A DNA stretch of 64,000 nt from Pontixanthobacter aestiaquae (GTDB lineage: Bacteria; Pseudomonadota; Alphaproteobacteria; Sphingomonadales; Sphingomonadaceae): the NCBI RefSeq assembly GCF_009827455.1, contig NZ_WTYZ01000001.1, positions 1,311,001-1,375,000 on the forward strand, given 5' to 3'. This document shows positions 1 to 64,000 of the stretch, one piece after another. Position 1 is the stretch's first letter. The number at the start of each line of letters is the position of its first letter. Below the pieces are notes generated by a model. The model was not told the origin of the DNA. It saw only the letters and a list, made by a program, of their open reading frames with translations, and searched no databases. A program made the translations under genes and the position numbers.

Positions 1-2
1 GT

Positions 3-152
3 AAGGGTATCAACAGCTTCAAAAAGGGCATGAATGAGGATGAGAAATCCGAATCGGCTCCGGCTAAGCCCGCTGGCCAGATTGAAGCGCCAACTGCTGA
101 TGTGAAAGCCAAGTCCGAAGTTCAGGCCAGCAAGCCCACCGACAACTCCTAA
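3..152 (+). CDS. tatA: TatA, C-terminal part (5' end outside window)
   Basis: The window opens inside this gene. The 49 visible residues start with KGINSFKKGM, which matches the end of the TatA amphipathic helix, and continue as a charged Lys/Glu/Pro/Ala cytoplasmic tail ending at TAA 150-152. TatA is the pore-forming subunit of the twin-arginine translocase in the inner membrane. The N-terminal membrane anchor lies outside the window, so identity rests on the helix end and on tatB and tatC following directly (25 bases to tatB). A TatE-type paralogue cannot be excluded. Confidence 0.75.
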   Translation, partial: KGINSFKKGMNEDEKSESAPAKPAGQIEAPTADVKAKSEVQASKPTDNS

Positions 153-176
153 AACCGACTAAGGCACCGCTTACAC

Positions 177-605
177 ATGTTCGACATTGGTGCCCTTGAA
201 TTGCTGATGATCGTGGTCGTCGCGATCATCGTCATCGGCCCCAAAGATATGCCTGCGGCTTTGCGCGTGGCCGGCCGCTGGATCGGCAAGCTGCGCCGTG
301 CTTCTGCACAATTCCGCAGCGGTTTCGACTCCATCGTGCGCGAAGCCGAGATGGAGGACATGGAGAAGAAGTGGAAAGAGCAGAACGCCAAGATCATGGC
401 TGAAACGCCGTCAGGTGAGATGGGTCCGCTTCCCGAGAGTGAGGCGGATGTGGCGATGCCTGTGGAAGAGAAGCCTAGTGGCAAGCCGGTTGATCTGACG
501 ATGGATGCAAACGCGGAAGCAAGCATCAATGTGGCGCCTGAGCCACCCGAGAAAGCGCCACGCGATGAGCCTATGTTACCGCTTGAATCGGGCGAGAAGT
601 CGTAA
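177..605 (+). CDS. tatB: Sec-independent protein translocase TatB
   Basis: 142 residues. The protein starts MFDIGALELLMI, has one N-terminal membrane segment (about residues 4-21) followed by the IGPKDMP turn and an amphipathic, positively charged helix, then a long acidic and proline-rich cytoplasmic tail. This is the TatB plan. TatB pairs with TatC to form the receptor for twin-arginine signal peptides. It sits between tatA and tatC, with only three bases before tatC, so the three genes are surely one operon. Confidence 0.93.
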   Translation: MFDIGALELLMIVVVAIIVIGPKDMPAALRVAGRWIGKLRRASAQFRSGFDSIVREAEMEDMEKKWKEQNAKIMAETPSGEMGPLPESEADVAMPVEEKPSGKPVDLTMDANAEASINVAPEPPEKAPRDEPMLPLESGEKS

Positions 606-608
606 GTC

Positions 609-1454
609 ATGGCTTTTGGCATCAACGATATCGACGAGACGCAGGCTCCGCTGCTGGATCATCTCGTTGAATTGCGGGCACGCTTGGTGCGCTGTGTGTT
701 GGCCTTGCTGCTTGCGTTTGGCGTGTGCCTTTATTTTGCCGACCCTATCCTTGGGTTTCTAATCCAGCCGCTTAAAGGCGCCTTCGCAGACGGGCAAGGG
801 CAGTTGATCTTCACCAAGCTCTATGAGGTGTTCTTCGTCGAGTTGAAGGTCGCTTTGTTTGCCGGATTCTGCGTGAGTTTTCCGTTTATTGCCAACCAAT
901 TATGGGCGTTTGTGGCACCAGGTCTTTACGCCAATGAGAAGAAAGCCTTCCTGCCGTTTCTGCTCGCTACTCCGCTATTGTTTATCTCTGGTGCGGCGCT
1001 TGCCTATTATGTGGTCATGCCGACAGCGTTCACGTGGTTCCTCGGTTTTGAAGGTGCGGTTGGCGGGCTTGAGATTGAGGCGCTGCCTACTGCGAATGAG
1101 TATCTGGGCCTCGTCATGCAGTTTATTCTGGCATTCGGAATTTGTTTCCTTCTGCCTGTCTTATTGCTGCTGCTGCACCGTGCGGGGATTGTATCGCGCG
1201 AACAATTGGCGGGCGCGCGTCGTTATATCATTGTCGGGGTAATTGCGCTCGCGGCCATTGTGACGCCACCTGATCCGGGATCACAGCTCATTCTGGCAGT
1301 GCCGCTATTGCTGCTGTTCGAAGGATCTTTGCTGATCATGCGGATCACTGAGCGTAAGAATAAGTCGAAAGAAACCGCAGACGAAAGCGGCGGAGACCAA
1401 GACGGGGCTGGCGATGATGCGGGCGACCTGCCTGCAATTGACGCGGAGGCATAG
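609..1454 (+). CDS. tatC: Sec-independent protein translocase TatC
   Basis: 281 residues. It is a polytopic inner-membrane protein with six predicted membrane segments. The conserved N-terminal cytoplasmic stretch PLLDHLVELRARL recognises twin-arginine signals in this family. A conserved periplasmic and membrane core follows, and the C-terminal tail (about residues 245-281) is acidic and not conserved. Last gene of tatABC. The next gene faces the other way, and the intervening gap holds the terminator of that opposing gene. Confidence 0.95.
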   Translation: MAFGINDIDETQAPLLDHLVELRARLVRCVLALLLAFGVCLYFADPILGFLIQPLKGAFADGQGQLIFTKLYEVFFVELKVALFAGFCVSFPFIANQLWAFVAPGLYANEKKAFLPFLLATPLLFISGAALAYYVVMPTAFTWFLGFEGAVGGLEIEALPTANEYLGLVMQFILAFGICFLLPVLLLLLHRAGIVSREQLAGARRYIIVGVIALAAIVTPPDPGSQLILAVPLLLLFEGSLLIMRITERKNKSKETADESGGDQDGAGDDAGDLPAIDAEA

Positions 1455-1576
1455 GCGACCTGTCGATCAAGAAACGATGGCTTGCGCAAAAATCACAGCT
1501 TACGAACTTCTAAAAATCTACCGGCAGTGCGGTTCAACGCCCACTGATCTTCAGCCATCAAATCTCAAGCACGCAC

Positions 1577-1603
1577 AAAAAAGCGGGACCCGCAGGCCCC
1601 GCT
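1577..1603 (-). terminator. Rho-independent terminator of the 1628-1864 gene
   Basis: Read on the minus strand, AGCGGG and CCCGCT form a GC-rich stem that is followed directly by a run of six T. It lies 25-50 bases past the stop of the small membrane protein gene. It may also stop tatC transcripts from the other side, although no T-run follows it on that strand. Confidence 0.75.
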
Positions 1604-1627
1604 CTAATTGTTCAGCCTAAACTGGCG

Positions 1628-1864
1628 TTACGGGCTTGTAGGCGCGTCGTCGTCTTCATTACCACCGGCAATAATAATACCAGCGATAATCGCTGCAGCA
1701 GCAAGAATAGCGAGAATGACGCCCGCGCCGCCGGAGTCACCACCGAGATTGCTCTCTTCAGTAACTGGTGCAGCAGCACGATCGGCATCAGCACTTTGTG
1801 CGATGGCTGGCGATGCAGCCAGCGAAACAGCCGCTGTAGCAGCAAGTAGGTTACGGAACTTCAT
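1628..1864 (-). CDS. Small exported or membrane protein, unknown function
   Basis: 78 residues. A clear Sec signal peptide (MKFRNLLAATAAVSLAASPA, cleavage near AIA-QS) is followed by a short Gly/Ser/acid linker, a strongly hydrophobic segment (about residues 47-67) rich in Ala and Ile, and an acidic tail. The start is supported by a GAGGAGA ribosome site about eight bases upstream. I recognise the style from sphingomonad genomes but know no function. It is a single gene with its own terminator. Confidence 0.75.
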   Translation of the reverse strand: MKFRNLLAATAAVSLAASPAIAQSADADRAAAPVTEESNLGGDSGGAGVILAILAAAAIIAGIIIAGGNEDDDAPTSP

Positions 1865-2187
1865 TTCAATCGTCTCCTCAGAGCTCTAACTTGTTCAAAC
1901 TCTCTGGCTTACTAAGGGATTTGCTACAGTGAGGCAACCCCAAAGTTCGTATCAGATTGTTCAATATGTTACCGAATTGTAACACTTATCCTAATTGTTG
2001 ATGACCAGAATCGTGGTCAGAAATCTGTATTTTGTCGCGTATTCCGGAGAGATGACGGTCACCCGCTCACTTCTCTAGTATGGCATACACAATGATCGTC
2101 TCAATTCTATTAAAGTTCCAGAAACGTTCAAATTTTCCGGCGAACCGTTCTTCAGCACCGGCGGTTTGAGTTGCACCGCAACATAGA
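1865..2187. promoter_or_regulatory. 323-base gap: leader of the 1628-1864 gene, with two inverted repeats
   Basis: This AT-richer gap between two minus-strand genes should contain the promoter of the small membrane protein gene. Two inverted repeats are visible. One is GTTACCGAATTGTAAC at 1968-1983 (5-base arms). The other is TGACCA-N6-TGGTCA at 2002-2019 (6-base arms). They are 18 bases apart and could bind a dimeric regulator or fold in RNA. No gene is evident here. Confidence 0.4.
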
Positions 2188-3843
2188 TCAATCGGCGGAG
2201 TAGACTTCTATCCCGCCGACCCACGTCCCTAACACCTGCGTTTCGCGAATCGATTCGGGTGAGGAGAGCATCGGGTCGCGATCAATGAATACGAAATCAG
2301 CGCGCTCGCCTTTTGCCAGCCTTCCGAATCGGCCCTCGGCGAACCCGGCATAGGCCCCGGCGGACGTAAATCCGGCCAATGCCTGCTCTCTGCTCACAGC
2401 GTCCTTGGGACGCCATCCTCCGAACGGCTGACCGTCTGGTCCTGTGCGCGAAATTGCGGCGGCGATATTAGCAAACGGGTCAGGCGATTCGACCGGCGCG
2501 TCTGACCCGAAGGCCAATGGCGCGCCGATTTCAAGAATCGTCCGCCAAGCGTAGGCACCTTCCAACCGTGCAGGGTCGAGCCGGGCCTCGGCCATTACAC
2601 GGTCCGAAATCTGGTGGACCGGTTGCATCGACGCAATAATGCCGTGATCGGCGAATTTACCGATATCTACCATATCGACGACTTGCGCATGCTCAATCCG
2701 CCAACGCCGATCTCCGTCATATGTATCGGACATATCGTTGATAGCGTTGAGCACTTCTCCGTTGGCGGCGTCACCAATCGCGTGAATTGCGAGCTGGAAC
2801 TTATCCAGTGCAGCGCGGCTCATGAGATTGCGCAGTTGCGTGCTGGTTTGCAGTGGTAAGCCGGTGTTGCCCGGATCGTCCGCATAGGGTTCCTTCAGCC
2901 AAGCCCCGCGTGAACCGAGCGCGCCATCGAGATAGAGCTTTACACCGTTGAGCCGCAGCTTGTCATCATACAGCCACGGGCTTGGGCCCGGACCGCCGAT
3001 CAATTCCATCGCCTCGACCCCCGCAGCGTAAGACATGATGCGCATTTTCAACCAGCCACCATCGCCCGCTCGGCGGAAGGACTGCCAGTCTTCAATGGTG
3101 GTCCCCATATCGGCAGCTGCAGTTATGCCGAATGACAGCAAGATGTCCTGCGCTTTGGACAACGCCAAATCGCGGTCTTCGGGACGCGGGGCAGGGACAG
3201 CGGCTTGGACAAGCTGCGCGGCGTTATCGACGAAGATACCAGAAGGCGCATTGCCTCCTGCAACGCGCTCGATACGTCCGCCAGTGGGCGATACGGATGA
3301 TGAATTTACGCCAGCAAGCCGCATTGCTGCGCTATTGGCCCAGCCTGCATGGCTATCGACGCGTTCCAGCCAAACGGGTCTATCTGCGACCACGGCATCC
3401 AACTCTTCGGCGGTCGGGAATCGGCCCAGACCCCATTTTTCCTGGTTCCAGCCGCGCCCCAGAATCCAGCGCCTGCCGGGGTTCGCCGCGGCATATTCTG
3501 CGATTTTCGCCTGGGCTTCTTCGAGCGAGTTTGTGTCTGAAAGGTCTAACGTCAACGCACCGAAGCCAATTCCCATAACGTGCAGATGCGAGTCGATCAG
3601 GCCGGGAATGAGGTAACGCCCCTGACCATCATAGCGGTAATCGGTGACAGGCTTCTCGTCACCGCGCTTGAGTACTTGAGCAATGCGTCCATCGTCATCC
3701 ACCCAAAGGGCAACAAAGCGCTCAACTTTGCCGTCCGCATTGATCGTGATGCCTTGGACATTGTCGACCAAAGTATCCGCAAGCGCAGGGCTGGCGAAGA
3801 AGGCAATTGAGGCGGCCAGAGAAGTCAGTAAGCGTGTAATCAT
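2188..3843 (-). CDS. Exported amidohydrolase (amidohydrolase 3, YtcJ-like)
   Basis: 551 residues. A signal peptide (residues 1-22) precedes a metal-dependent TIM-barrel hydrolase. Visible metal-site motifs are DSHLH (HxH at 86-88), an EHAQ motif and a GSDAP motif near the C terminus. The protein ends with the small beta-sandwich typical of the superfamily (KGERADFVFID). Members of this subfamily hydrolyse amide or imide bonds, but the substrate cannot be read from sequence. The signal peptide suggests periplasmic action. It lies 19 bases after the dehydrogenase gene upstream and is likely co-transcribed with it. Confidence 0.85.
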   Translation of the reverse strand: MITRLLTSLAASIAFFASPALADTLVDNVQGITINADGKVERFVALWVDDDGRIAQVLKRGDEKPVTDYRYDGQGRYLIPGLIDSHLHVMGIGFGALTLDLSDTNSLEEAQAKIAEYAAANPGRRWILGRGWNQEKWGLGRFPTAEELDAVVADRPVWLERVDSHAGWANSAAMRLAGVNSSSVSPTGGRIERVAGGNAPSGIFVDNAAQLVQAAVPAPRPEDRDLALSKAQDILLSFGITAAADMGTTIEDWQSFRRAGDGGWLKMRIMSYAAGVEAMELIGGPGPSPWLYDDKLRLNGVKLYLDGALGSRGAWLKEPYADDPGNTGLPLQTSTQLRNLMSRAALDKFQLAIHAIGDAANGEVLNAINDMSDTYDGDRRWRIEHAQVVDMVDIGKFADHGIIASMQPVHQISDRVMAEARLDPARLEGAYAWRTILEIGAPLAFGSDAPVESPDPFANIAAAISRTGPDGQPFGGWRPKDAVSREQALAGFTSAGAYAGFAEGRFGRLAKGERADFVFIDRDPMLSSPESIRETQVLGTWVGGIEVYSAD

Positions 3844-3862
3844 GCATTCAATCCCGTGAGCA

Positions 3863-4753
3863 TTATCGTGGCAATCTGCGTATCAGCGAGCTGGTATCTT
3901 GTCGCCCGCCATCCATATTTTGGATGTCTTCATAGAAGCCATCGACCTGTCTGGTGATTGGGCTTTCGAGCCCCAAACGCCTCGCTTCCTCAAGCGCATA
4001 GGCCAGATCCTTGCGCATCCAGTCCACCGCGAAGCCGAAGTCAAACTCGTCCTTGACCATTGTGTGCCAGCGGTTTTCCATCTGCCAGCTTTGCGCCGCG
4101 CCGCCGGAAATGGCTTCGAACACTTTGTCAGCGTCTATCCCTGAGGCTTGCGTCAACCGAATTGCTTCGCTCAGTCCGCCCAGCACGCCCGCAATGCACA
4201 TCTGGTTAGCCATTTTGGCAGTCTGTCCTGCGCCCGCATCACCGACATGGACGATCCGTTTGCCATAGGCTTGCATAATTGGCTCGGCGCGAGTGAAGGC
4301 ATCTTTTGTGCCTCCACACATTACAGCAAGCGCGCCATTTTCGGCACCGGCTTGCCCGCCAGAGACTGGCGCGTCGATCGCTGCAATGCCGCGCTCGGCG
4401 CAGGCCGCATCGATACTGCGCGCCATCTTGGCAGAAACGGTCGTGTGGTCGATTAGCAGCGTGCCTTCAGCCATTGTACTGAGCGCGCCATCATCACCCA
4501 TCAGAACCTGGGCTACATCCTGATCGTTGCCGACGCAGCTGATCACAATATCGACTCCGGATGCGGCTTGTGCAGGCGTGGCTGCGATATCGGTGCTTCG
4601 ACCTGCCTCTGTTTGAGAATGCTGCCATTTCTCGGCGCGTGCAGCGGTACGGTTGTAAGCAATTACACGGTGTCCGGTGGCGGCAAGATGTCCTGCCATC
4701 GGACCGCCCATTACGCCGAGCCCTATAAATGCGATGGTCAATTGGTCTGTCAT
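3863..4753 (-). CDS. NAD(P)-dependent 3-hydroxyisobutyrate dehydrogenase family protein
   Basis: 296 residues from ATG 4753. An in-frame TTG at 4783 would add ten residues that do not resemble the family. The N-terminal Rossmann motif GLGVMGGPMAGHL, the substrate motif DAPVSGGQAGAENG and the catalytic Lys in KMANQM are all present. The family oxidises beta-hydroxyacids such as 3-hydroxyisobutyrate, tartronate semialdehyde or 2-hydroxy-3-oxopropionate, and the exact substrate is unclear. The gene is divergent from ilvA, with 100 bases between the two starts. Confidence 0.85.
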   Translation of the reverse strand: MTDQLTIAFIGLGVMGGPMAGHLAATGHRVIAYNRTAARAEKWQHSQTEAGRSTDIAATPAQAASGVDIVISCVGNDQDVAQVLMGDDGALSTMAEGTLLIDHTTVSAKMARSIDAACAERGIAAIDAPVSGGQAGAENGALAVMCGGTKDAFTRAEPIMQAYGKRIVHVGDAGAGQTAKMANQMCIAGVLGGLSEAIRLTQASGIDADKVFEAISGGAAQSWQMENRWHTMVKDEFDFGFAVDWMRKDLAYALEEARRLGLESPITRQVDGFYEDIQNMDGGRQDTSSLIRRLPR

Positions 4754-4853
4754 GCCGGGGGAATTACGGCGTTTGACCAGCAAAGCAAATGCCTATGCGG
4801 TACAAATCAATCTTGTATTCCCCAATGATCTATTTTCGCCTACTCGCCGCGTC

Positions 4854-6083
4854 ATGACAGGGAAAGCTACCGATCTTCTGACGCTCGAAACCATTCGGGC
4901 CGCTGCCGACCGTATCAAGGGTGCCGTAGTGCGTACGCCCACAATGCACAGCATTACGCTGTCTGAGATTACCGGGGCGCAGATTTGGCTGAAGTTTGAA
5001 AACCTGCAATTCACCGCTGCTTATAAGGAGCGCGGCGCGCTAAACGCGCTCCTGCATTTGGATGACGAACAGCGCGAGCGCGGCGTCATCGCGGCATCTG
5101 CTGGCAATCATTCGCAAGGTCTCAGCTATCATGGCCGCCGACTGGGGGTACCCGTCACGATTGTGATGCCGCGCACAACCCCGACCGTGAAGGTTATGCA
5201 GACAGAGAGCGTCGGCGGCAACGTTGTGCTGGAAGGTGAGACATTTGACGATGCCTATGCCTATGCCCGTCAGCTGGAGAAAGAACGCAATCTGACATTC
5301 GTTCATCCTTTCGATGAGCCCAATGTCGCGGCGGGACAGGGCACCGTGGCCTTGGAAATGTTCCAAGACGTACCCGATCTGGATTGCATCGTAACTCCAA
5401 TCGGCGGTGGCGGGTTGATGTCCGGCATGGCGACTGTAGCAAGAGCTTTGAAGCCTGAGATGGAAGTGATTGGAGTGCAGGCCGAACTCTATCCATCAAT
5501 GTACGCGCGGATGAAGGGCAAAGATCTTCCCTGTGGCGGTGACTCGCTGGCGGAAGGTATTTCCGTAAAAGCTCCAGGCGAATTCACAGCCGAGATTATT
5601 AAAGACCGCGTTGATGATATCGTCTTGGTGAGCGAGTCACAGCTCGAGAAGGCTGTGTCACTTTTGCTGCAAATCGAGAAGACGGTTGTGGAAGGCGCTG
5701 GTGCTGCCGGCCTAGCTGCGGTTCTTGCCAATCCTGACAAGTTTGCGGGCCGCAAAATCGGCTTGGTGCTGTGCGGTGGCAATATCGATACGCGCCTGCT
5801 GGCCAATGTTCTGTTGCGTGATCTCGCCCGGTCCGGCCGCCTCGCACGGCTGCGGATTACTTTACAGGATCGTCCCGGCGCGCTTTACAAGGTCATGACC
5901 GCATTTAATACGCACAACGTCAACATTATCGAAATCTACCATCAGCGTATTTTTACGACACTGCCTGCAAAGGGACTGATTACCGATATCGAATGCGAAG
6001 CGCGTGATCGTGCACAGCTTAACGCGCTGGTCGAGTCGCTTAGAGAAAGCGGCTATGATGTTAGCCAAGTCGAACTGAACTGA
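4854..6083 (+). CDS. ilvA: Threonine ammonia-lyase with C-terminal ACT domain
   Basis: 409 residues from ATG 4854. The frame is open further upstream, but that part lacks family character. The PLP-dependent fold shows the lysine motif AAYKERGALN (Lys58), the Gly-rich phosphate loop GGGGLMSGMA, and SAGNHSQG. The final 75 or so residues (RITLQDRPGALYKV onward) form one ACT domain. It deaminates threonine to 2-oxobutanoate, the entry to isoleucine synthesis. The single ACT domain is the shorter variant of the family, not the two-ACT form of E. coli IlvA. Confidence 0.92.
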   Translation: MTGKATDLLTLETIRAAADRIKGAVVRTPTMHSITLSEITGAQIWLKFENLQFTAAYKERGALNALLHLDDEQRERGVIAASAGNHSQGLSYHGRRLGVPVTIVMPRTTPTVKVMQTESVGGNVVLEGETFDDAYAYARQLEKERNLTFVHPFDEPNVAAGQGTVALEMFQDVPDLDCIVTPIGGGGLMSGMATVARALKPEMEVIGVQAELYPSMYARMKGKDLPCGGDSLAEGISVKAPGEFTAEIIKDRVDDIVLVSESQLEKAVSLLLQIEKTVVEGAGAAGLAAVLANPDKFAGRKIGLVLCGGNIDTRLLANVLLRDLARSGRLARLRITLQDRPGALYKVMTAFNTHNVNIIEIYHQRIFTTLPAKGLITDIECEARDRAQLNALVESLRESGYDVSQVELN

Positions 6084-6246
6084 CGCATTCCGGCACACCT
6101 TTGTTACGCGCAGAGAAATTGTGCAAAATAATCAATCATTAACCGTGTTATTTGGTTAAGGACCTTTTACCGGCGGGCTGTGCCATGCATAAGAATAGGC
6201 CACCGACTTCAGACCGATTCTTGCTTTAGAGGACACACAGCAAGCC

Positions 6247-7098
6247 GTGACGGCCCCCGTTCGCTTCCCCCGTTTCTTTGTGACGACGCCCGCACCCTGC
6301 CCGTATTTGCCGGGTAAGAGCGAGCGCAAGGTATTTACCGAGCTCAAAGGCGATCATGCTGACCAGCTGAACGAAGCGTTGGGCCGGATCGGTTTCCGCC
6401 GCAGTCAAACGGTGGCGTATCGGCCAAGCTGCGCAGATTGTAACGCCTGTGTCTCCGTTCGTGTTGTGTCTGAAGAGTTCACGCCCAGTTCAACCCAGCG
6501 CCGCAATTTGCGCCGGAACAGTGATCTGGTGGTGACCGAATGCCGCCCTTGGGCGACCGAGGAACAATTTGAGCTATTGCAACGCTATCTCGCCGTTCGG
6601 CATCCTGGCGGCGGCATGGCTGCCATGGATGAAACGGATTACGCCGACATGGTTGAGCATACGCCAGTATCCAGCTATGTCACTGAATATAGGGAACCTT
6701 CCGACGGGAACGAGCCAGGCCGATTAGTAGGTGCCTGTCTCACTGATCGGCAGGGCGACGGGTTGTCGATGATCTACAGCTTCTACGACCCGGAACATGA
6801 GTCGCGATCAGGTCTTGGCAATTACATTATCCTCGAACACATCCGGCGTGCTGCAGAGCAAGGCCTGCCCTATGCCTATCTCGGTTACTGGGTCGAAGGG
6901 TCTGACCGAATGCGGTACAAAGTCCGCTATCGCCCGCTTGAAAGACTCACCCGCAGCGGATGGCAACGTCTTTCCCGTGAACAGCAAGACGCTCTCATTG
7001 CTAATACAGCAGACAAGCCGCGCACTGACGAGGGAAGCGGCTCCAAAGAGGGCAACAGCGATCAATATGCACCCGAAAGCAGCAGCGCGGTCGACTAA
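6247..7098 (+). CDS. bpt: Aspartate/glutamate leucyltransferase (Bpt)
   Basis: 283 residues, GTG start. The N terminus [22 protein letters not shown] and the Cys-rich motif [11 protein letters not shown] are characteristic of bacterial Bpt, which transfers Leu from Leu-tRNA to proteins with N-terminal Asp or Glu and so marks them for ClpS/ClpAP (N-degron pathway). The C-terminal GNAT half contains the [14 protein letters not shown] and [15 protein letters not shown] motifs. The tail overlaps the tamA start by 32 bases. TTAACC-N9-GGTTAA, an inverted repeat, lies upstream at 6139-6159. Confidence 0.93.
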
Positions 7099-9226
7099 AT
7101 CGCACTTGCAACGGACCGCTTGGATGGCAGCGGGCGCACTAATGCTCGCTGGCTCGCCGAGTGTTGGCCAAGAACCCAATTCACAAAGTCTGGATGATCT
7201 GATCCCTGATTCTGCGGTGGAGAATGCCGAAGCCTGGGCGACCGACAGCGCTCCACCAGCGCCAGACGCGGCGGAAGAAGATGCGGTCCAGCCCGATGAG
7301 CCGATGGCGGAGCTGCCCCAGCTCAGCGTGGAATGGCCCGATGATTTGGACCTTCCACCGATCGAAACACTTGAACCTGATGATGACATCCGTTTCGCGG
7401 ACAGCAACTTACCACTATTGCCGGAAATTCCCGACGCAGCGCTTGAAACGATTGGCGATAATTTGGTTCTTGCATTTGCAGGCGACGAAACCGGATTTGC
7501 GCAGCGGGAAGAATTTGTAAGCCGATTCAGGACTCTATCGACCATTGCCGACCTGTCTAACGGTGACGAGAATATCGCGCAATTGGCGGCCAGAGCGCGC
7601 GCCGACCAAGATCTGCTTTCCGAATTGCTGCGGATCTATGGCTATTATGACGCACAAGTTGTCCGAACCGTCGGCGGATTGAGTCCCGGAGAAGAGCAGG
7701 CCGATCAAAATCCGGTGGTCCGCTTCGATATTGTTCCCGGTCAGCGCTATCGTTTCGGAGCAATTGATCTGGGCGATCTCGGCACCGCTCCTGATGCAGA
7801 AAGCCTTCGCGGCATCTTCGAAATCCAGACGGGTGATCCGCTGTCGAGTGACGCAATTGTCGAGGAGCAGCTCGATCTGGACACAGCATTGGGCGAGGGC
7901 GGCTATCCATTTGCGGAAATAGACGAACCCGATCTGCTGATCGACCACCGCGAAACGCGCGGCGATCTGACGCTGCCGGTCAGGCCAAACGGCAAATACG
8001 CATTCGGCGAAGTAGTTAGCTCCGACCCCGATTTCCTTTCCGGCAAGCATATCGGATCGATTGCCCGGTTCGAACAGGGGGACATCTATCAGCGCAGTCT
8101 CGAACTGGACCTGCGCCGTGCCGTGACAGCAACTGGGCTGGTCTCGTCAGTCTCGGTGACGCCGCGTGAAGTAACGCCGCCAACAGAGACTGAACCGGGC
8201 GTTGTCGCGATGGATGTGAAGATGACCAAGGCCCCGTTACGCACGATTGCCGGTGCCATCGGTTATGGTTCGGAGGAGGGCTTCCGCCTCCAAGCAAGTT
8301 GGGAGCATCGCAATTTCTTCCCGCCTGAAGGCGCGCTGAAATTTCGCGGCATTCTGGGGACGCAGGAACAGCTAGCCGGGATTACTTTCCGCAAGAACAA
8401 TTTTGGCGGGCGCGACAAGATCCTGACGCTGGATGCCTTTGCCAGCACCATCGACAGCGACGCGTTTGATGCGCGCACTGTGGCTTTTGTTGCTAATTAC
8501 GAACGGACATCCAATTTGCTGTTCCAGAAGCCGCTAAGCTGGAGCGTCGGCTTTGAGGCGATCGCAACCGGCGAGCGTCCACCCACGGTGAACGGCGTTG
8601 TCCCGCCTCGCGAGACCTTCTTTGTCGGCGCATTACCGGTCAGTGCCTTGCTCGACACGACGGATGATCTGCTCGATCCGACCGAAGGGTTCCGGTTTGG
8701 AGGGCGGCTTTCGCCGGAGATTTCGAGTAATAATGGCGTGCAGAGTTTCTATCTGCGCGGGCAAGTTGATGCGAGCTATTACCAGGCGATCAACGATCGT
8801 GTGGTGATGGCAGGCCGCGCGCGCTTCGGCGCGATTCTGGGCACAGATCTTGACAATATTGCACCGTCGCGGCGGCTCTATGCCGGTGGCGGCAGCTCGG
8901 TACGCGGTTATGGTTTCCAGCAAATCGGCCCGACCGATGCGCTGGGCGATCCGAGCGGCGGGCGCTCGCTGGTGGAATTCTCGCTCGAAGCGCGGATCAA
9001 GACTGGCTTCCTTGATGGTGCGGTTTCGGTTGTGCCGTTTGTCGATGCGGGCTCGGTTAGTACCAGTACAACGCCCGGCTTTGATGATATCAAAATTGGG
9101 GTCGGCATGGGTGTGCGCTACGACACCGGCTTCGGGCCGATCCGCGTGGATGTCGGTGTGCCGCTCAATCCGGGACCAAATGATAATCCGGTCGCGGTTT
9201 ACGTCTCTTTGGGGCAGGCCTTCTGA
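7067..9226 (+). CDS. tamA: TamA-like outer membrane translocation protein (Omp85/BamA superfamily)
   Basis: 719 residues from ATG 7067. A signal peptide (about residues 1-34, cut after SVG) precedes an acidic and Pro-rich linker, POTRA domains (about residues 120-390) and a C-terminal 16-stranded barrel ending in Phe (SLGQAF). The barrel carries [14 protein letters not shown], the lid-lock motif of this superfamily. TamA works with TamB in moving proteins and probably phospholipids to the outer membrane. The stop codon overlaps the tamB start by one base, so the pair is translationally coupled. Confidence 0.9.
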
Positions 9227-12200
9227 TGGGCGAAGAAATGTCTGAAAGCGAAGCACCGGTGGCCAGGGCTTCGAAGCGGTCGCGGCTGTTCAAATGGATT
9301 GCGGGAATTTTACTCGGCCTGCTGCTGGTGATGGTTGCTGGAGTGGCATTCCTCAACAGCTCATTCGGCAAGCGCCTTATTTCTGACCAGATCGCGCAAG
9401 TTGCACCTGCATCTGGCTTGCGGTTTGATGTGGGCCGGATTGAAGGCGATATATTCGAAAATGCCATTCTCCACGATGTGGCGGTGTCCGATCAACACGG
9501 CGAATTCCTGACAATACCGGTGGTTGAACTCGATTGGCGGCCACTTAGCTGGGTCACAAGCGGGCTCGATATTCGTAATCTGACCGCGCGACGCGGGACG
9601 TTGCTGCGTATGCCGGAATTGCTTCCCGGTGATCCCGATGCGCCCATACTTCCCGATTTCGATATCCGCATCGACCGTTTCGAGATCGACAATCTGACGC
9701 TTGCACCCGGCGTGGTCGGCGATGACGCGCAGCGTGTCGATATGCTGGCCAAAGCAGATATTCGCGATGGCCGCGTGTTTGCTGAGATCGACGGCGATTT
9801 AGGCACCGAGGACAAGCTTTACGCGTTGATCGACGCTGAGCCCGATGGCGATAAATTCGATCTGAAATTCGATTACGACGCGCCGATTGGCGGTGTGCTG
9901 GCCGGAATGCTCGGTGCGGATGCCGGATATTCCGCAAAGCTGGTTGGTGACGGTACATGGAGCGACTGGACCGGCAATTTTGTGGCCCGGCGCGAGGAAG
10001 ATGCAGTTGCGGCTTTCCGGATCACCAATGCAAGCGGGCAATACCGCATTCTTGGTCAAGCCTATCCGTCGGACTTGGTCTCCGGCCTCACCGCTAGCGC
10101 CCTCGGAAGTGCTGTATCGTTTGATGCCAAGGGCACGCTGGTCGATAGCGTGCTCGATGGTTCGCTGCGTGTTGCAGCGCAGGCTTTTGCGGCGAATGGC
10201 GAAGGCGCGGTTGATCTCGCCGGGAACAGTTTTGATGTTTTCGAACTGTCGGCGCGGCTAACCGATCCTGGCCTTTTCGGCAGCGGTATGCGCGTCGAGG
10301 ACGGCGCTATAACGGCAACCGTGGACGGCGCGTTTCGTGATCTGGATATCGAGCACTTGCTGTCCGTCGGCTCGTTTCAGGCGGGCGACACCCGTATCGA
10401 GGATATCCGCCAGCAAGGAATTGTAACCTATGACGGTGCACGCTGGACGCTTCCGCTGAACGCTAATATTGGCCGGATTGAGACGGGGAATGCGCTCGCC
10501 GATCCGCGTCTTGTTGGCGGCACGATTGGCGGGACGGTGATCTATACAGGACGGCAGGTCTTGTCGGATAATCTGGCGATTGCTTTTCCCGATGCCAACG
10601 CTCGTCTCTCGCTATTGGGAGACACTTTGGCTGGCACATATGCCCTGCGCGGTCCTGTGACGGCGAATGGACTGCCGCTCGACAATGTTGGAATATTGAA
10701 TGGTAGGGCTGATATCGATTTCCTGATCGGCAGCACTGCACCGTGGGTGCTGCGTGCCGATTTCGACGGCCGGATACCCCGCGTCACCAATGACACGCTG
10801 GCGAATTTGGCTGGTCCCGTCATCCGCTTGAGCGGCGGAATTTCGCTGGGCTCGGCTACGCCAATCGACTTTCGCAACGTGCGCCTTTCAGCCGAAAAAT
10901 TATCGCTCATTATGGATGGGAGAGTTCGCGAGGGCAGCACCAGTATCGCGGGCAGCGGGACGCATCAGGCTTATGGCGATTTCACCGTTGAAGCTGCCTT
11001 CGCGGATACTGGCCCAACCGCGACTTTGGTGTTTGCAAGCCCGCTCCCAGCAGCCGGTCTCGAAGATGTCCGTGTGGCAATTGCGCCCAGCGAAGAGGGC
11101 TTCGATATCTCGACCGATGGTCAATCGCTGCTCGGCGCCTTTAGCGGGGAAATAGGCCTGGTCTCTCCGGCCATCGGTCCCACACAATTGGCTATTCGCG
11201 AGTTGAACATCTGGAAGACGGCGGTTGAAGGCAATTTGACGCTGGCGGATGGCGGCGCGGATGGGCGGCTTACGCTAAGTGGTGGCGGTCTGGAGGGACG
11301 GATCGGCTTGGCGACGCGCGACGGGGGCCAAGGTTTCGCGTTCGATATCGATGCCAACCGCGCGCAATTTGGCGGCGACACGCCGATTTCGATTGCCAGC
11401 GCCGATCTGGAAGGCCGTGGCTATCTGAAAGAAGGCAACTCGACGATTGAAGCCTCTGCAGTTGGTCAGGGCTTTAGCTATGGCACATTGTTCATCGGAC
11501 GTATGGCAGCGAGCGCCGAACTCGAGAATGGCAGCGGAGTTGCCACGGCGTCGATTGCTGGACGGCGGGGGAGCCGGTTTAATGTACAGCTCAACGCTGG
11601 GATTGAGCCAGAGCGTATCGCCATAGCCGGGCGTGGAGACTTCGCGGGCAAGCGTATCGCCATGCCGCGCCGTGCAGTGCTGTCGAAGCAAAGGGATGGC
11701 GGCTGGCAACTCGCCAGAACGCAAATTACCTATGGCGGCGGCGGGTTGATTGCATCGGGCGAATTCGGCGGCGGAATGACAGCCGTCGATCTGGCGCTGC
11801 AAGACATGCCGCTTTCGCTGGTTGATCTGGCGATCGCCGATATGGGGTTGGGTGGGACAATCTCCGGCCTGGTGGATTTCCGTGCTAAGGCTGGTGGGGT
11901 GCCAACAGGTAGTGCCCGTGTGCAAGTCGATAATCTGACACGGTCTGGTCTGGTCCTGTCTTCCAAGCCGATTGACTTGGCGTTGGTTTCAAATCTGTCT
12001 GCGAGTGAATTGGAACTGCGTGCGGTGGCTGATGAAGGCAACACGCGTCGCGGCCGAATTCAAGCGCGGATCGGCGGATTGGCACAATCGGGCGGTCTGG
12101 TGTCACGGCTGCGGCGCGGAAACCTGTTTGGCCAATTGCGCTATAATGGGCCAGCGGAGTCCGTATGGCGTCTGGCAGCGATCGAAGCCTTCGATCTGAC

Positions 12201-13407
12201 CGGTCCGCTGTCTGCGACCGCCAATGTCACAGGTACGCTCGCAGATCCGCTTGTGCGTGGCTCTATACGGAGCGATGATCTGCGTGTGCAAAGCGCGCTC
12301 TCCGGGACGGACATTCGCAATATGTCGGTACGCGGCAGTTTTTCCGGCTCGCGTCTCCGTCTGTCACGTTTCTCCGGCGAGACCGACAATGGCGGTAGCG
12401 TGTCGGGCAGCGGCACGATTGATCTGGTCGATCTGGGCGAACGCGGCCCGGCGCTGGATATCAAGGTTGCGGCGAAGAATGCACGCTTGCTCAACGCCAA
12501 TGGTATCGACGCCACGATTACCGGTCCGTTACGGCTGATATCGAACGGCATCGGCGGCACCATAGCCGGCCGGGTAAAGGTCGACAGGGCGGCGTGGGCA
12601 TTGGGTAGCGCTGCAGAGCAAGCTGGCCTGCCGCAGATCAACACACGCGAGATCAACATTCCCGCCGATATCGCCCCCGCCAGAGCGCGATACCGCCCAT
12701 GGCGCTATTTGATTGACGCCAAAGCGGACAGCCGTGTCGATGTCGACGGGCTCGGTCTCGACAGCGAATGGAGCGCGGACATCCGCCTGCGCGGCACTAC
12801 CGATGATCCCCGCATGGGCGGCGCGGCGCGGGTTGTGCGCGGCTTTTATAGTTTTGCCGGAACCCGCTTCGAACTCACACGCGGACGGATCGACTTTAAC
12901 GAGAACGAACCGATCGATCCGCGCCTCGACATCGTCGCCGAAACGGACCGTACCGGGCTGAGCGTGGAAGTCAGGGTGCGGGGCAATGCGCTGACACCAG
13001 AAATCACATTCAGCTCGACCCCTGCATTGCCCGAGGAAGAGATCCTTTCCCGCTTGCTGTTTGGCGGCTCTATTACCGAACTTTCTGCAACGGACGCACT
13101 GCAACTGGGCACCGCGCTGGCCAGTCTGCGCGGCGGGGCGGGGCTTGATCCGATCAATGCGCTGCGCACGGCCATCGGGCTCGACCGCCTTCGCATTGTC
13201 AGTGCCGATCCGGCGTTGAACAGAGGTACAGGCATCGCGATCGGCAAGAATATCGGGCGGCGTTTTTATGTCGAACTGATCACCGACGGGCGCGGATACA
13301 GCGCGACCGAGGCCGAGTTCAGGATCACCAGTTGGCTATCGCTACTGGCCAGTGTCTCAACCATTGGGCGCGAGAGCGTGGTCGCCGAAATCAGCCGCGA
13401 TTATTGA
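9226..13407 (+). CDS. tamB: Translocation and assembly module protein TamB (AsmA-like)
   Basis: 1393 residues. An N-terminal membrane anchor (about residues 25-45) is followed by a very long repetitive beta-helical body typical of AsmA-like bridge proteins. The C-terminal TamB domain covers roughly the last 350 residues and ends in the family motifs LPEEEILSRLLFGGSI and VELITDGRGYS. It spans the periplasm and docks on TamA. The last seven bases overlap the convergent holin-like gene. Confidence 0.93.
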   Translation: MGEEMSESEAPVARASKRSRLFKWIAGILLGLLLVMVAGVAFLNSSFGKRLISDQIAQVAPASGLRFDVGRIEGDIFENAILHDVAVSDQHGEFLTIPVVELDWRPLSWVTSGLDIRNLTARRGTLLRMPELLPGDPDAPILPDFDIRIDRFEIDNLTLAPGVVGDDAQRVDMLAKADIRDGRVFAEIDGDLGTEDKLYALIDAEPDGDKFDLKFDYDAPIGGVLAGMLGADAGYSAKLVGDGTWSDWTGNFVARREEDAVAAFRITNASGQYRILGQAYPSDLVSGLTASALGSAVSFDAKGTLVDSVLDGSLRVAAQAFAANGEGAVDLAGNSFDVFELSARLTDPGLFGSGMRVEDGAITATVDGAFRDLDIEHLLSVGSFQAGDTRIEDIRQQGIVTYDGARWTLPLNANIGRIETGNALADPRLVGGTIGGTVIYTGRQVLSDNLAIAFPDANARLSLLGDTLAGTYALRGPVTANGLPLDNVGILNGRADIDFLIGSTAPWVLRADFDGRIPRVTNDTLANLAGPVIRLSGGISLGSATPIDFRNVRLSAEKLSLIMDGRVREGSTSIAGSGTHQAYGDFTVEAAFADTGPTATLVFASPLPAAGLEDVRVAIAPSEEGFDISTDGQSLLGAFSGEIGLVSPAIGPTQLAIRELNIWKTAVEGNLTLADGGADGRLTLSGGGLEGRIGLATRDGGQGFAFDIDANRAQFGGDTPISIASADLEGRGYLKEGNSTIEASAVGQGFSYGTLFIGRMAASAELENGSGVATASIAGRRGSRFNVQLNAGIEPERIAIAGRGDFAGKRIAMPRRAVLSKQRDGGWQLARTQITYGGGGLIASGEFGGGMTAVDLALQDMPLSLVDLAIADMGLGGTISGLVDFRAKAGGVPTGSARVQVDNLTRSGLVLSSKPIDLALVSNLSASELELRAVADEGNTRRGRIQARIGGLAQSGGLVSRLRRGNLFGQLRYNGPAESVWRLAAIEAFDLTGPLSATANVTGTLADPLVRGSIRSDDLRVQSALSGTDIRNMSVRGSFSGSRLRLSRFSGETDNGGSVSGSGTIDLVDLGERGPALDIKVAAKNARLLNANGIDATITGPLRLISNGIGGTIAGRVKVDRAAWALGSAAEQAGLPQINTREINIPADIAPARARYRPWRYLIDAKADSRVDVDGLGLDSEWSADIRLRGTTDDPRMGGAARVVRGFYSFAGTRFELTRGRIDFNENEPIDPRLDIVAETDRTGLSVEVRVRGNALTPEITFSSTPALPEEEILSRLLFGGSITELSATDALQLGTALASLRGGAGLDPINALRTAIGLDRLRIVSADPALNRGTGIAIGKNIGRRFYVELITDGRGYSATEAEFRITSWLSLLASVSTIGRESVVAEISRDY

Positions 13408-13784
13408 CCGCTGCGGGCCTCCAACGCGTCGAGGCGTTGGTCGTGCTCTTGGTCCTTCAGCCGCGATTGCTCGGAATATAGATCCTGCCCGTCCATCCAC
13501 CCGCCGCGCTGGGTCAGCTCGTTCTGCATGTTTTGCGAGGCCACAACCAGCATCGTTATGTTCTCGGTCAACTTATCGATCTTCTCGCTATTCGTGTTCG
13601 CGGTGGAGGCGGCCTGCGAGATTTGCAACATAATGAACGAAAAGCCGCCAATGATAAGAAAGCTGAAAGCGGCGATACCTAGCTTGACCCACAAATCGGC
13701 CTGAACTTTCGCGCTTAGCCCGACGCGCTCCGGTTTCAGCGCGTCGAGTATTGCCGCTGCATCGGGTGAAAGCGGAGCGTTCAT
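13401..13784 (-). CDS. Small single-span membrane protein, holin- or spanin-like
   Basis: 127 residues. A short cytoplasmic N terminus, one membrane segment (about residues 34-55) and a polar, Gln/Asp/Lys-rich coiled coil to the end (SEKIDKLTEN, then RLKDQEHDQRLDALEARS). Its start overlaps the stop of the upstream endolysin gene by four bases (ATGA), so the two are coupled. Holin or spanin function is inferred only from this pairing and the topology. I do not recognise a named family. Confidence 0.6.
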   Translation of the reverse strand: MNAPLSPDAAAILDALKPERVGLSAKVQADLWVKLGIAAFSFLIIGGFSFIMLQISQAASTANTNSEKIDKLTENITMLVVASQNMQNELTQRGGWMDGQDLYSEQSRLKDQEHDQRLDALEARSGQ

Positions 13785-14422
13785 GCAGCATTTCCGTAAA
13801 GCTTGGCCTCTGCCTTGCGGCGTCGTGTCAGCCCTCTCATCACACGGCCGCCTGCGCGGTTCCAGCGGGCAAATTCGTGCAAGGCTGCGGCATATTCACC
13901 CGCTTTGTGGCACTTGGTTAAAGTTGCGCGTGCAATCGCACCGGTGTTGTAGTGGAAGCTGACCAGCGCATCGAACTGGTTTTGTGTTGTCGGCGCACCG
14001 TCCAGTGCCCGCGCAACGTCACCGGCATAGCGGACCAGATCGCGCTCCAACCGTTCATCGCATTCTTCTCGTGTCCACACGGTGCCGGGGCCTATGCGGC
14101 CCTGTCCCTCTAGTCCTGGGCCAGTCGCGCCCCAACCGATGGTCCACGGATCGCCGCCGGTTCCGGGATCGGGATAGGCTTCCACCATCCCGTCACCGCG
14201 CAGCCGCGCGCAGCCCTCAAATAGCTTGATGAGCGCGATGCCGCGCTCGCCAATCCTACAGGATGGAACACATGGAACAGGGTCCTGATCGGAAATCTCC
14301 GCCTCGCCCGCTGCTTGGTCCACTGCTCGATCGAGCAGATCGACCTCGCTCTGTTTAAAGCCTCTGCCAAGCATCTGGCGAACGGCGCTAAAGATGGGGG
14401 TGCGGTCGAGTGTTTGTGACAT
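13781..14422 (-). CDS. Phage-type lysozyme/endolysin, glycoside hydrolase family 24
   Basis: 213 residues from ATG 14422, which has an AGAGG site upstream. A TTG at 14458 would add 12 residues. After an N-terminal extension (residues 1-55) the GH24 core shows the catalytic Glu in FEG (Glu69), Asp in YPDPG (Asp85) and Thr in WTIGWG (Thr94), then the family helix motif NQFDALVSFHYNTGA. It would cleave the MurNAc-GlcNAc bond of peptidoglycan. No other phage genes lie nearby, so it is a stand-alone or domesticated lysis gene. Confidence 0.88.
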   Translation of the reverse strand: MSQTLDRTPIFSAVRQMLGRGFKQSEVDLLDRAVDQAAGEAEISDQDPVPCVPSCRIGERGIALIKLFEGCARLRGDGMVEAYPDPGTGGDPWTIGWGATGPGLEGQGRIGPGTVWTREECDERLERDLVRYAGDVARALDGAPTTQNQFDALVSFHYNTGAIARATLTKCHKAGEYAAALHEFARWNRAGGRVMRGLTRRRKAEAKLYGNAA

Positions 14423-14492
14423 TGCTTGCCTCTTCGATTCGGGAATGAGACCGGACAATTAGTCAGGAAAACGCCGAGTAGGAAAATGGTTT

Positions 14493-15320
14493 ATGAGGCC
14501 ATACGCAACCGCAGCGTTTGTCTTCATTGACCAATGGCGCATCGCTCGGCACACATCGACCATGCCTTTCTTCACGCCTAAGCCACCGATTACCAAGGAT
14601 GAATTCGACTGGTTGATCGCCTGCTTTGCATGGCTGCGGGCAGTGTTGGATGATCGCGGAATTACACCTGAATTCGTTTTGCCAGGGCATCCGATGTTGG
14701 CAGAGTCGAGGACTGCCAATGAGCTTTTCGAGGCGGTCAAAGTTCTCGCGGGAATGGAGCAGTGGCCGTGCCGGCTTGAGAAAGTCGCCGATGATTTCGA
14801 TCCGGGCGATATCCGTATCCAACCGGAAGGGAGCAGCGCGTGCGGGACATTTTCGGTCGAAGGTGGTGAGGCCGTAATCCGGTACAGCGACAGCATGCTG
14901 CAGAAGCCCGATGCCCTGACGGCCACTTTCGCGCATGAGTTATGTCATTATCTTCTGTGCAATGCCGGTGATCCACCAGGAGGGCCGGATCTGATGGAGC
15001 ATTCCACCGATTGCGCGGCTGCCTATATCGGTTTCGGGGTATTCCTTGCCAACGGTGCGCGTGAGTTTGCCCAGTTCAATGATGGCGAGTGGTCCGGCTG
15101 GCGGGCATCGACTACGGGCTATCTTTCGGAACAGGCTCGGGTGACAGCGACCGCACTCTTTGCCGACCTGCATGGCCATGATTTGTCCGCCGCACAGGCA
15201 GCCCTCAAACCCTATCTGCAAAAGGATTTGCGCAAAGCGGTGAAGGCCGTGCGGCACGCGCATCCCGATGTTTCGCAGTCGCTCGATCGCGTCGATCTGC
15301 TCGACTGGAATTACGGCTAG
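14493..15320 (+). CDS. Unknown protein with HExxH zinc-protease motif
   Basis: 275 residues. I do not recognise the family. It carries FAHELCHYLL (HELCH starting near residue 148), the helix-borne HExxH motif of zinc peptidases, followed about 20 residues later by MEHSTDCAAAYIGFG, where Glu or Asp could be the third metal ligand as in gluzincins. No signal peptide or membrane segment is seen. A second start at ATG 14562 is possible, but AGGAAA precedes 14493. It is divergent from the endolysin. Confidence 0.65.
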   Translation: MRPYATAAFVFIDQWRIARHTSTMPFFTPKPPITKDEFDWLIACFAWLRAVLDDRGITPEFVLPGHPMLAESRTANELFEAVKVLAGMEQWPCRLEKVADDFDPGDIRIQPEGSSACGTFSVEGGEAVIRYSDSMLQKPDALTATFAHELCHYLLCNAGDPPGGPDLMEHSTDCAAAYIGFGVFLANGAREFAQFNDGEWSGWRASTTGYLSEQARVTATALFADLHGHDLSAAQAALKPYLQKDLRKAVKAVRHAHPDVSQSLDRVDLLDWNYG

Positions 15321-15335
15321 TGCCGTGCGAGTTGT

Positions 15336-16271
15336 TTAGCGCATAACCAGAAATGTGGTGTAGGCGGCAAAAAGACACACCAACAGCCCGCCCTCTGCTC
15401 GCGCGACCTTCCATCCGGAACGGAGCTGGACAAGCATGAGCGCGGTCACACCGGCCATCACCCATATATCAAATCGGGCGATTTCGGCGGGTACCGATAG
15501 CGGATGGATCATCGCGGTCAGACCCAAAATTCCCAGCAGATTGTAGATATTCGAGCCTACGACATTGCCGATTGCCACATCCGGGTGGCGCTTCATTACC
15601 GCAACAAGGCAGGCGACCAGTTCTGGCAAGGATGTACCGATGGCAACGACCGTGAGGCCGATTACAGTCTCCGACACGCCTGCTGCCACCGCCAACACGG
15701 TTGCGCCTTCAACCAGCATTCCGGCGCCATACACTGCAGCTGCAAGGCCGCCGATGACCATGGCAAACGGCACTGTAATATTGGTGGTAGCGGGCGCGGC
15801 ATCTCCAGCTTCCTGCGCATGGCGTGTTTCCTCGGCATCGCCGCTGTCCTTTTCAGACCGATAGGCCCACACCAGATAGGCGCACAGGGCCAAAGCGAAT
15901 ATCACTCCAATCATCCAGCCGATTGTGCCGACCAAGACAGCCGCAACACACAGCATAGTCGCTCCGCCGAGCGCGACGGAATCGCGCAAGAAAGCCTGCC
16001 GGTTGACGGCTAGCGGCAGGATCAAAGCCGACACACCCAAAATCAGCAGGATATTGGCAATGTTTGATCCGATAATATTGCCCAATGCGATGCCCGGGGA
16101 GCCGGCCAAGGCTGCCTGCACGCTGGTTGCGAGCTCAGGCATAGACGTACCGAATCCGACAATCGTCAGGCCCGCCAGCATCGGCGATATCTTGAGCAGG
16201 CGGGACACCCCTAAAGCGCCCCGGACCAGCAGCTCTCCGCCAATCGCCAGAAGGATCAGACCCCCGATCAC
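15336..16271 (-). CDS. Calcium/sodium antiporter (CaCA family, YrbG-like)
   Basis: 311 residues and about ten membrane segments in two inverted halves. Each half carries the alpha-repeat signature: GFGTSMPELATS with GNIIGSNIANILL in the first, AIGTSLPELVAC with GNVVGSNIYNLLG in the second. The conserved Glu of each PEL motif coordinates the ion. It exchanges Na+ or H+ for Ca2+ across the inner membrane. A polar cytoplasmic loop splits the halves. The start overlaps the upstream small gene by four bases. Confidence 0.92.
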   Translation of the reverse strand: MIGGLILLAIGGELLVRGALGVSRLLKISPMLAGLTIVGFGTSMPELATSVQAALAGSPGIALGNIIGSNIANILLILGVSALILPLAVNRQAFLRDSVALGGATMLCVAAVLVGTIGWMIGVIFALALCAYLVWAYRSEKDSGDAEETRHAQEAGDAAPATTNITVPFAMVIGGLAAAVYGAGMLVEGATVLAVAAGVSETVIGLTVVAIGTSLPELVACLVAVMKRHPDVAIGNVVGSNIYNLLGILGLTAMIHPLSVPAEIARFDIWVMAGVTALMLVQLRSGWKVARAEGGLLVCLFAAYTTFLVMR

Positions 16272-16543
16272 CAGGACAGATGTGCTAATAGAAAATCTAC
16301 CATCAGGCTGACACAGGCAAGCGCAGTGGCAGCGCCGGTTGCCAAGGCGGCCTGAGCATTGAGAATCTGTGTGCGGTTGACCGCAGTCACCAGCCGGTTG
16401 AAATCGGCGTAATCCAGCGTTTCGTGTTTGCTGATCCGCCTAACTTTGCGTCTGCTGGCTCTCAGCCACAGGGCGCAGGCCAGCAAAGCAATACAGACTG
16501 TCAGCAAATCAAGTGCTGCTTCGAGATGCAATTCCATCCGCAC
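16268..16543 (-). CDS. Small two-span membrane protein, unknown
   Basis: 91 residues from GTG 16543; an ATG at 16537 is equally possible. Two hydrophobic segments (about 9-27 and 65-88) flank a basic loop. It overlaps the antiporter gene by four bases (ATGA) and precedes it, so the two are coupled and it may be an accessory subunit. No family recognised. Confidence 0.6.
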   Translation of the reverse strand: MRMELHLEAALDLLTVCIALLACALWLRASRRKVRRISKHETLDYADFNRLVTAVNRTQILNAQAALATGAATALACVSLMVDFLLAHLSW

Positions 16544-16680
16544 AAACCCAACCGGAAAACCGAGAATGTGCCTGCCGACATCGCAGATATACCGGTGTAT
16601 CTGCCAGAGGGGCCCGGAGGCTGTCGATCAATGTAATCGTGCGGATATATTCTACAAGAGGAAACGGTATTGAGTATGCA

Positions 16681-16714
16681 AAAAAGGCGCCCGGATTGCT
16701 CCGGACGCCTTTTC
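16681..16714 (-). terminator. Rho-independent terminator of glnA
   Basis: On the minus strand, AAAAGGCGTCCGG and CCGGGCGCCTTTT form a 13-base-pair stem (one G-U pair) with a six-base loop, followed by more T. It begins about 20 bases after the glnA stop. Confidence 0.9.
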
Positions 16715-16735
16715 TGTTGTCGTATGTGACGCGAA

Positions 16736-18145
16736 TTACGCGCTGTAATACATGTCGAATTCGACTGCTGCCGGAGTTGTTTCCAAGCGGCTGACTTCAT
16801 CCCATTTGAGTTCGGTATAAGCCATGATCTGGTCCTTACTGAATACGTCACCCTTGAGCAGGAAGTCATGATCGGCTTCGAGGGCCTCCAGCGCTTCACG
16901 CAGCGAACCGCAGACTGTCGGCACGTCGGCCAGTTCGGCTGGCGGCAGATCGTAGAGGTTCTTGTCCATCGCCTCGCCGGGATGAATCTTGTTCACGATG
17001 CCGTCGATGCCCGCCATCATCAGCGCGGCCGATGAGAGATACGGGTTGGCCATCGCATCGGGGAAACGGAACTCGACGCGCTTGGCTTTCTCGCCAGCAC
17101 CGTATGGAATGCGGCACGATGCCGAACGGTTACGGGCAGAGTAAGCGAGCAGCACTGGCGCTTCGAAGCCCGGAACCAGACGCTTGTAGCTGTTGGTGGT
17201 CGGGTTGGTGAAGGCGTTCAGGGCTTTCGCGTGTTTGATAACCCCGCCGATGTAATAAAGGCACGTGTCCGACAGACCGGCATAGCCATTGCCTGCGAAA
17301 GTGTTCTTGCCGTCGTTCCAGATCGACATGTGGGTGTGCATGCCGGAGCCGTTATCGTCCTTGATCGGCTTCGGCATGAAAGTCGCGGTTTTGCCATAGG
17401 CATGGGCAACCTGTTGCACGACATATTTATAAATCTGCATGTTATCGGCAGATTCGAGGAGCGTTGCGAAAGTCACGCCTAGTTCGTGCTGAGCGGCAGC
17501 AACTTCGTGGTGATGCTTGTCGCATGGCAGACCCATTTCGAGCATCGTAGCGACCATTTCGCTACGGATGTCGACGGCGCTATCGACTGGAGCAACGGGG
17601 AAATAACCACCCTTGGCGCGCGGACGGTGGGCCATATTGCCGCTGTCATACTCGCGGCCAGAGTTCGTTGGCAGCTCGACATCGTCGATCATGTAACCCG
17701 AACCGGCATAGCCGTCTTCAAAACGCACATCGTCGAACATGAAGAACTCGGCTTCGGTACCCACGAAGATCGTGTCACCGAGGCCAGCAGCTTTCACGTA
17801 ATCCTGCGCGCGCTTTGCGGTCGAGCGCGGATCGCGGGAGTAAAGTTCGCCGGTTGATGGCTCAACAATGTCGCAAAACAGGATCATCATCGGCGTTGCG
17901 CTGAACGGATCAATATAGTGACGGTCCAGATCGGGGCGCAGGATCATGTCGGATTCATTGATGACTTTCCAACCTTCGATCGATGAACCATCGAACATCA
18001 GGCCGTCTTCCAACTCGTCTTCGCCCAATACGGATGAAACGATGGTCAAGTGCTGCCACTTGCCCTTTGGATCAGTGAATCGAAGATCGACCCATTCGAT
18101 GTCTTTCTCTTCGATAACTTTGAGGATGTCTTTTGCGGTAGCCAT
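16736..18145 (-). CDS. glnA: Glutamine synthetase, type I
   Basis: 469 residues, the usual GSI-beta length. It makes glutamine from glutamate, ammonia and ATP as a dodecamer. The beta-grasp N domain begins near residue 15, the catalytic motifs [11 protein letters not shown] and GSGMHTHMS are present, and the adenylylation loop [10 protein letters not shown] carries Tyr398, so activity is probably turned off by GlnE. It follows glnB in the same direction with 81 bases between them and ends at a strong terminator. Confidence 0.97.
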
Positions 18146-18226
18146 AATGTTCCCTTTGGCGGATTGAGTGGGAGGGCAGTGAAATTGTGGAGATGCGGCC
18201 CGCCCCGTGCGGCAGCATCCTGAAAC

Positions 18227-18625
<399 letters not shown>

Positions 18626-18639
18626 TCAGGCGGGCCGGT

Positions 18640-18657
18640 CCATCGGAATTCCGATGG
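18640..18657. promoter_or_regulatory. Perfect 18-base palindrome near the glnB transcription start
   Basis: CCATCGGAATTCCGATGG is a perfect palindrome. It lies just downstream of the predicted sigma-54 promoter for glnB, roughly where transcription should begin. It could be an operator or a 5' RNA hairpin. Confidence 0.5.
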
Positions 18658-18662
18658 AATAC

Positions 18663-18682
18663 TATCCAAGAACCGTGCCAGA
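18663..18682 (-). promoter_or_regulatory. Probable sigma-54 promoter of glnB-glnA
   Basis: On the minus strand the sequence reads CTGGCACG-GTTC-TTGGAT. The -24 element TGGCACG is perfect and the spacing to the -12 element is exact. The -12 element is TTGG instead of TTGC, one mismatch at a conserved base. The position, about 100 bases before glnB, and the known NtrC/sigma-54 control of glnBA in Proteobacteria support it. Confidence 0.55.
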
Positions 18683-18830
18683 ACCGGCTTGTTCCAAGAA
18701 TTTTGGGAGTAGGGCGTGCAACCCCATCAGAGTCCAGCACAATATCGCGAATTGCTATGCAGAAGAGGTTCAGTTGCGCTGCGTGAAAGCTACTGCTCTG
18801 CTCGTTTCAAGGGCAGTAAATGCCCAATAA

Positions 18831-19766
18831 TTAGGCAGTCAGACTGAGCCCGGTCTCTGCATCCAATCCGGCCATTAGATTGAGCGACTGAACCGCTGCG
18901 CCGCTTGCGCCTTTGCCGAGATTGTCGAGCTTGGCGATCAGGCGGACCTGTTCCCCCATGCCATCGAAGAATACGTGCAATTTCATGCCGTCCCATGGAG
19001 CAGCGTCTTTTCGGAGGAGGAGCTCGCTTTGGTCTGCCGCGAGCGGTCCGACTGTGACAATGGGTGAGCCGTCGTAGAACTCGCTCAATGCTTTGTGCAT
19101 CCGAACAGGGCCGGTGCCCGAACCCATCGCCGCGAGCGGGATCGGGACTTCGACAAACATCCCGCGATGCGCATCGACCACGGCGGGTGAGAACAGCGGG
19201 GCATGTTTAAGCCCCGAATAACGCTGCATCTCGCCCAAATGCTTGTGGCCCATCGAGAGACCGTATCCCCGCCAAGCAATCGTCCGGTCATCCGCAAACC
19301 GGTCGATCAGGGCGTTGCCGCCGCCGGAGAAGCCCGACACCGCATTGACGGAATAGGGCCAGTCGGCGGGCAGGTTTTTTGATCTGACCAGCGGCGCAAC
19401 AAGTGCGAGAAATCCGGTCGGGTAGCAGCCGGGATTGCTGACGCGTTTGGCATTCGCGACTTCTTCAGCACCAATTAGTTCCGGGAATCCGTACGTCCAG
19501 CCATCAGCCAAGCGGTGCGCGGTGGAGGCATCGATCACTTTGGTGCGGTCGTTGTCGATCAGCGACACGGATTCGCGCGCCGCAGCATCGGGCAGGCACA
19601 GAATTGCGACGTCGCAATCATTGAGTGCCTCGCGCCGGACTTCGGTATCTTTGCGCAGATCATCGGGCAGGGCGACGAGCGAAAACTCGCTTCGGCCTGA
19701 CAGCCGCTCGCGGATTTCCAGCCCGGTTGTTCCGGCCGCGCCGTCGATAAATACAGAAGTGGTCAT
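18831..19766 (-). CDS. argC: N-acetyl-gamma-glutamyl-phosphate reductase (type 2)
   Basis: 311 residues from ATG 19766. Rossmann motif IDGAAGTTGLEIRERL at the N terminus, catalytic Cys in VSNPGCYPTG, and the shorter length mark the type 2 form common in alphaproteobacteria. It reduces N-acetylglutamyl phosphate to the semialdehyde in arginine synthesis, in the cytoplasm. Its start overlaps the stop of the SH3-like gene by four bases. No clear terminator follows; a GGGCA-N5-TGCCC hairpin at 18810-18825 lacks a T-run. Confidence 0.93.
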   Translation of the reverse strand: MTTSVFIDGAAGTTGLEIRERLSGRSEFSLVALPDDLRKDTEVRREALNDCDVAILCLPDAAARESVSLIDNDRTKVIDASTAHRLADGWTYGFPELIGAEEVANAKRVSNPGCYPTGFLALVAPLVRSKNLPADWPYSVNAVSGFSGGGNALIDRFADDRTIAWRGYGLSMGHKHLGEMQRYSGLKHAPLFSPAVVDAHRGMFVEVPIPLAAMGSGTGPVRMHKALSEFYDGSPIVTVGPLAADQSELLLRKDAAPWDGMKLHVFFDGMGEQVRLIAKLDNLGKGASGAAVQSLNLMAGLDAETGLSLTA

Positions 19767-20113
19767 GCCGATTGCGGCGTGACAGAATCTTTCGGGATAT
19801 AGCCGGTCGGGCCATCCGCGCTCACGCAGCCCCAGCACCAGTCACCGGCAACATCAAGCACCTCGAAAGTCGATCCTGCATCGAGTGTGGCCAGAGTGTC
19901 GGACGTGGCATCGGCGCCCAGCTTCAGCTCCACTGCGTCACTTCCAACTGTATGAAATTGCGGGATCACATAATGCGGCACCAGATAGCGGTCTGCCAGC
20001 GCGATATGCGCGAGATCACCGCGCAGTGGCAACGTTCCGGGCGCGGGGCGCACCATTGGCCCTTTCAAGCCAAGGATACCCTTTGGCAGTCGGTATTGCG
20101 CTGCTTTGCTCAC
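19763..20113 (-). CDS. SH3-like domain protein
   Basis: 116 residues without signal peptide. The N-terminal half contains a PMVRPAPGTLPLRGDLAHIALADRY-type segment seen in sphingomonad proteins of this kind. The second half resembles a bacterial SH3 fold (TLATLDAGSTFEVLDVAGDW, then GPTGYIPKD). Function unknown; bacterial SH3 domains bind peptides or cell-wall ligands. It is translationally coupled to argC by a four-base overlap, but no link to arginine metabolism is evident. Confidence 0.65.
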   Translation of the reverse strand: MSKAAQYRLPKGILGLKGPMVRPAPGTLPLRGDLAHIALADRYLVPHYVIPQFHTVGSDAVELKLGADATSDTLATLDAGSTFEVLDVAGDWCWGCVSADGPTGYIPKDSVTPQSA

Positions 20114-20231
20114 AGTCTTTGCTTGTCCCTGTTTCTCGCCGTCTTCAAGCGGATTGGCGCGCTTATACTCGCCAAAACACTACAGGCAAGTTTCGGGGAG
20201 TATCCGCTTATGTGAACGCCAGCGCGTTGGT

Positions 20232-21617
20232 TTACCCGCCATAGCGCGCGCTGAGCATGTGGAATGCTGCGCGCAGGCCGTATGCAGCGCCGCCTTTCGG
20301 GCGGCCTGGCTTGGGGAAGGGGCGCCATGCAAAAGTGTCGAAATGCGCCCATTCGATGTCGTCACCGACAAACTTGTCGAGGAACAAGCCCGCGACGCTG
20401 GCCCCCGCATAGGGATTGGCGTGCGCGTTGCTCAGATCGGCGATTTCCGAATTGAGCCACTCGGCATAGCCAGCCGGAAGCGGCAGCCGCCAGAGTTCGT
20501 CATCATGCGCGCGGCCAGCAGCGATCAACTCGTCCGCCGTCTTATCCTGACGCGTCATCAGCGCCGGAAGATCGGGACCGAGCGCGACGCGCGCAGCGCC
20601 GGTGAGAGTCGCAAAGTCGATAATGAGTTCCGGATCGTCTTCGCTCGCGCGAGTGAGTGCATCACCGAGAATCAGGCGCCCTTCGGCATCGGTGTTGCCG
20701 ATCTCGACCGTAAGGCCCTTGCGCGTTTGCAGCACATCCCCGGGCCGGAAGGCATTGCTGGAAATGGCGTTTTCGACAGTGGGAACCAGCAGGTGCAGCC
20801 GCACTTTCAGGCCTGCGCCCATAATCAGATCAGCCAGCGCAATGGCATGTGCCGCGCCGCCCATATCCTTCTTCATCAGTTTCATACCGACAGCAGACTT
20901 GATATCAAGGCCGCCCGAATCGAAGCTGACGCCTTTGCCGACAATGGCGACGCGCGGGTGCTTCTCATCGCCCCATTCCATCTGGATCAGGCGCGGAGCG
21001 TGCGCCCGGGATGCCGCGCGGCCGACCGCGTGAATCATCGGATAATCGTTTTCCAACGTGTCACCCTTGGTGACTTTGATTTCGGCATTGTATTTCTTGG
21101 CGACGCGTTCTGCTTCGGCTTCAATCGCGGCTGGCCCCATATCTTCGGCAGGCGTGTTGACCATATCGCAGACCAGATTGACCGCTTCGGCTTCGGCAAT
21201 TGCGGCGTCGATATGCTTGGCTTGCTTGCTCAGCAGAATGCGCGGGCCGGGGGCGTCATCATTCTTCTTGTAGCGTACAAATGTATGCTGCGCAGTGACC
21301 CAGCCATGCATCGCGGCTTTCGGGTCGCCCGATGCCAAGCGGTACGTACCCTCCGGCAACGTCTCGGCCAGCTTGGCGAGGCAATAGCTGGACAGTTCCT
21401 CCGGATCGGTCACGCCGCCCACGGCAAACCAGCTTTCGCCATCGGGAACTATCCCGACCTGATATCCGCTTCCATCGAATTTTTGCGCTTTGAGGGCCGC
21501 GCGTTGGCCCGCTTTCAGCTCTTTCGCAAAGGCATCGAAGCCGTCTTTGTTGGTGAGATGGATGGCAACCGCATCTTGCCCGCGGTCGGCCTGGATCAGA
21601 TCTTCTTTTTTGCTCAT
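20232..21617 (-). CDS. Leucyl aminopeptidase family protein (M17)
   Basis: 461 residues. The C-terminal catalytic domain shows the M17 dizinc motifs VGKGVSFDSGGLDIK, KKDMGGAA and NTDAEGRLILGDAL, while the N-terminal domain is divergent. M17 enzymes remove N-terminal residues from peptides in the cytoplasm as hexamers. It is shorter than E. coli PepA (503) and its N domain differs, so I give no symbol. It is divergent from map, with 84 bases between the starts. Confidence 0.92.
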   Translation of the reverse strand: MSKKEDLIQADRGQDAVAIHLTNKDGFDAFAKELKAGQRAALKAQKFDGSGYQVGIVPDGESWFAVGGVTDPEELSSYCLAKLAETLPEGTYRLASGDPKAAMHGWVTAQHTFVRYKKNDDAPGPRILLSKQAKHIDAAIAEAEAVNLVCDMVNTPAEDMGPAAIEAEAERVAKKYNAEIKVTKGDTLENDYPMIHAVGRAASRAHAPRLIQMEWGDEKHPRVAIVGKGVSFDSGGLDIKSAVGMKLMKKDMGGAAHAIALADLIMGAGLKVRLHLLVPTVENAISSNAFRPGDVLQTRKGLTVEIGNTDAEGRLILGDALTRASEDDPELIIDFATLTGAARVALGPDLPALMTRQDKTADELIAAGRAHDDELWRLPLPAGYAEWLNSEIADLSNAHANPYAGASVAGLFLDKFVGDDIEWAHFDTFAWRPFPKPGRPKGGAAYGLRAAFHMLSARYGG

Positions 21618-21701
21618 CGCCGCTATGTAGCGATTGCGCGCGACGTGCCAAGGGCTGACTCAATACTCGCAATTTCGCGGCGCTATCGCTATGTGGGCGG
21701 C

Positions 21702-22529
21702 ATGACAGAATATCAGATGATCGAAGGCACAGAGACCGTCGTTCGCGACGGCACAATCAAGCTGCATGGACCCGCCGGTTTTGAAGGCATGCGCAAGGCT
21801 GGTCAATTGGCCGCGAGCATTCTCGACGAGATCGCGCCAATGGTGCAGCCGGGTGTGACCACAGCGGCGATTGACGACAAGATTCGGCAACTGATGCTGG
21901 ACGGTGGTTCGGTCCCTGCGACGCTTGGCTATCGCGGCTATACGCATAGCTGCTGCATCTCGATCAACCATGTGATCTGTCACGGTATTCCGAGCGACAA
22001 GAAGCTCAAGGATGGCGATATCGTCAATATCGATGTGACGCCGCTGCTTGATGGCTGGCACGGCGATACAAGCCGTATGTATTATGTCGGTGATGTGCCG
22101 TTGAAAGCGCGCAAACTGGTCGATGTCACCTATGAGTGCCTGATGCTGGGCATCGAGCAAGCACGGCCGGGTAATCGCTTAGGTGATATCGGCGCAGCAA
22201 TTCTGGAGCACGCGCAAAAGCACCGCTACGGCGTGGTCCGCGAATTTTGCGGACATGGGCTGGGCCGTCTGTTCCATGATGCGCCTGAAGTCGTTCATGC
22301 GGCTAAAGCAGGCACTGGCCCGGAGCTAAAGCCGGGCATGTTCTTCACCATCGAACCGATGATCAATATCGGTAAACCATGGGGCAAAATGCTCGCGGAT
22401 GGTTGGACCGCAGTGACACGCGATAAATCGCTATCCGCACAGTTCGAACACTCCCTGGCGATTACTGAAACCGGGAACGAGATATTTACGACCAGTCCCA
22501 AGGGACTGCATCAGCCGCCTTATTCTTAG
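21702..22529 (+). CDS. map: Methionine aminopeptidase, type I
   Basis: 275 residues from ATG 21702. The frame is open for another 532 codons upstream, but that is antisense to the M17 gene and not family sequence. Substrate and metal motifs are present: SCCISINHVICHGIP, DIVNIDVTPLLDGWHGDTSRM, the metal His in REFCGHGLG, and FTIEPMIN. The enzyme removes the initiator Met during translation. The N-terminal extension of about 20 residues is longer than in E. coli Map. Confidence 0.95.
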   Translation: MTEYQMIEGTETVVRDGTIKLHGPAGFEGMRKAGQLAASILDEIAPMVQPGVTTAAIDDKIRQLMLDGGSVPATLGYRGYTHSCCISINHVICHGIPSDKKLKDGDIVNIDVTPLLDGWHGDTSRMYYVGDVPLKARKLVDVTYECLMLGIEQARPGNRLGDIGAAILEHAQKHRYGVVREFCGHGLGRLFHDAPEVVHAAKAGTGPELKPGMFFTIEPMINIGKPWGKMLADGWTAVTRDKSLSAQFEHSLAITETGNEIFTTSPKGLHQPPYS

Positions 22530-22538
22530 GTCAACGCT

Positions 22539-23123
22539 CTAATCCGTTGGCGTGAACCAAGGCAGGTATTCGGATAGCAAGTCCCGCTTTCTCTGTTCAC
22601 GTGCCGTCAGTCCTAACCGCTCTTGATCAACTGCGCATCGGTAATCCATCGGGTAGGACAGCTTAAACTCCTTTTGCTCAAAGGCAAAAACTGTGTCTTT
22701 GCTGCTGTCCAGAGTACCCTCGCTGTTCAAGGTGGCGAGGCTAAGCCCCTTCTGTGAATACAATTCAGTTTTCAGTGTTATAGTCATCGACTCTACGGTC
22801 TTATTCTCATCCAGAAAAACCGATCCCCTGGCGCGACGGTGCGCTGAAGCACTATCCGATTGTACGACGGCCTTGCCACCAAAATCAAACAAAGTACCCT
22901 CAAATGGATCGTCGATAAATCCACTGACCCGGATCTCGCGGACAGGTGAAGGAACTGAGGAAATGAGCGGGCTTTGTTGGTTGTCTAACGCGGTCATTTC
23001 GCAGGCTAAATTCGGTTCTGGCGCCTCATCGAACATGCTCTCGACAAAAAACGTCACCGCCATAACGCAAGTAACACCGACGATTATCAACGCAGCTTTT
23101 TTCTGCTCTTCTGAAATCTCCAT
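22539..23123 (-). CDS. Hypothetical membrane-anchored protein
   Basis: 194 residues from ATG 23123, placed seven bases after GGGAGGGG; a GTG at 23129 overlaps the ccmB stop. One membrane segment near the N terminus (about residues 10-26), then a polar domain with paired cysteines (LACEMTAL near residue 40 and YRCAVDQ near residue 159) suggesting a periplasmic disulfide. It has more Ser, Thr, Lys and Asn codons and lower GC than its neighbours, a mild sign of acquisition. No family recognised. Confidence 0.6.
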   Translation of the reverse strand: MEISEEQKKAALIIVGVTCVMAVTFFVESMFDEAPEPNLACEMTALDNQQSPLISSVPSPVREIRVSGFIDDPFEGTLFDFGGKAVVQSDSASAHRRARGSVFLDENKTVESMTITLKTELYSQKGLSLATLNSEGTLDSSKDTVFAFEQKEFKLSYPMDYRCAVDQERLGLTAREQRKRDLLSEYLPWFTPTD

Positions 23124-23125
23124 GT

Positions 23126-23779
23126 TCACCCCTCCCGAGCTGCCCTGATCGCGGCACCGCCGGCAAATGGCGCTATTGCCACCAGCAACAGGCTAAACGC
23201 ACCGGCGTAGGCGATTCCGCTCATGTCTGCGCGGGCGAGGCTGCCTGCGCCGAAGATCAGGATGGGCACGGCGAGTGGGATGAGCATTAGGCCTGACAGC
23301 GCGGCGCCTCCGCGCAAGCCAGCGGTAAGCGCGGCGATCATCACTCCGATAGCGGCCAGGCCGGGGGTGCCAGCGAGCAGGCCTAGCAGAATCAAACGGA
23401 CCGTTTCGCCTTCCAACCCGAGCAATGCCGCGGCCGGCAATGTTGCGATCAACAGGAGCGGTGCGAAACTGAGCCAATGGGCGAGAACGCGGATGGCCAC
23501 GACCATCTCTTCAGAAATGCCGCGCAGTGCCAATTGGTCGAACACACCCAGTTCCAGATCGGGCGCGATCAGCCGGTCCAGCGGGAGGATTGCAGCGAGC
23601 AAGGCAGCGATCCAAATCACCCCTCCGCCAGTTCGTGCGAGCAGCGGTGCGTCGGGGCCAACAGCAAAGGGATACAGTATCGCTACCGCCACAAAGAACA
23701 GCAGCGGTAACATCGTACCACCCCGGTTCCCGCCGGGCAGAAGCATCTGCAAATCGCGCAGGAGGAGCTTGCCGATCAT
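23126..23779 (-). CDS. ccmB: Cytochrome c maturation heme exporter subunit CcmB
   Basis: 217 residues from ATG 23779; longer reading would run into ccmA. Six membrane segments and the family's N-terminal KLLLRDLQMLL and PLLFFVAVAILYPFAVGPD region. With CcmA it forms the ABC transporter that drives release of heme-loaded CcmE during cytochrome c maturation (system I). It overlaps ccmA by four bases. ccmC and ccmD do not follow it in the window. Confidence 0.9.
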   Translation of the reverse strand: MIGKLLLRDLQMLLPGGNRGGTMLPLLFFVAVAILYPFAVGPDAPLLARTGGGVIWIAALLAAILPLDRLIAPDLELGVFDQLALRGISEEMVVAIRVLAHWLSFAPLLLIATLPAAALLGLEGETVRLILLGLLAGTPGLAAIGVMIAALTAGLRGGAALSGLMLIPLAVPILIFGAGSLARADMSGIAYAGAFSLLLVAIAPFAGGAAIRAAREG

Positions 23780-24360
23780 GCAGCGTAGTCTTTCAAGGCA
23801 AGCGTCTTGGCGTTTTGCAAATTTATGGACTGGTGGGACGCTGCAACGCATATCCCGCCTCCGCCACAATGAAGCGCGATGAGTGCTTCGACCTTCGCGA
23901 TTCCGTCCGCGTCGAGGCCGTTGAGAGGCTCGTCGAGCAACCAGATGTCGGTTCCCTGATTGAGTAGCCGAACGAAGGCCGCGCGCTTACACTGACCAGT
24001 CGAAAGATAGCGGAAAGGGACGTCGAGTAGGGTGTCCATCCCCATCACCGCGCAATTCTGCTGAATGTTGGTGCAGCCGTCTAACCCCCCCCAGAAATGC
24101 AATGCGCTTTCCAAACGCAATTGCGGATCAAGCGCTGGCTTCTCGTCGACCAAACCAAGTGTCCCGCTGTGTTCAACACTGCCATCAAACTGACGCAGCA
24201 GCCCGGCCAATATCCGCATCAGGCTCGTTTTGCCGATGCCGTTATTGCCTGTAATGTGGAGTGCTTCGCTTGCTTTCAATTCCAATCCCAGGCCGCGAAA
24301 CAGCACGCGGTCGCCTCTTCGGCAGGCGAGATTGGTGGCGGAAAGGCTGCAGGCTTGCAT
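23776..24360 (-). CDS. ccmA: Cytochrome c maturation ABC ATPase CcmA
   Basis: 194 residues. ABC ATPase with Walker A GNNGIGKTSL (near residue 39), signature LSTGQCKRAAFVRLL and Walker B IWLLDEPLNGLD. The short length and the pairing with ccmB identify CcmA. It supplies ATP hydrolysis for heme delivery to apocytochromes at the inner membrane. First gene of the pair, divergent from phhB with 52 bases between. Confidence 0.92.
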   Translation of the reverse strand: MQACSLSATNLACRRGDRVLFRGLGLELKASEALHITGNNGIGKTSLMRILAGLLRQFDGSVEHSGTLGLVDEKPALDPQLRLESALHFWGGLDGCTNIQQNCAVMGMDTLLDVPFRYLSTGQCKRAAFVRLLNQGTDIWLLDEPLNGLDADGIAKVEALIALHCGGGGICVAASHQSINLQNAKTLALKDYAA

Positions 24361-24412
24361 GGCGGTGCGCGATAGGGGAAAGGTCGCTCCCTAACAAGTT
24401 AAGGAGTATGCC

Positions 24413-24715
24413 ATGAGCGTCGAGAGACTAACCCAAGCCGAGATAGAGGCAGCATTAGCCGACCTGCCCGAATGGGCTCCAGCGCGCGATGGCACCGCGA
24501 TTGAGCGGCATTTGAAATTCGACGATTTTGTTGAGGCATTCGGCGTTATGACCAGCATCGCGATTCTTGCCGAAAAGCACGATCACCACCCAGAATGGTT
24601 CAACGTTTATAACCGCGTCGAAATCACTCTCACCACGCATGACGTTCCGGGCGACGGCAATGGTCTGTCAGCGCGCGATGTGAAACTGGCGAAAGCGATT
24701 GACGCGTTCGTTTAG
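24413..24715 (+). CDS. phhB: Pterin-4a-carbinolamine dehydratase
   Basis: 100 residues, the family length. The motif [14 protein letters not shown] contains the His residues of the active site. The enzyme dehydrates 4a-hydroxytetrahydrobiopterin in recycling of the aromatic hydroxylase cofactor and may also act in molybdopterin-related chemistry. An AAGGAGT site precedes ATG. No phenylalanine hydroxylase gene is adjacent. It is convergent with the SDR gene. Confidence 0.9.
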
Positions 24716-24733
24716 CGCCGACCAGCGCCTCTT

Positions 24734-25540
24734 CTAGCGGCCCAGAGGCTGGGTGGTTTGCCGCACCATTTTGCGCAAGCGGCCCGGCATCCAACGCGCG
24801 GCAAAGCCGATGCGTTTGGCTGACTTGCCGACCAGCGTGTGCAGCTTTTCGCCATGCACAGCTTCCCAAGCTGCTTCGGCGACTTCTTCAACCGGCGTGA
24901 TTTCTAGACCGGCCTGCTTGACCGTCTCGCGGATCGCTTCGTTAGTGCCCGCATTTGGCGCGTGTTCGAGCAGCGGAGTGTCGATGAAGCTAGGCATCAG
25001 CGAACGAACTTTGATCCCGAATTCATCCCACTCCGCATCAAGCGACTCCGTAATCGCGCGCACGCCGAACTTGGTCGCTGAGTAAACCGACGCGCCGCCA
25101 GTTCCGTATATGCCCGCCGCGCTGGCGGTGTTGAGCAGGCACGAACCCGGCGCGGTCTTTTGCAGATAGGGCAGGGCGGCCTGCGCGCCGAACAGCACGC
25201 CTTTCAGATTGATATCGAGGCAGCGCTCGATCTCGTCGACCGAGTTCTCGCTGAGCGATCCGCCGATGGGGATACCGGCATTGTTGAACAACACGTCCAC
25301 ACGGCCGCCAGATGCGTCAACGAATGCCTCCAGCGCCGTGTCCCAAGCAGCGCGATCACGCACATCAAATTTGTGGCTGAACGAAGCGCCATCGGGAATG
25401 AGTGCTGCGGTGCCTTTCATGCCCTCGCTATCAATATCGCCAAGGCCGACAAACCAGCCGCGTGCGCCGAAATATTGCGCAACCGCACGGCCAATCCCTG
25501 ACCCACCGCCCGTAATGAAAATCGCCTGATGATCGCTCAC
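24734..25540 (-). CDS. Short-chain dehydrogenase/reductase
   Basis: 268 residues, GTG start with an AGGAG site. Cofactor motif TGGGSGIGRAVAQYF, NNAG motif FNNAGIPIGG, and catalytic YSATK (Tyr/Lys) with Ser in NTASAAG are intact. A typical classical SDR with a C-terminal basic tail (ARWMPGRLRKMVRQ). Substrate not predictable. A dispersed hairpin repeat separates it from the S9 peptidase gene upstream. Confidence 0.88.
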   Translation of the reverse strand: MSDHQAIFITGGGSGIGRAVAQYFGARGWFVGLGDIDSEGMKGTAALIPDGASFSHKFDVRDRAAWDTALEAFVDASGGRVDVLFNNAGIPIGGSLSENSVDEIERCLDINLKGVLFGAQAALPYLQKTAPGSCLLNTASAAGIYGTGGASVYSATKFGVRAITESLDAEWDEFGIKVRSLMPSFIDTPLLEHAPNAGTNEAIRETVKQAGLEITPVEEVAEAAWEAVHGEKLHTLVGKSAKRIGFAARWMPGRLRKMVRQTTQPLGR

Positions 25541-25603
25541 GCATAATCTCCTGATTCTTGGAGGGCGTAGCGGTTGGAGACTAGCTTGTCAGCCAAACTC
25601 TAC

Positions 25604-25686
25604 CGTCATTGCGAGGAGCGAAGCGACGCGGCAATCCAGAGCTAGCGCTTTACACTCTGGATTGCCGCGCTTCGCTCGCAATGACG
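25604..25686. repeat. Dispersed palindromic repeat (REP-like hairpin)
   Basis: Two arms, 25604-25641 and 25655-25686, form a long imperfect stem. The left arm starts CGTCATTGCGAGGAGCGAAG and the right arm ends TTCGCTCGCAATGACG; each carries the GGCAATCC/GGATTGCC core. The left arm has two small insertions that make bulges. This sequence type is scattered between genes in many bacterial genomes and gives spurious short reading frames. Here it sits between the S9 peptidase stop and the SDR start, both on the minus strand, and may stabilise or end the transcript. Confidence 0.8.
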
Positions 25687-25695
25687 TGGCGAACA

Positions 25696-27633
25696 TCAAT
25701 CACGCAATGCTTCGCTCAAGCCTTTCACATGCTCTGCGCCTTCGACCAACTCGGCAGTCGAGCCGGATACCGTATACCCGATTGGCTCCGACCTGCCGCC
25801 GAGCCACTCGGCAAGAAAGTTTTCGGTCACTGCATTGAAGGCGATATTGTTGGCGGGATTGGCGAAGCCGTGGCCTTCATCAGGGTAGAGGACATAGGTC
25901 ACCGGAATGCCTTTTTCCTTCATCGCGCCGACAATTTGATCGCTCTCTGCCTGATTGACGCGGGGATCGTTTGCGCCCTGGCCGATCAGCAGCGGTTTCA
26001 CGATATTGCCTGCGGAATTGAGCGGGCTGCGCTCTTTCAGCATTGCAAGGCCTTCGGGCGTATTCGGATTGCCCATCCGCTCGTGGAACTGTGCGATCAT
26101 CGGCTCCCAATATGGCGGGATAGTCGCAAGCAATGTTTCGAGGTTTGACGGGCCGACGATGTCCACACCGCAGGCAAAGACATCGGGTGTGAAGGTCAAT
26201 CCGGCGAGCGTCGCATAGCCGCCATAGGACCCGCCCATGATCGCGACTTTGTCTGCCTGCGCGATACCTTCATCGACTGCCCATTTGACTGCATCGATCA
26301 GATCATCATGCATTCTTTTGCCCCATTCGAGGTCTGCGGCAGAGATGAAATCCTTGCCGAAGCCGGTGGAGCCGCGGAAGTTCACGCTCAGCACCGCATA
26401 ACCGCGATTGGCGAGCCATTGGTGATAGGAATTAAACCCGTAATCATCGCGCGCCCATGGGCCGCCATGAACCAGCAGCACCATCGGAACAGGACTATCT
26501 GCGCCTGCCGGGACGGTGAGATAAGAGGGCAGGGTGAGACCATCGCGCGCTTTGATTTCCAGCGTCTGCATCGGCTGCAATGGCGCGCCGACCAATTCTG
26601 GCCGTCCGGTATAGAAATCGGTTAGCGTCTGCGCCTCACGATCATAGATATAGGTCTGCGCTGGCGCGGTAAGCGGATCGTTCCAGACGATCCATTTGGT
26701 GTCATCTTCGGTCCGGCTGGAGACGCCGAAATCACCATCCAATTGCTTACCAAGCCAGTCGAGCGATGCGCCGATGTCCGGATCAATCGCGGTCCACTCG
26801 GTTGTCAGGTAAGTGAAGGAATAGGCCTGCACTTCGCCGGTTTTCGGATGGCCCATCACGCCGCCAATATCGGCCTTGTCATTCTCGGCGATCAGCGTGC
26901 GTTCGCCGGTCTCGACATTCTGCGCAAAGAGCGCCGCCGTGTTGCGATCGCGGCTATCGATCCAGTACATGATCGAGCCGTCCGTCGTGAAGCCAGCGGG
27001 CTGGGTGGTCAGCGAGTCTTCCAGCCCGGTGCTGTCGCTTGGCTCTTCGGCAATTTCGCCGTCAATGATTGGGAAGAAGTCCATCCCGCCCGCCGCATTG
27101 GGCGCGACCGCCAGCCGCAACTCCAGATTATCGTCAGCCATAAACCCGGCATAGGCGTCATTCTGTTGAACCAGCGTCAGTTCGCCCGAATTGAGATCAA
27201 GCAAATAGGCATCATGGAGCCGCGCATCGCGGTTGTTGAGGCCGATCAGGATTTTGTCGCGGATGGTCTCGGACGATCCAATCATATCGACGCGCGTGTT
27301 TTCAAAATCGGTCAGTGTGCGCTCTTTGCCAGTGACGATGTCGATGCCGTAAAGCAGGAAATTCTCGTCGCCGCCTTTGTCCTGGATGTAGAGCAGACTC
27401 TGTGCATCGGGTGCCCAGAAATATTGCTGGATCGGGCGTTCGGTCGCTGCCGTCATTGCTTTGCCAGCGGTGGGATCACCTACCGGTGCCATCCACACAT
27501 TCAGCACACCGTCGAGAGGCGCCAGCCAACTCAGCCATTTGCCGTCGGGACTGATTTGCCCGCCTGCCTTGGTCGGATTGCCGAACAGGTGCTCGCGCGG
27601 GATCAGTGGAGTCGTGTCGGCGGGAATGGTCAT
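25696..27633 (-). CDS. S9 family prolyl oligopeptidase-like peptidase
   Basis: 645 residues from ATG 27633, where family-like sequence starts (LIPREHLFGNPTKAGGQISPDG region); an in-frame ATG at 27735 adds 34 unlikely residues. A beta-propeller N-terminal part (about 20-370) precedes the alpha/beta-hydrolase domain with nucleophile GGSYGGYATL, the Asp in GANDPRVNQAES and His in DEGHGFA. These enzymes cut short peptides after Pro or other residues. No signal peptide is obvious with this start. Confidence 0.9.
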   Translation of the reverse strand: MTIPADTTPLIPREHLFGNPTKAGGQISPDGKWLSWLAPLDGVLNVWMAPVGDPTAGKAMTAATERPIQQYFWAPDAQSLLYIQDKGGDENFLLYGIDIVTGKERTLTDFENTRVDMIGSSETIRDKILIGLNNRDARLHDAYLLDLNSGELTLVQQNDAYAGFMADDNLELRLAVAPNAAGGMDFFPIIDGEIAEEPSDSTGLEDSLTTQPAGFTTDGSIMYWIDSRDRNTAALFAQNVETGERTLIAENDKADIGGVMGHPKTGEVQAYSFTYLTTEWTAIDPDIGASLDWLGKQLDGDFGVSSRTEDDTKWIVWNDPLTAPAQTYIYDREAQTLTDFYTGRPELVGAPLQPMQTLEIKARDGLTLPSYLTVPAGADSPVPMVLLVHGGPWARDDYGFNSYHQWLANRGYAVLSVNFRGSTGFGKDFISAADLEWGKRMHDDLIDAVKWAVDEGIAQADKVAIMGGSYGGYATLAGLTFTPDVFACGVDIVGPSNLETLLATIPPYWEPMIAQFHERMGNPNTPEGLAMLKERSPLNSAGNIVKPLLIGQGANDPRVNQAESDQIVGAMKEKGIPVTYVLYPDEGHGFANPANNIAFNAVTENFLAEWLGGRSEPIGYTVSGSTAELVEGAEHVKGLSEALRD

Positions 27634-27788
27634 GGGGGACGGGGCTTTCTGCTGTGGGTCTTGTGTCTCAAATAGGACGCCAGATAGAATAGTGAACACC
27701 GCACTGTGGTGAAAAGCTCGAACGCAGCAAACCATGTTGCGCTTGCTTGGCCGCTTAACTAGGCTGTCGTCGACACAAAGGGGACATC

Positions 27789-27935
27789 ATGACAAAGACT
27801 GTGAAACGGCCGGGCGCTGAAACCAAGCGTTGGAAGAAACCCGAAGTGGTTGCGATTACACCTGTGCGCCAGACACGCGGTGCCTCGATCATCCTTACCA
27901 GAGGTGTCGAGATGGCTTTTTATTCGCCATCTTAA
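27789..27935 (+). CDS. Small PqqA-like / RiPP-precursor-like peptide (48 aa)
   Basis: ATG 27789 to TAA 27933-27935, with a strong AAAGGGG site six bases before the start. A possible promoter is TTGCGC-N17-TAGGCT. The peptide is basic at first, then RWKKPEVVAI, then a 14-residue stretch, then RGVEMAFYSPS. PqqA precursors typically have WxKPxVxEI followed by GxExxxY, with Glu and Tyr three residues apart. Both halves are present here (Glu42, Tyr46) with an insertion between. The W-x-x-P-x-V and T-R-G spacing also resembles leader peptides of other RiPPs. No pqq or lasso genes are adjacent, so the function is open. Confidence 0.5.
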   Translation: MTKTVKRPGAETKRWKKPEVVAITPVRQTRGASIILTRGVEMAFYSPS

Positions 27936-27949
27936 TCCGAAACCGCTGC

Positions 27950-28567
27950 CTAAAGCGCCGGATTATCGTAACAATGCCATGAAAAGATAGCGAGCGCGCC
28001 GCGATGCGGGCTGAATTTTTCGGCCAACGCGCGCGCTTCTTTTTCTGATGGGCGTTCATCCAGACCCAGTAATTTATGCATCGCCGCTTGCACTGCCAGA
28101 TCGCCTGCGGGCCAGATGTCGGGGCGTCCTTCGGCGAACAGCAGATATATCTCCGCCGACCAGCGCCCGATGCCTTTGATCTTGGTAAGTTCGGCGATGG
28201 CTTCCTCATCGTGGTCCGGCAAATCGTCGAGCTTCAGTTCCTCGCTCACCACCAACTCGCACAGAGACCGCGCATAGCCTTGCTTCTGCCGCGACAGTCC
28301 GCAGGCGCGCAATGCGTCGAAATCGCGTGAGAGCAATTCATCGGGCGCAATGTCCTCGCCCAATTCGATCTCCAGCTTGTTCCAAACTGATGCCGCCGCA
28401 GCCACGCTAACCTGCTGACCGACAATGGTGCGCAGCAAAGTCCGGTAGCCGGTCGGACGGATGCGCGGTTCGGGGTATCCGCAGCGTATCAGGGCAATAC
28501 CGAAGGCAGGTTCCATAGCTGCGACATGGTCGATGCCTTGCTTGATCTGCTCTTTGGTTAGACCCAT
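27950..28567 (-). CDS. DNA-3-methyladenine glycosylase (AlkA-type, HhH-GPD)
   Basis: 205 residues. The helix-hairpin-helix [19 protein letters not shown] followed by the catalytic Asp in PAGDLAVQ is the HhH-GPD signature of alkyl-adenine DNA glycosylases. It removes alkylated bases in base excision repair. It lacks the N-terminal TATA-like domain of E. coli AlkA, so it is the short form. Convergent with the micro-gene at 27789, with 14 bases between stops. Confidence 0.9.
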
Positions 28568-28662
28568 CTGGTGTTCCTATCGCTTGCAATACGCGGCCCC
28601 GTCTTTTAGCAGCCGCGCAAATTGGCCATTTCCGGTCGCCTATTATTCGGAGCCTGCTCATC

Positions 28663-28980
28663 ATGCCCAAGCTGATCGTCGTCAACCGTGATGGTGAAGA
28701 ATCAACCGTAGACGTCGGCGAGGGCCTGACCGTGATGGAAGCTATCCGCGACAATGGTTTTGATGAATTGCTGGCGCTGTGCGGCGGCTGTTGTTCGTGC
28801 GCGACGTGCCACGTGCATGTCGATCCGGCTTTTGCAGACAAGCTGCCTGAAATCAGCGAAGATGAAGATGATCTGCTGGAAAGCTCCGATCACCGCGCTG
28901 AAAACTCGCGCCTCAGCTGTCAGGTGCCGTTTACGCCTGAGCTCGATGGTCTGAAAGTCACCATCGCTCCTGAAGATTGA
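28663..28980 (+). CDS. 2Fe-2S ferredoxin, adrenodoxin type
   Basis: 105 residues. Cluster ligands follow the CX5CX2C...C pattern: Cys40, Cys46, Cys49 and Cys86; two further cysteines at 43 and 44 lie in the loop. It passes single electrons, in this family to cytochrome P450 or iron-sulfur assembly partners. No P450 or isc gene is adjacent. GGAG lies ten bases before the ATG. Confidence 0.92.
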
Positions 28981-29007
28981 GTGTTTCCGCGCGTAGCGGA
29001 ACTGCGT

Positions 29008-29036
29008 TGAACTGGTGCGCCCTAGCACCTAGTTCA
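29008..29036. other. Strong hairpin directly before the cysK start codon
   Basis: TGAACTGGTGC and GCACC-T-AGTTCA form an 11-pair stem with one bulged T and a six-base loop. It ends five bases before ATG 29042, where a ribosome-binding site would sit, and no SD sequence is visible. It has no T-run, so it is a poor intrinsic terminator for the ferredoxin gene. Confidence 0.5.
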
Positions 29037-29041
29037 CGCTT

Positions 29042-30052
29042 ATGATTACCAATATTCCGCGGAAAGACGCGATTGAACTGATCGGCAATACGCCGCTGGT
29101 GCTTCTGCAAGCGGCGAGCGAAGCGGCAGGCTGCGAAATTTACGGCAAATGCGAATTCGCCAATCCTGGCGCGTCGGTTAAAGACCGCGCGGCGCTGGGT
29201 ATTATCCGTGATGCAGAGGCTAGCGGCGAATTGACACCCGGCGGCACGATTGTCGAAGGCACTGCGGGTAATACCGGGATCGGAATTGCGCTGGTGGCCA
29301 ATGCGCTTGGCTACAAAACCATGATCGTGATGCCGGACAACCAGTCCAAAGAGAAAATGGATACGCTGCGCGCGCTCGGCGCAGAGCTGGTGCTGGTTCC
29401 GCCAACCAAGTTCTCCGACTGCAATCACTTCGTACATACTTCGCGCCGATTGGCGGACGAAACCGTAGGCGCCATTTGGGCAAACCAGTTCGACAATACG
29501 GCCAACCGCAAGGTCCATATCGAAACCACGGCGGCTGAGATATGGGATCAGCTGGAGGGCAGGGTGGATGGCTTCACTTGCGCTGCCGGAACCGGGGGCA
29601 CAATTGCCGGCGTCGGGCTTGGCTTGAAGGAACGCGACGAAAATGTGCAGATTGCACTGACGGATCCACATGGCGCGGCGCTCTACAGCTATTACGCAGA
29701 AGGGGAGCTTAAGTCCGAAGGCACATCTGTCGCGGAGGGCATCGGGCAGGGCCGGATAACCGGCAATCTCGAAGGCGCACCGATCGATACGCAGTTCCGT
29801 ATTTCTGATGAAGAAGGCCTGCAATGGGTCGAGCGCCTGCTGCGCGAAGAGGGCATGTGCCTTGGCCTGTCATCCGGCATCAACGTTGCCGGAGCGGTCG
29901 CACTGGGTAAGCAATTGGTCGCCAACGGGCGTGAAGATGCGCGTGTAGTGACGATCCTGTGTGACACCGGCTTCCGTTACCTTTCAACGCTTTATAATGC
30001 GGAGTGGCTGGCATCGAAAGGCCTGCCGGTGTTCGGCTGGCTCGAGCGCTGA
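29042..30052 (+). CDS. cysK: Cysteine synthase A (O-acetylserine sulfhydrylase)
   Basis: 336 residues. PLP lysine in PGASVKDRA (Lys47), substrate loop EGTAGNTGIG, and PLP phosphate loop GTGGTIAG. The ELIGNTPLVLL start and length fit CysK. It adds sulfide to O-acetylserine, which links to the sulfate-reduction genes at 59509-63437. A cystathionine-beta-synthase-like variant is less likely. A hairpin overlies its translation start. Confidence 0.88.
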   Translation: MITNIPRKDAIELIGNTPLVLLQAASEAAGCEIYGKCEFANPGASVKDRAALGIIRDAEASGELTPGGTIVEGTAGNTGIGIALVANALGYKTMIVMPDNQSKEKMDTLRALGAELVLVPPTKFSDCNHFVHTSRRLADETVGAIWANQFDNTANRKVHIETTAAEIWDQLEGRVDGFTCAAGTGGTIAGVGLGLKERDENVQIALTDPHGAALYSYYAEGELKSEGTSVAEGIGQGRITGNLEGAPIDTQFRISDEEGLQWVERLLREEGMCLGLSSGINVAGAVALGKQLVANGREDARVVTILCDTGFRYLSTLYNAEWLASKGLPVFGWLER

Positions 30053-30097
30053 GCCATTTCTCTTTGACTAAACCGGCCACTCGGCTAGATTCTGCCC

Positions 30098-30448
30098 ATG
30101 GCCAATCGTTTCATACGCCGGATTTTGCACGGACCTGCTGAGCAAGCGGATGCCCCGCTCGGTGGGACGCGGGCTGAAGCGATCCAGCGGCTTCAGGTGG
30201 GCTTGTCGGGCATTGGTCTGATGATCATCCTCGTCGCTTTGGCGGACGTGGTTAGCGAACGTGCCGAGCAAACCGATGCAGCTAGCGTGCCCGAGGCTGT
30301 CGCGACCGTAGAGCCGGAATCTACCGAAGCACCGCAAAGCGATCCACTGGCAGAAGCCGGTGTAGTGCCTGAATTGCCCGCTGAGCCGGACCCGACGCCG
30401 ACGGCGAGCGTTTTGCGCCAGGATATTCTGGTGCCCGATGCGCAATAA
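30098..30448 (+). CDS. Small membrane protein, unknown
   Basis: 116 residues with one membrane segment (about residues 37-54, LSGIGLMIILVALADVV) and a long acidic, Pro/Thr-rich periplasmic or cytoplasmic tail. Before it, residues 1-30 are basic. It precedes the GldG-like gene by three bases and is surely co-transcribed with it. No family recognised. Confidence 0.6.
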   Translation: MANRFIRRILHGPAEQADAPLGGTRAEAIQRLQVGLSGIGLMIILVALADVVSERAEQTDAASVPEAVATVEPESTEAPQSDPLAEAGVVPELPAEPDPTPTASVLRQDILVPDAQ

Positions 30449-30451
30449 AGC

Positions 30452-31228
30452 GTGACTGCAAGAAAGCTCGCATCTCTTGCCATTGCCGTAGCTTTTCTGA
30501 TCGGCATGGCCGTTTGGAATTTTGCACGTGTGCCAGCTCCAATTGAGGATGGTCAACCAAAACAACGGCTTGGTCTGATGACCTCTCTGCCAATCTATTG
30601 GGGTGAAGGTGAAGGATTCGGCGATATGCTGGCGGATGACCAGCATCAGCATTGGGTAAAAGAACAGCTGGAACGGCGTTTTGAGCTGATCCCGCTGGAT
30701 ATTCTCTCTGCATCTGGTTCGCTCGAGCCGAATAGTGATCTAGCCGGTTTGGAATTCCTGATGCTGGCGCAGCCAAGCGCTCTTGCACCAGCCGATTTTG
30801 TTGCGCTCGACAATTGGGTCAAAGGCGGCGGCATGCTGCTGCTTTTTGCAGACCCGATGCTGACCGAGCATTCTGAATTCGGCCTCGGTGATCGCCGGCG
30901 TCCGCAGGACATCGCTTTGCTCGGACCGATCCTGACCCGCTGGGGGTTGCGACAATTCTATGATCAGGATCAGCCTGATGCGCTGCGCTTCATTTCCTAT
31001 GACAGCATTGCGATACCGGTCCATAAAACCGGTCAGATCGAGATTGTGCCCACCGATGCAGTGACCTGCGAGCTGGTGTCTGAAAGCGTCATCGCCTCAT
31101 GCGTGATCGGGCAGGGCACAGCTCTCATTGTATCCGATGCGGCGGTGCTGGAGCATGAAGCCGATCCAGCAATTTCTAGCGAAGCGCTGGACAAGTTGCT
31201 ACGAAGCGCGTTCAAACCAGCCCGATGA
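30452..31228 (+). CDS. GldG/ABC-transporter auxiliary-like protein
   Basis: 258 residues, GTG start. An N-terminal membrane anchor (about 5-22) is followed by a Rossmann-like extracytoplasmic domain with RLGLMTSLPIYWGEG and LDNWVKGGGMLLLFADPMLT, features of the GldG-like auxiliary domain. These usually accompany an ABC transporter, but none is adjacent. Its role is unknown. It is the last gene before the mraZ leader. Confidence 0.6.
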   Translation: MTARKLASLAIAVAFLIGMAVWNFARVPAPIEDGQPKQRLGLMTSLPIYWGEGEGFGDMLADDQHQHWVKEQLERRFELIPLDILSASGSLEPNSDLAGLEFLMLAQPSALAPADFVALDNWVKGGGMLLLFADPMLTEHSEFGLGDRRRPQDIALLGPILTRWGLRQFYDQDQPDALRFISYDSIAIPVHKTGQIEIVPTDAVTCELVSESVIASCVIGQGTALIVSDAAVLEHEADPAISSEALDKLLRSAFKPAR

Positions 31229-31618
31229 ATGGCCACGATGTGGCCTTACGATCGATCCGGGGATTTCACGGGTGAGACACTCTGTATCGGAGTCGAGGCT
31301 CCCTTTTTTGGGGATTTGACGGGGAATATCCGGGATATCGTGGTTTTTTCAGGAGTAAATGGGGTGATAATGGGAGTGACGTTAAGTATATTATCTGTTT
31401 AATAACAGAACTTTAATGAGTAATCCCAAGATATCCCTTAATTTTCCCTAGCATCCCGTGATTTCGCGGGTTATCACCACTTTCCATCAGACATTGAGTC
31501 TTCTGCTGCGTTTCATCTCCATGAAGCGAGCTGCCCGTGCCTATGCGCGGGCGGAAGCGGGGAAGATGTGTCTGGGGAATGGGTTTGAAACACGGTTTTG
31601 GGGGAAGAAGTGGCGGAA
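31229..31618 (+). promoter_or_regulatory. 390-base mraZ leader with phased MraZ-type operator boxes
   Basis: This gap holds the dcw cluster promoter region. Seven G-tracts (31310-31374) share GG at 31312, 31322, 31332, 31342, 31352, 31362 and 31372, an exact 10-bp period. Four C-tracts (31425-31457) share CC at 31426, 31436, 31446 and 31456, the same period on the other strand. MraZ is known to bind TGGG repeats spaced ten bases apart before its own gene, so this is the likely operator. An imperfect copy of the first two boxes (GGGGATTTCACGGG) is at 31259-31272. TCTGTT-N4-AACAGA lies at 31394-31409. No gene is credible here. Confidence 0.75.
31287..31309 (+). terminator. Weak possible terminator after the GldG-like gene
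   Basis: GGAG-tcgagg-CTCC makes a four-pair stem followed by C and six T (31304-31309). The stem is short, so function is doubtful. It lies between the last gene and the G-tract array and would separate the two transcription units. Confidence 0.3.
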
Positions 31619-32128
31619 ATGCGTCACAGTTACAGCGGACAGGCCTTGACCCTTCTGGGGGACAAGGACCGTTTCGTTATACCTCCCGAATTTCGCAAGA
31701 TCGTCCGCGCCTCGAGCGATGATAAACGCATCCTTTGCCTTGCCAAGCATGACCGTTGGGACTGCCTCGTCGGTTTTGGCTTGTCCCGCCAGGAAGAGCT
31801 TGAAGAGCAGCTGGACCGCGAAGAGGACGCTGCGCTGCGTCTCGGCCGTGACTATGACCGCGAGCTACGTTCCAACCTGTTGTTCGGTTTCGAACGCATT
31901 CCGTTCGACGATAGCGGCCGCTTCACGATGCCCGACTACCTCCGCAGCGATGGCCAGATTGACGACACGCTGTTCTTCCGCGGCGCAGGACAGTCTTTCA
32001 CGGTATGGAACCCTGCTGTTCTCGAGCAGCAGGGCAGTGAGTGGAATCCGGTAAAATCCAGCTGCGCCGGTCTGGTCAAAGAAGCCGAAGCCAAGGGTAA
32101 GGGCCAGAACAGGGGGAAGCGCAAATGA
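31619..32128 (+). CDS. mraZ: Transcriptional regulator MraZ
   Basis: 169 residues from ATG 31619, ten bases after GGAAGAAG; GTG 31610 and TTG 31598 are also in frame. Two SpoVT/AbrB-type halves are visible, each with its DxxxRFxxP motif: [13 protein letters not shown] and [13 protein letters not shown]. MraZ is a ring-forming DNA-binding protein that represses its own dcw cluster. A basic tail ([11 protein letters not shown]) follows. Its stop overlaps the rsmH start by four bases. Confidence 0.9.
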
Positions 32129-33090
32129 CCCCCGCTTCTGCTAGTGCACCGCATATCCCTGTGCTGCTGAAAGAAGTTATCGCAGCGCTCGCTCCACAAG
32201 AGGGCGACATCATTATTGATGCCACCTTCGGCGCGGGCGGATATACGCGCGCGTTGCTCGACGCCGGTGCGACGGTTCATGCGTTCGACCGTGATCCCGA
32301 TGCAATCGCCAGCGGATCGAAGTGGCCCGAAGCGCAGGAACGGCCTCCGCGTCTGGTGCTGCACGCACGCCGTTTTTCCGCAATGGTCGCAGCGATGGCC
32401 GAAGCTGGCGTGACGCGTATCGACGGTATCACAATGGATATCGGTGTATCCTCGATGCAGCTCGATCGGGCTGAGCGCGGGTTCGCGTTTTCGTCCGACG
32501 GACCGCTCGATATGCGTATGTCTCAAGATGGCGAAAGCGCGGCGGATTTCCTGAACGCTGCTGAAGAGAGCACCATCGCCGATGTACTTTACCAATATGG
32601 CGAGGAGCGTCAGTCGCGCCGCGTGGCCCGCGCAATCGTAGCCGCGCGTCCGCTGGCGACGACCGGCGATCTGGCGCGCGTGGTGCGTAAAGCCCTCGGC
32701 TACCGCGCCGACGCCCAATCGAAGCGGGCTCCCAAAGATCCCGCAACGCGCAGCTTCCAGGCGGTTCGTATCCATGTGAATGCCGAACTGGAAGAATTGA
32801 AAGAAGGCCTCGAAGCTGCCGAGCAATTGTTGGGTGAAGGCGGGCGGCTGGCCGTAGTAAGCTTCCACAGTCTCGAAGATCGGATCGTCAAACGGTATCT
32901 GAAAGATGCATCGGGCAGTACTGGCGGTTCGCGCTATTTGCCCGAGATCGAGCAGGCGCCTGCGATTTACAGAGAAATCTCCAAAGCGATCAAAGCGGGC
33001 GATGCAGAGGTCAATGATAACCCGCGCGCTCGTTCGGCGGTGCTGCGGCATGCAATTCGCACTGACGCTCCAGCGAGAGAAGCAGCGTGA
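32125..33090 (+). CDS. rsmH: 16S rRNA (cytosine-1402-N4)-methyltransferase RsmH
   Basis: 321 residues. SAM site [15 protein letters not shown], motif [18 protein letters not shown] and the C-terminal [11 protein letters not shown] and [10 protein letters not shown] motifs are all present. It methylates C1402 in the ribosomal P-site region. Second gene of the dcw cluster; coupled to mraZ by ATGA and to ftsL by a one-to-four-base overlap. Confidence 0.96.
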
Positions 33091-33644
33091 TGCGCGCCGG
33101 TAGCCGTCTTCGTCAGATCGGCTGGGCTGTTGCGCTTAGCATTTGCGTTACCGGCTTTGTCGCACTCACATTCCGCGTCAATGCAGTGAAGAGCGAAGTG
33201 CGCTTGGCCGAGCGCACTATTGTGGCGCTTGAGCGCGAGAAGCTGCTGCTTGAAACAGAATTTCAAACGCGTGCCAATCAGCAGCAATTGGCCAACTGGA
33301 ACCGTGTCGAGTTTGGCTATCAAGCCCCTACAGCCGATCAGTATCTGGAGAATGAGCGCGAGCTTGCCCAACTGGGTATGCCGCGCGCCGTTGGTGCGCC
33401 CGATCCGATCCGCGTTGCGATGGCGCCGAAGGAGGCCGAGGATGGCGGCTTTCCTGCTTTTGTCTCGCCGCTGACCGGCCAGCCTGCCAATGTGACCGAA
33501 GTCGCGGATAAACCACAGGCCGACACCCGGTTCGAAAAGAATAGCGATGAGGGCCGCAACTCGATGTCTGCACCGCGCTCGCTGTCCGAACGTCTGGCAA
33601 TCGATAATCCGTTGAGCGGGTCGATGGCGGAGGTCAGCGAATGA
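33090..33644 (+). CDS. ftsL: Cell division protein FtsL
   Basis: 184 residues from ATG 33090 (an in-frame GTG at 33087 adds one residue). One membrane segment (about 8-28) is followed by a coiled coil with heptad leucines (EVRLAERTIVALEREKLLLETEF) and then a longer, poorly conserved tail than in E. coli FtsL (121 residues). FtsL joins FtsQ and FtsB in the septal complex that activates FtsW/FtsI. Identity rests on topology and position between rsmH and ftsI. Confidence 0.8.
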   Translation: MRAGSRLRQIGWAVALSICVTGFVALTFRVNAVKSEVRLAERTIVALEREKLLLETEFQTRANQQQLANWNRVEFGYQAPTADQYLENERELAQLGMPRAVGAPDPIRVAMAPKEAEDGGFPAFVSPLTGQPANVTEVADKPQADTRFEKNSDEGRNSMSAPRSLSERLAIDNPLSGSMAEVSE

Positions 33645-35356
33645 ACACGATTACCGTCAACACGACGTTTTCCTGCGGACGCGTGGGTGCATCGTCGGTG
33701 CGGCAAACGGCTTTGACAGTTGCTCGCCTGCGCGTGTTGTGGGTGGCGATTATTTTTGCCTGTGTTGCCTCTGCGGCCGTTGCCCGCATCGGCTATCTCG
33801 GTGTCAGCGACAACACGGTCCGGACAACATCGCTGGCTGACGCTCTGCTGCCACCGCGCGGCGAACTGACGGATCGCAATGGCGTTCCGCTCGCGCGCGC
33901 GTTCCCGGCCTACGCCCTGTGGTACAATCCGAAAGCACTCGGTGATCCGAGCGACCCGTTGGTCAAAAATGCGCGCGATGTCGCGATTGAGCTCAAAGCG
34001 ATTTTCCCCGCGCTCGACGTTGACGTTACGGCCGAGAAACTTGCTGCTGGTCGCCCCGGCTATTTGCAGCGCCGCGTTCTGCCAGAACAGGCCAATCAGG
34101 TTATGGCCATCGGTGAGCTTGCGCTGGAACTGCCGCGCGAGACCGATCGCCACTATCCGCAAGGGTCCATGGGGGCGCACGTGCTTGGCTATGTCGATGC
34201 CGAGGGGCAGGGTAAAGTCGGCATGGAGCAAGTGCTCAACGACCGCCTGACCGATCCTGCATTGCGCGGCGAGCCGGTGGCATTGTCGATCGATATGCGC
34301 GCGCAGGGCGCTCTCGAAGATGAACTGCGCCGCGGCATGCTAGCGACCAATGCAAAGGGTGCAGCGGGCATCGTTTTGGATGTCGATACGGGTGAAGTGA
34401 TGGCGCTCGCCTCGCTACCCGAATTCGATCCGAACAAGATCGATGCGGAAGGCGTGAACTTCATGTTCAACCGTGTGACCAATCAGGTTTACGAGCTGGG
34501 CTCGACGTTCAAACCATTGACTGTTGCTGCGGCCATAGATGCGGGCACCGTGCGCGATTTCGGCCGCCGGTATGATGCGTCGCCAGTTGAAGTTGGCCGT
34601 TTCAAAATCAAGGACAGCCATTTTATTGGCAATCACTTGAACGTTGCCGAGACGCTGATCCATTCGTCCAACACAACCACTGCGCGCATCGCAGATGAAC
34701 TTGGTCCGACCAAGCTGCGTCAGGCACTGATCGATATGGGCATGAATGAACGGCCTTATATCGAGCTTCCCGCCAAGGGCCATCCGATCTGGCCTGGCGA
34801 AAATTGGCCGCGGCTGCGCAATATGACGGTGGGCTATGGCCACGGTATTGCGGTGACGCCGCTACACCTCGCGAATGCCTATGCGGCGATGGTCAATGGC
34901 GGTGTCTGGCGTCCTGCGACTTTACACAAGATTGCACCGGGTGCCGCGCCAAAAGGTCGCCGCGTGTTCAAAGCTTCGACCTCCTCACGGATGCGGCAAT
35001 TGCTCCGTATGATTGCTGTTTATGGCACAGGCAAGAATGCCGATGCACCCGGTTTCCGTGTTGGCGGGAAGACCGGTTCGGCTGAAAAACCTGGGCGGGG
35101 CGGTTACCGCGAAACAACACTTGTTTCGACCTTTGCTGCAGCATTCCCGATGGACAAGCCGCGCTACGTGGTGGTGGCCATGCTCGACGAGCCAAAGGGC
35201 ACCACTGCAAGTTCTTACCAGCGGACAGCCGCGTGGAACGCTGCGCCAATCGTTGGTAAACTGATTCCGCGCATCGGCCCCGTACTTGGCGTTCGCCCCG
35301 ACACGTCGCGCGATATCGATCTCAGCGATCTCAAACCGCTTTTGGGAGCGGAATAA
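33641..35356 (+). CDS. ftsI: Septal peptidoglycan transpeptidase FtsI (PBP3)
   Basis: 571 residues. An N-terminal membrane anchor (about 30-50), a pedestal domain, and a transpeptidase domain with catalytic GSTFK (Ser288, Lys291), SSN (342-344) and KTG (477-479). It crosslinks peptidoglycan at the septum with FtsW. It overlaps ftsL by four bases and murE by one. Confidence 0.96.
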   Translation: MNTITVNTTFSCGRVGASSVRQTALTVARLRVLWVAIIFACVASAAVARIGYLGVSDNTVRTTSLADALLPPRGELTDRNGVPLARAFPAYALWYNPKALGDPSDPLVKNARDVAIELKAIFPALDVDVTAEKLAAGRPGYLQRRVLPEQANQVMAIGELALELPRETDRHYPQGSMGAHVLGYVDAEGQGKVGMEQVLNDRLTDPALRGEPVALSIDMRAQGALEDELRRGMLATNAKGAAGIVLDVDTGEVMALASLPEFDPNKIDAEGVNFMFNRVTNQVYELGSTFKPLTVAAAIDAGTVRDFGRRYDASPVEVGRFKIKDSHFIGNHLNVAETLIHSSNTTTARIADELGPTKLRQALIDMGMNERPYIELPAKGHPIWPGENWPRLRNMTVGYGHGIAVTPLHLANAYAAMVNGGVWRPATLHKIAPGAAPKGRRVFKASTSSRMRQLLRMIAVYGTGKNADAPGFRVGGKTGSAEKPGRGGYRETTLVSTFAAAFPMDKPRYVVVAMLDEPKGTTASSYQRTAAWNAAPIVGKLIPRIGPVLGVRPDTSRDIDLSDLKPLLGAE

Positions 35357-36837
35357 TGGATCTTGCAGCGCTTATATCGGCAGCGGGACTTGAAGTGGCT
35401 GGCGCTGAGAATGTCTCCGTCACTGGCTTTGCGATCGACAATCGCAAGGTCGCCCCCGGAACAGTCTTCGGCGCATTTCAAGGTGCGCGCGTGAACGGTG
35501 AAGATTTTATCCCGGCAGCCATCTCTGCCGGTGCTGCCGCAATTGTCGCAAAGCCAACTGCCAAGATTGAAGGCGCGATCCATATCGCCGCCGACGAACC
35601 GCGTCAGGCATTTGCCCGGCTCGCTGCGCAGTTTTTCAAACCGGCGCCTGAAGTCATCGTCGCAGTTACTGGCACCAATGGCAAAACCTCCACCGTCGAA
35701 ATGACTCGCCAAATTTGGCGTATGGCAGGCGAGCGGGCCGCATCTATCGGAACGCTCGGTGTGACTACACCAGACGAGAGTGTGTCTACCGGATTGACCA
35801 CTCCTGATATCGTCACGTTCCATTCGAATATGAGCGGATTGGCGCGCGAAGGCGTGACACATGTTGCCTACGAGGCATCGAGCCACGGACTCTCGCAATA
35901 CCGTAATGAGGGTCTGTCGGTTTCCGCCGCAGGCTTCACCAATTTCAGCCGCGATCACCTCGATTATCATAAGGACATGGAGGACTACTTTGCGGCCAAA
36001 ATGCGGCTGTTTGACGAAGTCGTGAATGATGATGCCACTGTTGTAGTCTGGACCGGAAATAGCGAGTGGACGGGCCGGGCGCTGGAGCATGCGCGGAAAC
36101 GGAACCTGCGCGTGTTCACCGTGGGTGAGCAAGGCGAGACTATTCGCCTTCTCACTCATACGTCAACACAATTGGGGCAAACGCTTGAGATTGAATATGA
36201 TGGTCAGACGCGAACCATCAATCTTCCACTGATCGGGGCCTATCAATCCGCGAACGCACTGGTAGCCGCTGGCCTTGCGCTGGCAACCGGTGGAAGCGCG
36301 AGCTCGGTGTTTGATGCAGTCGCGCGTTTGCAGCCCGTTCGCGGACGTTTGGAGCGCGCGGTGATTACGCAGGCAGGCGCCCCAGTCTATATCGACTACG
36401 CCCATACGCCTGACGCACTTGAATCCGCCATCGAGGCGCTTCGTCCGCACGTGAAAGGCCGCCTTATCGCAGTGTTCGGCGCGGGCGGTGATCGGGATCA
36501 AGGCAAGCGCGCAGAAATGGGGCGTGTAGCCGCCGAGAACGCCGATCTCGCGATTGTGACCGACGACAACCCGCGCGGTGAAAATGCCGCTGCGATCCGC
36601 AGTGAAGTGATGGCTGGCGGCGCAGGCATGCGCGAAATCGGCGACCGCCGCGAAGCAATTGCTGCTGCGATTGCCGAGGCAGGCCGCGACGACATCGTGT
36701 TGATCGCGGGTAAGGGGCATGAACAAGGCCAGATTATCGGTTCAGGAGAGAACATGCGGGTATTGCCGTTTGATGACGTGACTGTCGCGCGAGAATGCGC
36801 AGCGCCGCAAAATCTGGGTCAAGGAGCAGGAACATGA
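35356..36837 (+). CDS. murE: UDP-MurNAc-tripeptide synthetase MurE
   Basis: 493 residues. ATP loop GTNGKTSTVEM, YEASSHGL motif, and DNPRGENAAAI, the DNPR loop selecting meso-diaminopimelate in Gram-negative MurE. It adds the third residue of the stem peptide in the cytoplasm. Overlaps murF by four bases (ATGA). Confidence 0.97.
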   Translation: MDLAALISAAGLEVAGAENVSVTGFAIDNRKVAPGTVFGAFQGARVNGEDFIPAAISAGAAAIVAKPTAKIEGAIHIAADEPRQAFARLAAQFFKPAPEVIVAVTGTNGKTSTVEMTRQIWRMAGERAASIGTLGVTTPDESVSTGLTTPDIVTFHSNMSGLAREGVTHVAYEASSHGLSQYRNEGLSVSAAGFTNFSRDHLDYHKDMEDYFAAKMRLFDEVVNDDATVVVWTGNSEWTGRALEHARKRNLRVFTVGEQGETIRLLTHTSTQLGQTLEIEYDGQTRTINLPLIGAYQSANALVAAGLALATGGSASSVFDAVARLQPVRGRLERAVITQAGAPVYIDYAHTPDALESAIEALRPHVKGRLIAVFGAGGDRDQGKRAEMGRVAAENADLAIVTDDNPRGENAAAIRSEVMAGGAGMREIGDRREAIAAAIAEAGRDDIVLIAGKGHEQGQIIGSGENMRVLPFDDVTVARECAAPQNLGQGAGT

Positions 36838-38288
36838 ATGCCTTGAAGGCTCTTCGTTCCTGGCCGGTGCATAAGCGTGACTCGTTGCCATTGGCGTTAT
36901 GGAGCGCGGCCGAAATTGCAGATGCTATTGGTGGGACGGCCAGCGGAGAATTCCAGGTATCTGGTGTCGAAATAGACTCGCGCGATGTCCGCTCGGGTGA
37001 TCTGTTCTTTGCGCTCAAGGGCGAGGCGATGGACGGGCACCTGTTCCTTGACAAAGCCTTTGCCAATGGCGCGACTGCTGCGGTCGTCGACCGTCCCGTA
37101 GACCACCCGCATATTCTGGTGGCGGATACCAACTCTGCGCTTGAAGCATTGGCCGCAGCATCGCGTGATCGTTCGACTGCAATTCGCATTGGTGTAACCG
37201 GCTCGGTTGGCAAAACGGGCGTGAAGGAAGCGATTTTCAATGCGCTCGACCGCGCCAGTCGCGGCGCCACGCATCGCTCGGTCCGCAGCTATAACAACCA
37301 TGTCGGCGTCCCGCTAAGCTTGGCGAGGATGCCGGTTCGCAGCCACTATGGCGTGTTCGAAATGGGAATGAACCATGCGGGAGAGATTTCCGGTCTAACC
37401 GCTCAAGTGAAACCGCATGTTGCGGTTATCACCACCATTGCACCTGCGCATATCGAGAACTTGGGTAGTATCGAGGCAATCGCGGCGGCGAAGGCAGAGA
37501 TTTTCGAGGCTGTAATGCCCGGCGGTACGGCGGTTATACCCGCCGATATTCCGCAATTCGAACAGTTGCGCGATGCCGCCAAGGCGCAAGGCGTCAAAAT
37601 TGTTTCCTTCGGCGCGAGCGAGCGGGCTGACGTGCGATTGTTAGACGCAATTCCTGTCGCCAATGGCGGTTCACTCATCACTGCCGATATGGGCGAGGAA
37701 CGCGTGTGCTTCTCGGTCGCAGAACCGGGTGAGCACTGGATCAGCAACGCGCTGTGCGTCATGGCTACGGTGCGCGCCGCGCGCGGTGATTTGGGAGCTG
37801 CGGGTCTGGCACTCGCCGAAATGGGCGGTTTGAAGGGACGCGGTGCGCGCCTCGATATCGCTGCGATCAGCGGAAAAGCGCTGATGATAGACGAAAGTTA
37901 CAACGCCAATCCCGCGTCGATGCGCGCGACTTTGCGGCAGCTCGGGCAAACACCCGCCACGCGCCGCGTTGCAGTCCTCGGTTCGATGAAAGAGCTGGGC
38001 GACTTCGCGCCGCGTTTCCACGCGCAGTTGGCAGAGCCTTTGGCCGAAGCCAACGTCGATTTCGCTGTGCTGGTTGGGGAAGAGATGACAGCCCTTGTTC
38101 AGGACTTGGGGAAAGGCGCTGGCGGGGCGCTTGCGGGCGGACTCAGCTTCGCGCATTGCGATGGTCCTGCAGAGGCAATTTCCGCCTTGGAAGAGTTCGG
38201 CATCACAACCGGTGACGCCATTCTTGTCAAAGGGTCTAATTCGGTTGGCCTCGGCAGACTGGTCGCACATTTCGCGGCCAGAAATTGA
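36834..38288 (+). CDS. murF: UDP-MurNAc-pentapeptide synthetase MurF
   Basis: 484 residues from ATG 36834, with AAGGAGCAGG just upstream. ATP loop GSVGKTGVKE, motif NNHVGVPLSLARM, and DESYNANPASM. It joins D-Ala-D-Ala to the tripeptide. It is followed by the only gap of the mraZ-ftsA chain, 23 bases, which carries GGGGAGGG for mraY. Confidence 0.96.
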   Translation: MNALKALRSWPVHKRDSLPLALWSAAEIADAIGGTASGEFQVSGVEIDSRDVRSGDLFFALKGEAMDGHLFLDKAFANGATAAVVDRPVDHPHILVADTNSALEALAAASRDRSTAIRIGVTGSVGKTGVKEAIFNALDRASRGATHRSVRSYNNHVGVPLSLARMPVRSHYGVFEMGMNHAGEISGLTAQVKPHVAVITTIAPAHIENLGSIEAIAAAKAEIFEAVMPGGTAVIPADIPQFEQLRDAAKAQGVKIVSFGASERADVRLLDAIPVANGGSLITADMGEERVCFSVAEPGEHWISNALCVMATVRAARGDLGAAGLALAEMGGLKGRGARLDIAAISGKALMIDESYNANPASMRATLRQLGQTPATRRVAVLGSMKELGDFAPRFHAQLAEPLAEANVDFAVLVGEEMTALVQDLGKGAGGALAGGLSFAHCDGPAEAISALEEFGITTGDAILVKGSNSVGLGRLVAHFAARN

Positions 38289-38311
38289 ATTGGGGAGGGC
38301 GAAAAGCCTGA

Positions 38312-39382
38312 ATGCTCTATTTGATCGCCGAGTGGCTGAATTTTGAAGGGGTTTTCAACCTCATCCGTTACCAGACCTTCCGGTCCGGTGCGACACTCAT
38401 CACCGCTCTAATTATTGGCCTGATTATCGGCCCACGCTTCATCAACATGCTACGCGTCCGCCAAGGCAAGGGCCAACCGATCCGTGCCGACGGCCCGCAA
38501 TCGCATCAGGCCAAAGTAGGTACCCCAACGATGGGCGGACTGATGATCCTGATCGCGTTGGTGCTGTCGATGCTGCTATGGATGGATTTGCGCAATCCGT
38601 TTGTATGGGCCTGTTTGGGCGTGACGGTTGGCTTCGGCCTGATTGGTTTCCTCGACGATTATGACAAAGTGACCAAGGCCAGCCACAAAGGTGTCTCGGG
38701 CAAAGTGCGCCTGCTCATGGAATTCATCGTAGCAGGCATTGCTTCATGGCTTATCGTGAGCCAGATCAATACCAATCTTTACGTCCCGTTCTTGTCCGAC
38801 GTATCGATCCCGCTCGGCCCGTTTTACTATGTGTTTGCAGCAACAGTTATTGTTGGTTTCGGTAATGCCGTTAATCTGACTGACGGGTTGGATGGCCTCG
38901 CAACGATGCCGGTTATTATCGCTGCAGGAACTCTGGCCATAATTGCCTATCTGGTCGGGCGCGCCGACTTCTCAGAATATCTCGGTATCCCGCATGTTCC
39001 GGGTGCCGGTGAATTAGCGATTCTGTGCGCGGCGATCATGGGCGGCGGTCTTGCCTTCCTATGGTTCAACGCGCCGCCAGCGGCGGTCTTTATGGGCGAC
39101 ACCGGCAGCTTGGCTTTAGGCGGTGCGCTGGGCGCGATTGCCGTTGCCAGCCATCACGAAATCGTTCTGCTGATTATCGGCGGACTATTCGTGGCAGAGA
39201 CCGCTTCGGTTATCATCCAGGTCTTCTGGTTTAAGCGCACCGGCAAGCGGATTTTCCGCATGGCGCCGATCCACCACCATTTCGAACAGAAGGGCTGGGC
39301 GGAATCGACCGTGGTTATCCGCTTCTGGATTATCTCCATCGTTCTCGCACTTGCAGGGTTGGCTACGCTGAAAATCAGATGA
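38312..39382 (+). CDS. mraY: Phospho-MurNAc-pentapeptide transferase MraY
   Basis: 356 residues, about ten membrane segments. Catalytic Asp motifs FLDDYDK and [13 protein letters not shown], and the HHHFE loop are intact. It moves phospho-MurNAc-pentapeptide to undecaprenyl phosphate to make lipid I in the inner membrane. Overlaps murD by four bases. Confidence 0.97.
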
Positions 39383-40713
39383 TCACTTCTCCCGTCTTTA
39401 ACGGCAAGCGCTATGCCATTCTCGGCCTCGCGCGATCGGGCCTTGCGGCGGCAGAAGCGCTGCTTGCAAGCGGGGCGCAGATCACCGCGTGGGACCGGCA
39501 GGATGTGGCGCGTGACAAGCTTGCCGGCAGGGCAGACATTGCTGATCCGCTGGAAATCGACCTCACCGGATTTGACGGTGTGGTCGTTTCGCCCGGCGTG
39601 CCGCTTAACACGCATCCTATTTCAGAGCATGCCGCGAAGTTCGGCGTACCTATCATTGGCGATATTGAACTGTTCGCGTTGGCGCGGGGCAATCTGCCGT
39701 CGCACAAGGTTGTCGGAATTACCGGCACCAATGGCAAATCGACAACGACGGCTCTGGTTACTCATATTCTCGAACAGGCCGGCATCCCTTCGCGCATGGG
39801 CGGGAATATCGGTGTGCCGATCCTGGGCGAGGAGCCGCTACCGGAAGGCGGTGTCTATGTCCTCGAACTGTCCAGCTATCAAATCGATCTGACCCGCTCA
39901 CTGGCATGTGAAGCGGCGGCACTGCTCAATATCACACCAGATCATCTCGATCGCTATGACGGTTTCGAAAGCTATGCTTTCGCCAAAGGGCGATTGTTCG
40001 CAATGCAAGGTGCGGGACAATTCGCAGTATTCGGATGCGCTGATGCGCCGACTAGCGCAGTCAAAGCGGCCGAGGCCGCACGCCGCGCAGATGGCCGTGT
40101 CAAATGCGTCGACAAGGTTTCGCTGAAAGGCATTCAGGATCGCGCGCCGGCGTTGCAAGGGCCGCATAATCTTGAGAATATTGCCGCTGCCGTTGCGCTG
40201 GTTGAAGAGCTTGGCGTCACATCGGACCAGTGGCACGCGGCGCTCGAAAGCTTTACGGGCTTGCCGCACCGGATGGAAGTCATCCGCGAGCATCGAGGTG
40301 TGCTGTTTATCAATGATAGCAAGGCGACCAATCAGGCGTCGGCCGCGCCTGCCCTCGCTGCCTTTCCACCTGCAGCCAATCCCCGCATTCATTGGATCGT
40401 TGGCGGTCTCGCGAAAGAAGACGGCCTGGGCGAATGCGCTGACCAATTGGGCAATGTCGCAGCTGCCTACACCATCGGTGAGGCCGGGCCGCGCTTCGAA
40501 GAATTGCTGCAGGGGAAAGTTCCTGTCCGCAATTGCGAATTGCTATGCGACGCGACACGGCGCGCGGTCGAAGCGGCCAAGCCGGGCGACATCATTTTGC
40601 TCTCGCCTGCCTGTGCCAGTTTCGACCAGTTCCGCGACTACGAACGACGCGGCGAGCATTTCCGCCAGATCGTCGACATGCTGACCGATGACGGGGGAGA
40701 TGCCGCGGCATGA
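39379..40713 (+). CDS. murD: UDP-MurNAc-L-alanine:D-glutamate ligase MurD
   Basis: 444 residues. Rossmann start [16 protein letters not shown] loop [22 protein letters not shown] and the DSKATN substrate motif. It adds D-glutamate to UDP-MurNAc-Ala. Coupled on both sides by four-base overlaps. Confidence 0.96.
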
Positions 40714-41936
40714 ATACCACTCAACCCTATGTCCCGCGTATCGGAGAGCGAATGGCATCGTCCGAGCGTTTCCAAAGTTCGAAGCGGGCAGAACTCAAAA
40801 TCTGGTGGCGCGAGATTGATCGCGTGCTGCTGTTCCTGATCCTTTTATTGATGGCGTTTGGGACGGCTGCGGTTGCGGCGGCATCGCCAGCGAGTGCGCG
40901 GCGACTATCAACCATTGATGTGACGCTACCCGATTTGTATTTCTATTGGGCACATTTGAAGTGGCAGTTCCTCGGCATTGTGACACTGATCGGCGCGTCG
41001 ATGTTGTCTCGTGACAATGCGCGGCGGCTTGGTGTGCTGGTGGCTGCGGGGGCGCTGTTCTTGCTGATCTTGGTTCCCGTGCTCGGCTACGAAGTGAACG
41101 GGGCCAAGCGCTGGATCAACCTGGGTATGCGTTTCCAGCCATCCGAGTTTTTGAAGCCGGGTTTCGCGGTTGCATTGGCGTGGATTTTGTCGTGGCGCTT
41201 GCGTGATCCGAACCTGCCGGTGCTCGCTATCGTCAGCGGGCTGATGGGCTTCGTCGGCGTGCTGCTGATGCTGCAGCCGAATTTGGGTGCTACGTTGCTG
41301 TTCGGCGGAGTGTGGTTTGTGCTTGTGCTGCTTTCAGGCGTTTCAATCCAGCGCATTGGCGCCCTTATCGGCGCCGGTGTGGCGGCCTTTACCGCGACCT
41401 ATTTTCTCTACGACAATGCCCGGAACCGGATCGATGCATTTCTTGGTGGTGGGACGGCGTTTGACCAGGTCGATCTGGCGCAGCGGACATTGCTAGCGGG
41501 CGGCTGGACTGGCAGCGGGCTATGGCTCGGTGTGCGCAAACTTAATCTGCCGGAGGCGCATACGGATTATATCTTCTCTGTCATCGGCGAAGAGTTCGGC
41601 CTGATCGTGTGCGCGCTGGTGGTCATCCTCTACCTCGCGATTATTGCGCGGGTGCTGGTGCGCCTTGCGGATGAGGAAAACCTGTTTGCGCTCCTAGCCG
41701 GGGCAGGGTTGGTCACGCAGATCGTCGGGCAGGCATTCATCAATATTTTGGTCAATCTGCAGCTGTTTCCGTCCAAGGGTATGACGCTGCCCTTGGTGTC
41801 CTACGGCGGTTCGTCGACCATTGCGGTCTGTCTTACAGTCGGCCTATTGTTGGCGATTACGCGCAGAAACCCGTTCTTGACCCGCGAGACCCCGGGGCTG
41901 CGCAAGATTTTGCCGGTAAAGGAAACCCGCACATGA
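40710..41936 (+). CDS. ftsW: Septal peptidoglycan glycosyltransferase FtsW (SEDS)
   Basis: 408 residues, about ten membrane segments. SEDS family motifs: GAKRWINLGMRFQPSEFLKP, GEEFGLIV and the C-terminal LPLVSYGGSSTIAVC. It polymerises glycan strands from lipid II at the septum with FtsI. The polar N-terminal extension (about 45 residues) lies in the cytoplasm. Confidence 0.96.
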   Translation: MNTTQPYVPRIGERMASSERFQSSKRAELKIWWREIDRVLLFLILLLMAFGTAAVAAASPASARRLSTIDVTLPDLYFYWAHLKWQFLGIVTLIGASMLSRDNARRLGVLVAAGALFLLILVPVLGYEVNGAKRWINLGMRFQPSEFLKPGFAVALAWILSWRLRDPNLPVLAIVSGLMGFVGVLLMLQPNLGATLLFGGVWFVLVLLSGVSIQRIGALIGAGVAAFTATYFLYDNARNRIDAFLGGGTAFDQVDLAQRTLLAGGWTGSGLWLGVRKLNLPEAHTDYIFSVIGEEFGLIVCALVVILYLAIIARVLVRLADEENLFALLAGAGLVTQIVGQAFINILVNLQLFPSKGMTLPLVSYGGSSTIAVCLTVGLLLAITRRNPFLTRETPGLRKILPVKETRT

Positions 41937-43207
41937 GCGGCGCGAACAAACATTATGTCTTGGCAGCAGGCGGTACAGGCGGGCATCTGATCCCCGCTTT
42001 TGCGCTCGCAACCGAGTTGGAGCGGCGAGGCCATCATGTCGCGCTGATCACGGATGAGCGCGGCGCGAATATTCCGGGTAAGCCGGACTTTTTGCCAGCG
42101 CATGTCCTGCCAGCAGGCCGGTTCGGCAAGAACCCGCTCAATTGGATCAAGGGCTTTCGCGCAGTCATGGAAGGTCGCAAGATGGCGCTGCGGCTGTTCG
42201 AAAGTTTCGGGCCAAGCGCTGTGATCGGCTTTGGCGGCTATCCTGCATTGCCGGCCTTGCTAGCATCCACCTCGGCGGAAATTCCAAGTCTGGTGCACGA
42301 GCAGAATGCCGTGCTTGGCAGAGTGAACCGTCTGCTCGCAGGCCGCGTACAAGCGATTGCTACCGCCTATCCGGAAATCAAGCGCCTCAAGGACAAGTAC
42401 TCTGGCAAAGTCCATCTGGTCGGAAATCCCGTGCGGCCCGAAGTTTTGCAATTGCGCGATGAACCATTCCCCGCCTTCACCGAGGACGGACTGCTTCGCA
42501 TTCTTGTGATCGGCGGAAGTCAGGGCGCGCGTATCCTGTCCGAAGTCATTCCCGATGCGCTGTCGATGTTGCAGCCTGCGCTGCGCTCGCGCTTGCAGGT
42601 TACGCAGCAATGCCGCCCGGAAGACCTCGACGCGGTACGCGAAAAGTACAAGCAATATGATATCCCGGCCGAGCTGGGGACATATTTTGAAGATATGGCG
42701 GCGCGTCTCGCGGATGCGCATCTGTTTATTGGTCGTGCCGGAGCGTCTTCAATTGCAGAGCTTACTGCGGCTGGTCGTCCCGCGATCCTGCTCCCGCTTC
42801 CTATCGCCACGGATGACCATCAAACCGCTAACACCCTTGAGATGACCAGGTCAGGAGGAGCGCGGGCCATTCGTCAACCAATGATGACGGTCAAGAATCC
42901 CGACGATTATGGCGAGACCAAGGGTAATAAGATCCGGGTTGCCCAGGCGGATATACTGCAGAGGCTCGCGAAAGATATCTGCAAGCAAATCCAAGCATTG
43001 GCCCAGCGTCCGGAAACGCTCGCAACCGCTGCTCACGCGGCATGGAATTGCGGGCGGCCCGACGCTGTGAAGGATCTCGCTGATTTGATGGAGAGCTTTG
43101 GCGGCGCGGATATGATGGACGTCATCCGCGTTGGCGCGGACAAGACAAGCGGTGCCAAGCAAACAGCGCATGTTCCTACCGGCGCAACCAAGGATGTGGC
43201 AGAATGA
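41933..43207 (+). CDS. murG: Undecaprenyldiphospho-MurNAc-pentapeptide GlcNAc transferase MurG (with insertion)
   Basis: 424 residues, longer than the usual 350-390. N-terminal [10 protein letters not shown] and C-terminal [11 protein letters not shown] with TDDHQTAN are conserved. MurG makes lipid II on the inner face of the membrane. Between ARAIRQP and CKQIQALAQ (about residues 317-348) there is a polar stretch with [16 protein letters not shown] where family members normally have a short loop and helix start. The C-terminal tail beyond ESFGG is also long. Confidence 0.94.
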
Positions 43208-44622
43208 AGGGCGTTGGCACTGACATAGGCGTGATCCATTTCGTCGGCATTGGCGGCATTGGCATGTCGGGCATCGCCGAGGTGATGCACAATCTTGGCT
43301 ACACGGTGCAGGGCAGCGACATGGCGGAAGGGCCGAGCGTTCTGCGCTTGCGCGAACGCGGCATCGCGGTCGCCATCGGGCATGAGAAAGAGCATGTAGA
43401 AGGTGCGGCGGTAGTCGTGATTTCGACCGCCGTGAAGCGGACGAACCCTGAAGTCGCGCACGCTCTTGAAAACCGGATTCCGGTCGTTCGCAGGGCGGAA
43501 ATGCTTGCCGAGCTGATGCGGCTGAAAAGCACGATTGCGGTCGCCGGGACGCACGGCAAAACCACCACTACCAGCATGATTGCGGCCTTGCTCGATAGCG
43601 GGAATGTCGATCCGACCGTGATCAATGGCGGGATTATCGAGCAATATGGTTCAAATGCGCGGCTGGGCGACAGCGACTGGATGGTTGTCGAGGCCGATGA
43701 GAGCGATGGCAGCTTCCTACGGCTGGATGGCACGCTTGCCGTCGTCACCAATATCGATCCCGAGCATCTCGATCATTATGGCGATTTCGACGGTGTGAAG
43801 GACGCATTTGTCGAGTTTATTCATAACGTTCCGTTCTATGGTGCAGCGATCCTGTGCATCGACCACCCTGAAGTTCAGGCAGTGGTCGGCAAAGTCCGCG
43901 ATCGGCGTGTGGTTACCTACGGCTTCTCGCTCCAAGCTGACATTTGCGGCGTGAATGTGCGGCCTGTCGACGGCGGCAATGTGTTCGACGTGGTTGTCCG
44001 TCAACGCGGTGAGCAAGATCGCCGGATCGAAGGCGTGAAACTACCGATGCCGGGCCGCCACAATGTCCAAAATGCGCTCGCCGCGATCGCAGTCGCCATT
44101 GAGATGGGGTGCGACGATGATGTGATCGTTGGCGGCTTCAGTGAATTTGGCGGGGTCCGCCGCCGCTTCACCAAAGTCGGCAATGTCGCGGGTGCAACGA
44201 TCATTGATGATTACGCGCACCATCCGGTTGAGATTAAAGCGGTGCTCGGTGCCGCGCGCGAAAGCGTTACTGCGGGCTCTGGAGGCCGAGTCATCGCGGT
44301 CATGCAGCCGCACCGCTATACACGTCTCAACGATCTGATGGATGATTTCCAAAGCTGCTTTAACGATGCGGATCAAGTCTATGTGACGCCCGTCTATGAA
44401 GCGGGTGAAGACCCTATTGAGGGCGTGAATTCGAACTCGCTTGTAGAAGGGCTTAAATCGCTCGGGCATCGTTCCGCTGCGACCGTTGCTGACCAAGGTG
44501 AACTTGCCAAGACCCTCGCTGCGGAAGTGGGTGCGGGCGATCTGGTTGTTTGCCTCGGCGCGGGTGATATCACCAAATGGGCAGCCGGTCTGGCCGACGC
44601 GGTGGAGGCGGCGCGCCAATGA
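43204..44622 (+). CDS. murC: UDP-MurNAc:L-alanine ligase MurC
   Basis: 472 residues. N-terminal [18 protein letters not shown] loop [21 protein letters not shown] and [10 protein letters not shown]. It starts the peptide stem by adding L-alanine. Four-base overlaps on both sides keep it in the coupled series. Confidence 0.97.
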
Positions 44623-45590
44623 ACTTTCGGCAGCATAACGACTGGGCAATGAATGATCGCGGCGGCGCGCCTTCTTCGGAGGTTGAAGGGGCTGTTTCTG
44701 CGCCAGTGCCGATCGAGGGTATTCGCGGCAAACTGACGGCCGATGCGCCTTTGGCAAAGCTGGTCTGGTTCAAGGCTGGCGGCCACGCGGATTGGCTGTT
44801 CGAGCCTGCCGATCTGGATGATTTGACGGAATTTCTCGCGCGTTTGGATGGTCAACTGCCGGTAATGGCCTTGGGCCTCGGCTCCAATATGATTGTTCGC
44901 GATGGCGGCGTGCCCGGCATAGTGATCCGCCTCGGCAAACCGTTCTCCAAAGCAGAGGCTTTGGACGATTGCATCCTGTCATGTGGTGGCGGAGCGAGCG
45001 GTATCTTAGTGTCGTCCACCGCGCGCGATGCGGGTGTGGCGGGTCTGGAATTTCTGCGCGGTATCCCCGGCACGGTCGGCGGGTTCGTGCGGATGAATGG
45101 CGGCGCCTATGGCCGCGAAGTGTCCGATATTCTGATCGATTGCGATGTGATCCTGCCGGGCGGCGAGTTGGTCACGCTGCCTGCTGCTGATCTGCAATAC
45201 ACCTATCGCCACTCTGCTCTGCCCGATGGGGCGGTAGTCGTATCGGCGCGTTTCCAAGGTACACCCGGTGACCCTAAAGAGATCGGCACGGAAATGGACC
45301 GGATTGCCGAAGCCCGCGAAAACTCGCAGCCGCTGCGAACCAAGACCGGAGGCTCGACGTTCAAGAATCCGGACGGCCAAAAGGCTTGGCAATTGGTCGA
45401 TGAAGCCGGTTGTCGCGGATTGATGATGGGCGGCGCGCAAGTGAGCGAGAAACATACCAATTTTATGATCAACACCGGCGACGCGACCAGCGCTGACATT
45501 GAAGGGCTCGGTGAAGAAGTTCGCCGCCGCGTCTATGCGCATTGTGGGGTGGAGCTTGAATGGGAAATTCAGCGGGTGGGCCGGGCATGA
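44619..45590 (+). CDS. murB: UDP-N-acetylenolpyruvoylglucosamine reductase MurB
   Basis: 323 residues from ATG 44619, which overlaps the murC stop by four bases. FAD-binding PALGLGSN-type motif ([15 protein letters not shown]), [18 protein letters not shown], and the catalytic Ser in GGSTFKNP mark a MurB of the alphaproteobacterial type. It forms UDP-MurNAc. About 30 residues precede the conserved start ([11 protein letters not shown]) and are not conserved. Confidence 0.94.
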
Positions 45591-46570
45591 CTCTTGCTAA
45601 ACTCCATATCGTAGTCTTGATGGGTGGTTGGGCGAATGAACGCTCGGTTTCGCTCATGTCGGGCAATGGAATTGCCGATGCTCTTGAAGAGCGCGGCCAT
45701 ACAGTTACGCGGATCGATATGGACCGGCAGGTTGCCGCGCGCATCGTTGAGGCTGCGCCCGATGTCGTGTTCAATGCGCTGCATGGCGTTCCCGGTGAAG
45801 ACGGTACTGTGCAGGGTATGCTCGATCTGATGGGTATTCCTTACACGCATTCGGGTCTCGCGACCTCGGTAATCGCGATTGATAAAGAGCTGACCAAGCA
45901 AGCCTTGGTCCCTGCCGGTATTCCCATGCCGGGTGGGCGTATCGTGCGGAGTGAAGATCTGTATGAGGGCGATCCTCTGCCGCGCCCCTATGTGCTGAAG
46001 CCGGTCAATGAAGGATCATCGGTTGGCGTTGCCATAGTCACTGATGAAAGCAACTATGGAAAGCCGATCCAGCGTGATGCGGTCGGCCCATGGCAGCAAT
46101 TCGACAGCCTGCTCGCCGAACCCTTCATCAAGGGCCGCGAACTGACCACTGCGGTGATCGACAGCGAAAATGGCCCCCGGGCGCTGACCGTGACCGAACT
46201 CGTGCCCAAATCCGGCTTCTACGATTTCGAGGCGAAATATACTGACGGGATGACCGACCATATTTGTCCCGCCGATATTCCGGATAATATCATGGCCTTG
46301 TGCCTCGATTATGCGGTTGGTGCGCATAAGGTTCTCGGATGTAAGGGCACCAGCCGCACTGATTTTCGCTGGGATGATGAACAGGGCGAACAGGGCCTGT
46401 TTATCCTCGAAACCAATACCCAGCCCGGCATGACGCCGCTTAGCCTTGTGCCCGAGCAGGCCAAATATTGCGGGATGGATTACGGCGATCTGGTGGAAGC
46501 CATTGTCGCCGAAGCGCTTCGGGTGGCCGAAGAAAAGAAAACCAAAGGAAACGCCCATGGCGACAGTTAA
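45587..46570 (+). CDS. ddl: D-alanine--D-alanine ligase
   Basis: 327 residues from ATG 45587, overlapping murB by four bases. ATP-grasp enzyme with MGGWANERSVSLMSG, HGVPGEDGTVQG, KPVNEGSSVGV and the C-terminal ETNTQPGMTPLSL. It makes the dipeptide used by MurF. Its 3' end overlaps the ftsQ start by 14 bases. Confidence 0.96.
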   Translation: MTLAKLHIVVLMGGWANERSVSLMSGNGIADALEERGHTVTRIDMDRQVAARIVEAAPDVVFNALHGVPGEDGTVQGMLDLMGIPYTHSGLATSVIAIDKELTKQALVPAGIPMPGGRIVRSEDLYEGDPLPRPYVLKPVNEGSSVGVAIVTDESNYGKPIQRDAVGPWQQFDSLLAEPFIKGRELTTAVIDSENGPRALTVTELVPKSGFYDFEAKYTDGMTDHICPADIPDNIMALCLDYAVGAHKVLGCKGTSRTDFRWDDEQGEQGLFILETNTQPGMTPLSLVPEQAKYCGMDYGDLVEAIVAEALRVAEEKKTKGNAHGDS

Positions 46571-47462
46571 ACGCAAAGCGAAAGGCGTGCGCCGTTCGGC
46601 AGCTGCCAAGGGCCGCGCCAACACCGCGCGCAAGGCGAGGGCGCACACAAGTTCGGTCATGGATTCGGCGATGGCGATATTGCCTTTCACCGAAGAGCAA
46701 TTGCACCGCGTTTTCTTGGCCATCATCATTGGCGGCGCAGTCGCTCTGGCTTGGTTTGTGGCGAGCCTTGCGGGCGTCCCGGCGATGGCGCAGCAGCAGA
46801 TTGCCGGTTTTGCATCGAAAGCAGGCTTTGAGGTGCGACATGTGAGTGTTACCGGCGTCGAACGGATGAATGAACTCAAGATATACAACAGGGTTTTGGG
46901 AGAGCAGGATCAACCCATGCCGCTGGTCGATCTTGAAGCCATTCGCGCGGATTTGCTTGAGCTGAATTGGGTAAAAGATGCCCGGGTATCGCGGCAACTG
47001 CCTGACCGCTTGGTGATTGATATCGTTGAACGCACACCGCATGCCGTGCTGGCGAAGGCCGACCGGTTGGTGTTAATCGATCCCACAGGTGAAGAGCTGG
47101 AACCAATCTCGCAGGCCAACGCCAAAGGAATGCTCATCGTGACCGGTCCCGGCGCGAAAAAGCAGGTTACGGCTTTGACCGATCTGCTCGATGCTGCTCC
47201 CGCCTTAAAGCCACAGATCGGTAAGGCTGAATGGATCGGCAACCGCCGCTGGAACCTTACATTTGCGACGGATCAAGTGCTCGCTTTGCCGCAAGGCGAA
47301 AAGGAAGCATCTAGCGCTTTGGTAGCGTTTGCCCGGCTGGACGGGAAAAGCCGTTTGATTGGCGGTAAGGTCGCAACCTTCGACATGCGCGCGCCAGAGC
47401 GGATTTATATGCGCATCCCCGGTCGCTCGGATCAAACGCTCGATATGAATGGTGGAAGCTAA
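46557..47462 (+). CDS. ftsQ: Cell division protein FtsQ
   Basis: 301 residues from ATG 46557, with AAAGGA upstream, inside the end of ddl. A basic cytoplasmic N terminus (about 45 residues, KRKAKGVRRS onward), one membrane segment (about 55-75), the POTRA domain (VRHVSVTGVERM to NWVKDARVSRQLPDRLVIDIVERTP region) and a beta domain. It links FtsL/FtsB to the divisome. Overlaps ftsA by one base. Confidence 0.9.
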   Translation: MATVKRKAKGVRRSAAAKGRANTARKARAHTSSVMDSAMAILPFTEEQLHRVFLAIIIGGAVALAWFVASLAGVPAMAQQQIAGFASKAGFEVRHVSVTGVERMNELKIYNRVLGEQDQPMPLVDLEAIRADLLELNWVKDARVSRQLPDRLVIDIVERTPHAVLAKADRLVLIDPTGEELEPISQANAKGMLIVTGPGAKKQVTALTDLLDAAPALKPQIGKAEWIGNRRWNLTFATDQVLALPQGEKEASSALVAFARLDGKSRLIGGKVATFDMRAPERIYMRIPGRSDQTLDMNGGS

Positions 47463-48742
47463 TGGCACTGCCACGCATCAGTAAGGTCTATGGCGCGGTC
47501 AATGTCGGGTCTTTCCGCATCTCCGCGATGATTATGGGCTTGTCCGAAACGGGCGAGATGATTGTGCTTGGTTCAGGGCACCGCGCTAGCCAAGGGATTA
47601 AACGCGGCTACATCACCGATATGACCGCCGCGACCTACGCGATCCGCGATGCCGTCGAGCGCGCCGAGAAGAATGCGGGCACCAGCGTGTCGAGCGTATG
47701 GATCGGCTGCGCAGGCGCGGGACTGGCCAGCCAGATTGCCAAAGTTGAAATCGAAATCGGCGGCCGCCGGATTGAAGAAGAAGATATCGAGCAATTGCTG
47801 CTTCATGCACGTGACAGCATTCAGCCAGATGGCCGGATGGTCCTGCATGCGCAGCCCGCGCATTACACACTGGATGGCGCGCATGGTGTCGCCAATCCGA
47901 AAGGCCTCCATGCCGAACGCTTAGGCGTCGATGTCCACGTCATGCTGGCTGATGGCGCGCCCGTGCGTAACCTTATCGAAGCTGTGCAGAACGCGCATCT
48001 GGACGTCGAAAGCGTTGTCGCCGCCCCAATTGCAGCGGGCCATGCATGCCTCAGTCCTGAAGAGCGCGAGCTTGGAACTGCTTTGATCGAAATCGGCGGC
48101 GAAGTTACCAATGTGTCGCTCTACGCCGCTGGCATGTTGCTCGGCTTAAAGGCTATCCCGCTTGGTGCAGCTGACATTACCGACGCGATTGCTTCTGCCT
48201 TTGGTATTCGGCGGTTCCAGGCCGAGCGGCTCAAATGCGTCGCCGGATCTGCTATCGCCAGCCCGACCGATCACCGCGAGATGATCCCGATTGGCGGTCC
48301 GGGAGATGAGGCGGTCACAATTACTGCGCGCGGCGCTGACGACAAAAATCGTATCCCAAGAGCGGAACTCGTCTCGATTGTTACCGAGCAACTCTCGCGG
48401 CTAACCGATGAAATTGGTAAAGCTCTCAAGGAGATGGGCTTTGCCGGCGCGCGCGGTAATCAGGTCGTCCTTACCGGAGGCGGCGCGGAATTGGCGGGCA
48501 TCGCAGAGTTCGCGCAAAGCGCCTTGGGCCGCCCCGTTCGCATCGGCAAAGCACCGACATTGCGCGGGCTGCCAGAGGCGCATGCTACGCCCGGTTTTGC
48601 GACGCTTTCGGGTCTGTGCCTGTATGCAGCGGATGATCCGGTGGACATTCGCGCGATTGATCCGACACACCAGGAAACGGTCAAGGTCAGCGGATCGGCG
48701 ATGGTCAATCGCATATTCCGGGCCGTGAAAGAGTATTTCTAA
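47462..48742 (+). CDS. ftsA: Cell division protein FtsA
   Basis: 426 residues. Actin-like ATPase: SHS2 region near residue 80-160, phosphate loops LIEIGGEVTNVSLY and VVLTGGGAELAGI, and the C-terminal amphipathic helix MVNRIFRAVKEYF that tethers it to the membrane. It anchors FtsZ. It ends the overlapping gene chain; 122 bases separate it from ftsZ. Confidence 0.95.
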   Translation: MALPRISKVYGAVNVGSFRISAMIMGLSETGEMIVLGSGHRASQGIKRGYITDMTAATYAIRDAVERAEKNAGTSVSSVWIGCAGAGLASQIAKVEIEIGGRRIEEEDIEQLLLHARDSIQPDGRMVLHAQPAHYTLDGAHGVANPKGLHAERLGVDVHVMLADGAPVRNLIEAVQNAHLDVESVVAAPIAAGHACLSPEERELGTALIEIGGEVTNVSLYAAGMLLGLKAIPLGAADITDAIASAFGIRRFQAERLKCVAGSAIASPTDHREMIPIGGPGDEAVTITARGADDKNRIPRAELVSIVTEQLSRLTDEIGKALKEMGFAGARGNQVVLTGGGAELAGIAEFAQSALGRPVRIGKAPTLRGLPEAHATPGFATLSGLCLYAADDPVDIRAIDPTHQETVKVSGSAMVNRIFRAVKEYF

Positions 48743-48864
48743 GTGAAATCCCCTAAATTAACCACTGTGGATAAGCGGAATTTTCCGATTCACCGCCGAA
48801 TCGGTTTGTGCCAAGCCAGTTCACGGTATTTTAAATTGCGCACAATCCCTTGGAGGGACACCCC
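48743..48864 (+). promoter_or_regulatory. ftsZ promoter region with DnaA box and GANTC inverted repeat
   Basis: TGTGGATAA at 48766-48774 is a perfect DnaA box. CCGATTC (48785-48791) and GAATCGG (48798-48804) form a perfect inverted repeat with six bases between, and each arm has a GANTC site, the target of CcrM methylase in alphaproteobacteria. A weak -10-like TATTTT is near 48827, and GGAGGGA precedes the ftsZ ATG. Cell-cycle control of ftsZ by DnaA and methylation is known in Caulobacter; for this strain it is inferred. Confidence 0.6.
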
Positions 48865-50580
48865 ATGAGCATTAATATTGGCCCCGCAGCATCTGACGAG
48901 CTTCGCCCTAAAATCACCGTAATCGGTGTTGGCGGCGCGGGCGGCAATGCCATCGCCAACATGATCGCGGCGGAGATCGAAGGCGTCGATTTCATCGTCG
49001 CCAACACCGATGCGCAGGCGCTTAACACAGCGGCGACCGACGCACGCATCCAGCTTGGCCCCGATATCACGGGCGGCCTTGGCGCAGGTGCGCGTCCTGA
49101 AGTCGGCAAGGCAGCCGCAGAAGAAACGGTATCTGAAATTGAAGACGCGCTGGATGGCGTGAATATGCTGTTCATTGCTGCCGGTATGGGCGGGGGTACA
49201 GGCACCGGTGCAGCCGCGGTGATTGCCGAAGCGGCGCGTCGCAAGGGTGTTTTGACCGTGGGCGTCGTCACTAAGCCATTCTTGTTCGAAGGCACGCGCC
49301 GGATGCGCGCGGCGGAAGCCGGTATCGAAGAGTTGCAGAAGCACGTCGATACGCTGATTGTTATTCCTAACCAGAACCTGTTCCTGGTCGCGAAAGCCGA
49401 CACGACTTTCAAGCAGGCCTTCGAGCTGGCTGACGAAGTTTTGCAGCAGGGCGTTCGCTCAATCACCGATCTGATGGTCATGCCCGGCCTCATCAATCTC
49501 GACTTTGCCGATGTGAAATCGGTGATGGAGGAAATGGGCAAGGCAATGATGGGCACCGGCGAAGGAGAGGGCGAGAACCGCGCACTCGAAGCTGCCGAGC
49601 GCGCTATTGCCAACCCGCTGCTTGATGGCGTGTCGATGCAGGGCGCGAAGGGGGTCATCATCTCGATCATTGGCGGCGAGGATATGAAGCTTCTCGAAGT
49701 CGACGAGGCTGCCAATCATATCCGCGAGCTGGTGGACGAAGATGCCAACATTATTTGGGGGTCGGCATTCAATCCTGACCTTGACGGCAAAATCCGCGTT
49801 TCGGTCGTCGCGACGGGTATCGAGGCAGGTTCTGGCGTGGTTGATGCCAGCGGCGAAACACATTCGTTGTCGCTCGGCGCATCGCGTGCGCCCAAGCGTC
49901 CGGTTCTCGAGCTTCCCGAAGATGAGGAAATTGAAGGGGAAAAACCTGCGACACAGCCAGCAGCCTTTGCCGGTTTGGATTTGAGCGACGAAGTCCATGA
50001 AGATGTTGAGGAAGACGACGGCGATGTCGATGGTATCGTAGATCCGCTCGCTGGTTTGCGGCAGGATATTCCGGAACCCTATGAGCCAGAGGAAACACAA
50101 ATTGCCGATCCTGCTGATGACAGCGCGCATGCCAATCCCGCTGATGGTGGCGGATTTGCGAGCGACCCGGAATCTGAAGGGCAACAGGAAGAGCCCGACT
50201 GGGGCGATGACCCTGAAGTGGCGGCTGATGATGAACCGCTGGATTTGAATGCAGAGGCAGGCGGCGATGCTGACGCTGCGCCTGCAGAAGCAGCGGAAGG
50301 TTCGTCCGCACAGGATGAGCTTCTTTTGAACGCAGATAAGCTGGCCGAAGAAGACGAGCCCGTGCAGTCTCCAACTGGCAAGCGTCGCGGTCTGGTCTCT
50401 GGCGGAGATGGCACTGGCGGCGGTGCCGGTGCCGGAAGCACATTGTTCGAACGCATGGCCAATCTCTCACGTGGCTCACATTCTTCGGATGAAGACGGGG
50501 ATGAAGATGAGGACGAGGACGACAAGGATGGCGGGGCGCTTAATATTCCGCGTTTCCTAGGGCGTCAGAACAACCAGTAA
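48865..50580 (+). CDS. ftsZ: Cell division protein FtsZ (long acidic linker)
   Basis: 571 residues from ATG 48865. GTPase core with [13 protein letters not shown], the tubulin signature GGGTGTGAA and the T7 loop [11 protein letters not shown]. The core ends near residue 320. About 235 residues of Asp/Glu/Pro/Ala-rich linker follow, ending in the conserved C-terminal peptide [10 protein letters not shown] that binds FtsA and other partners. E. coli FtsZ is 383 residues; long linkers are common in alphaproteobacteria. It forms the Z ring. Confidence 0.97.
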
Positions 50581-50660
50581 TCGCATAATCGGGCCGGTTG
50601 ACGGTCAGTTCGGTTGCGGTTCAGCCGGATGCGCCCATATCCAAAGCGTATCATTTGGAA

Positions 50661-50679
50661 CTGCGCGTAACTGGCGCAG
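50661..50679. other. Hairpin between ftsZ and the SPOR gene
   Basis: CTGCGC-N7-GCGCAG forms a perfect six-pair stem 17 bases before the next start codon. No T-run follows, so it is not a clear terminator; it may lie in the leader of the SPOR protein gene. Confidence 0.35.
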
Positions 50680-50695
50680 TGTTGGAACGGACATT

Positions 50696-52585
50696 ATGCC
50701 AGTCTCGGTCGAAACTTTATCGACGAAAACCGGATATCGCCGCATAGCGCGGTGTCTTCAGCTATCTGCATTGGCGCTGGCCGCTGGCTTGGTTGCGGCG
50801 CCGCTTCATGCGCAACAATCCGTGAACACGGTCTCGCAGCCGGTGGTTCAGCCCTTGCCGTCCCCGGATGTTATCCGTCTCAACACCGCGCTCAGGAGCC
50901 TGTCGCGCAATTCGCAAAATGTGAATGCGCTGATCGAGGCGGGTGAAGCGTCGCTTGCGGTCGGCGATATCGACGCGGCCATCGGCTTTTTCGGCCGGGC
51001 AGAAGAGCTTTCTCCCGACAATCCGCGGATAAAGGTGGGTCTGGCAGGCGCCTATGTCCGGCAGCAACGACCGATAGAAGCGCTCGCATTGTTCGACGCG
51101 GCGCAAGCAGCCGGCGCATCCACCGGATCTCTCGCGGGTGATAGAGCGCTGGCTTACGATTTGGTTGGCGACAATAGCGCAGCGATGGGTTTTTATCGGC
51201 AGGCCCTGAGCCAGAATGACGATGCCGAAACGCGCAGACGCTTTGCGCTGAGCCATGCGATCGCGGGGGACCGCAGGGCATTCGAAGCGGTGCTGGCCCC
51301 TCTGATCGAGAAGCAAGATTTCTCCTCCTATCGAACCCGTGCGTTCGGCCTGGCAATCCTGGGCGACGAGGAGGAGGCGATTGCCATTGCCGAGGCCGTG
51401 ATGCCGCAGAATCTCTCTGCCCGGATTTCGCCATATCTGCGCTACATGCCGCGTCTGACCAAGGCCCAGCAGGCTGCAGCGGCCAATTTTGGCGCGTTCC
51501 CGCGTGCCGCACAGATTGGCCGAGATACACCGCAAATTGCGCAATATACGGGGAACAATGCCGCTGCGCGCAATACTGATGCGCGCCTGGCCCCACAAGG
51601 TGAGCCTCTCGGTCCGCGCGTTGACACAACGAGCCCGCGCCGCCGCCCGGATCGTGGACGCAGCGCGTTAAAGGACACCGCTCAACCGCGAGGGAGCGAG
51701 GCCCGAGCAGCGCGGATTACGCGTGCGAACCGGACAGCAGCGTCCGATCCATCATCCCGGACAGTGCCCCCGCGCCGCGTAATGGCGCGCCGCGACACGC
51801 CTGCTGACGATTCGCGTGCCTCGATTGGAGTTCCTGAGGTCGCTACGGAGACGCCCGCATCGAGTCCGCCGTTACAGGCAGCCGATCCAGCCGGCAGCAA
51901 ATCGGGTGAATTGACGCCGAGAGAAGTAGTAACGACACTGCCCGCAGCAACGGTTGCTCAATCAGCTAGGATCGCTTCGGTCTCTGGCGTCGCACCAACG
52001 CCGATAGAGCGAGTTGATACCGCGCCTTCGTCTGCCGGGCCATCACCTGCTGCGTCGCTGCCTTCGCCGGGCTTTGATCTGGCAAAAGTCGCGGAGAATC
52101 GTGTGGTGACGTCCGATGCGCTCGCTGGCACGCCGGTAGGCGCGGTCGATGCCGAAGAAGAGGCAGAGGCCAAGAGCGTCGCCGACGCGTTCGCAAGCTT
52201 CGCGGAGGCCCCACAAAGGCGTGCGACACCCACCGGCGGCGTTGATATCACCAAGATCAAACCGCCGCGCGAAGTTGAGAAGAAGCCGGAGCCCAAAGCC
52301 GAACCCAAGGCGCCCGAGCATCCGCGCCGCTTCTGGGTGCAAATTGCCACTGGCCGGGACCGCAGTGCGCTCAAATTCGACTGGCGGCGGATCAGCGGGA
52401 AGGCGCCCGACATATTGGGCGATCTTTCGCCCTTCGTAACGTCATGGGGAGAGTCGAATCGTTTGCTTGCGGGTCCGTATCCCAGTGCGAAAGCCGCACG
52501 TAATGCGATGAATTCGCTGAAAGAAGGTGGCGTAGACAGCTTTACGTTTACCAGCCCTGAAGGGCAGGAAATCGATACGCTCTGA
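50696..52585 (+). CDS. Exported TPR and SPOR-domain protein
   Basis: 629 residues. Signal peptide (about 1-41, cut near LHA-QQ), TPR-like helices (about 60-250; NVNALIEAGEASLAVGDIDA, FFGRAEELSPDNP), a long disordered Ala/Pro/Arg region (about 260-540), and a C-terminal SPOR domain (RRFWVQIATG to AARNAMNSLKEGG). SPOR domains bind denuded glycans at the septum. Placement next to ftsZ supports a division role. Confidence 0.82.
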   Translation: MPVSVETLSTKTGYRRIARCLQLSALALAAGLVAAPLHAQQSVNTVSQPVVQPLPSPDVIRLNTALRSLSRNSQNVNALIEAGEASLAVGDIDAAIGFFGRAEELSPDNPRIKVGLAGAYVRQQRPIEALALFDAAQAAGASTGSLAGDRALAYDLVGDNSAAMGFYRQALSQNDDAETRRRFALSHAIAGDRRAFEAVLAPLIEKQDFSSYRTRAFGLAILGDEEEAIAIAEAVMPQNLSARISPYLRYMPRLTKAQQAAAANFGAFPRAAQIGRDTPQIAQYTGNNAAARNTDARLAPQGEPLGPRVDTTSPRRRPDRGRSALKDTAQPRGSEARAARITRANRTAASDPSSRTVPPRRVMARRDTPADDSRASIGVPEVATETPASSPPLQAADPAGSKSGELTPREVVTTLPAATVAQSARIASVSGVAPTPIERVDTAPSSAGPSPAASLPSPGFDLAKVAENRVVTSDALAGTPVGAVDAEEEAEAKSVADAFASFAEAPQRRATPTGGVDITKIKPPREVEKKPEPKAEPKAPEHPRRFWVQIATGRDRSALKFDWRRISGKAPDILGDLSPFVTSWGESNRLLAGPYPSAKAARNAMNSLKEGGVDSFTFTSPEGQEIDTL

Positions 52586-52737
52586 TCGAGCTTGTCGATC
52601 AATCTGAGCACCGCAAGAATGCTTTTGCACAAGCTTTGAACAGGCAAGATGACTTCTCCCCAGCGCTAGACGGGCAACAGATTGCGCTTGCCGCGTGGGA
52701 CCTGCATCTCGGCACTTATGCGGAACGGCACCCCCAG

Positions 52738-53244
52738 ATGAGAGCGACAACGCACACTTTGTCAGCCAATGATGACGCTGCGCCGGTAGATATGTTGGCG
52801 GCATTGTTCGAGGCGCGTGGGTGGCCGTTCAAGGCAGAATCCAAGGAAGAAATTGCCGGTGAGATCCAAGGCAGCTGGGCAAAGTATCAGCTGCGGGCAA
52901 TTTGGCGCGCGGAAGACAACGTCCTACAACTGCTTTGTCTGCCCGATGTGCGGGTTGCCAAGGAAAAGCGCAGCGCGGCGGTTGAACTTCTGGCACTGGT
53001 CAATGAGCAGATATGGCTCGGTCATTTCGATGTTTGGTCAAAAGGCGGCGTGTTGGTATATCGCAATGGCGCGATGCTGGGGTCAGACGGGATGCTCAGC
53101 CTCGATCAGGCACAGGCGCTGGTTGAAACGGCAGTCGAGGAATGCGACCGGTTCTATCCTGCATTTCAATTCGTACTGTGGGGCGACAAATCACCCGATG
53201 ATGCTCTCGAAAGCGCTCTTGTAGATACCTCGGGCGAGGCTTAG
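52738..53244 (+). CDS. YbjN domain-containing protein
   Basis: 168 residues from ATG 52738; the frame is open to TTG 52636 upstream, so the start is uncertain. The YbjN fold is visible: LAALFEARGWPF, GSWAKYQLRAIWRAEDNVLQLLCLPD, and VNEQIWLGHFDVWSKGGVLVYRN. YbjN proteins resemble secretion chaperones and are tied to stress in enterobacteria; the role here is unknown. It precedes proC by 26 bases and is probably in one transcript. Confidence 0.78.
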   Translation: MRATTHTLSANDDAAPVDMLAALFEARGWPFKAESKEEIAGEIQGSWAKYQLRAIWRAEDNVLQLLCLPDVRVAKEKRSAAVELLALVNEQIWLGHFDVWSKGGVLVYRNGAMLGSDGMLSLDQAQALVETAVEECDRFYPAFQFVLWGDKSPDDALESALVDTSGEA

Positions 53245-53270
53245 CTGATAGCCTCATAAAAAGGCGTGCT

Positions 53271-54089
53271 ATGGCATTCGACAAAATTTTGATCGTTGGG
53301 TTCGGCACCATGACTGGTGCGATGGTGGAGGGGTGGCTTGCCGCCGGCAGCGATCCTTCGCGCTTCGAGGTCTACCATCCGCGAACAGGTGAAGTTGCGC
53401 ACGGGCTGAAGGTTCATAATAAATGGCCGACAGGACATTTCGATGCTGTGCTGCTGGGTGTGAAGCCACATATGGTCGATGATGTCGCAGAGGGCCTAGA
53501 GCCCATTTTGGGACCAGATACTGTTCTGATTTCAGTTCTCGCTGGTAATGAATTGGAGAGCTACACATTGCGGTTCCCGCGCGCAGCCGGAATTGTCCGC
53601 TTTATGCCCAATCTGGCGGCGGCGCTGCGTAAATCGCCCAATGCGCTGATCGCTGCCGGCCTGTCAGACGAGCATCGGGATGCTGTCACTCAGCTCGCCA
53701 GCGATATCGGCACAGCGGAGTGGCTTGGGAATGAGGCGCATTTTGATCTGGTCACTGCACTTGCCGGATCGGGTCCGGGCTTTGTTTATCGGTTCACCGA
53801 TGCACTTGCGTCGGGAGCAGCCAGCCTCGGCCTGCCGGAAGATCAGGCGGCCCGCCTCGCTGTTGCTATGGTGGAGGGGGCCGGGGCACTTTCGGCCGCA
53901 TCGGAATATTCCCCGAAAGAGCTTGCCCAGCGTGTCGCCAGCCCTGGCGGAATGACGCAAAAAGGCCTTGATGTGCTCGATAAGAGCGGCGCTTTGAATG
54001 CTCTCATGACCGAGACTTTACGCGCCGCAAGAGACCGCGGAGCCGAGATGGCCGAGGCTGCACGCGGCGAAAATCGGAAAAATGGTTAA
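53271..54089 (+). CDS. proC: Pyrroline-5-carboxylate reductase
   Basis: 272 residues. N-terminal dinucleotide motif IVGFGTMTGAMVEG, the FMPNLAAALRKS motif (usual form: MPN) and the C-terminal signature SPGGMTQKGLDVL. It makes proline from pyrroline-5-carboxylate with NAD(P)H. proB lies 3.4 kb downstream at 57468; proA is not in the window. Confidence 0.94.
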   Translation: MAFDKILIVGFGTMTGAMVEGWLAAGSDPSRFEVYHPRTGEVAHGLKVHNKWPTGHFDAVLLGVKPHMVDDVAEGLEPILGPDTVLISVLAGNELESYTLRFPRAAGIVRFMPNLAAALRKSPNALIAAGLSDEHRDAVTQLASDIGTAEWLGNEAHFDLVTALAGSGPGFVYRFTDALASGAASLGLPEDQAARLAVAMVEGAGALSAASEYSPKELAQRVASPGGMTQKGLDVLDKSGALNALMTETLRAARDRGAEMAEAARGENRKNG

Positions 54090-54200
54090 TTTTCAGCGGC
54101 AGTGAGAGTCCGGTTTCCCTTGAAAAATGGCGAATAAACACCGATATTGATGTCAGAGCCGGAGCCTATCGGGGTTTCGGAATAAGGAGTTTGGATCGAA

Positions 54201-54947
54201 ATGGCTAATTGGAACGAACCTCGGGGCGATCGCACCGACTTCGGTACGACGCCGGGTAGTTATGGCGAAGTCGCCGATAACACCGTAATGGATCAGGGCC
54301 TGCGCAAGCATATGCTCTCGATCTATAATTACATGGCATCAGGCGTGCTGCTGACAGGTATTGTCGCGCTCGCTGCTGTTGCGACGGGCGTAACTCAGGC
54401 GATCTTTGGGACTGGCCTCTGGTTTGTGGTCGCGCTTTCTCCACTGGCTTTTGTCCTGTTCATGAGTTTTGGTGCAAACAAGTTTAGCGCCGGTGCCTTG
54501 CAAGTGATGTTCTGGTCGTTTGCGACAGTGATGGGCGTGTCGATGTCCACCATCTTTCTACAATTCAGCGCTGATTCCATTGCGGTGACATTCTTCGCAA
54601 CAGCGGGTGCGTTTGCGGGTCTCAGCCTGTGGGGATACACCACGAAGAAAGACCTGTCCGGCTTCGGCAGCTTCCTGATTATGGGTGTCGTCGGCCTGAT
54701 TATTGCATCGCTGCTTAACGCATTCCTGATTGGTTCGCCCGGTCTGGAACTGGCGATCGCGGCGATTGGAGTGCTGATTTTCGCGGGTCTCACAGCTTAT
54801 GATACACAGCGCTTGAAAGCTGAATATTTCCACTTCCGCGGCACCGAATGGGCGCAGAAGTCGATCATTCTCGGCGCGCTGAGCCTGTATCTCGACTTTA
54901 TCAATATGTTTATGTTCCTGCTGCGCTTTCTGGGAAGCCGCGAATAA
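54201..54947 (+). CDS. Bax inhibitor-1/YccA family membrane protein
   Basis: 248 residues with a 30-residue polar N terminus and seven membrane segments. Family features include LRKHMLSIYNYMASGVLLTG, YTTKKDLSGFGSF and the C-terminal AYDTQRLKAEY with Asp-containing LYLDFINMF. These are pH-sensitive calcium-leak channels or YccA-like modulators of FtsH. The gene has its own AAGGAG site and a strong terminator downstream. Confidence 0.92.
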   Translation: MANWNEPRGDRTDFGTTPGSYGEVADNTVMDQGLRKHMLSIYNYMASGVLLTGIVALAAVATGVTQAIFGTGLWFVVALSPLAFVLFMSFGANKFSAGALQVMFWSFATVMGVSMSTIFLQFSADSIAVTFFATAGAFAGLSLWGYTTKKDLSGFGSFLIMGVVGLIIASLLNAFLIGSPGLELAIAAIGVLIFAGLTAYDTQRLKAEYFHFRGTEWAQKSIILGALSLYLDFINMFMFLLRFLGSRE

Positions 54948-54979
54948 CGAACTGTCGCATATTTGACTCACATGAACGT

Positions 54980-55014
54980 GCCCGGGATGCCAATTGCATT
55001 CCGGGCATTTTCTT
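54980..55014 (+). terminator. Rho-independent terminator after the BI-1 gene
   Basis: GCCCGGGATGC and GCATTCCGGGC form an 11-base stem with one mismatch and a five-base loop, followed by ATTTTCTTT. It lies about 35 bases after the stop. Confidence 0.85.
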
Positions 55015-55113
55015 TGCGCCAAGCAAAGGTTAGGGTTCCTCTTCATACCAGCGTAAGGCAGGGTGTGGGAACGTATCGAACGGATACGGATTATCGGCTT
55101 TGGAGGGCCCTGA

Positions 55114-56298
55114 ATGTTCGCGACGAACAAATCTAAAATCCGCCTTGTATCGGCGGTAATCGGCTTAACAATGCTGGCTGGCTGTGTGACACCGCCGCCT
55201 CCGCCACCTCCACCACCGCCGCCTCCGCCACCTCCACCGGTTGTTAAAGTGATACCGCCGCGTCCGGTGCCACCAGGAAGCGCGGCACTCGGCATGTATA
55301 TCCCGCCGCGCGGCAGCGACGGTTTGCGCCGGACTGTTAATTACGGACTGACAAAGCCGCAAACGCTGTGGAATTTGCGTTCTGCGCTCAACGTTGCCGC
55401 GCTCAATTGCCTTGATCCGCAATATGCTTCAATCCTGCCAGCTTACCGTACTTTGTTGGAACGGCACCGGAACAAGCTGCGCCGTACTAGTGACTCGATC
55501 CTTGCGCAGTATCGTGAGGACTACGGCAGATCCTATCGTGCGGAATATGATGGCTATATGACGCAGGTATATAATTACTACGCGCTACCGCCAGCAAAGG
55601 GACAGTTCTGTCGAACAGCTACGCAGATAGCCAACGACTCGCTAGCGGTGGAAGTCGGTCAACTGGAGCTGTTTGCGAGCATCAATTTGCCCCGTATCGA
55701 GCAGGTGTTCGACAATTTTTATTCATCATATGAAAAGTATCAAATTGATGTGACCGAATGGGACGCCGAATATGCGCCCAAGCCTGTCCCCGTTGTCGCG
55801 AGCAGCGTGGGCCAACTCGTTCCGGCGCAGGATGTTGACCAAGCAACCGGGATGGGTGCAACCCAGACAATGGGCCCATCGCCAGTCGGCCCGTCCACCG
55901 CGCCGGATGCGACGATTTACACGGTCGATGTTCCGCCTTCTGCTTCGACCGCATCGGCCATCACGCCAGCGCCGGCCACGTCGCCGCCCGCTGGTACAGT
56001 TGGCACGATGGCGACACCGAATATCGCCTATCCCGCAGTCAGCTCGGTCGAGCCGAGTGCTGCCGATCCGTCGATCACTCTGCCATCACCAAGCGAACCC
56101 GTTGCGATTTTGGCACCGGATAGCGCGGGTATAACGCCCGGCTTCACGCTGTCGCAGGATCCCGCGAGCACCGATGTGACAGTGCCTGCTCCGGCGCCTT
56201 CGACCCAACCGGTCTTTGTGAGCAATCCTGTTGTTCAGCCAACACCTGACGAAGAGGAATCGGGTGGTGGCGATGATGTCGGTAAAGGTATCGAGTGA
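55114..56298 (+). CDS. Lipoprotein with 16-residue polyproline tract
   Basis: 394 residues. Lipobox LAGC near residue 23 predicts lipidation at Cys. Directly after it come VTP and a run of 16 prolines, then a helical domain (about 55-230) with LDPQYASILPAYRTLLERH and a low-complexity Pro/Ser/Thr/Ala tail. No family recognised. The polyproline run would need EF-P for translation and could act as a stiff spacer from the membrane. Confidence 0.7.
   Translation: MFATNKSKIRLVSAVIGLTMLAGCVTPPPPPPPPPPPPPPPPVVKVIPPRPVPPGSAALGMYIPPRGSDGLRRTVNYGLTKPQTLWNLRSALNVAALNCLDPQYASILPAYRTLLERHRNKLRRTSDSILAQYREDYGRSYRAEYDGYMTQVYNYYALPPAKGQFCRTATQIANDSLAVEVGQLELFASINLPRIEQVFDNFYSSYEKYQIDVTEWDAEYAPKPVPVVASSVGQLVPAQDVDQATGMGATQTMGPSPVGPSTAPDATIYTVDVPPSASTASAITPAPATSPPAGTVGTMATPNIAYPAVSSVEPSAADPSITLPSPSEPVAILAPDSAGITPGFTLSQDPASTDVTVPAPAPSTQPVFVSNPVVQPTPDEEESGGGDDVGKGIE
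55192..55239 (+). repeat. Tandem 24-base duplication encoding polyproline
   Basis: Two adjacent 24-base units, 55192-55215 and 55216-55239, differ only in their last base (A or G). Each encodes eight prolines, so the run length in the lipoprotein came from a direct duplication and may vary by slippage. Confidence 0.85.
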
Positions 56299-56323
56299 TC
56301 TGATCGAGATGTGTGACTGCTAG

Positions 56324-57412
<1,089 letters not shown>

Positions 57413-57467
57413 TTTCTAATCACCGGCGCGCTTCTAAAAACATCTGACGCACGTTACGCTGCTTGCC

Positions 57468-58601
57468 ATGACAATCGACACTCTTGGCGGATTAACCAAT
57501 TCGGATCAGTGCAGCACGCTGGTCCTGAAAATCGGATCGGCGTTACTGGTCAATGCTGATGGCGACCCGCGCCGCGCGTGGCTTGACGGGTTGGTTAGTG
57601 AAATCGCAGAAATGCGCGCGCGCGGGCAGAATGTCATTGTCGTTAGCTCGGGCGCGATTGCGCTTGGCGCGGCCCGGTTGAAAATGCCGAAGGGCGGCCG
57701 GGCTAGCCTGTCGGATGCACAGGCTTCGGCTTCGGTGGGCCAAATTGCACTCGCCAGGCTTTGGTCCGACGTGCTCGAAGGGCACGATATTCCTGCGGCA
57801 CAGATGCTGGTGACGCTCGACGATCTCGAAGAACGAAAACGCTATCTGAACGCTTCCTCGACATTGTCGCGCTTGCGTGAGGCGGGGGTAGTGGCCGTGG
57901 TAAACGAGAATGACAGCGTCGCGACCGAAGAAATCCGTTTTGGTGACAATGATCGGTTGGCTGCACGGATTGGGCAGGCAGCGGGTGCGGATGCTGTTCT
58001 GCTGCTCTCAGATGTTGATGGTCTGTATGATCGCGACCCGGATGAAGCTGAAGCGAAATTGATCGCAACGGTAGAGGGCGTGTCGCCAGAGATCATCGCG
58101 ATGGCGACCGTGGAATCGTCGTCTGGCATGGGTTCCGGAGGGATGCTGGCGAAATTGCAGGCTGCTCGTATTGCGGAGCGTGCGGGGATCACACTGGCAA
58201 TCATCAATGGTACGCAAGACAGACCGATCGCCGCAGCGATTAAGGCGGACCGCGGAACGCTGTTTCTACCGCAACGCAGTGATACGGCGCGCAAAGCTTG
58301 GCTTGGCGGAAGGTTGGCCCCCGAAGGCGTACTGACCGTAGATGGGGGATGTGTCGAAGCGCTGGGGAACGGTGCAAGCTTGCTTGCTGCGGGTCTGACC
58401 GAAGTAGAAGGGGAATTTGAACGCGGTGCCCTTGTCAGCATCCATGGCTCGAAAGGAGAGCGGTTGGGGCAGGGGCTTGTCGAATATTCCGCCGATGAAT
58501 GCCGTGCGATCCTTGGCTTGCGCGAAGGTGATCAGGCGGCGAAGCTGGGCTATACGCCGCGCGCCGCCGTGGTCCATCGCGACCATATGGTGCACCTGTG
58601 A
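57468..58601 (+). CDS. proB: Glutamate 5-kinase
   Basis: 377 residues. N-terminal kinase domain (KIGSALLVN, VSSGAIALGAARL, FGDNDRLAARIGQA, GSGGMLAKLQAA), then a C-terminal PUA domain (about 280-370; GRLAPEGVLTVDGGCVEAL). It phosphorylates glutamate in proline synthesis. The stop overlaps the next start by four bases (GTGA). Confidence 0.95.
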   Translation: MTIDTLGGLTNSDQCSTLVLKIGSALLVNADGDPRRAWLDGLVSEIAEMRARGQNVIVVSSGAIALGAARLKMPKGGRASLSDAQASASVGQIALARLWSDVLEGHDIPAAQMLVTLDDLEERKRYLNASSTLSRLREAGVVAVVNENDSVATEEIRFGDNDRLAARIGQAAGADAVLLLSDVDGLYDRDPDEAEAKLIATVEGVSPEIIAMATVESSSGMGSGGMLAKLQAARIAERAGITLAIINGTQDRPIAAAIKADRGTLFLPQRSDTARKAWLGGRLAPEGVLTVDGGCVEALGNGASLLAAGLTEVEGEFERGALVSIHGSKGERLGQGLVEYSADECRAILGLREGDQAAKLGYTPRAAVVHRDHMVHL

Positions 58602-59512
58602 CCAGAACCATCGCAATCACGGGTGGAACCGGCTTTGTCGGGCAGGCGGTGCTTGATGCGGTGGCGCGTCAAGATACTAGCGTGCGAGCGTTGGCCCGAA
58701 AGGTGCCCGCGGATCGACCCACCGTCGATTGGGTAGAAGGCAATCTTGCCGACCATGCTGCGCTTGGAAAACTGGCAAACTGCGCGGAAGCGATGATCCA
58801 TATTGCCGGTCTGACTAACACGCCCGACCCGGTCGAATTTGAAGCTGCCAATGTCACCGGTACACAGGCCGTGATCGATGCGTGCAAAGCGGCGAAGGTT
58901 AGCAGGCTCGTGTTTGTATCGTCACTGTCCGCGCGAAAGCCTGAGCTGTCGCACTATGGCGCGTCGAAGCTCGCCGCCGAGAAACTGGTTGAAGCGAGCG
59001 GCTTGGACTGGACCATTGTCCGCCCGCCCGCTGTGTATGGGCCGCGCGACAATGATATGTTCGAACTGTTCAACAGCGCGCGGTTTGGGGTGGTTCCCTT
59101 GCCTCCGGGCGGGGCGACATCGCTAATCCACGTCGATGATCTGGCGAAGCTGTTACTTGCTCTGGTCCCCTCGTCATCCAAGGTCCGGCGGAAAATGTTC
59201 GAGCCAGATGATGGCCGCGTCGGCGGTTGGTCGCACAAGGAAATGGCGCAGGCTATTGGTGAAGCGATGGGGCGAAAAGTGTTTACGCCGCATTTTCCGA
59301 AATTTGTCCTGTCGAGCGCCGCGAAAGCGGATCGATTGCTGCGCGGCGATAAGGCTAAGCTAACCGCGGATCGGGTTGGCTATATGTGTCATCCCAACTG
59401 GGTTGCGCGGACAGATAAGGCCGTTCCGCGCGACGTGTGGATGCCCACGATTCCGTCACGCGAAGGGCTGAAATCGACCGCTGATTGGTATCGCAAGCAG
59501 GGTTGGTTTTAG
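58598..59512 (+). CDS. NAD-dependent epimerase/dehydratase family protein
   Basis: 304 residues, GTG start overlapping proB. N-terminal ITGGTGFVGQAVLDA (Rossmann), then HYGASKLAAEK with the YxxxK pair and an RPPAVYGPRD motif. Extended SDR proteins of this type include the mitochondrial complex I assembly or ubiquinone-related NDUFA9-like group, and sugar epimerases; the substrate is not set by sequence. It is convergent with cysH, sharing four bases at the 3' ends. Confidence 0.85.
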   Translation: MTRTIAITGGTGFVGQAVLDAVARQDTSVRALARKVPADRPTVDWVEGNLADHAALGKLANCAEAMIHIAGLTNTPDPVEFEAANVTGTQAVIDACKAAKVSRLVFVSSLSARKPELSHYGASKLAAEKLVEASGLDWTIVRPPAVYGPRDNDMFELFNSARFGVVPLPPGGATSLIHVDDLAKLLLALVPSSSKVRRKMFEPDDGRVGGWSHKEMAQAIGEAMGRKVFTPHFPKFVLSSAAKADRLLRGDKAKLTADRVGYMCHPNWVARTDKAVPRDVWMPTIPSREGLKSTADWYRKQGWF

Positions 59513-60306
59513 AACGCCGGATCGAAACCGGGCGGCAGCTCGCCATCCTCGCCGACTGGGGTGTGGATACCGCATTCGGTTTTGTCCCAACCTTTCCAAC
59601 GGCCAGAGCGCGGGTCCTCGCCCGGCGCGACTTTGTTGGTGCAGGGTCCGCAGCCGATTGACGGATAGCCCTGTTCCACCAGCGGGTGACGCGGCAGGTC
59701 GTGTTCTTCGAAATAGGCTTGGATATCGTCAGCAGTCCAATCGATCAGCGGGTTGATCTTGAGGCGGCCTTGAGAGTCGGATATATCCACTTCAAATCGC
59801 GGCAAATTGGCGCGCGTGGCGGACTGAAAAGCCTTCCTGCCTGTCAGCGTCGCATCAAAATCGGCCAGCGCGCCCGCAAGCGGAATAACCTTGCGAATTT
59901 CGCAGCAGCCGTCCGGATCATAAGACCAACGCAGTCCGGTTTCGTCCTTTGCGGCGAGCGTTTGCTCGTCCGGTGTCAGATTGCGCAGATTGGTCAGGCC
60001 GAACTTGCTGACGATCTCGTCGCGATAAGCCAATGTGGCGTCAAAATGCTTGCCCGTATCGAGAAACAGCACCGGAAGATCGGGCGCGACTTCGCTGATA
60101 AGATGCAGTAAAACAGCGCTTTCCGCGCCGAAGCTGGAAACTGTCGCAAGATCGCCGACCATATCGTCTTCGATCATATTGCGCAGCATTTCGTGCGTAT
60201 CCTGCCCGCGGAACATCCGGTTCAGGCGAACAGCATCATCATCGGAAAAGCGTGGCCCCGTATCGATGCGATCTATGTCTCTGGCGATGGCGCGCATATC
60301 ATTCAT
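59509..60306 (-). CDS. cysH: Adenylyl-sulfate (APS-type) reductase CysH
   Basis: 265 residues from ATG 60306, overlapping the DUF934 stop. Nucleotide motif SSFGAESAVLLHL, the CC pair in PDGCCEIRK and CxxC in GCGPCTNK mark the iron-sulfur APS-reducing form, not the cluster-free PAPS form of E. coli. The catalytic Cys is in KTECGIH near the C terminus. It makes sulfite from APS with thioredoxin. Last gene of the sulfur operon. Confidence 0.92.
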   Translation of the reverse strand: MNDMRAIARDIDRIDTGPRFSDDDAVRLNRMFRGQDTHEMLRNMIEDDMVGDLATVSSFGAESAVLLHLISEVAPDLPVLFLDTGKHFDATLAYRDEIVSKFGLTNLRNLTPDEQTLAAKDETGLRWSYDPDGCCEIRKVIPLAGALADFDATLTGRKAFQSATRANLPRFEVDISDSQGRLKINPLIDWTADDIQAYFEEHDLPRHPLVEQGYPSIGCGPCTNKVAPGEDPRSGRWKGWDKTECGIHTPVGEDGELPPGFDPAF

Positions 60307-60763
60307 GGTGCCTGGTTCCGTGACGGATGTTCCAGATCGGGTTCCGCCCATCGGTGGTCGCTTGATAGACCTCGGGCCATGTGTCGAGAGCGGCCTGTGC
60401 GTCCGCCTCGTTCATCGGCACATCGGGCTGGAACGCATCAAAACCGCAGCGGCGCATATTGTTCAGTTGATCGACGAGAACATCGCCGACCGCGCGGATT
60501 TCGCCCGCGTAGCCCGCCTCGCGCAGGATGCGCGCAGCCGAATAGCCGCGACCATCGCCGTAAACGGGGAAGTTCACTTCGACGAGCGCAATACGGTCCA
60601 GATGTGGCAGCAAATCGCGCGCATCATCGCCCGGCTCAATGCGAACAGCGGATGAGTTGGATTGCTCTAGGAATGAGTCGACCGTCACGCTCGCATGATC
60701 GACCATTTCATCATCGCGGAAGCGGAATTGAACGCCATCAGGGCTTGTTCCCAAATCAGTCAT
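60299..60763 (-). CDS. DUF934 family protein
   Basis: 154 residues from ATG 60763, which overlaps the cysI stop by eight bases. Family features include IALVEVNFPVYGDGRGYSAARILRE and a Glu/Asp-rich N-terminal half. DUF934 proteins lie between cysI and cysH in many proteobacteria and are likely accessory to sulfite reduction. Biochemical role not established. Confidence 0.88.
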   Translation of the reverse strand: MTDLGTSPDGVQFRFRDDEMVDHASVTVDSFLEQSNSSAVRIEPGDDARDLLPHLDRIALVEVNFPVYGDGRGYSAARILREAGYAGEIRAVGDVLVDQLNNMRRCGFDAFQPDVPMNEADAQAALDTWPEVYQATTDGRNPIWNIRHGTRHHE

Positions 60764-62384
60764 AGAGAGCCTCCTTGAAAGGGGCCATGCCGATGCGATT
60801 ATAAGTATCGAGGAAGCGCTCCCCGTCCTCCTTTTGCGCAAGGTAAACGTCGGTCACGGTCTCGACCGCGTTAATAACACCTTCTTCATCGAACCCGCGT
60901 CCGGTGATTTTGCCGAGCGCGGTGTCCTCCGCCTCGCTGCCGCCGAGCGACAATTGGTAATTCTCGACGCCTTTCTTATCGACGCCGAGTATGCCGATAT
61001 GGCCCGCGTGATGATGCCCGCAGGCGTTGATGCAGCCGGAAATCTTGAGCTTCAACTCGCCCAATTTGTCCTGTTTGCCGCTCTCGGCAAAGCGCTCGGA
61101 AATCTTCTGCGCCAGCGGGATCGAGCGGGCATTGGCAAGGCTGCAATAGTCGAGACCGGGACACGCGATAATGTCTCCAATCTGGTCGAGATTGGGGGTG
61201 CCGAGGTCTGCGGCATCCAGCTTGGTCCAAAGCGCATGCAGATCGGCGATTTTCACATGCGGCAGGACGATGTTTTGCGTGTGCATCACGCGCAGTTCGT
61301 CAAAGCTGTATTCTTTGGCGAGGTCCGCCATCAAATGCATTTGCTCAGCGCTGGCATCGCCCGGAATGCCGCCGACGGGTTTCAGGCTGATCACTGCACT
61401 GACATAGCTGTCATGCTTGTGGCGATGCGTATTGCGGTCGATCCAGAGCGCGAAATCGGGATCGCTGCGATCAACGGTTTTCACGCCGTCTTCAAATGCC
61501 GGATCGGCGAAGTAGGGCTTGATCCGTTCAAGTTCGGCAATCGGCGGTTCGATGCCTTGCTCGAGCAAATGTGCGAACTCTTCCTCGACCTGACGCGTGT
61601 ATTCTTCTGCGCCCAATTCATGGACGAGGATCTTGATCCGCGCTTTGTACTTATTGTCGCGCCGGCCATAGCGGTTGTACACACGCAGGCAGGCTTCGGA
61701 ATATGTGATCAGCTGATCGAGCGGAACAAATTCGCGGATATTGGGCGCGATCATCGGAGTGCGGCCCATACCGCCGCCGACATAGAAGCTCGCACCGATC
61801 TCGCCGCCACGCTCGACAATCTGGATGCCGATATCGTGCAGGCGCATCGCCGCGCGGTCGGTATCGCTGGCGATCACCGCGATTTTGAATTTGCGCGGCA
61901 GATACATGAATTCAGGGTGGAAGCTCGACCATTGTCTGAGCAACTCGGCGTAAGGCCTTGGATCGACCAGCTCATCCTGCGCAGCGCCCGCGAAGTGATC
62001 GGACGAGATATTGCGGATGCAGTTCCCGCTGGTCTGGATCGCATGCATTTCGACCTTGGCCAGATCGGCAAGAATATCGCCTGCATCTTCCAGTTTGATC
62101 CAGTTGTACTGGATGTTCTGCCGCGTGGTAAAGTGCCCGTAACCGCGGTCATATTTGTCCGCAATATCGGCTAGCGCGTGCATCTGCGTGCTGTTGAGCG
62201 TCCCATAGGGGATCGCGACACGCAACATATAAGCGTGCAGCTGCAGATAGAGCCCGTTCATCAGCCGCAGCGGCTTGAACTGGTCCTCGCTCAATTTGCC
62301 TTCGAGGCGTCGCTGCGCCTGATCGCGAAATTCGGCAACGCGGGCATCGACCATCGCTTGGTCGTATCGGTCATATTTATACAT
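60756..62384 (-). CDS. cysI: Nitrite/sulfite reductase hemoprotein (CysI-type)
   Basis: 542 residues. Two ferredoxin-like halves, and the siroheme/4Fe-4S ligands: CPGLDYC (CX5C) and SGCINACGHH (CX3C). It reduces sulfite to sulfide with six electrons; the siroheme would come from the SUMT gene upstream. Context (cysH, DUF934, DUF2849, SUMT) supports sulfite over nitrite as substrate. Electron donor is unknown; no CysJ flavoprotein is adjacent. Confidence 0.93.
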   Translation of the reverse strand: MYKYDRYDQAMVDARVAEFRDQAQRRLEGKLSEDQFKPLRLMNGLYLQLHAYMLRVAIPYGTLNSTQMHALADIADKYDRGYGHFTTRQNIQYNWIKLEDAGDILADLAKVEMHAIQTSGNCIRNISSDHFAGAAQDELVDPRPYAELLRQWSSFHPEFMYLPRKFKIAVIASDTDRAAMRLHDIGIQIVERGGEIGASFYVGGGMGRTPMIAPNIREFVPLDQLITYSEACLRVYNRYGRRDNKYKARIKILVHELGAEEYTRQVEEEFAHLLEQGIEPPIAELERIKPYFADPAFEDGVKTVDRSDPDFALWIDRNTHRHKHDSYVSAVISLKPVGGIPGDASAEQMHLMADLAKEYSFDELRVMHTQNIVLPHVKIADLHALWTKLDAADLGTPNLDQIGDIIACPGLDYCSLANARSIPLAQKISERFAESGKQDKLGELKLKISGCINACGHHHAGHIGILGVDKKGVENYQLSLGGSEAEDTALGKITGRGFDEEGVINAVETVTDVYLAQKEDGERFLDTYNRIGMAPFKEALYD

Positions 62385-62385
62385 G

Positions 62386-62682
62386 CTAAATTACCCACTC
62401 GCCGATATCGGGATCGGCCGGTTTGAGGGTCAGGTCGGGTCGGACGGTCGGGCCGAGTGCGCGGACGCGGTCCTTTATGTGCGCAGGGCGCACACCGTTA
62501 TCGTCTTGGGTTGCCTCGATGGAATAGGGAACATTGACGCGGCGGGCGGATTCTTCGCGCGCCATGATTTCGGCAGCTTGATCACCGACATCGACGGCAT
62601 TGTCGACATGCGCGGACCAGCTGACGCCATCCCACCACACGACCGCGCCTGTTTTGAGGTCATTGCCTGTCAAGATAATCAT
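62386..62682 (-). CDS. DUF2849 family protein
   Basis: 98 residues. Conserved start MIILTGNDLKTGAVVWWDG and a small beta-rich fold. It lies between the SUMT gene (four-base overlap) and cysI (one base between), a placement seen across alphaproteobacteria. Function unknown; a role with sulfite reductase assembly is inferred from position. Confidence 0.88.
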   Translation of the reverse strand: MIILTGNDLKTGAVVWWDGVSWSAHVDNAVDVGDQAAEIMAREESARRVNVPYSIEATQDDNGVRPAHIKDRVRALGPTVRPDLTLKPADPDIGEWVI

Positions 62683-63437
62683 CGTGCGGCCTCCATCGCC
62701 ACGTAAGCCACGGCTTCATTGGCGCGCGCTGTCACTTCGCCGATTACAATCAACGCAGGGCTCACGATCTCCTCGCGCTCGACCAGATCGGGCAGTGCAG
62801 CAAGCGGTCCGCGCAGGACCCGCATTTCAGGGCGCGCTGCGTTCTCGATAATGGCCACGGGCATGTCGGGCGTGAGCCCGTCTTCCATCAGCTTCTCGGC
62901 GATCTGGGGAGCGGTTTTGACGCCCATATAGATCACCAGCGTACGGTTCGGACCGGCTAGACCAACCCAGTTCTGATCCTTCAGCCCTTTGCACTGTCCA
63001 GCAACGAAACTGACGATGCTCGCGCTGTCGCGATGGGTAAGGGCAATCTGTGCAGCTGCTGCTGCACCATTGGCCGCGCTGATACCGGGTACCACTTCGA
63101 CCGGGACACCGGCGGCGTAGCAATCTTCCATTTCCTCACCGCCGCGCCCGAACACGAACGGGTCGCCGCCTTTGAGGCGAACAACATCACGGCCAGCCCG
63201 GGCTTCACGAACCAGCAAACCGTTGATCTGATCCTGCGGAAGAGTGTGTTTGGAGCGCTTTTTCGCAACCGAAATAAGCGTCGCATCGGGCCGCGCCATG
63301 GCGAGGATTGCCGGATCGACCAGACCGTCATGAACGATCAGCGATGCCGATTGCAGCAGCCGAGCCGCGCGCAGCGTCAGCAGCTCCGGATCGCCCGGAC
63401 CCGCGCCGACGAGATAGACTGTACCTGTTTTTTCCAT
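62679..63437 (-). CDS. cobA: Uroporphyrinogen-III C-methyltransferase (siroheme SUMT)
   Basis: 252 residues. SAM-dependent methylase with VYLVGAGPGDPELLTLRA, RLKGGDPFVFGRGGEE and VVPGISAANGAAA. It makes precorrin-2 from uroporphyrinogen III. Without the CysG dehydrogenase/ferrochelatase domain, another protein must complete siroheme. Leading gene of the sulfur operon; the 124-base gap to the MscS gene should hold the promoter, but I see no clear signal there. Confidence 0.94.
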   Translation of the reverse strand: MEKTGTVYLVGAGPGDPELLTLRAARLLQSASLIVHDGLVDPAILAMARPDATLISVAKKRSKHTLPQDQINGLLVREARAGRDVVRLKGGDPFVFGRGGEEMEDCYAAGVPVEVVPGISAANGAAAAAQIALTHRDSASIVSFVAGQCKGLKDQNWVGLAGPNRTLVIYMGVKTAPQIAEKLMEDGLTPDMPVAIIENAARPEMRVLRGPLAALPDLVEREEIVSPALIVIGEVTARANEAVAYVAMEAAR

Positions 63438-63561
63438 CAGCCCGAAATGGACCCACCATTAGGCTATCGCCAGCTAGAATGGATGTCAGTGCAGGAAGGA
63501 AACTTATTGAAAGCGGATGTAACCAATCAGGAAGTTCAGCTTTTGTGCGCCGTCGCGTGGA

Positions 63562-64000
63562 CTATTTCTTGTCGCCGTCATCTACGCGCTGCGCAATGGC
63601 TGCAACCAGCTGGTCCATCTGTGCGCTGCCGCGAATGTTGAGGTCGCGCTGCGGGAAGGGGATTTCGATACCGCTTTCCTGAAACAAGTCCCACAACCGT
63701 TTGAGAACTTCCGATTTGATATTGCCGATGCCGCCCTCGGGGTCGGTAATCCAGACCTGGATGACGAAATCTACCGAGCTGTCACCATACCCGTCCAGCC
63801 AGCATGTGGGTGGGGGCGATTTGAGCACCCGGTCGCAGTCCTTGGCTGCTTCCAGCATCAACTTCTCTGCCAGCTTGATATCGCATTGGTACGATACCCC
63901 GACGGGAATTTGCATGCGCACGTTTTTGGACGAATATGACCAGTTCTCAACCTGATTGACCATCAGGTTCTCGTTTGGAATGAGATATTCCTTTTGATCG
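63562..64000 (-). CDS. Mechanosensitive ion channel (MscS family), C-terminal part
   Basis: The gene enters the window from the right (its start is beyond 64000). About 145 residues are visible. LIPNENLMVNQVENWS is the end of the beta domain seen in MscS channels (usual form: IPN...N(W/F)S), followed by the C-terminal alpha/beta domain with IPVGVSYQCD, VQVWITDP-type strand (VIQVWITDPEGG) and GIEIPFPQRDL. MscS channels release osmolytes on hypo-osmotic shock. Confidence 0.85.
   Translation of the reverse strand, partial: DQKEYLIPNENLMVNQVENWSYSSKNVRMQIPVGVSYQCDIKLAEKLMLEAAKDCDRVLKSPPPTCWLDGYGDSSVDFVIQVWITDPEGGIGNIKSEVLKRLWDLFQESGIEIPFPQRDLNIRGSAQMDQLVAAIAQRVDDGDKK

Follow-up and report, generated by a model that had tools for sequence, protein, structure and literature searches.

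The mraZ leader and its G-tracts

Within the window (the whole 64,000-nucleotide stretch of DNA that we analysed), a divergent mraZ gene follows an intergenic region that carries G-tracts on both strands and a structured RNA element. The plus-strand gene preceding this region matches ABC_transp_aux weakly (34.0 bits against a cut-off of 34.7). The gene order mraZ, rsmH, ftsI-like makes mraZ the first gene of the dcw cluster, a conserved operon for cell division. Its start is probably GTG 31610, nine bases 5' of ATG 31619, because GGGGG stands at 31600-31604 and relatives keep the same frame. The closest named relatives of the source genome are Pontixanthobacter aquaemixtae (MraZ 93% identical) and Pontixanthobacter sp. 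CEM42 (94%). The features are listed below, a gap being measured between the last G of a forward set and the first C of the reverse array.

31229-31609: intergenic region of 381 bp between the plus-strand gene and mraZ
31259..31272, plus strand: upstream pair of forward boxes, GGGGATTTCACGGG; gap of 153 bp to the reverse array
31310..31334, plus strand: three strong forward boxes (sites 1-3; GGGG 31310-31313, GGGG 31321-31324, GGG 31332-31334); gap of 91 bp to the reverse array
31342..31353, plus strand: two weak sites, TGGT and AGGA (sites 4-5; GG 31342-31343, GG 31352-31353)
31361..31374, plus strand: weaker pair (sites 6-7; GGGG 31361-31364, GGG 31372-31374); gap of 51 bp; kept in the closest relative
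31425..31457, minus strand: reverse array of four GGG boxes, seen as C-tracts from 31425, 31435, 31446 and 31455
31485..31576, plus strand: conserved structured RNA element of the mraZ leader, about 92 nt, with closing stem AGACA/TGTCT and two inner hairpins
31610..32128, plus strand: mraZ, divergent, from the probable GTG start
32125..33090, plus strand: rsmH (mraW), the next dcw cluster gene after mraZ

MraZ is a widely conserved bacterial regulator. Parts of two accounts (PMC8475190, PMC7761207) describe it as an octameric ring that represses its own operon, binds repeats in E. coli, Burkholderia cenocepacia and Mycoplasma genitalium and represses the dcw operon in E. coli; the different role of MraZ in some mycoplasmas that they also describe counts against a fixed sign of regulation. 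The window protein scores below the cut-offs of Pfam PF02381 (21.8 bits against 23) and of the best NCBIfam model (44.9 bits against 162, E 9e-12). Its predicted model has the MraZ fold (pLDDT 90.1): at E of at most 0.001 it has 16 PDB matches, each an MraZ chain or the M. pneumoniae entry for MraZ (UPF0040), at 16-19% identity.

A sequence-only reading of the leader had described seven G-tracts at an exact 10-bp period as a set of MraZ boxes. GG occurs, as described, at 31312, 31322, 31332, 31342, 31352, 31362 and 31372, five tracts being GGG or longer and two GG, with mraZ encoded just downstream. The upstream pair at 31259-31272 and the four C-tracts of the reverse array come in addition to that description. 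The exact period holds for one chosen GG per tract but depends on that choice, because the tract edges stand 9-11 bp apart (11, 11, 10, 10, 9 and 11 bp by first G; 11, 10, 9, 10, 11 and 10 bp by last G). Dinucleotide shuffling of the 381-bp region gave at least seven phased GGs with period 10 on either strand in 0 of 5000 trials, and at any period from 9 to 12 in 1 of 2000. At periods 7-15, on either strand, the window has no further run of at least seven GGs and just one more of at least six, a set of six GGs at period 9 near 55193, on the minus strand.

The likeness to MraZ boxes stands in part. The tracts recur in direct orientation about every 10 bp, have GGG as their core and GGGA in common with MraZ boxes, and lie directly 5' of mraZ and the dcw cluster, where an MraZ-box operator would be expected; strict TGGG, however, is found at three of the seven (sites 1, 6 and 7 only). 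The seven do not form one unit, since the GGG tracts fall into a pair (31259-31272), a triple (31310-31334) and a second pair (31361-31374), and the GG sites are weak. Nor are they the array that is best conserved among relatives: that one is the minus-strand array at 31425-31457, outside 31310..31374, and an alignment of four genus members shows it to be far better kept than the forward set. What the family conserves is the phase relation of the forward sets to the minus-strand array, rather than the seven positions. A single seven-box MraZ array along one helix face would account for the common period and for the closest relative, which keeps all seven with a 1-bp shift. Yet two of its sites lack GGG, P. 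aquaemixtae does not keep the seven, the usual forward chain in the family has two boxes (109 of 140), and sites 4-7 (31342-31374) lie at the edge of the family's helical phase, at the centre of which boxes 1-3 and the upstream pair are found. We regard such an array as rather improbable.

The mraZ leader is the clear focus of box patterns in the genome. A strict two-box pattern, SGGGAWWNNNSGGGAWW, has one match in the 2.87-Mb genome, within 31310-31334, and its reversed control has 0. A looser three-box pattern has 4 genome matches, 3 of them in the mraZ leader (reversed control also 3), and across 8 genus genomes a looser two-box pattern gives 25 matches, 11 in mraZ leaders (controls 7). Further box sites may therefore exist elsewhere.

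Opposed box sets and altered MraZ across relatives

We collected 94 mraZ leaders and then 59 more (tblastn match in 59 of 60, with none for L189), giving 153 family leaders. Among the 191 family genomes with a match, the stronger ones of those listed were taken, so that the most divergent MraZ proteins are under-represented. Ten loci (L031-L040), several of them genomes already represented by other loci, were left out of the counts. For comparison we took 30 loci each from the class and the order (of 61 and 98 genomes with matches).

Across the first 94 leaders, spacings of 10 bp between last Gs were strongly enriched in two zones, on opposite strands. On the plus strand at -450 to -210 there were 133 against 10.0 expected, and on the minus strand at -250 to -130 there were 158 against 6.5 expected, and spacings of 20 and 30 stood out there as well. 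Closest to mraZ the count was 22 against 13.9 expected, and plus-strand G in a control zone at -700 to -460 had 17 against 11.8 expected. At least one 10-bp pair of neighbouring tracts was present on the plus strand in 81 of the 94 leaders and on the minus strand in 89. Forward and reverse sets have in common the core GGGA(A/T)(A/T), mostly preceded by C or G, and the bases between boxes differ somewhat between the two. In the full set, 127 of 153 leaders have a reverse array of at least three boxes, and in 87 of 153 a forward chain contains two or more GGGA boxes, whatever its gap. Counted by MraZ cluster (80% identity), a forward set at gaps of 60-220 bp occurs in 55 of 108.

The composition of these chains also bears on whether the G-rich strand might instead fold into a G-quadruplex. 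This has been reported for the Staphylococcus aureus mraZ promoter from spectroscopy and a reporter, with conserved G4 motifs claimed in other bacteria (as set out in part of PMC11796246). A quadruplex needs four tracts, whereas most forward chains have two (109 of 140, some leaders having several chains); the tracts of the two sets, moreover, lie on opposite strands at a fixed helical pitch, with A after the G-tract. We consider this folding extremely improbable as the basis of the pattern.

Beyond the family, minus-strand chains of at least three boxes, mostly ATGGGATATC-like, are present in 22 of 30 class and 11 of 30 order loci, a few of them resembling chance G-rich matches. Plus-strand chains of at least three boxes occur in 1 of 30 loci in each group. 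Upstream plus-strand GGGA pairs, sought only where the reverse array has at least three boxes (22 class and 11 order loci) and at gaps of 60-260 bp, were found in 1 of 22 and 0 of 11. The E. coli mraZ leader boxes GTGGGAAATT, GTGGGGCAAA and GTGGGAATAA lie on the plus strand, and the arrays of other Alphaproteobacteria, where found, on the minus strand, so that array orientation varies by lineage. This distribution makes the minus-strand array the probable ancestral MraZ operator of the Alphaproteobacteria, with the forward set appearing as largely a clade-level addition. The sequence GGGAGTCAATGGG, which contains a GANTC site, occurs in 6 of the 60 class and order loci (L105-L134, L196-L225).

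The forward set co-occurs with an altered MraZ. Of the two DxxxR motifs, the window protein keeps the second (DDSGR) and has the first without its Asp (GDKDR), a residue (D11 in E. coli) lost in 62 of 108 family clusters. A forward set accompanies 47 of the 62 clusters that lost the Asp against 8 of the 46 that kept it (Fisher 1.7e-9), and, with 60% clusters, 13 of 20 against 7 of 34 (p 1.6e-3), tests that handle shared ancestry by clustering alone. We count the exceptions against the association: 15 of 62 altered-MraZ clusters without a forward set and 8 of 46 unaltered ones with it. The boxes differ as well: T precedes GGG in a mean share of 0.38 of the reverse boxes in MraZ lineages with the Asp and of 0.03 in those that lost it. 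Between forward and reverse sets, covariation of the base preceding GGG is weak (Spearman 0.28, p 0.03, 60 clusters), and reverse boxes also track GC content; both points we count against the operator reading given below.

Helical phase between forward and reverse sets

Forward and reverse sets are phase-locked in the family. Gaps cluster near 90, 101, 111, 122, 133, 144, 154, 164 and 174 bp, with a best period of 10.4-10.7 bp. R at 10.5 bp reaches 0.69 when the forward chain carries two GGGA boxes and the gap is 60-220 bp; pairing the forward set of one leader with the reverse array of another gave a mean R of 0.08 and a maximum of 0.27 in 2000 trials. Reduced to a single gap for each MraZ cluster at 60% identity (about 23 values), the data gave a median R of 0.66 (5-95% range 0.55-0.74), against a null whose 99.9% point is 0.52 and maximum 0.59 (20000 trials), and R is 0.53 over all 190 chains, chance pairs included. 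Little phase is seen relative to the start codon: R at 10.5 bp is 0.06-0.13 for its distance from the forward set, and R is at most 0.10-0.22 over periods of 9.5-11.6 for its distance from the reverse array. G-tracts in chains are phased (R 0.59, n=276) and isolated ones unphased (R 0.08, n=264). Two weaker signals were counted against the specificity of this pattern, namely a slight phase of upstream minus-strand C-tracts (R 0.16, n=288, naive p 6e-4) and a weak phase of GANTC sites with the reverse array (R 0.16, n=143).

Sister leaders allowed the phase to be followed across changes in gap length. Over 34 disjoint sister pairs, the gap deviates from whole turns by 1.0 bp on average, against 2.2 bp for the distance from reverse array to start and 2.6 for random, a result matched by 12 of 20000 null trials. 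In 19 of the 34 pairs the gaps differ by at most 3 bp and in 15 by 9-63 bp, most of them near whole turns, although differences of 14, 34 and 37 bp fit whole turns poorly. Inherited lengths contribute to the agreement between sister gaps. Because both sets repeat internally at 10 bp, the choice of end box can shift a gap by a whole 10-bp step; this adds to the sister differences and cannot create a common phase.

These comparisons weigh on an explanation in which DNA curvature directed by sequence, without specific binding, or an old spacing inherited without selection, produced the pattern. Ahead of the reverse array, A-rich and T-rich positions likewise recur about every 11 bp, and the 19 sister pairs with gaps within 3 bp fit inheritance. 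The GGGA motif, on the other hand, is strand-specific, isolated G-tracts carry no phase, and the phase is kept though the linkers between the sets are only 22-59% identical in 33 of the 34 sister pairs (80% in one). Curvature or inheritance is thus, in our estimate, very improbable.

Alternatively, a second regulator working together with MraZ might occupy the forward boxes. Two boxes are the usual size of a forward chain (109 of 140), against three to five in most reverse arrays; the inter-box bases, as noted, are not quite the same in the two sets; and a CenR ChIP signal without a CenR motif lies 5' of mraZ in Rhodobacter sphaeroides (part of PMC9275681). Against this, the GGGA core and the 10-bp pitch are common to both sets, the forward sets go with altered MraZ and they are phase-locked to the reverse array, leaving a second regulator unlikely in our judgement.

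The leader RNA and a putative two-sided operator

Between the reverse array and mraZ lies the structured RNA element. In a covariation set of 29 of 132 leaders, picked by their closing-stem sequence, 15 of 19 base pairs have changes on both sides, 14 of these 15 being in the inner hairpins, which stand outside the selection, and 0 of 500 shuffles reach any of five measures. At E of at most 0.01 the model built on it matched 49 of 66 further sources (the window copy being a member of the model) and 7 of 73 others, with 0 of these matches among the 14 class and order loci (of 60) included in the 73. All 8 genus genomes have a single copy of the element. An Rfam search of 31100-31900 gave no match at E up to 1, and the element may be a new RNA family or a counterpart of the R. 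sphaeroides small RNA UpsM. Its distance from the reverse array is identical in 13 of 17 sister pairs and differs by 9-10 bp in the other four.

Signals for transcription were sought in the same region. A sigma-70 promoter scan gave one match, at 31364-31392 between the two sets, which is a candidate promoter only because 0.5 matches are expected by chance; a TTATCA-like element at 31471-31476, at a near-fixed distance before the leader RNA, is another candidate. A terminator-like match for the upstream gene lies at 31289-31302 (one against 0.7 expected). The conservation profile uses a final 87 leaders, an earlier one anchored on one C-tract pattern having covered 52 of 94. GANTC, the site of the CcrM methylase, occurs 166 times in the forward zone of 103 leaders against 100-105 expected, about 1.6-fold over shuffles, and is the most enriched of 16 palindromic pentamers there, which suggests a link to cell-cycle methylation. 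In the window, GAGTC at 31290-31294 lies in the forward zone and another GANTC site, 31496-31500, in the leader RNA. Part of PMC8959179 lists Caulobacter mraZ mRNA, with a GGGG motif, as a putative direct target of the small RNA CcnA, in the light of which the G-rich mraZ leader of the window could be of interest.

We consider it likely, from the arrangement of boxes in these leaders, that the G-tracts upstream of mraZ are the upstream half of a two-sided mraZ/dcw operator, whose two sets MraZ would bridge in a loop or wrap. The minus-strand array of four GGGA-type boxes adjoining the mraZ leader would be the older operator, to which the clade would have added, about 8-17 helical turns upstream and facing the reverse array, box sets on the plus strand that are mostly pairs. 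MraZ rings would then bind both sets and bridge them, and the intervening DNA (about 90-175 bp) would bend into a loop or wrap, which may tighten mraZ autoregulation, presumably as repression. Bridging by MraZ is the simplest reading because the second, opposed set lies on the same helix face 8-17 turns away. We are evenly divided over the wider proposal that a bidirectional operator and an altered MraZ co-evolved in a clade of the Sphingomonadaceae (in the GTDB sense), the MraZ rings closing a loop or wrap beside a clade-specific structured leader. If so, opposed arrays would be kept in register over 8-17 turns and single or stacked MraZ rings would close the DNA between them, making MraZ an architectural, loop-closing ring and not a simple one-array repressor.

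An opposed, phase-locked box set offers a direct test of looping against simple occupancy, for which the natural gaps, stepping by whole turns from about 90 to 175 bp, already supply a panel. The link to the lost motif residue points to the part of MraZ involved. To judge by the titles of PDB entries, structures are only now beginning to show the use that a ring protein makes of repeated boxes. Two of these entries (PDB 9r4j and 9sz7), which have M. genitalium MraZ on its own promoter or on one with four boxes, are matched by our window MraZ model, with Foldseek E of about 4e-8 to 5e-5 at 16-19% identity against their chains. Four boxes are also what the reverse array has here; unlike the arrangement in the window, no opposed second set is named in the entry titles.

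The E. coli mraZ1p promoter likewise has direct GGGA-type boxes at a 10-bp pitch 5' of mraZ, but as a single plus-strand array adjoining the start codon, whereas here a minus-strand array is combined with an opposed upstream set and GGG is mostly preceded by C or G instead of T. The B. cenocepacia MraZ site has four repeats at a 10-bp pitch, on a fragment bound in gel shift; unlike the arrays here, it overlaps the transcription start, and the part of the account concerned with it mentions no opposed upstream set (PMC7761207). The dcw leader of R. sphaeroides with UpsM resembles the present one in being a long mraZ leader with a structured RNA (part of PMC5089854), and the leader RNA here, of about 92 nt and with a structure of its own, is set apart from UpsM by description, not sequence. 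Among titles and opening lines of abstracts, which took in few subscription papers, we found no opposed or phase-locked MraZ arrays in the literature. A parallel in geometry is with the looping repressors LacI, GalR and AraC, whose paired operators keep helical phase over distances of roughly 90-210 bp, and the two box sets here stand in such a phase. Unlike theirs, each operator of the putative loop here would be a repeat array for a ring-shaped protein.
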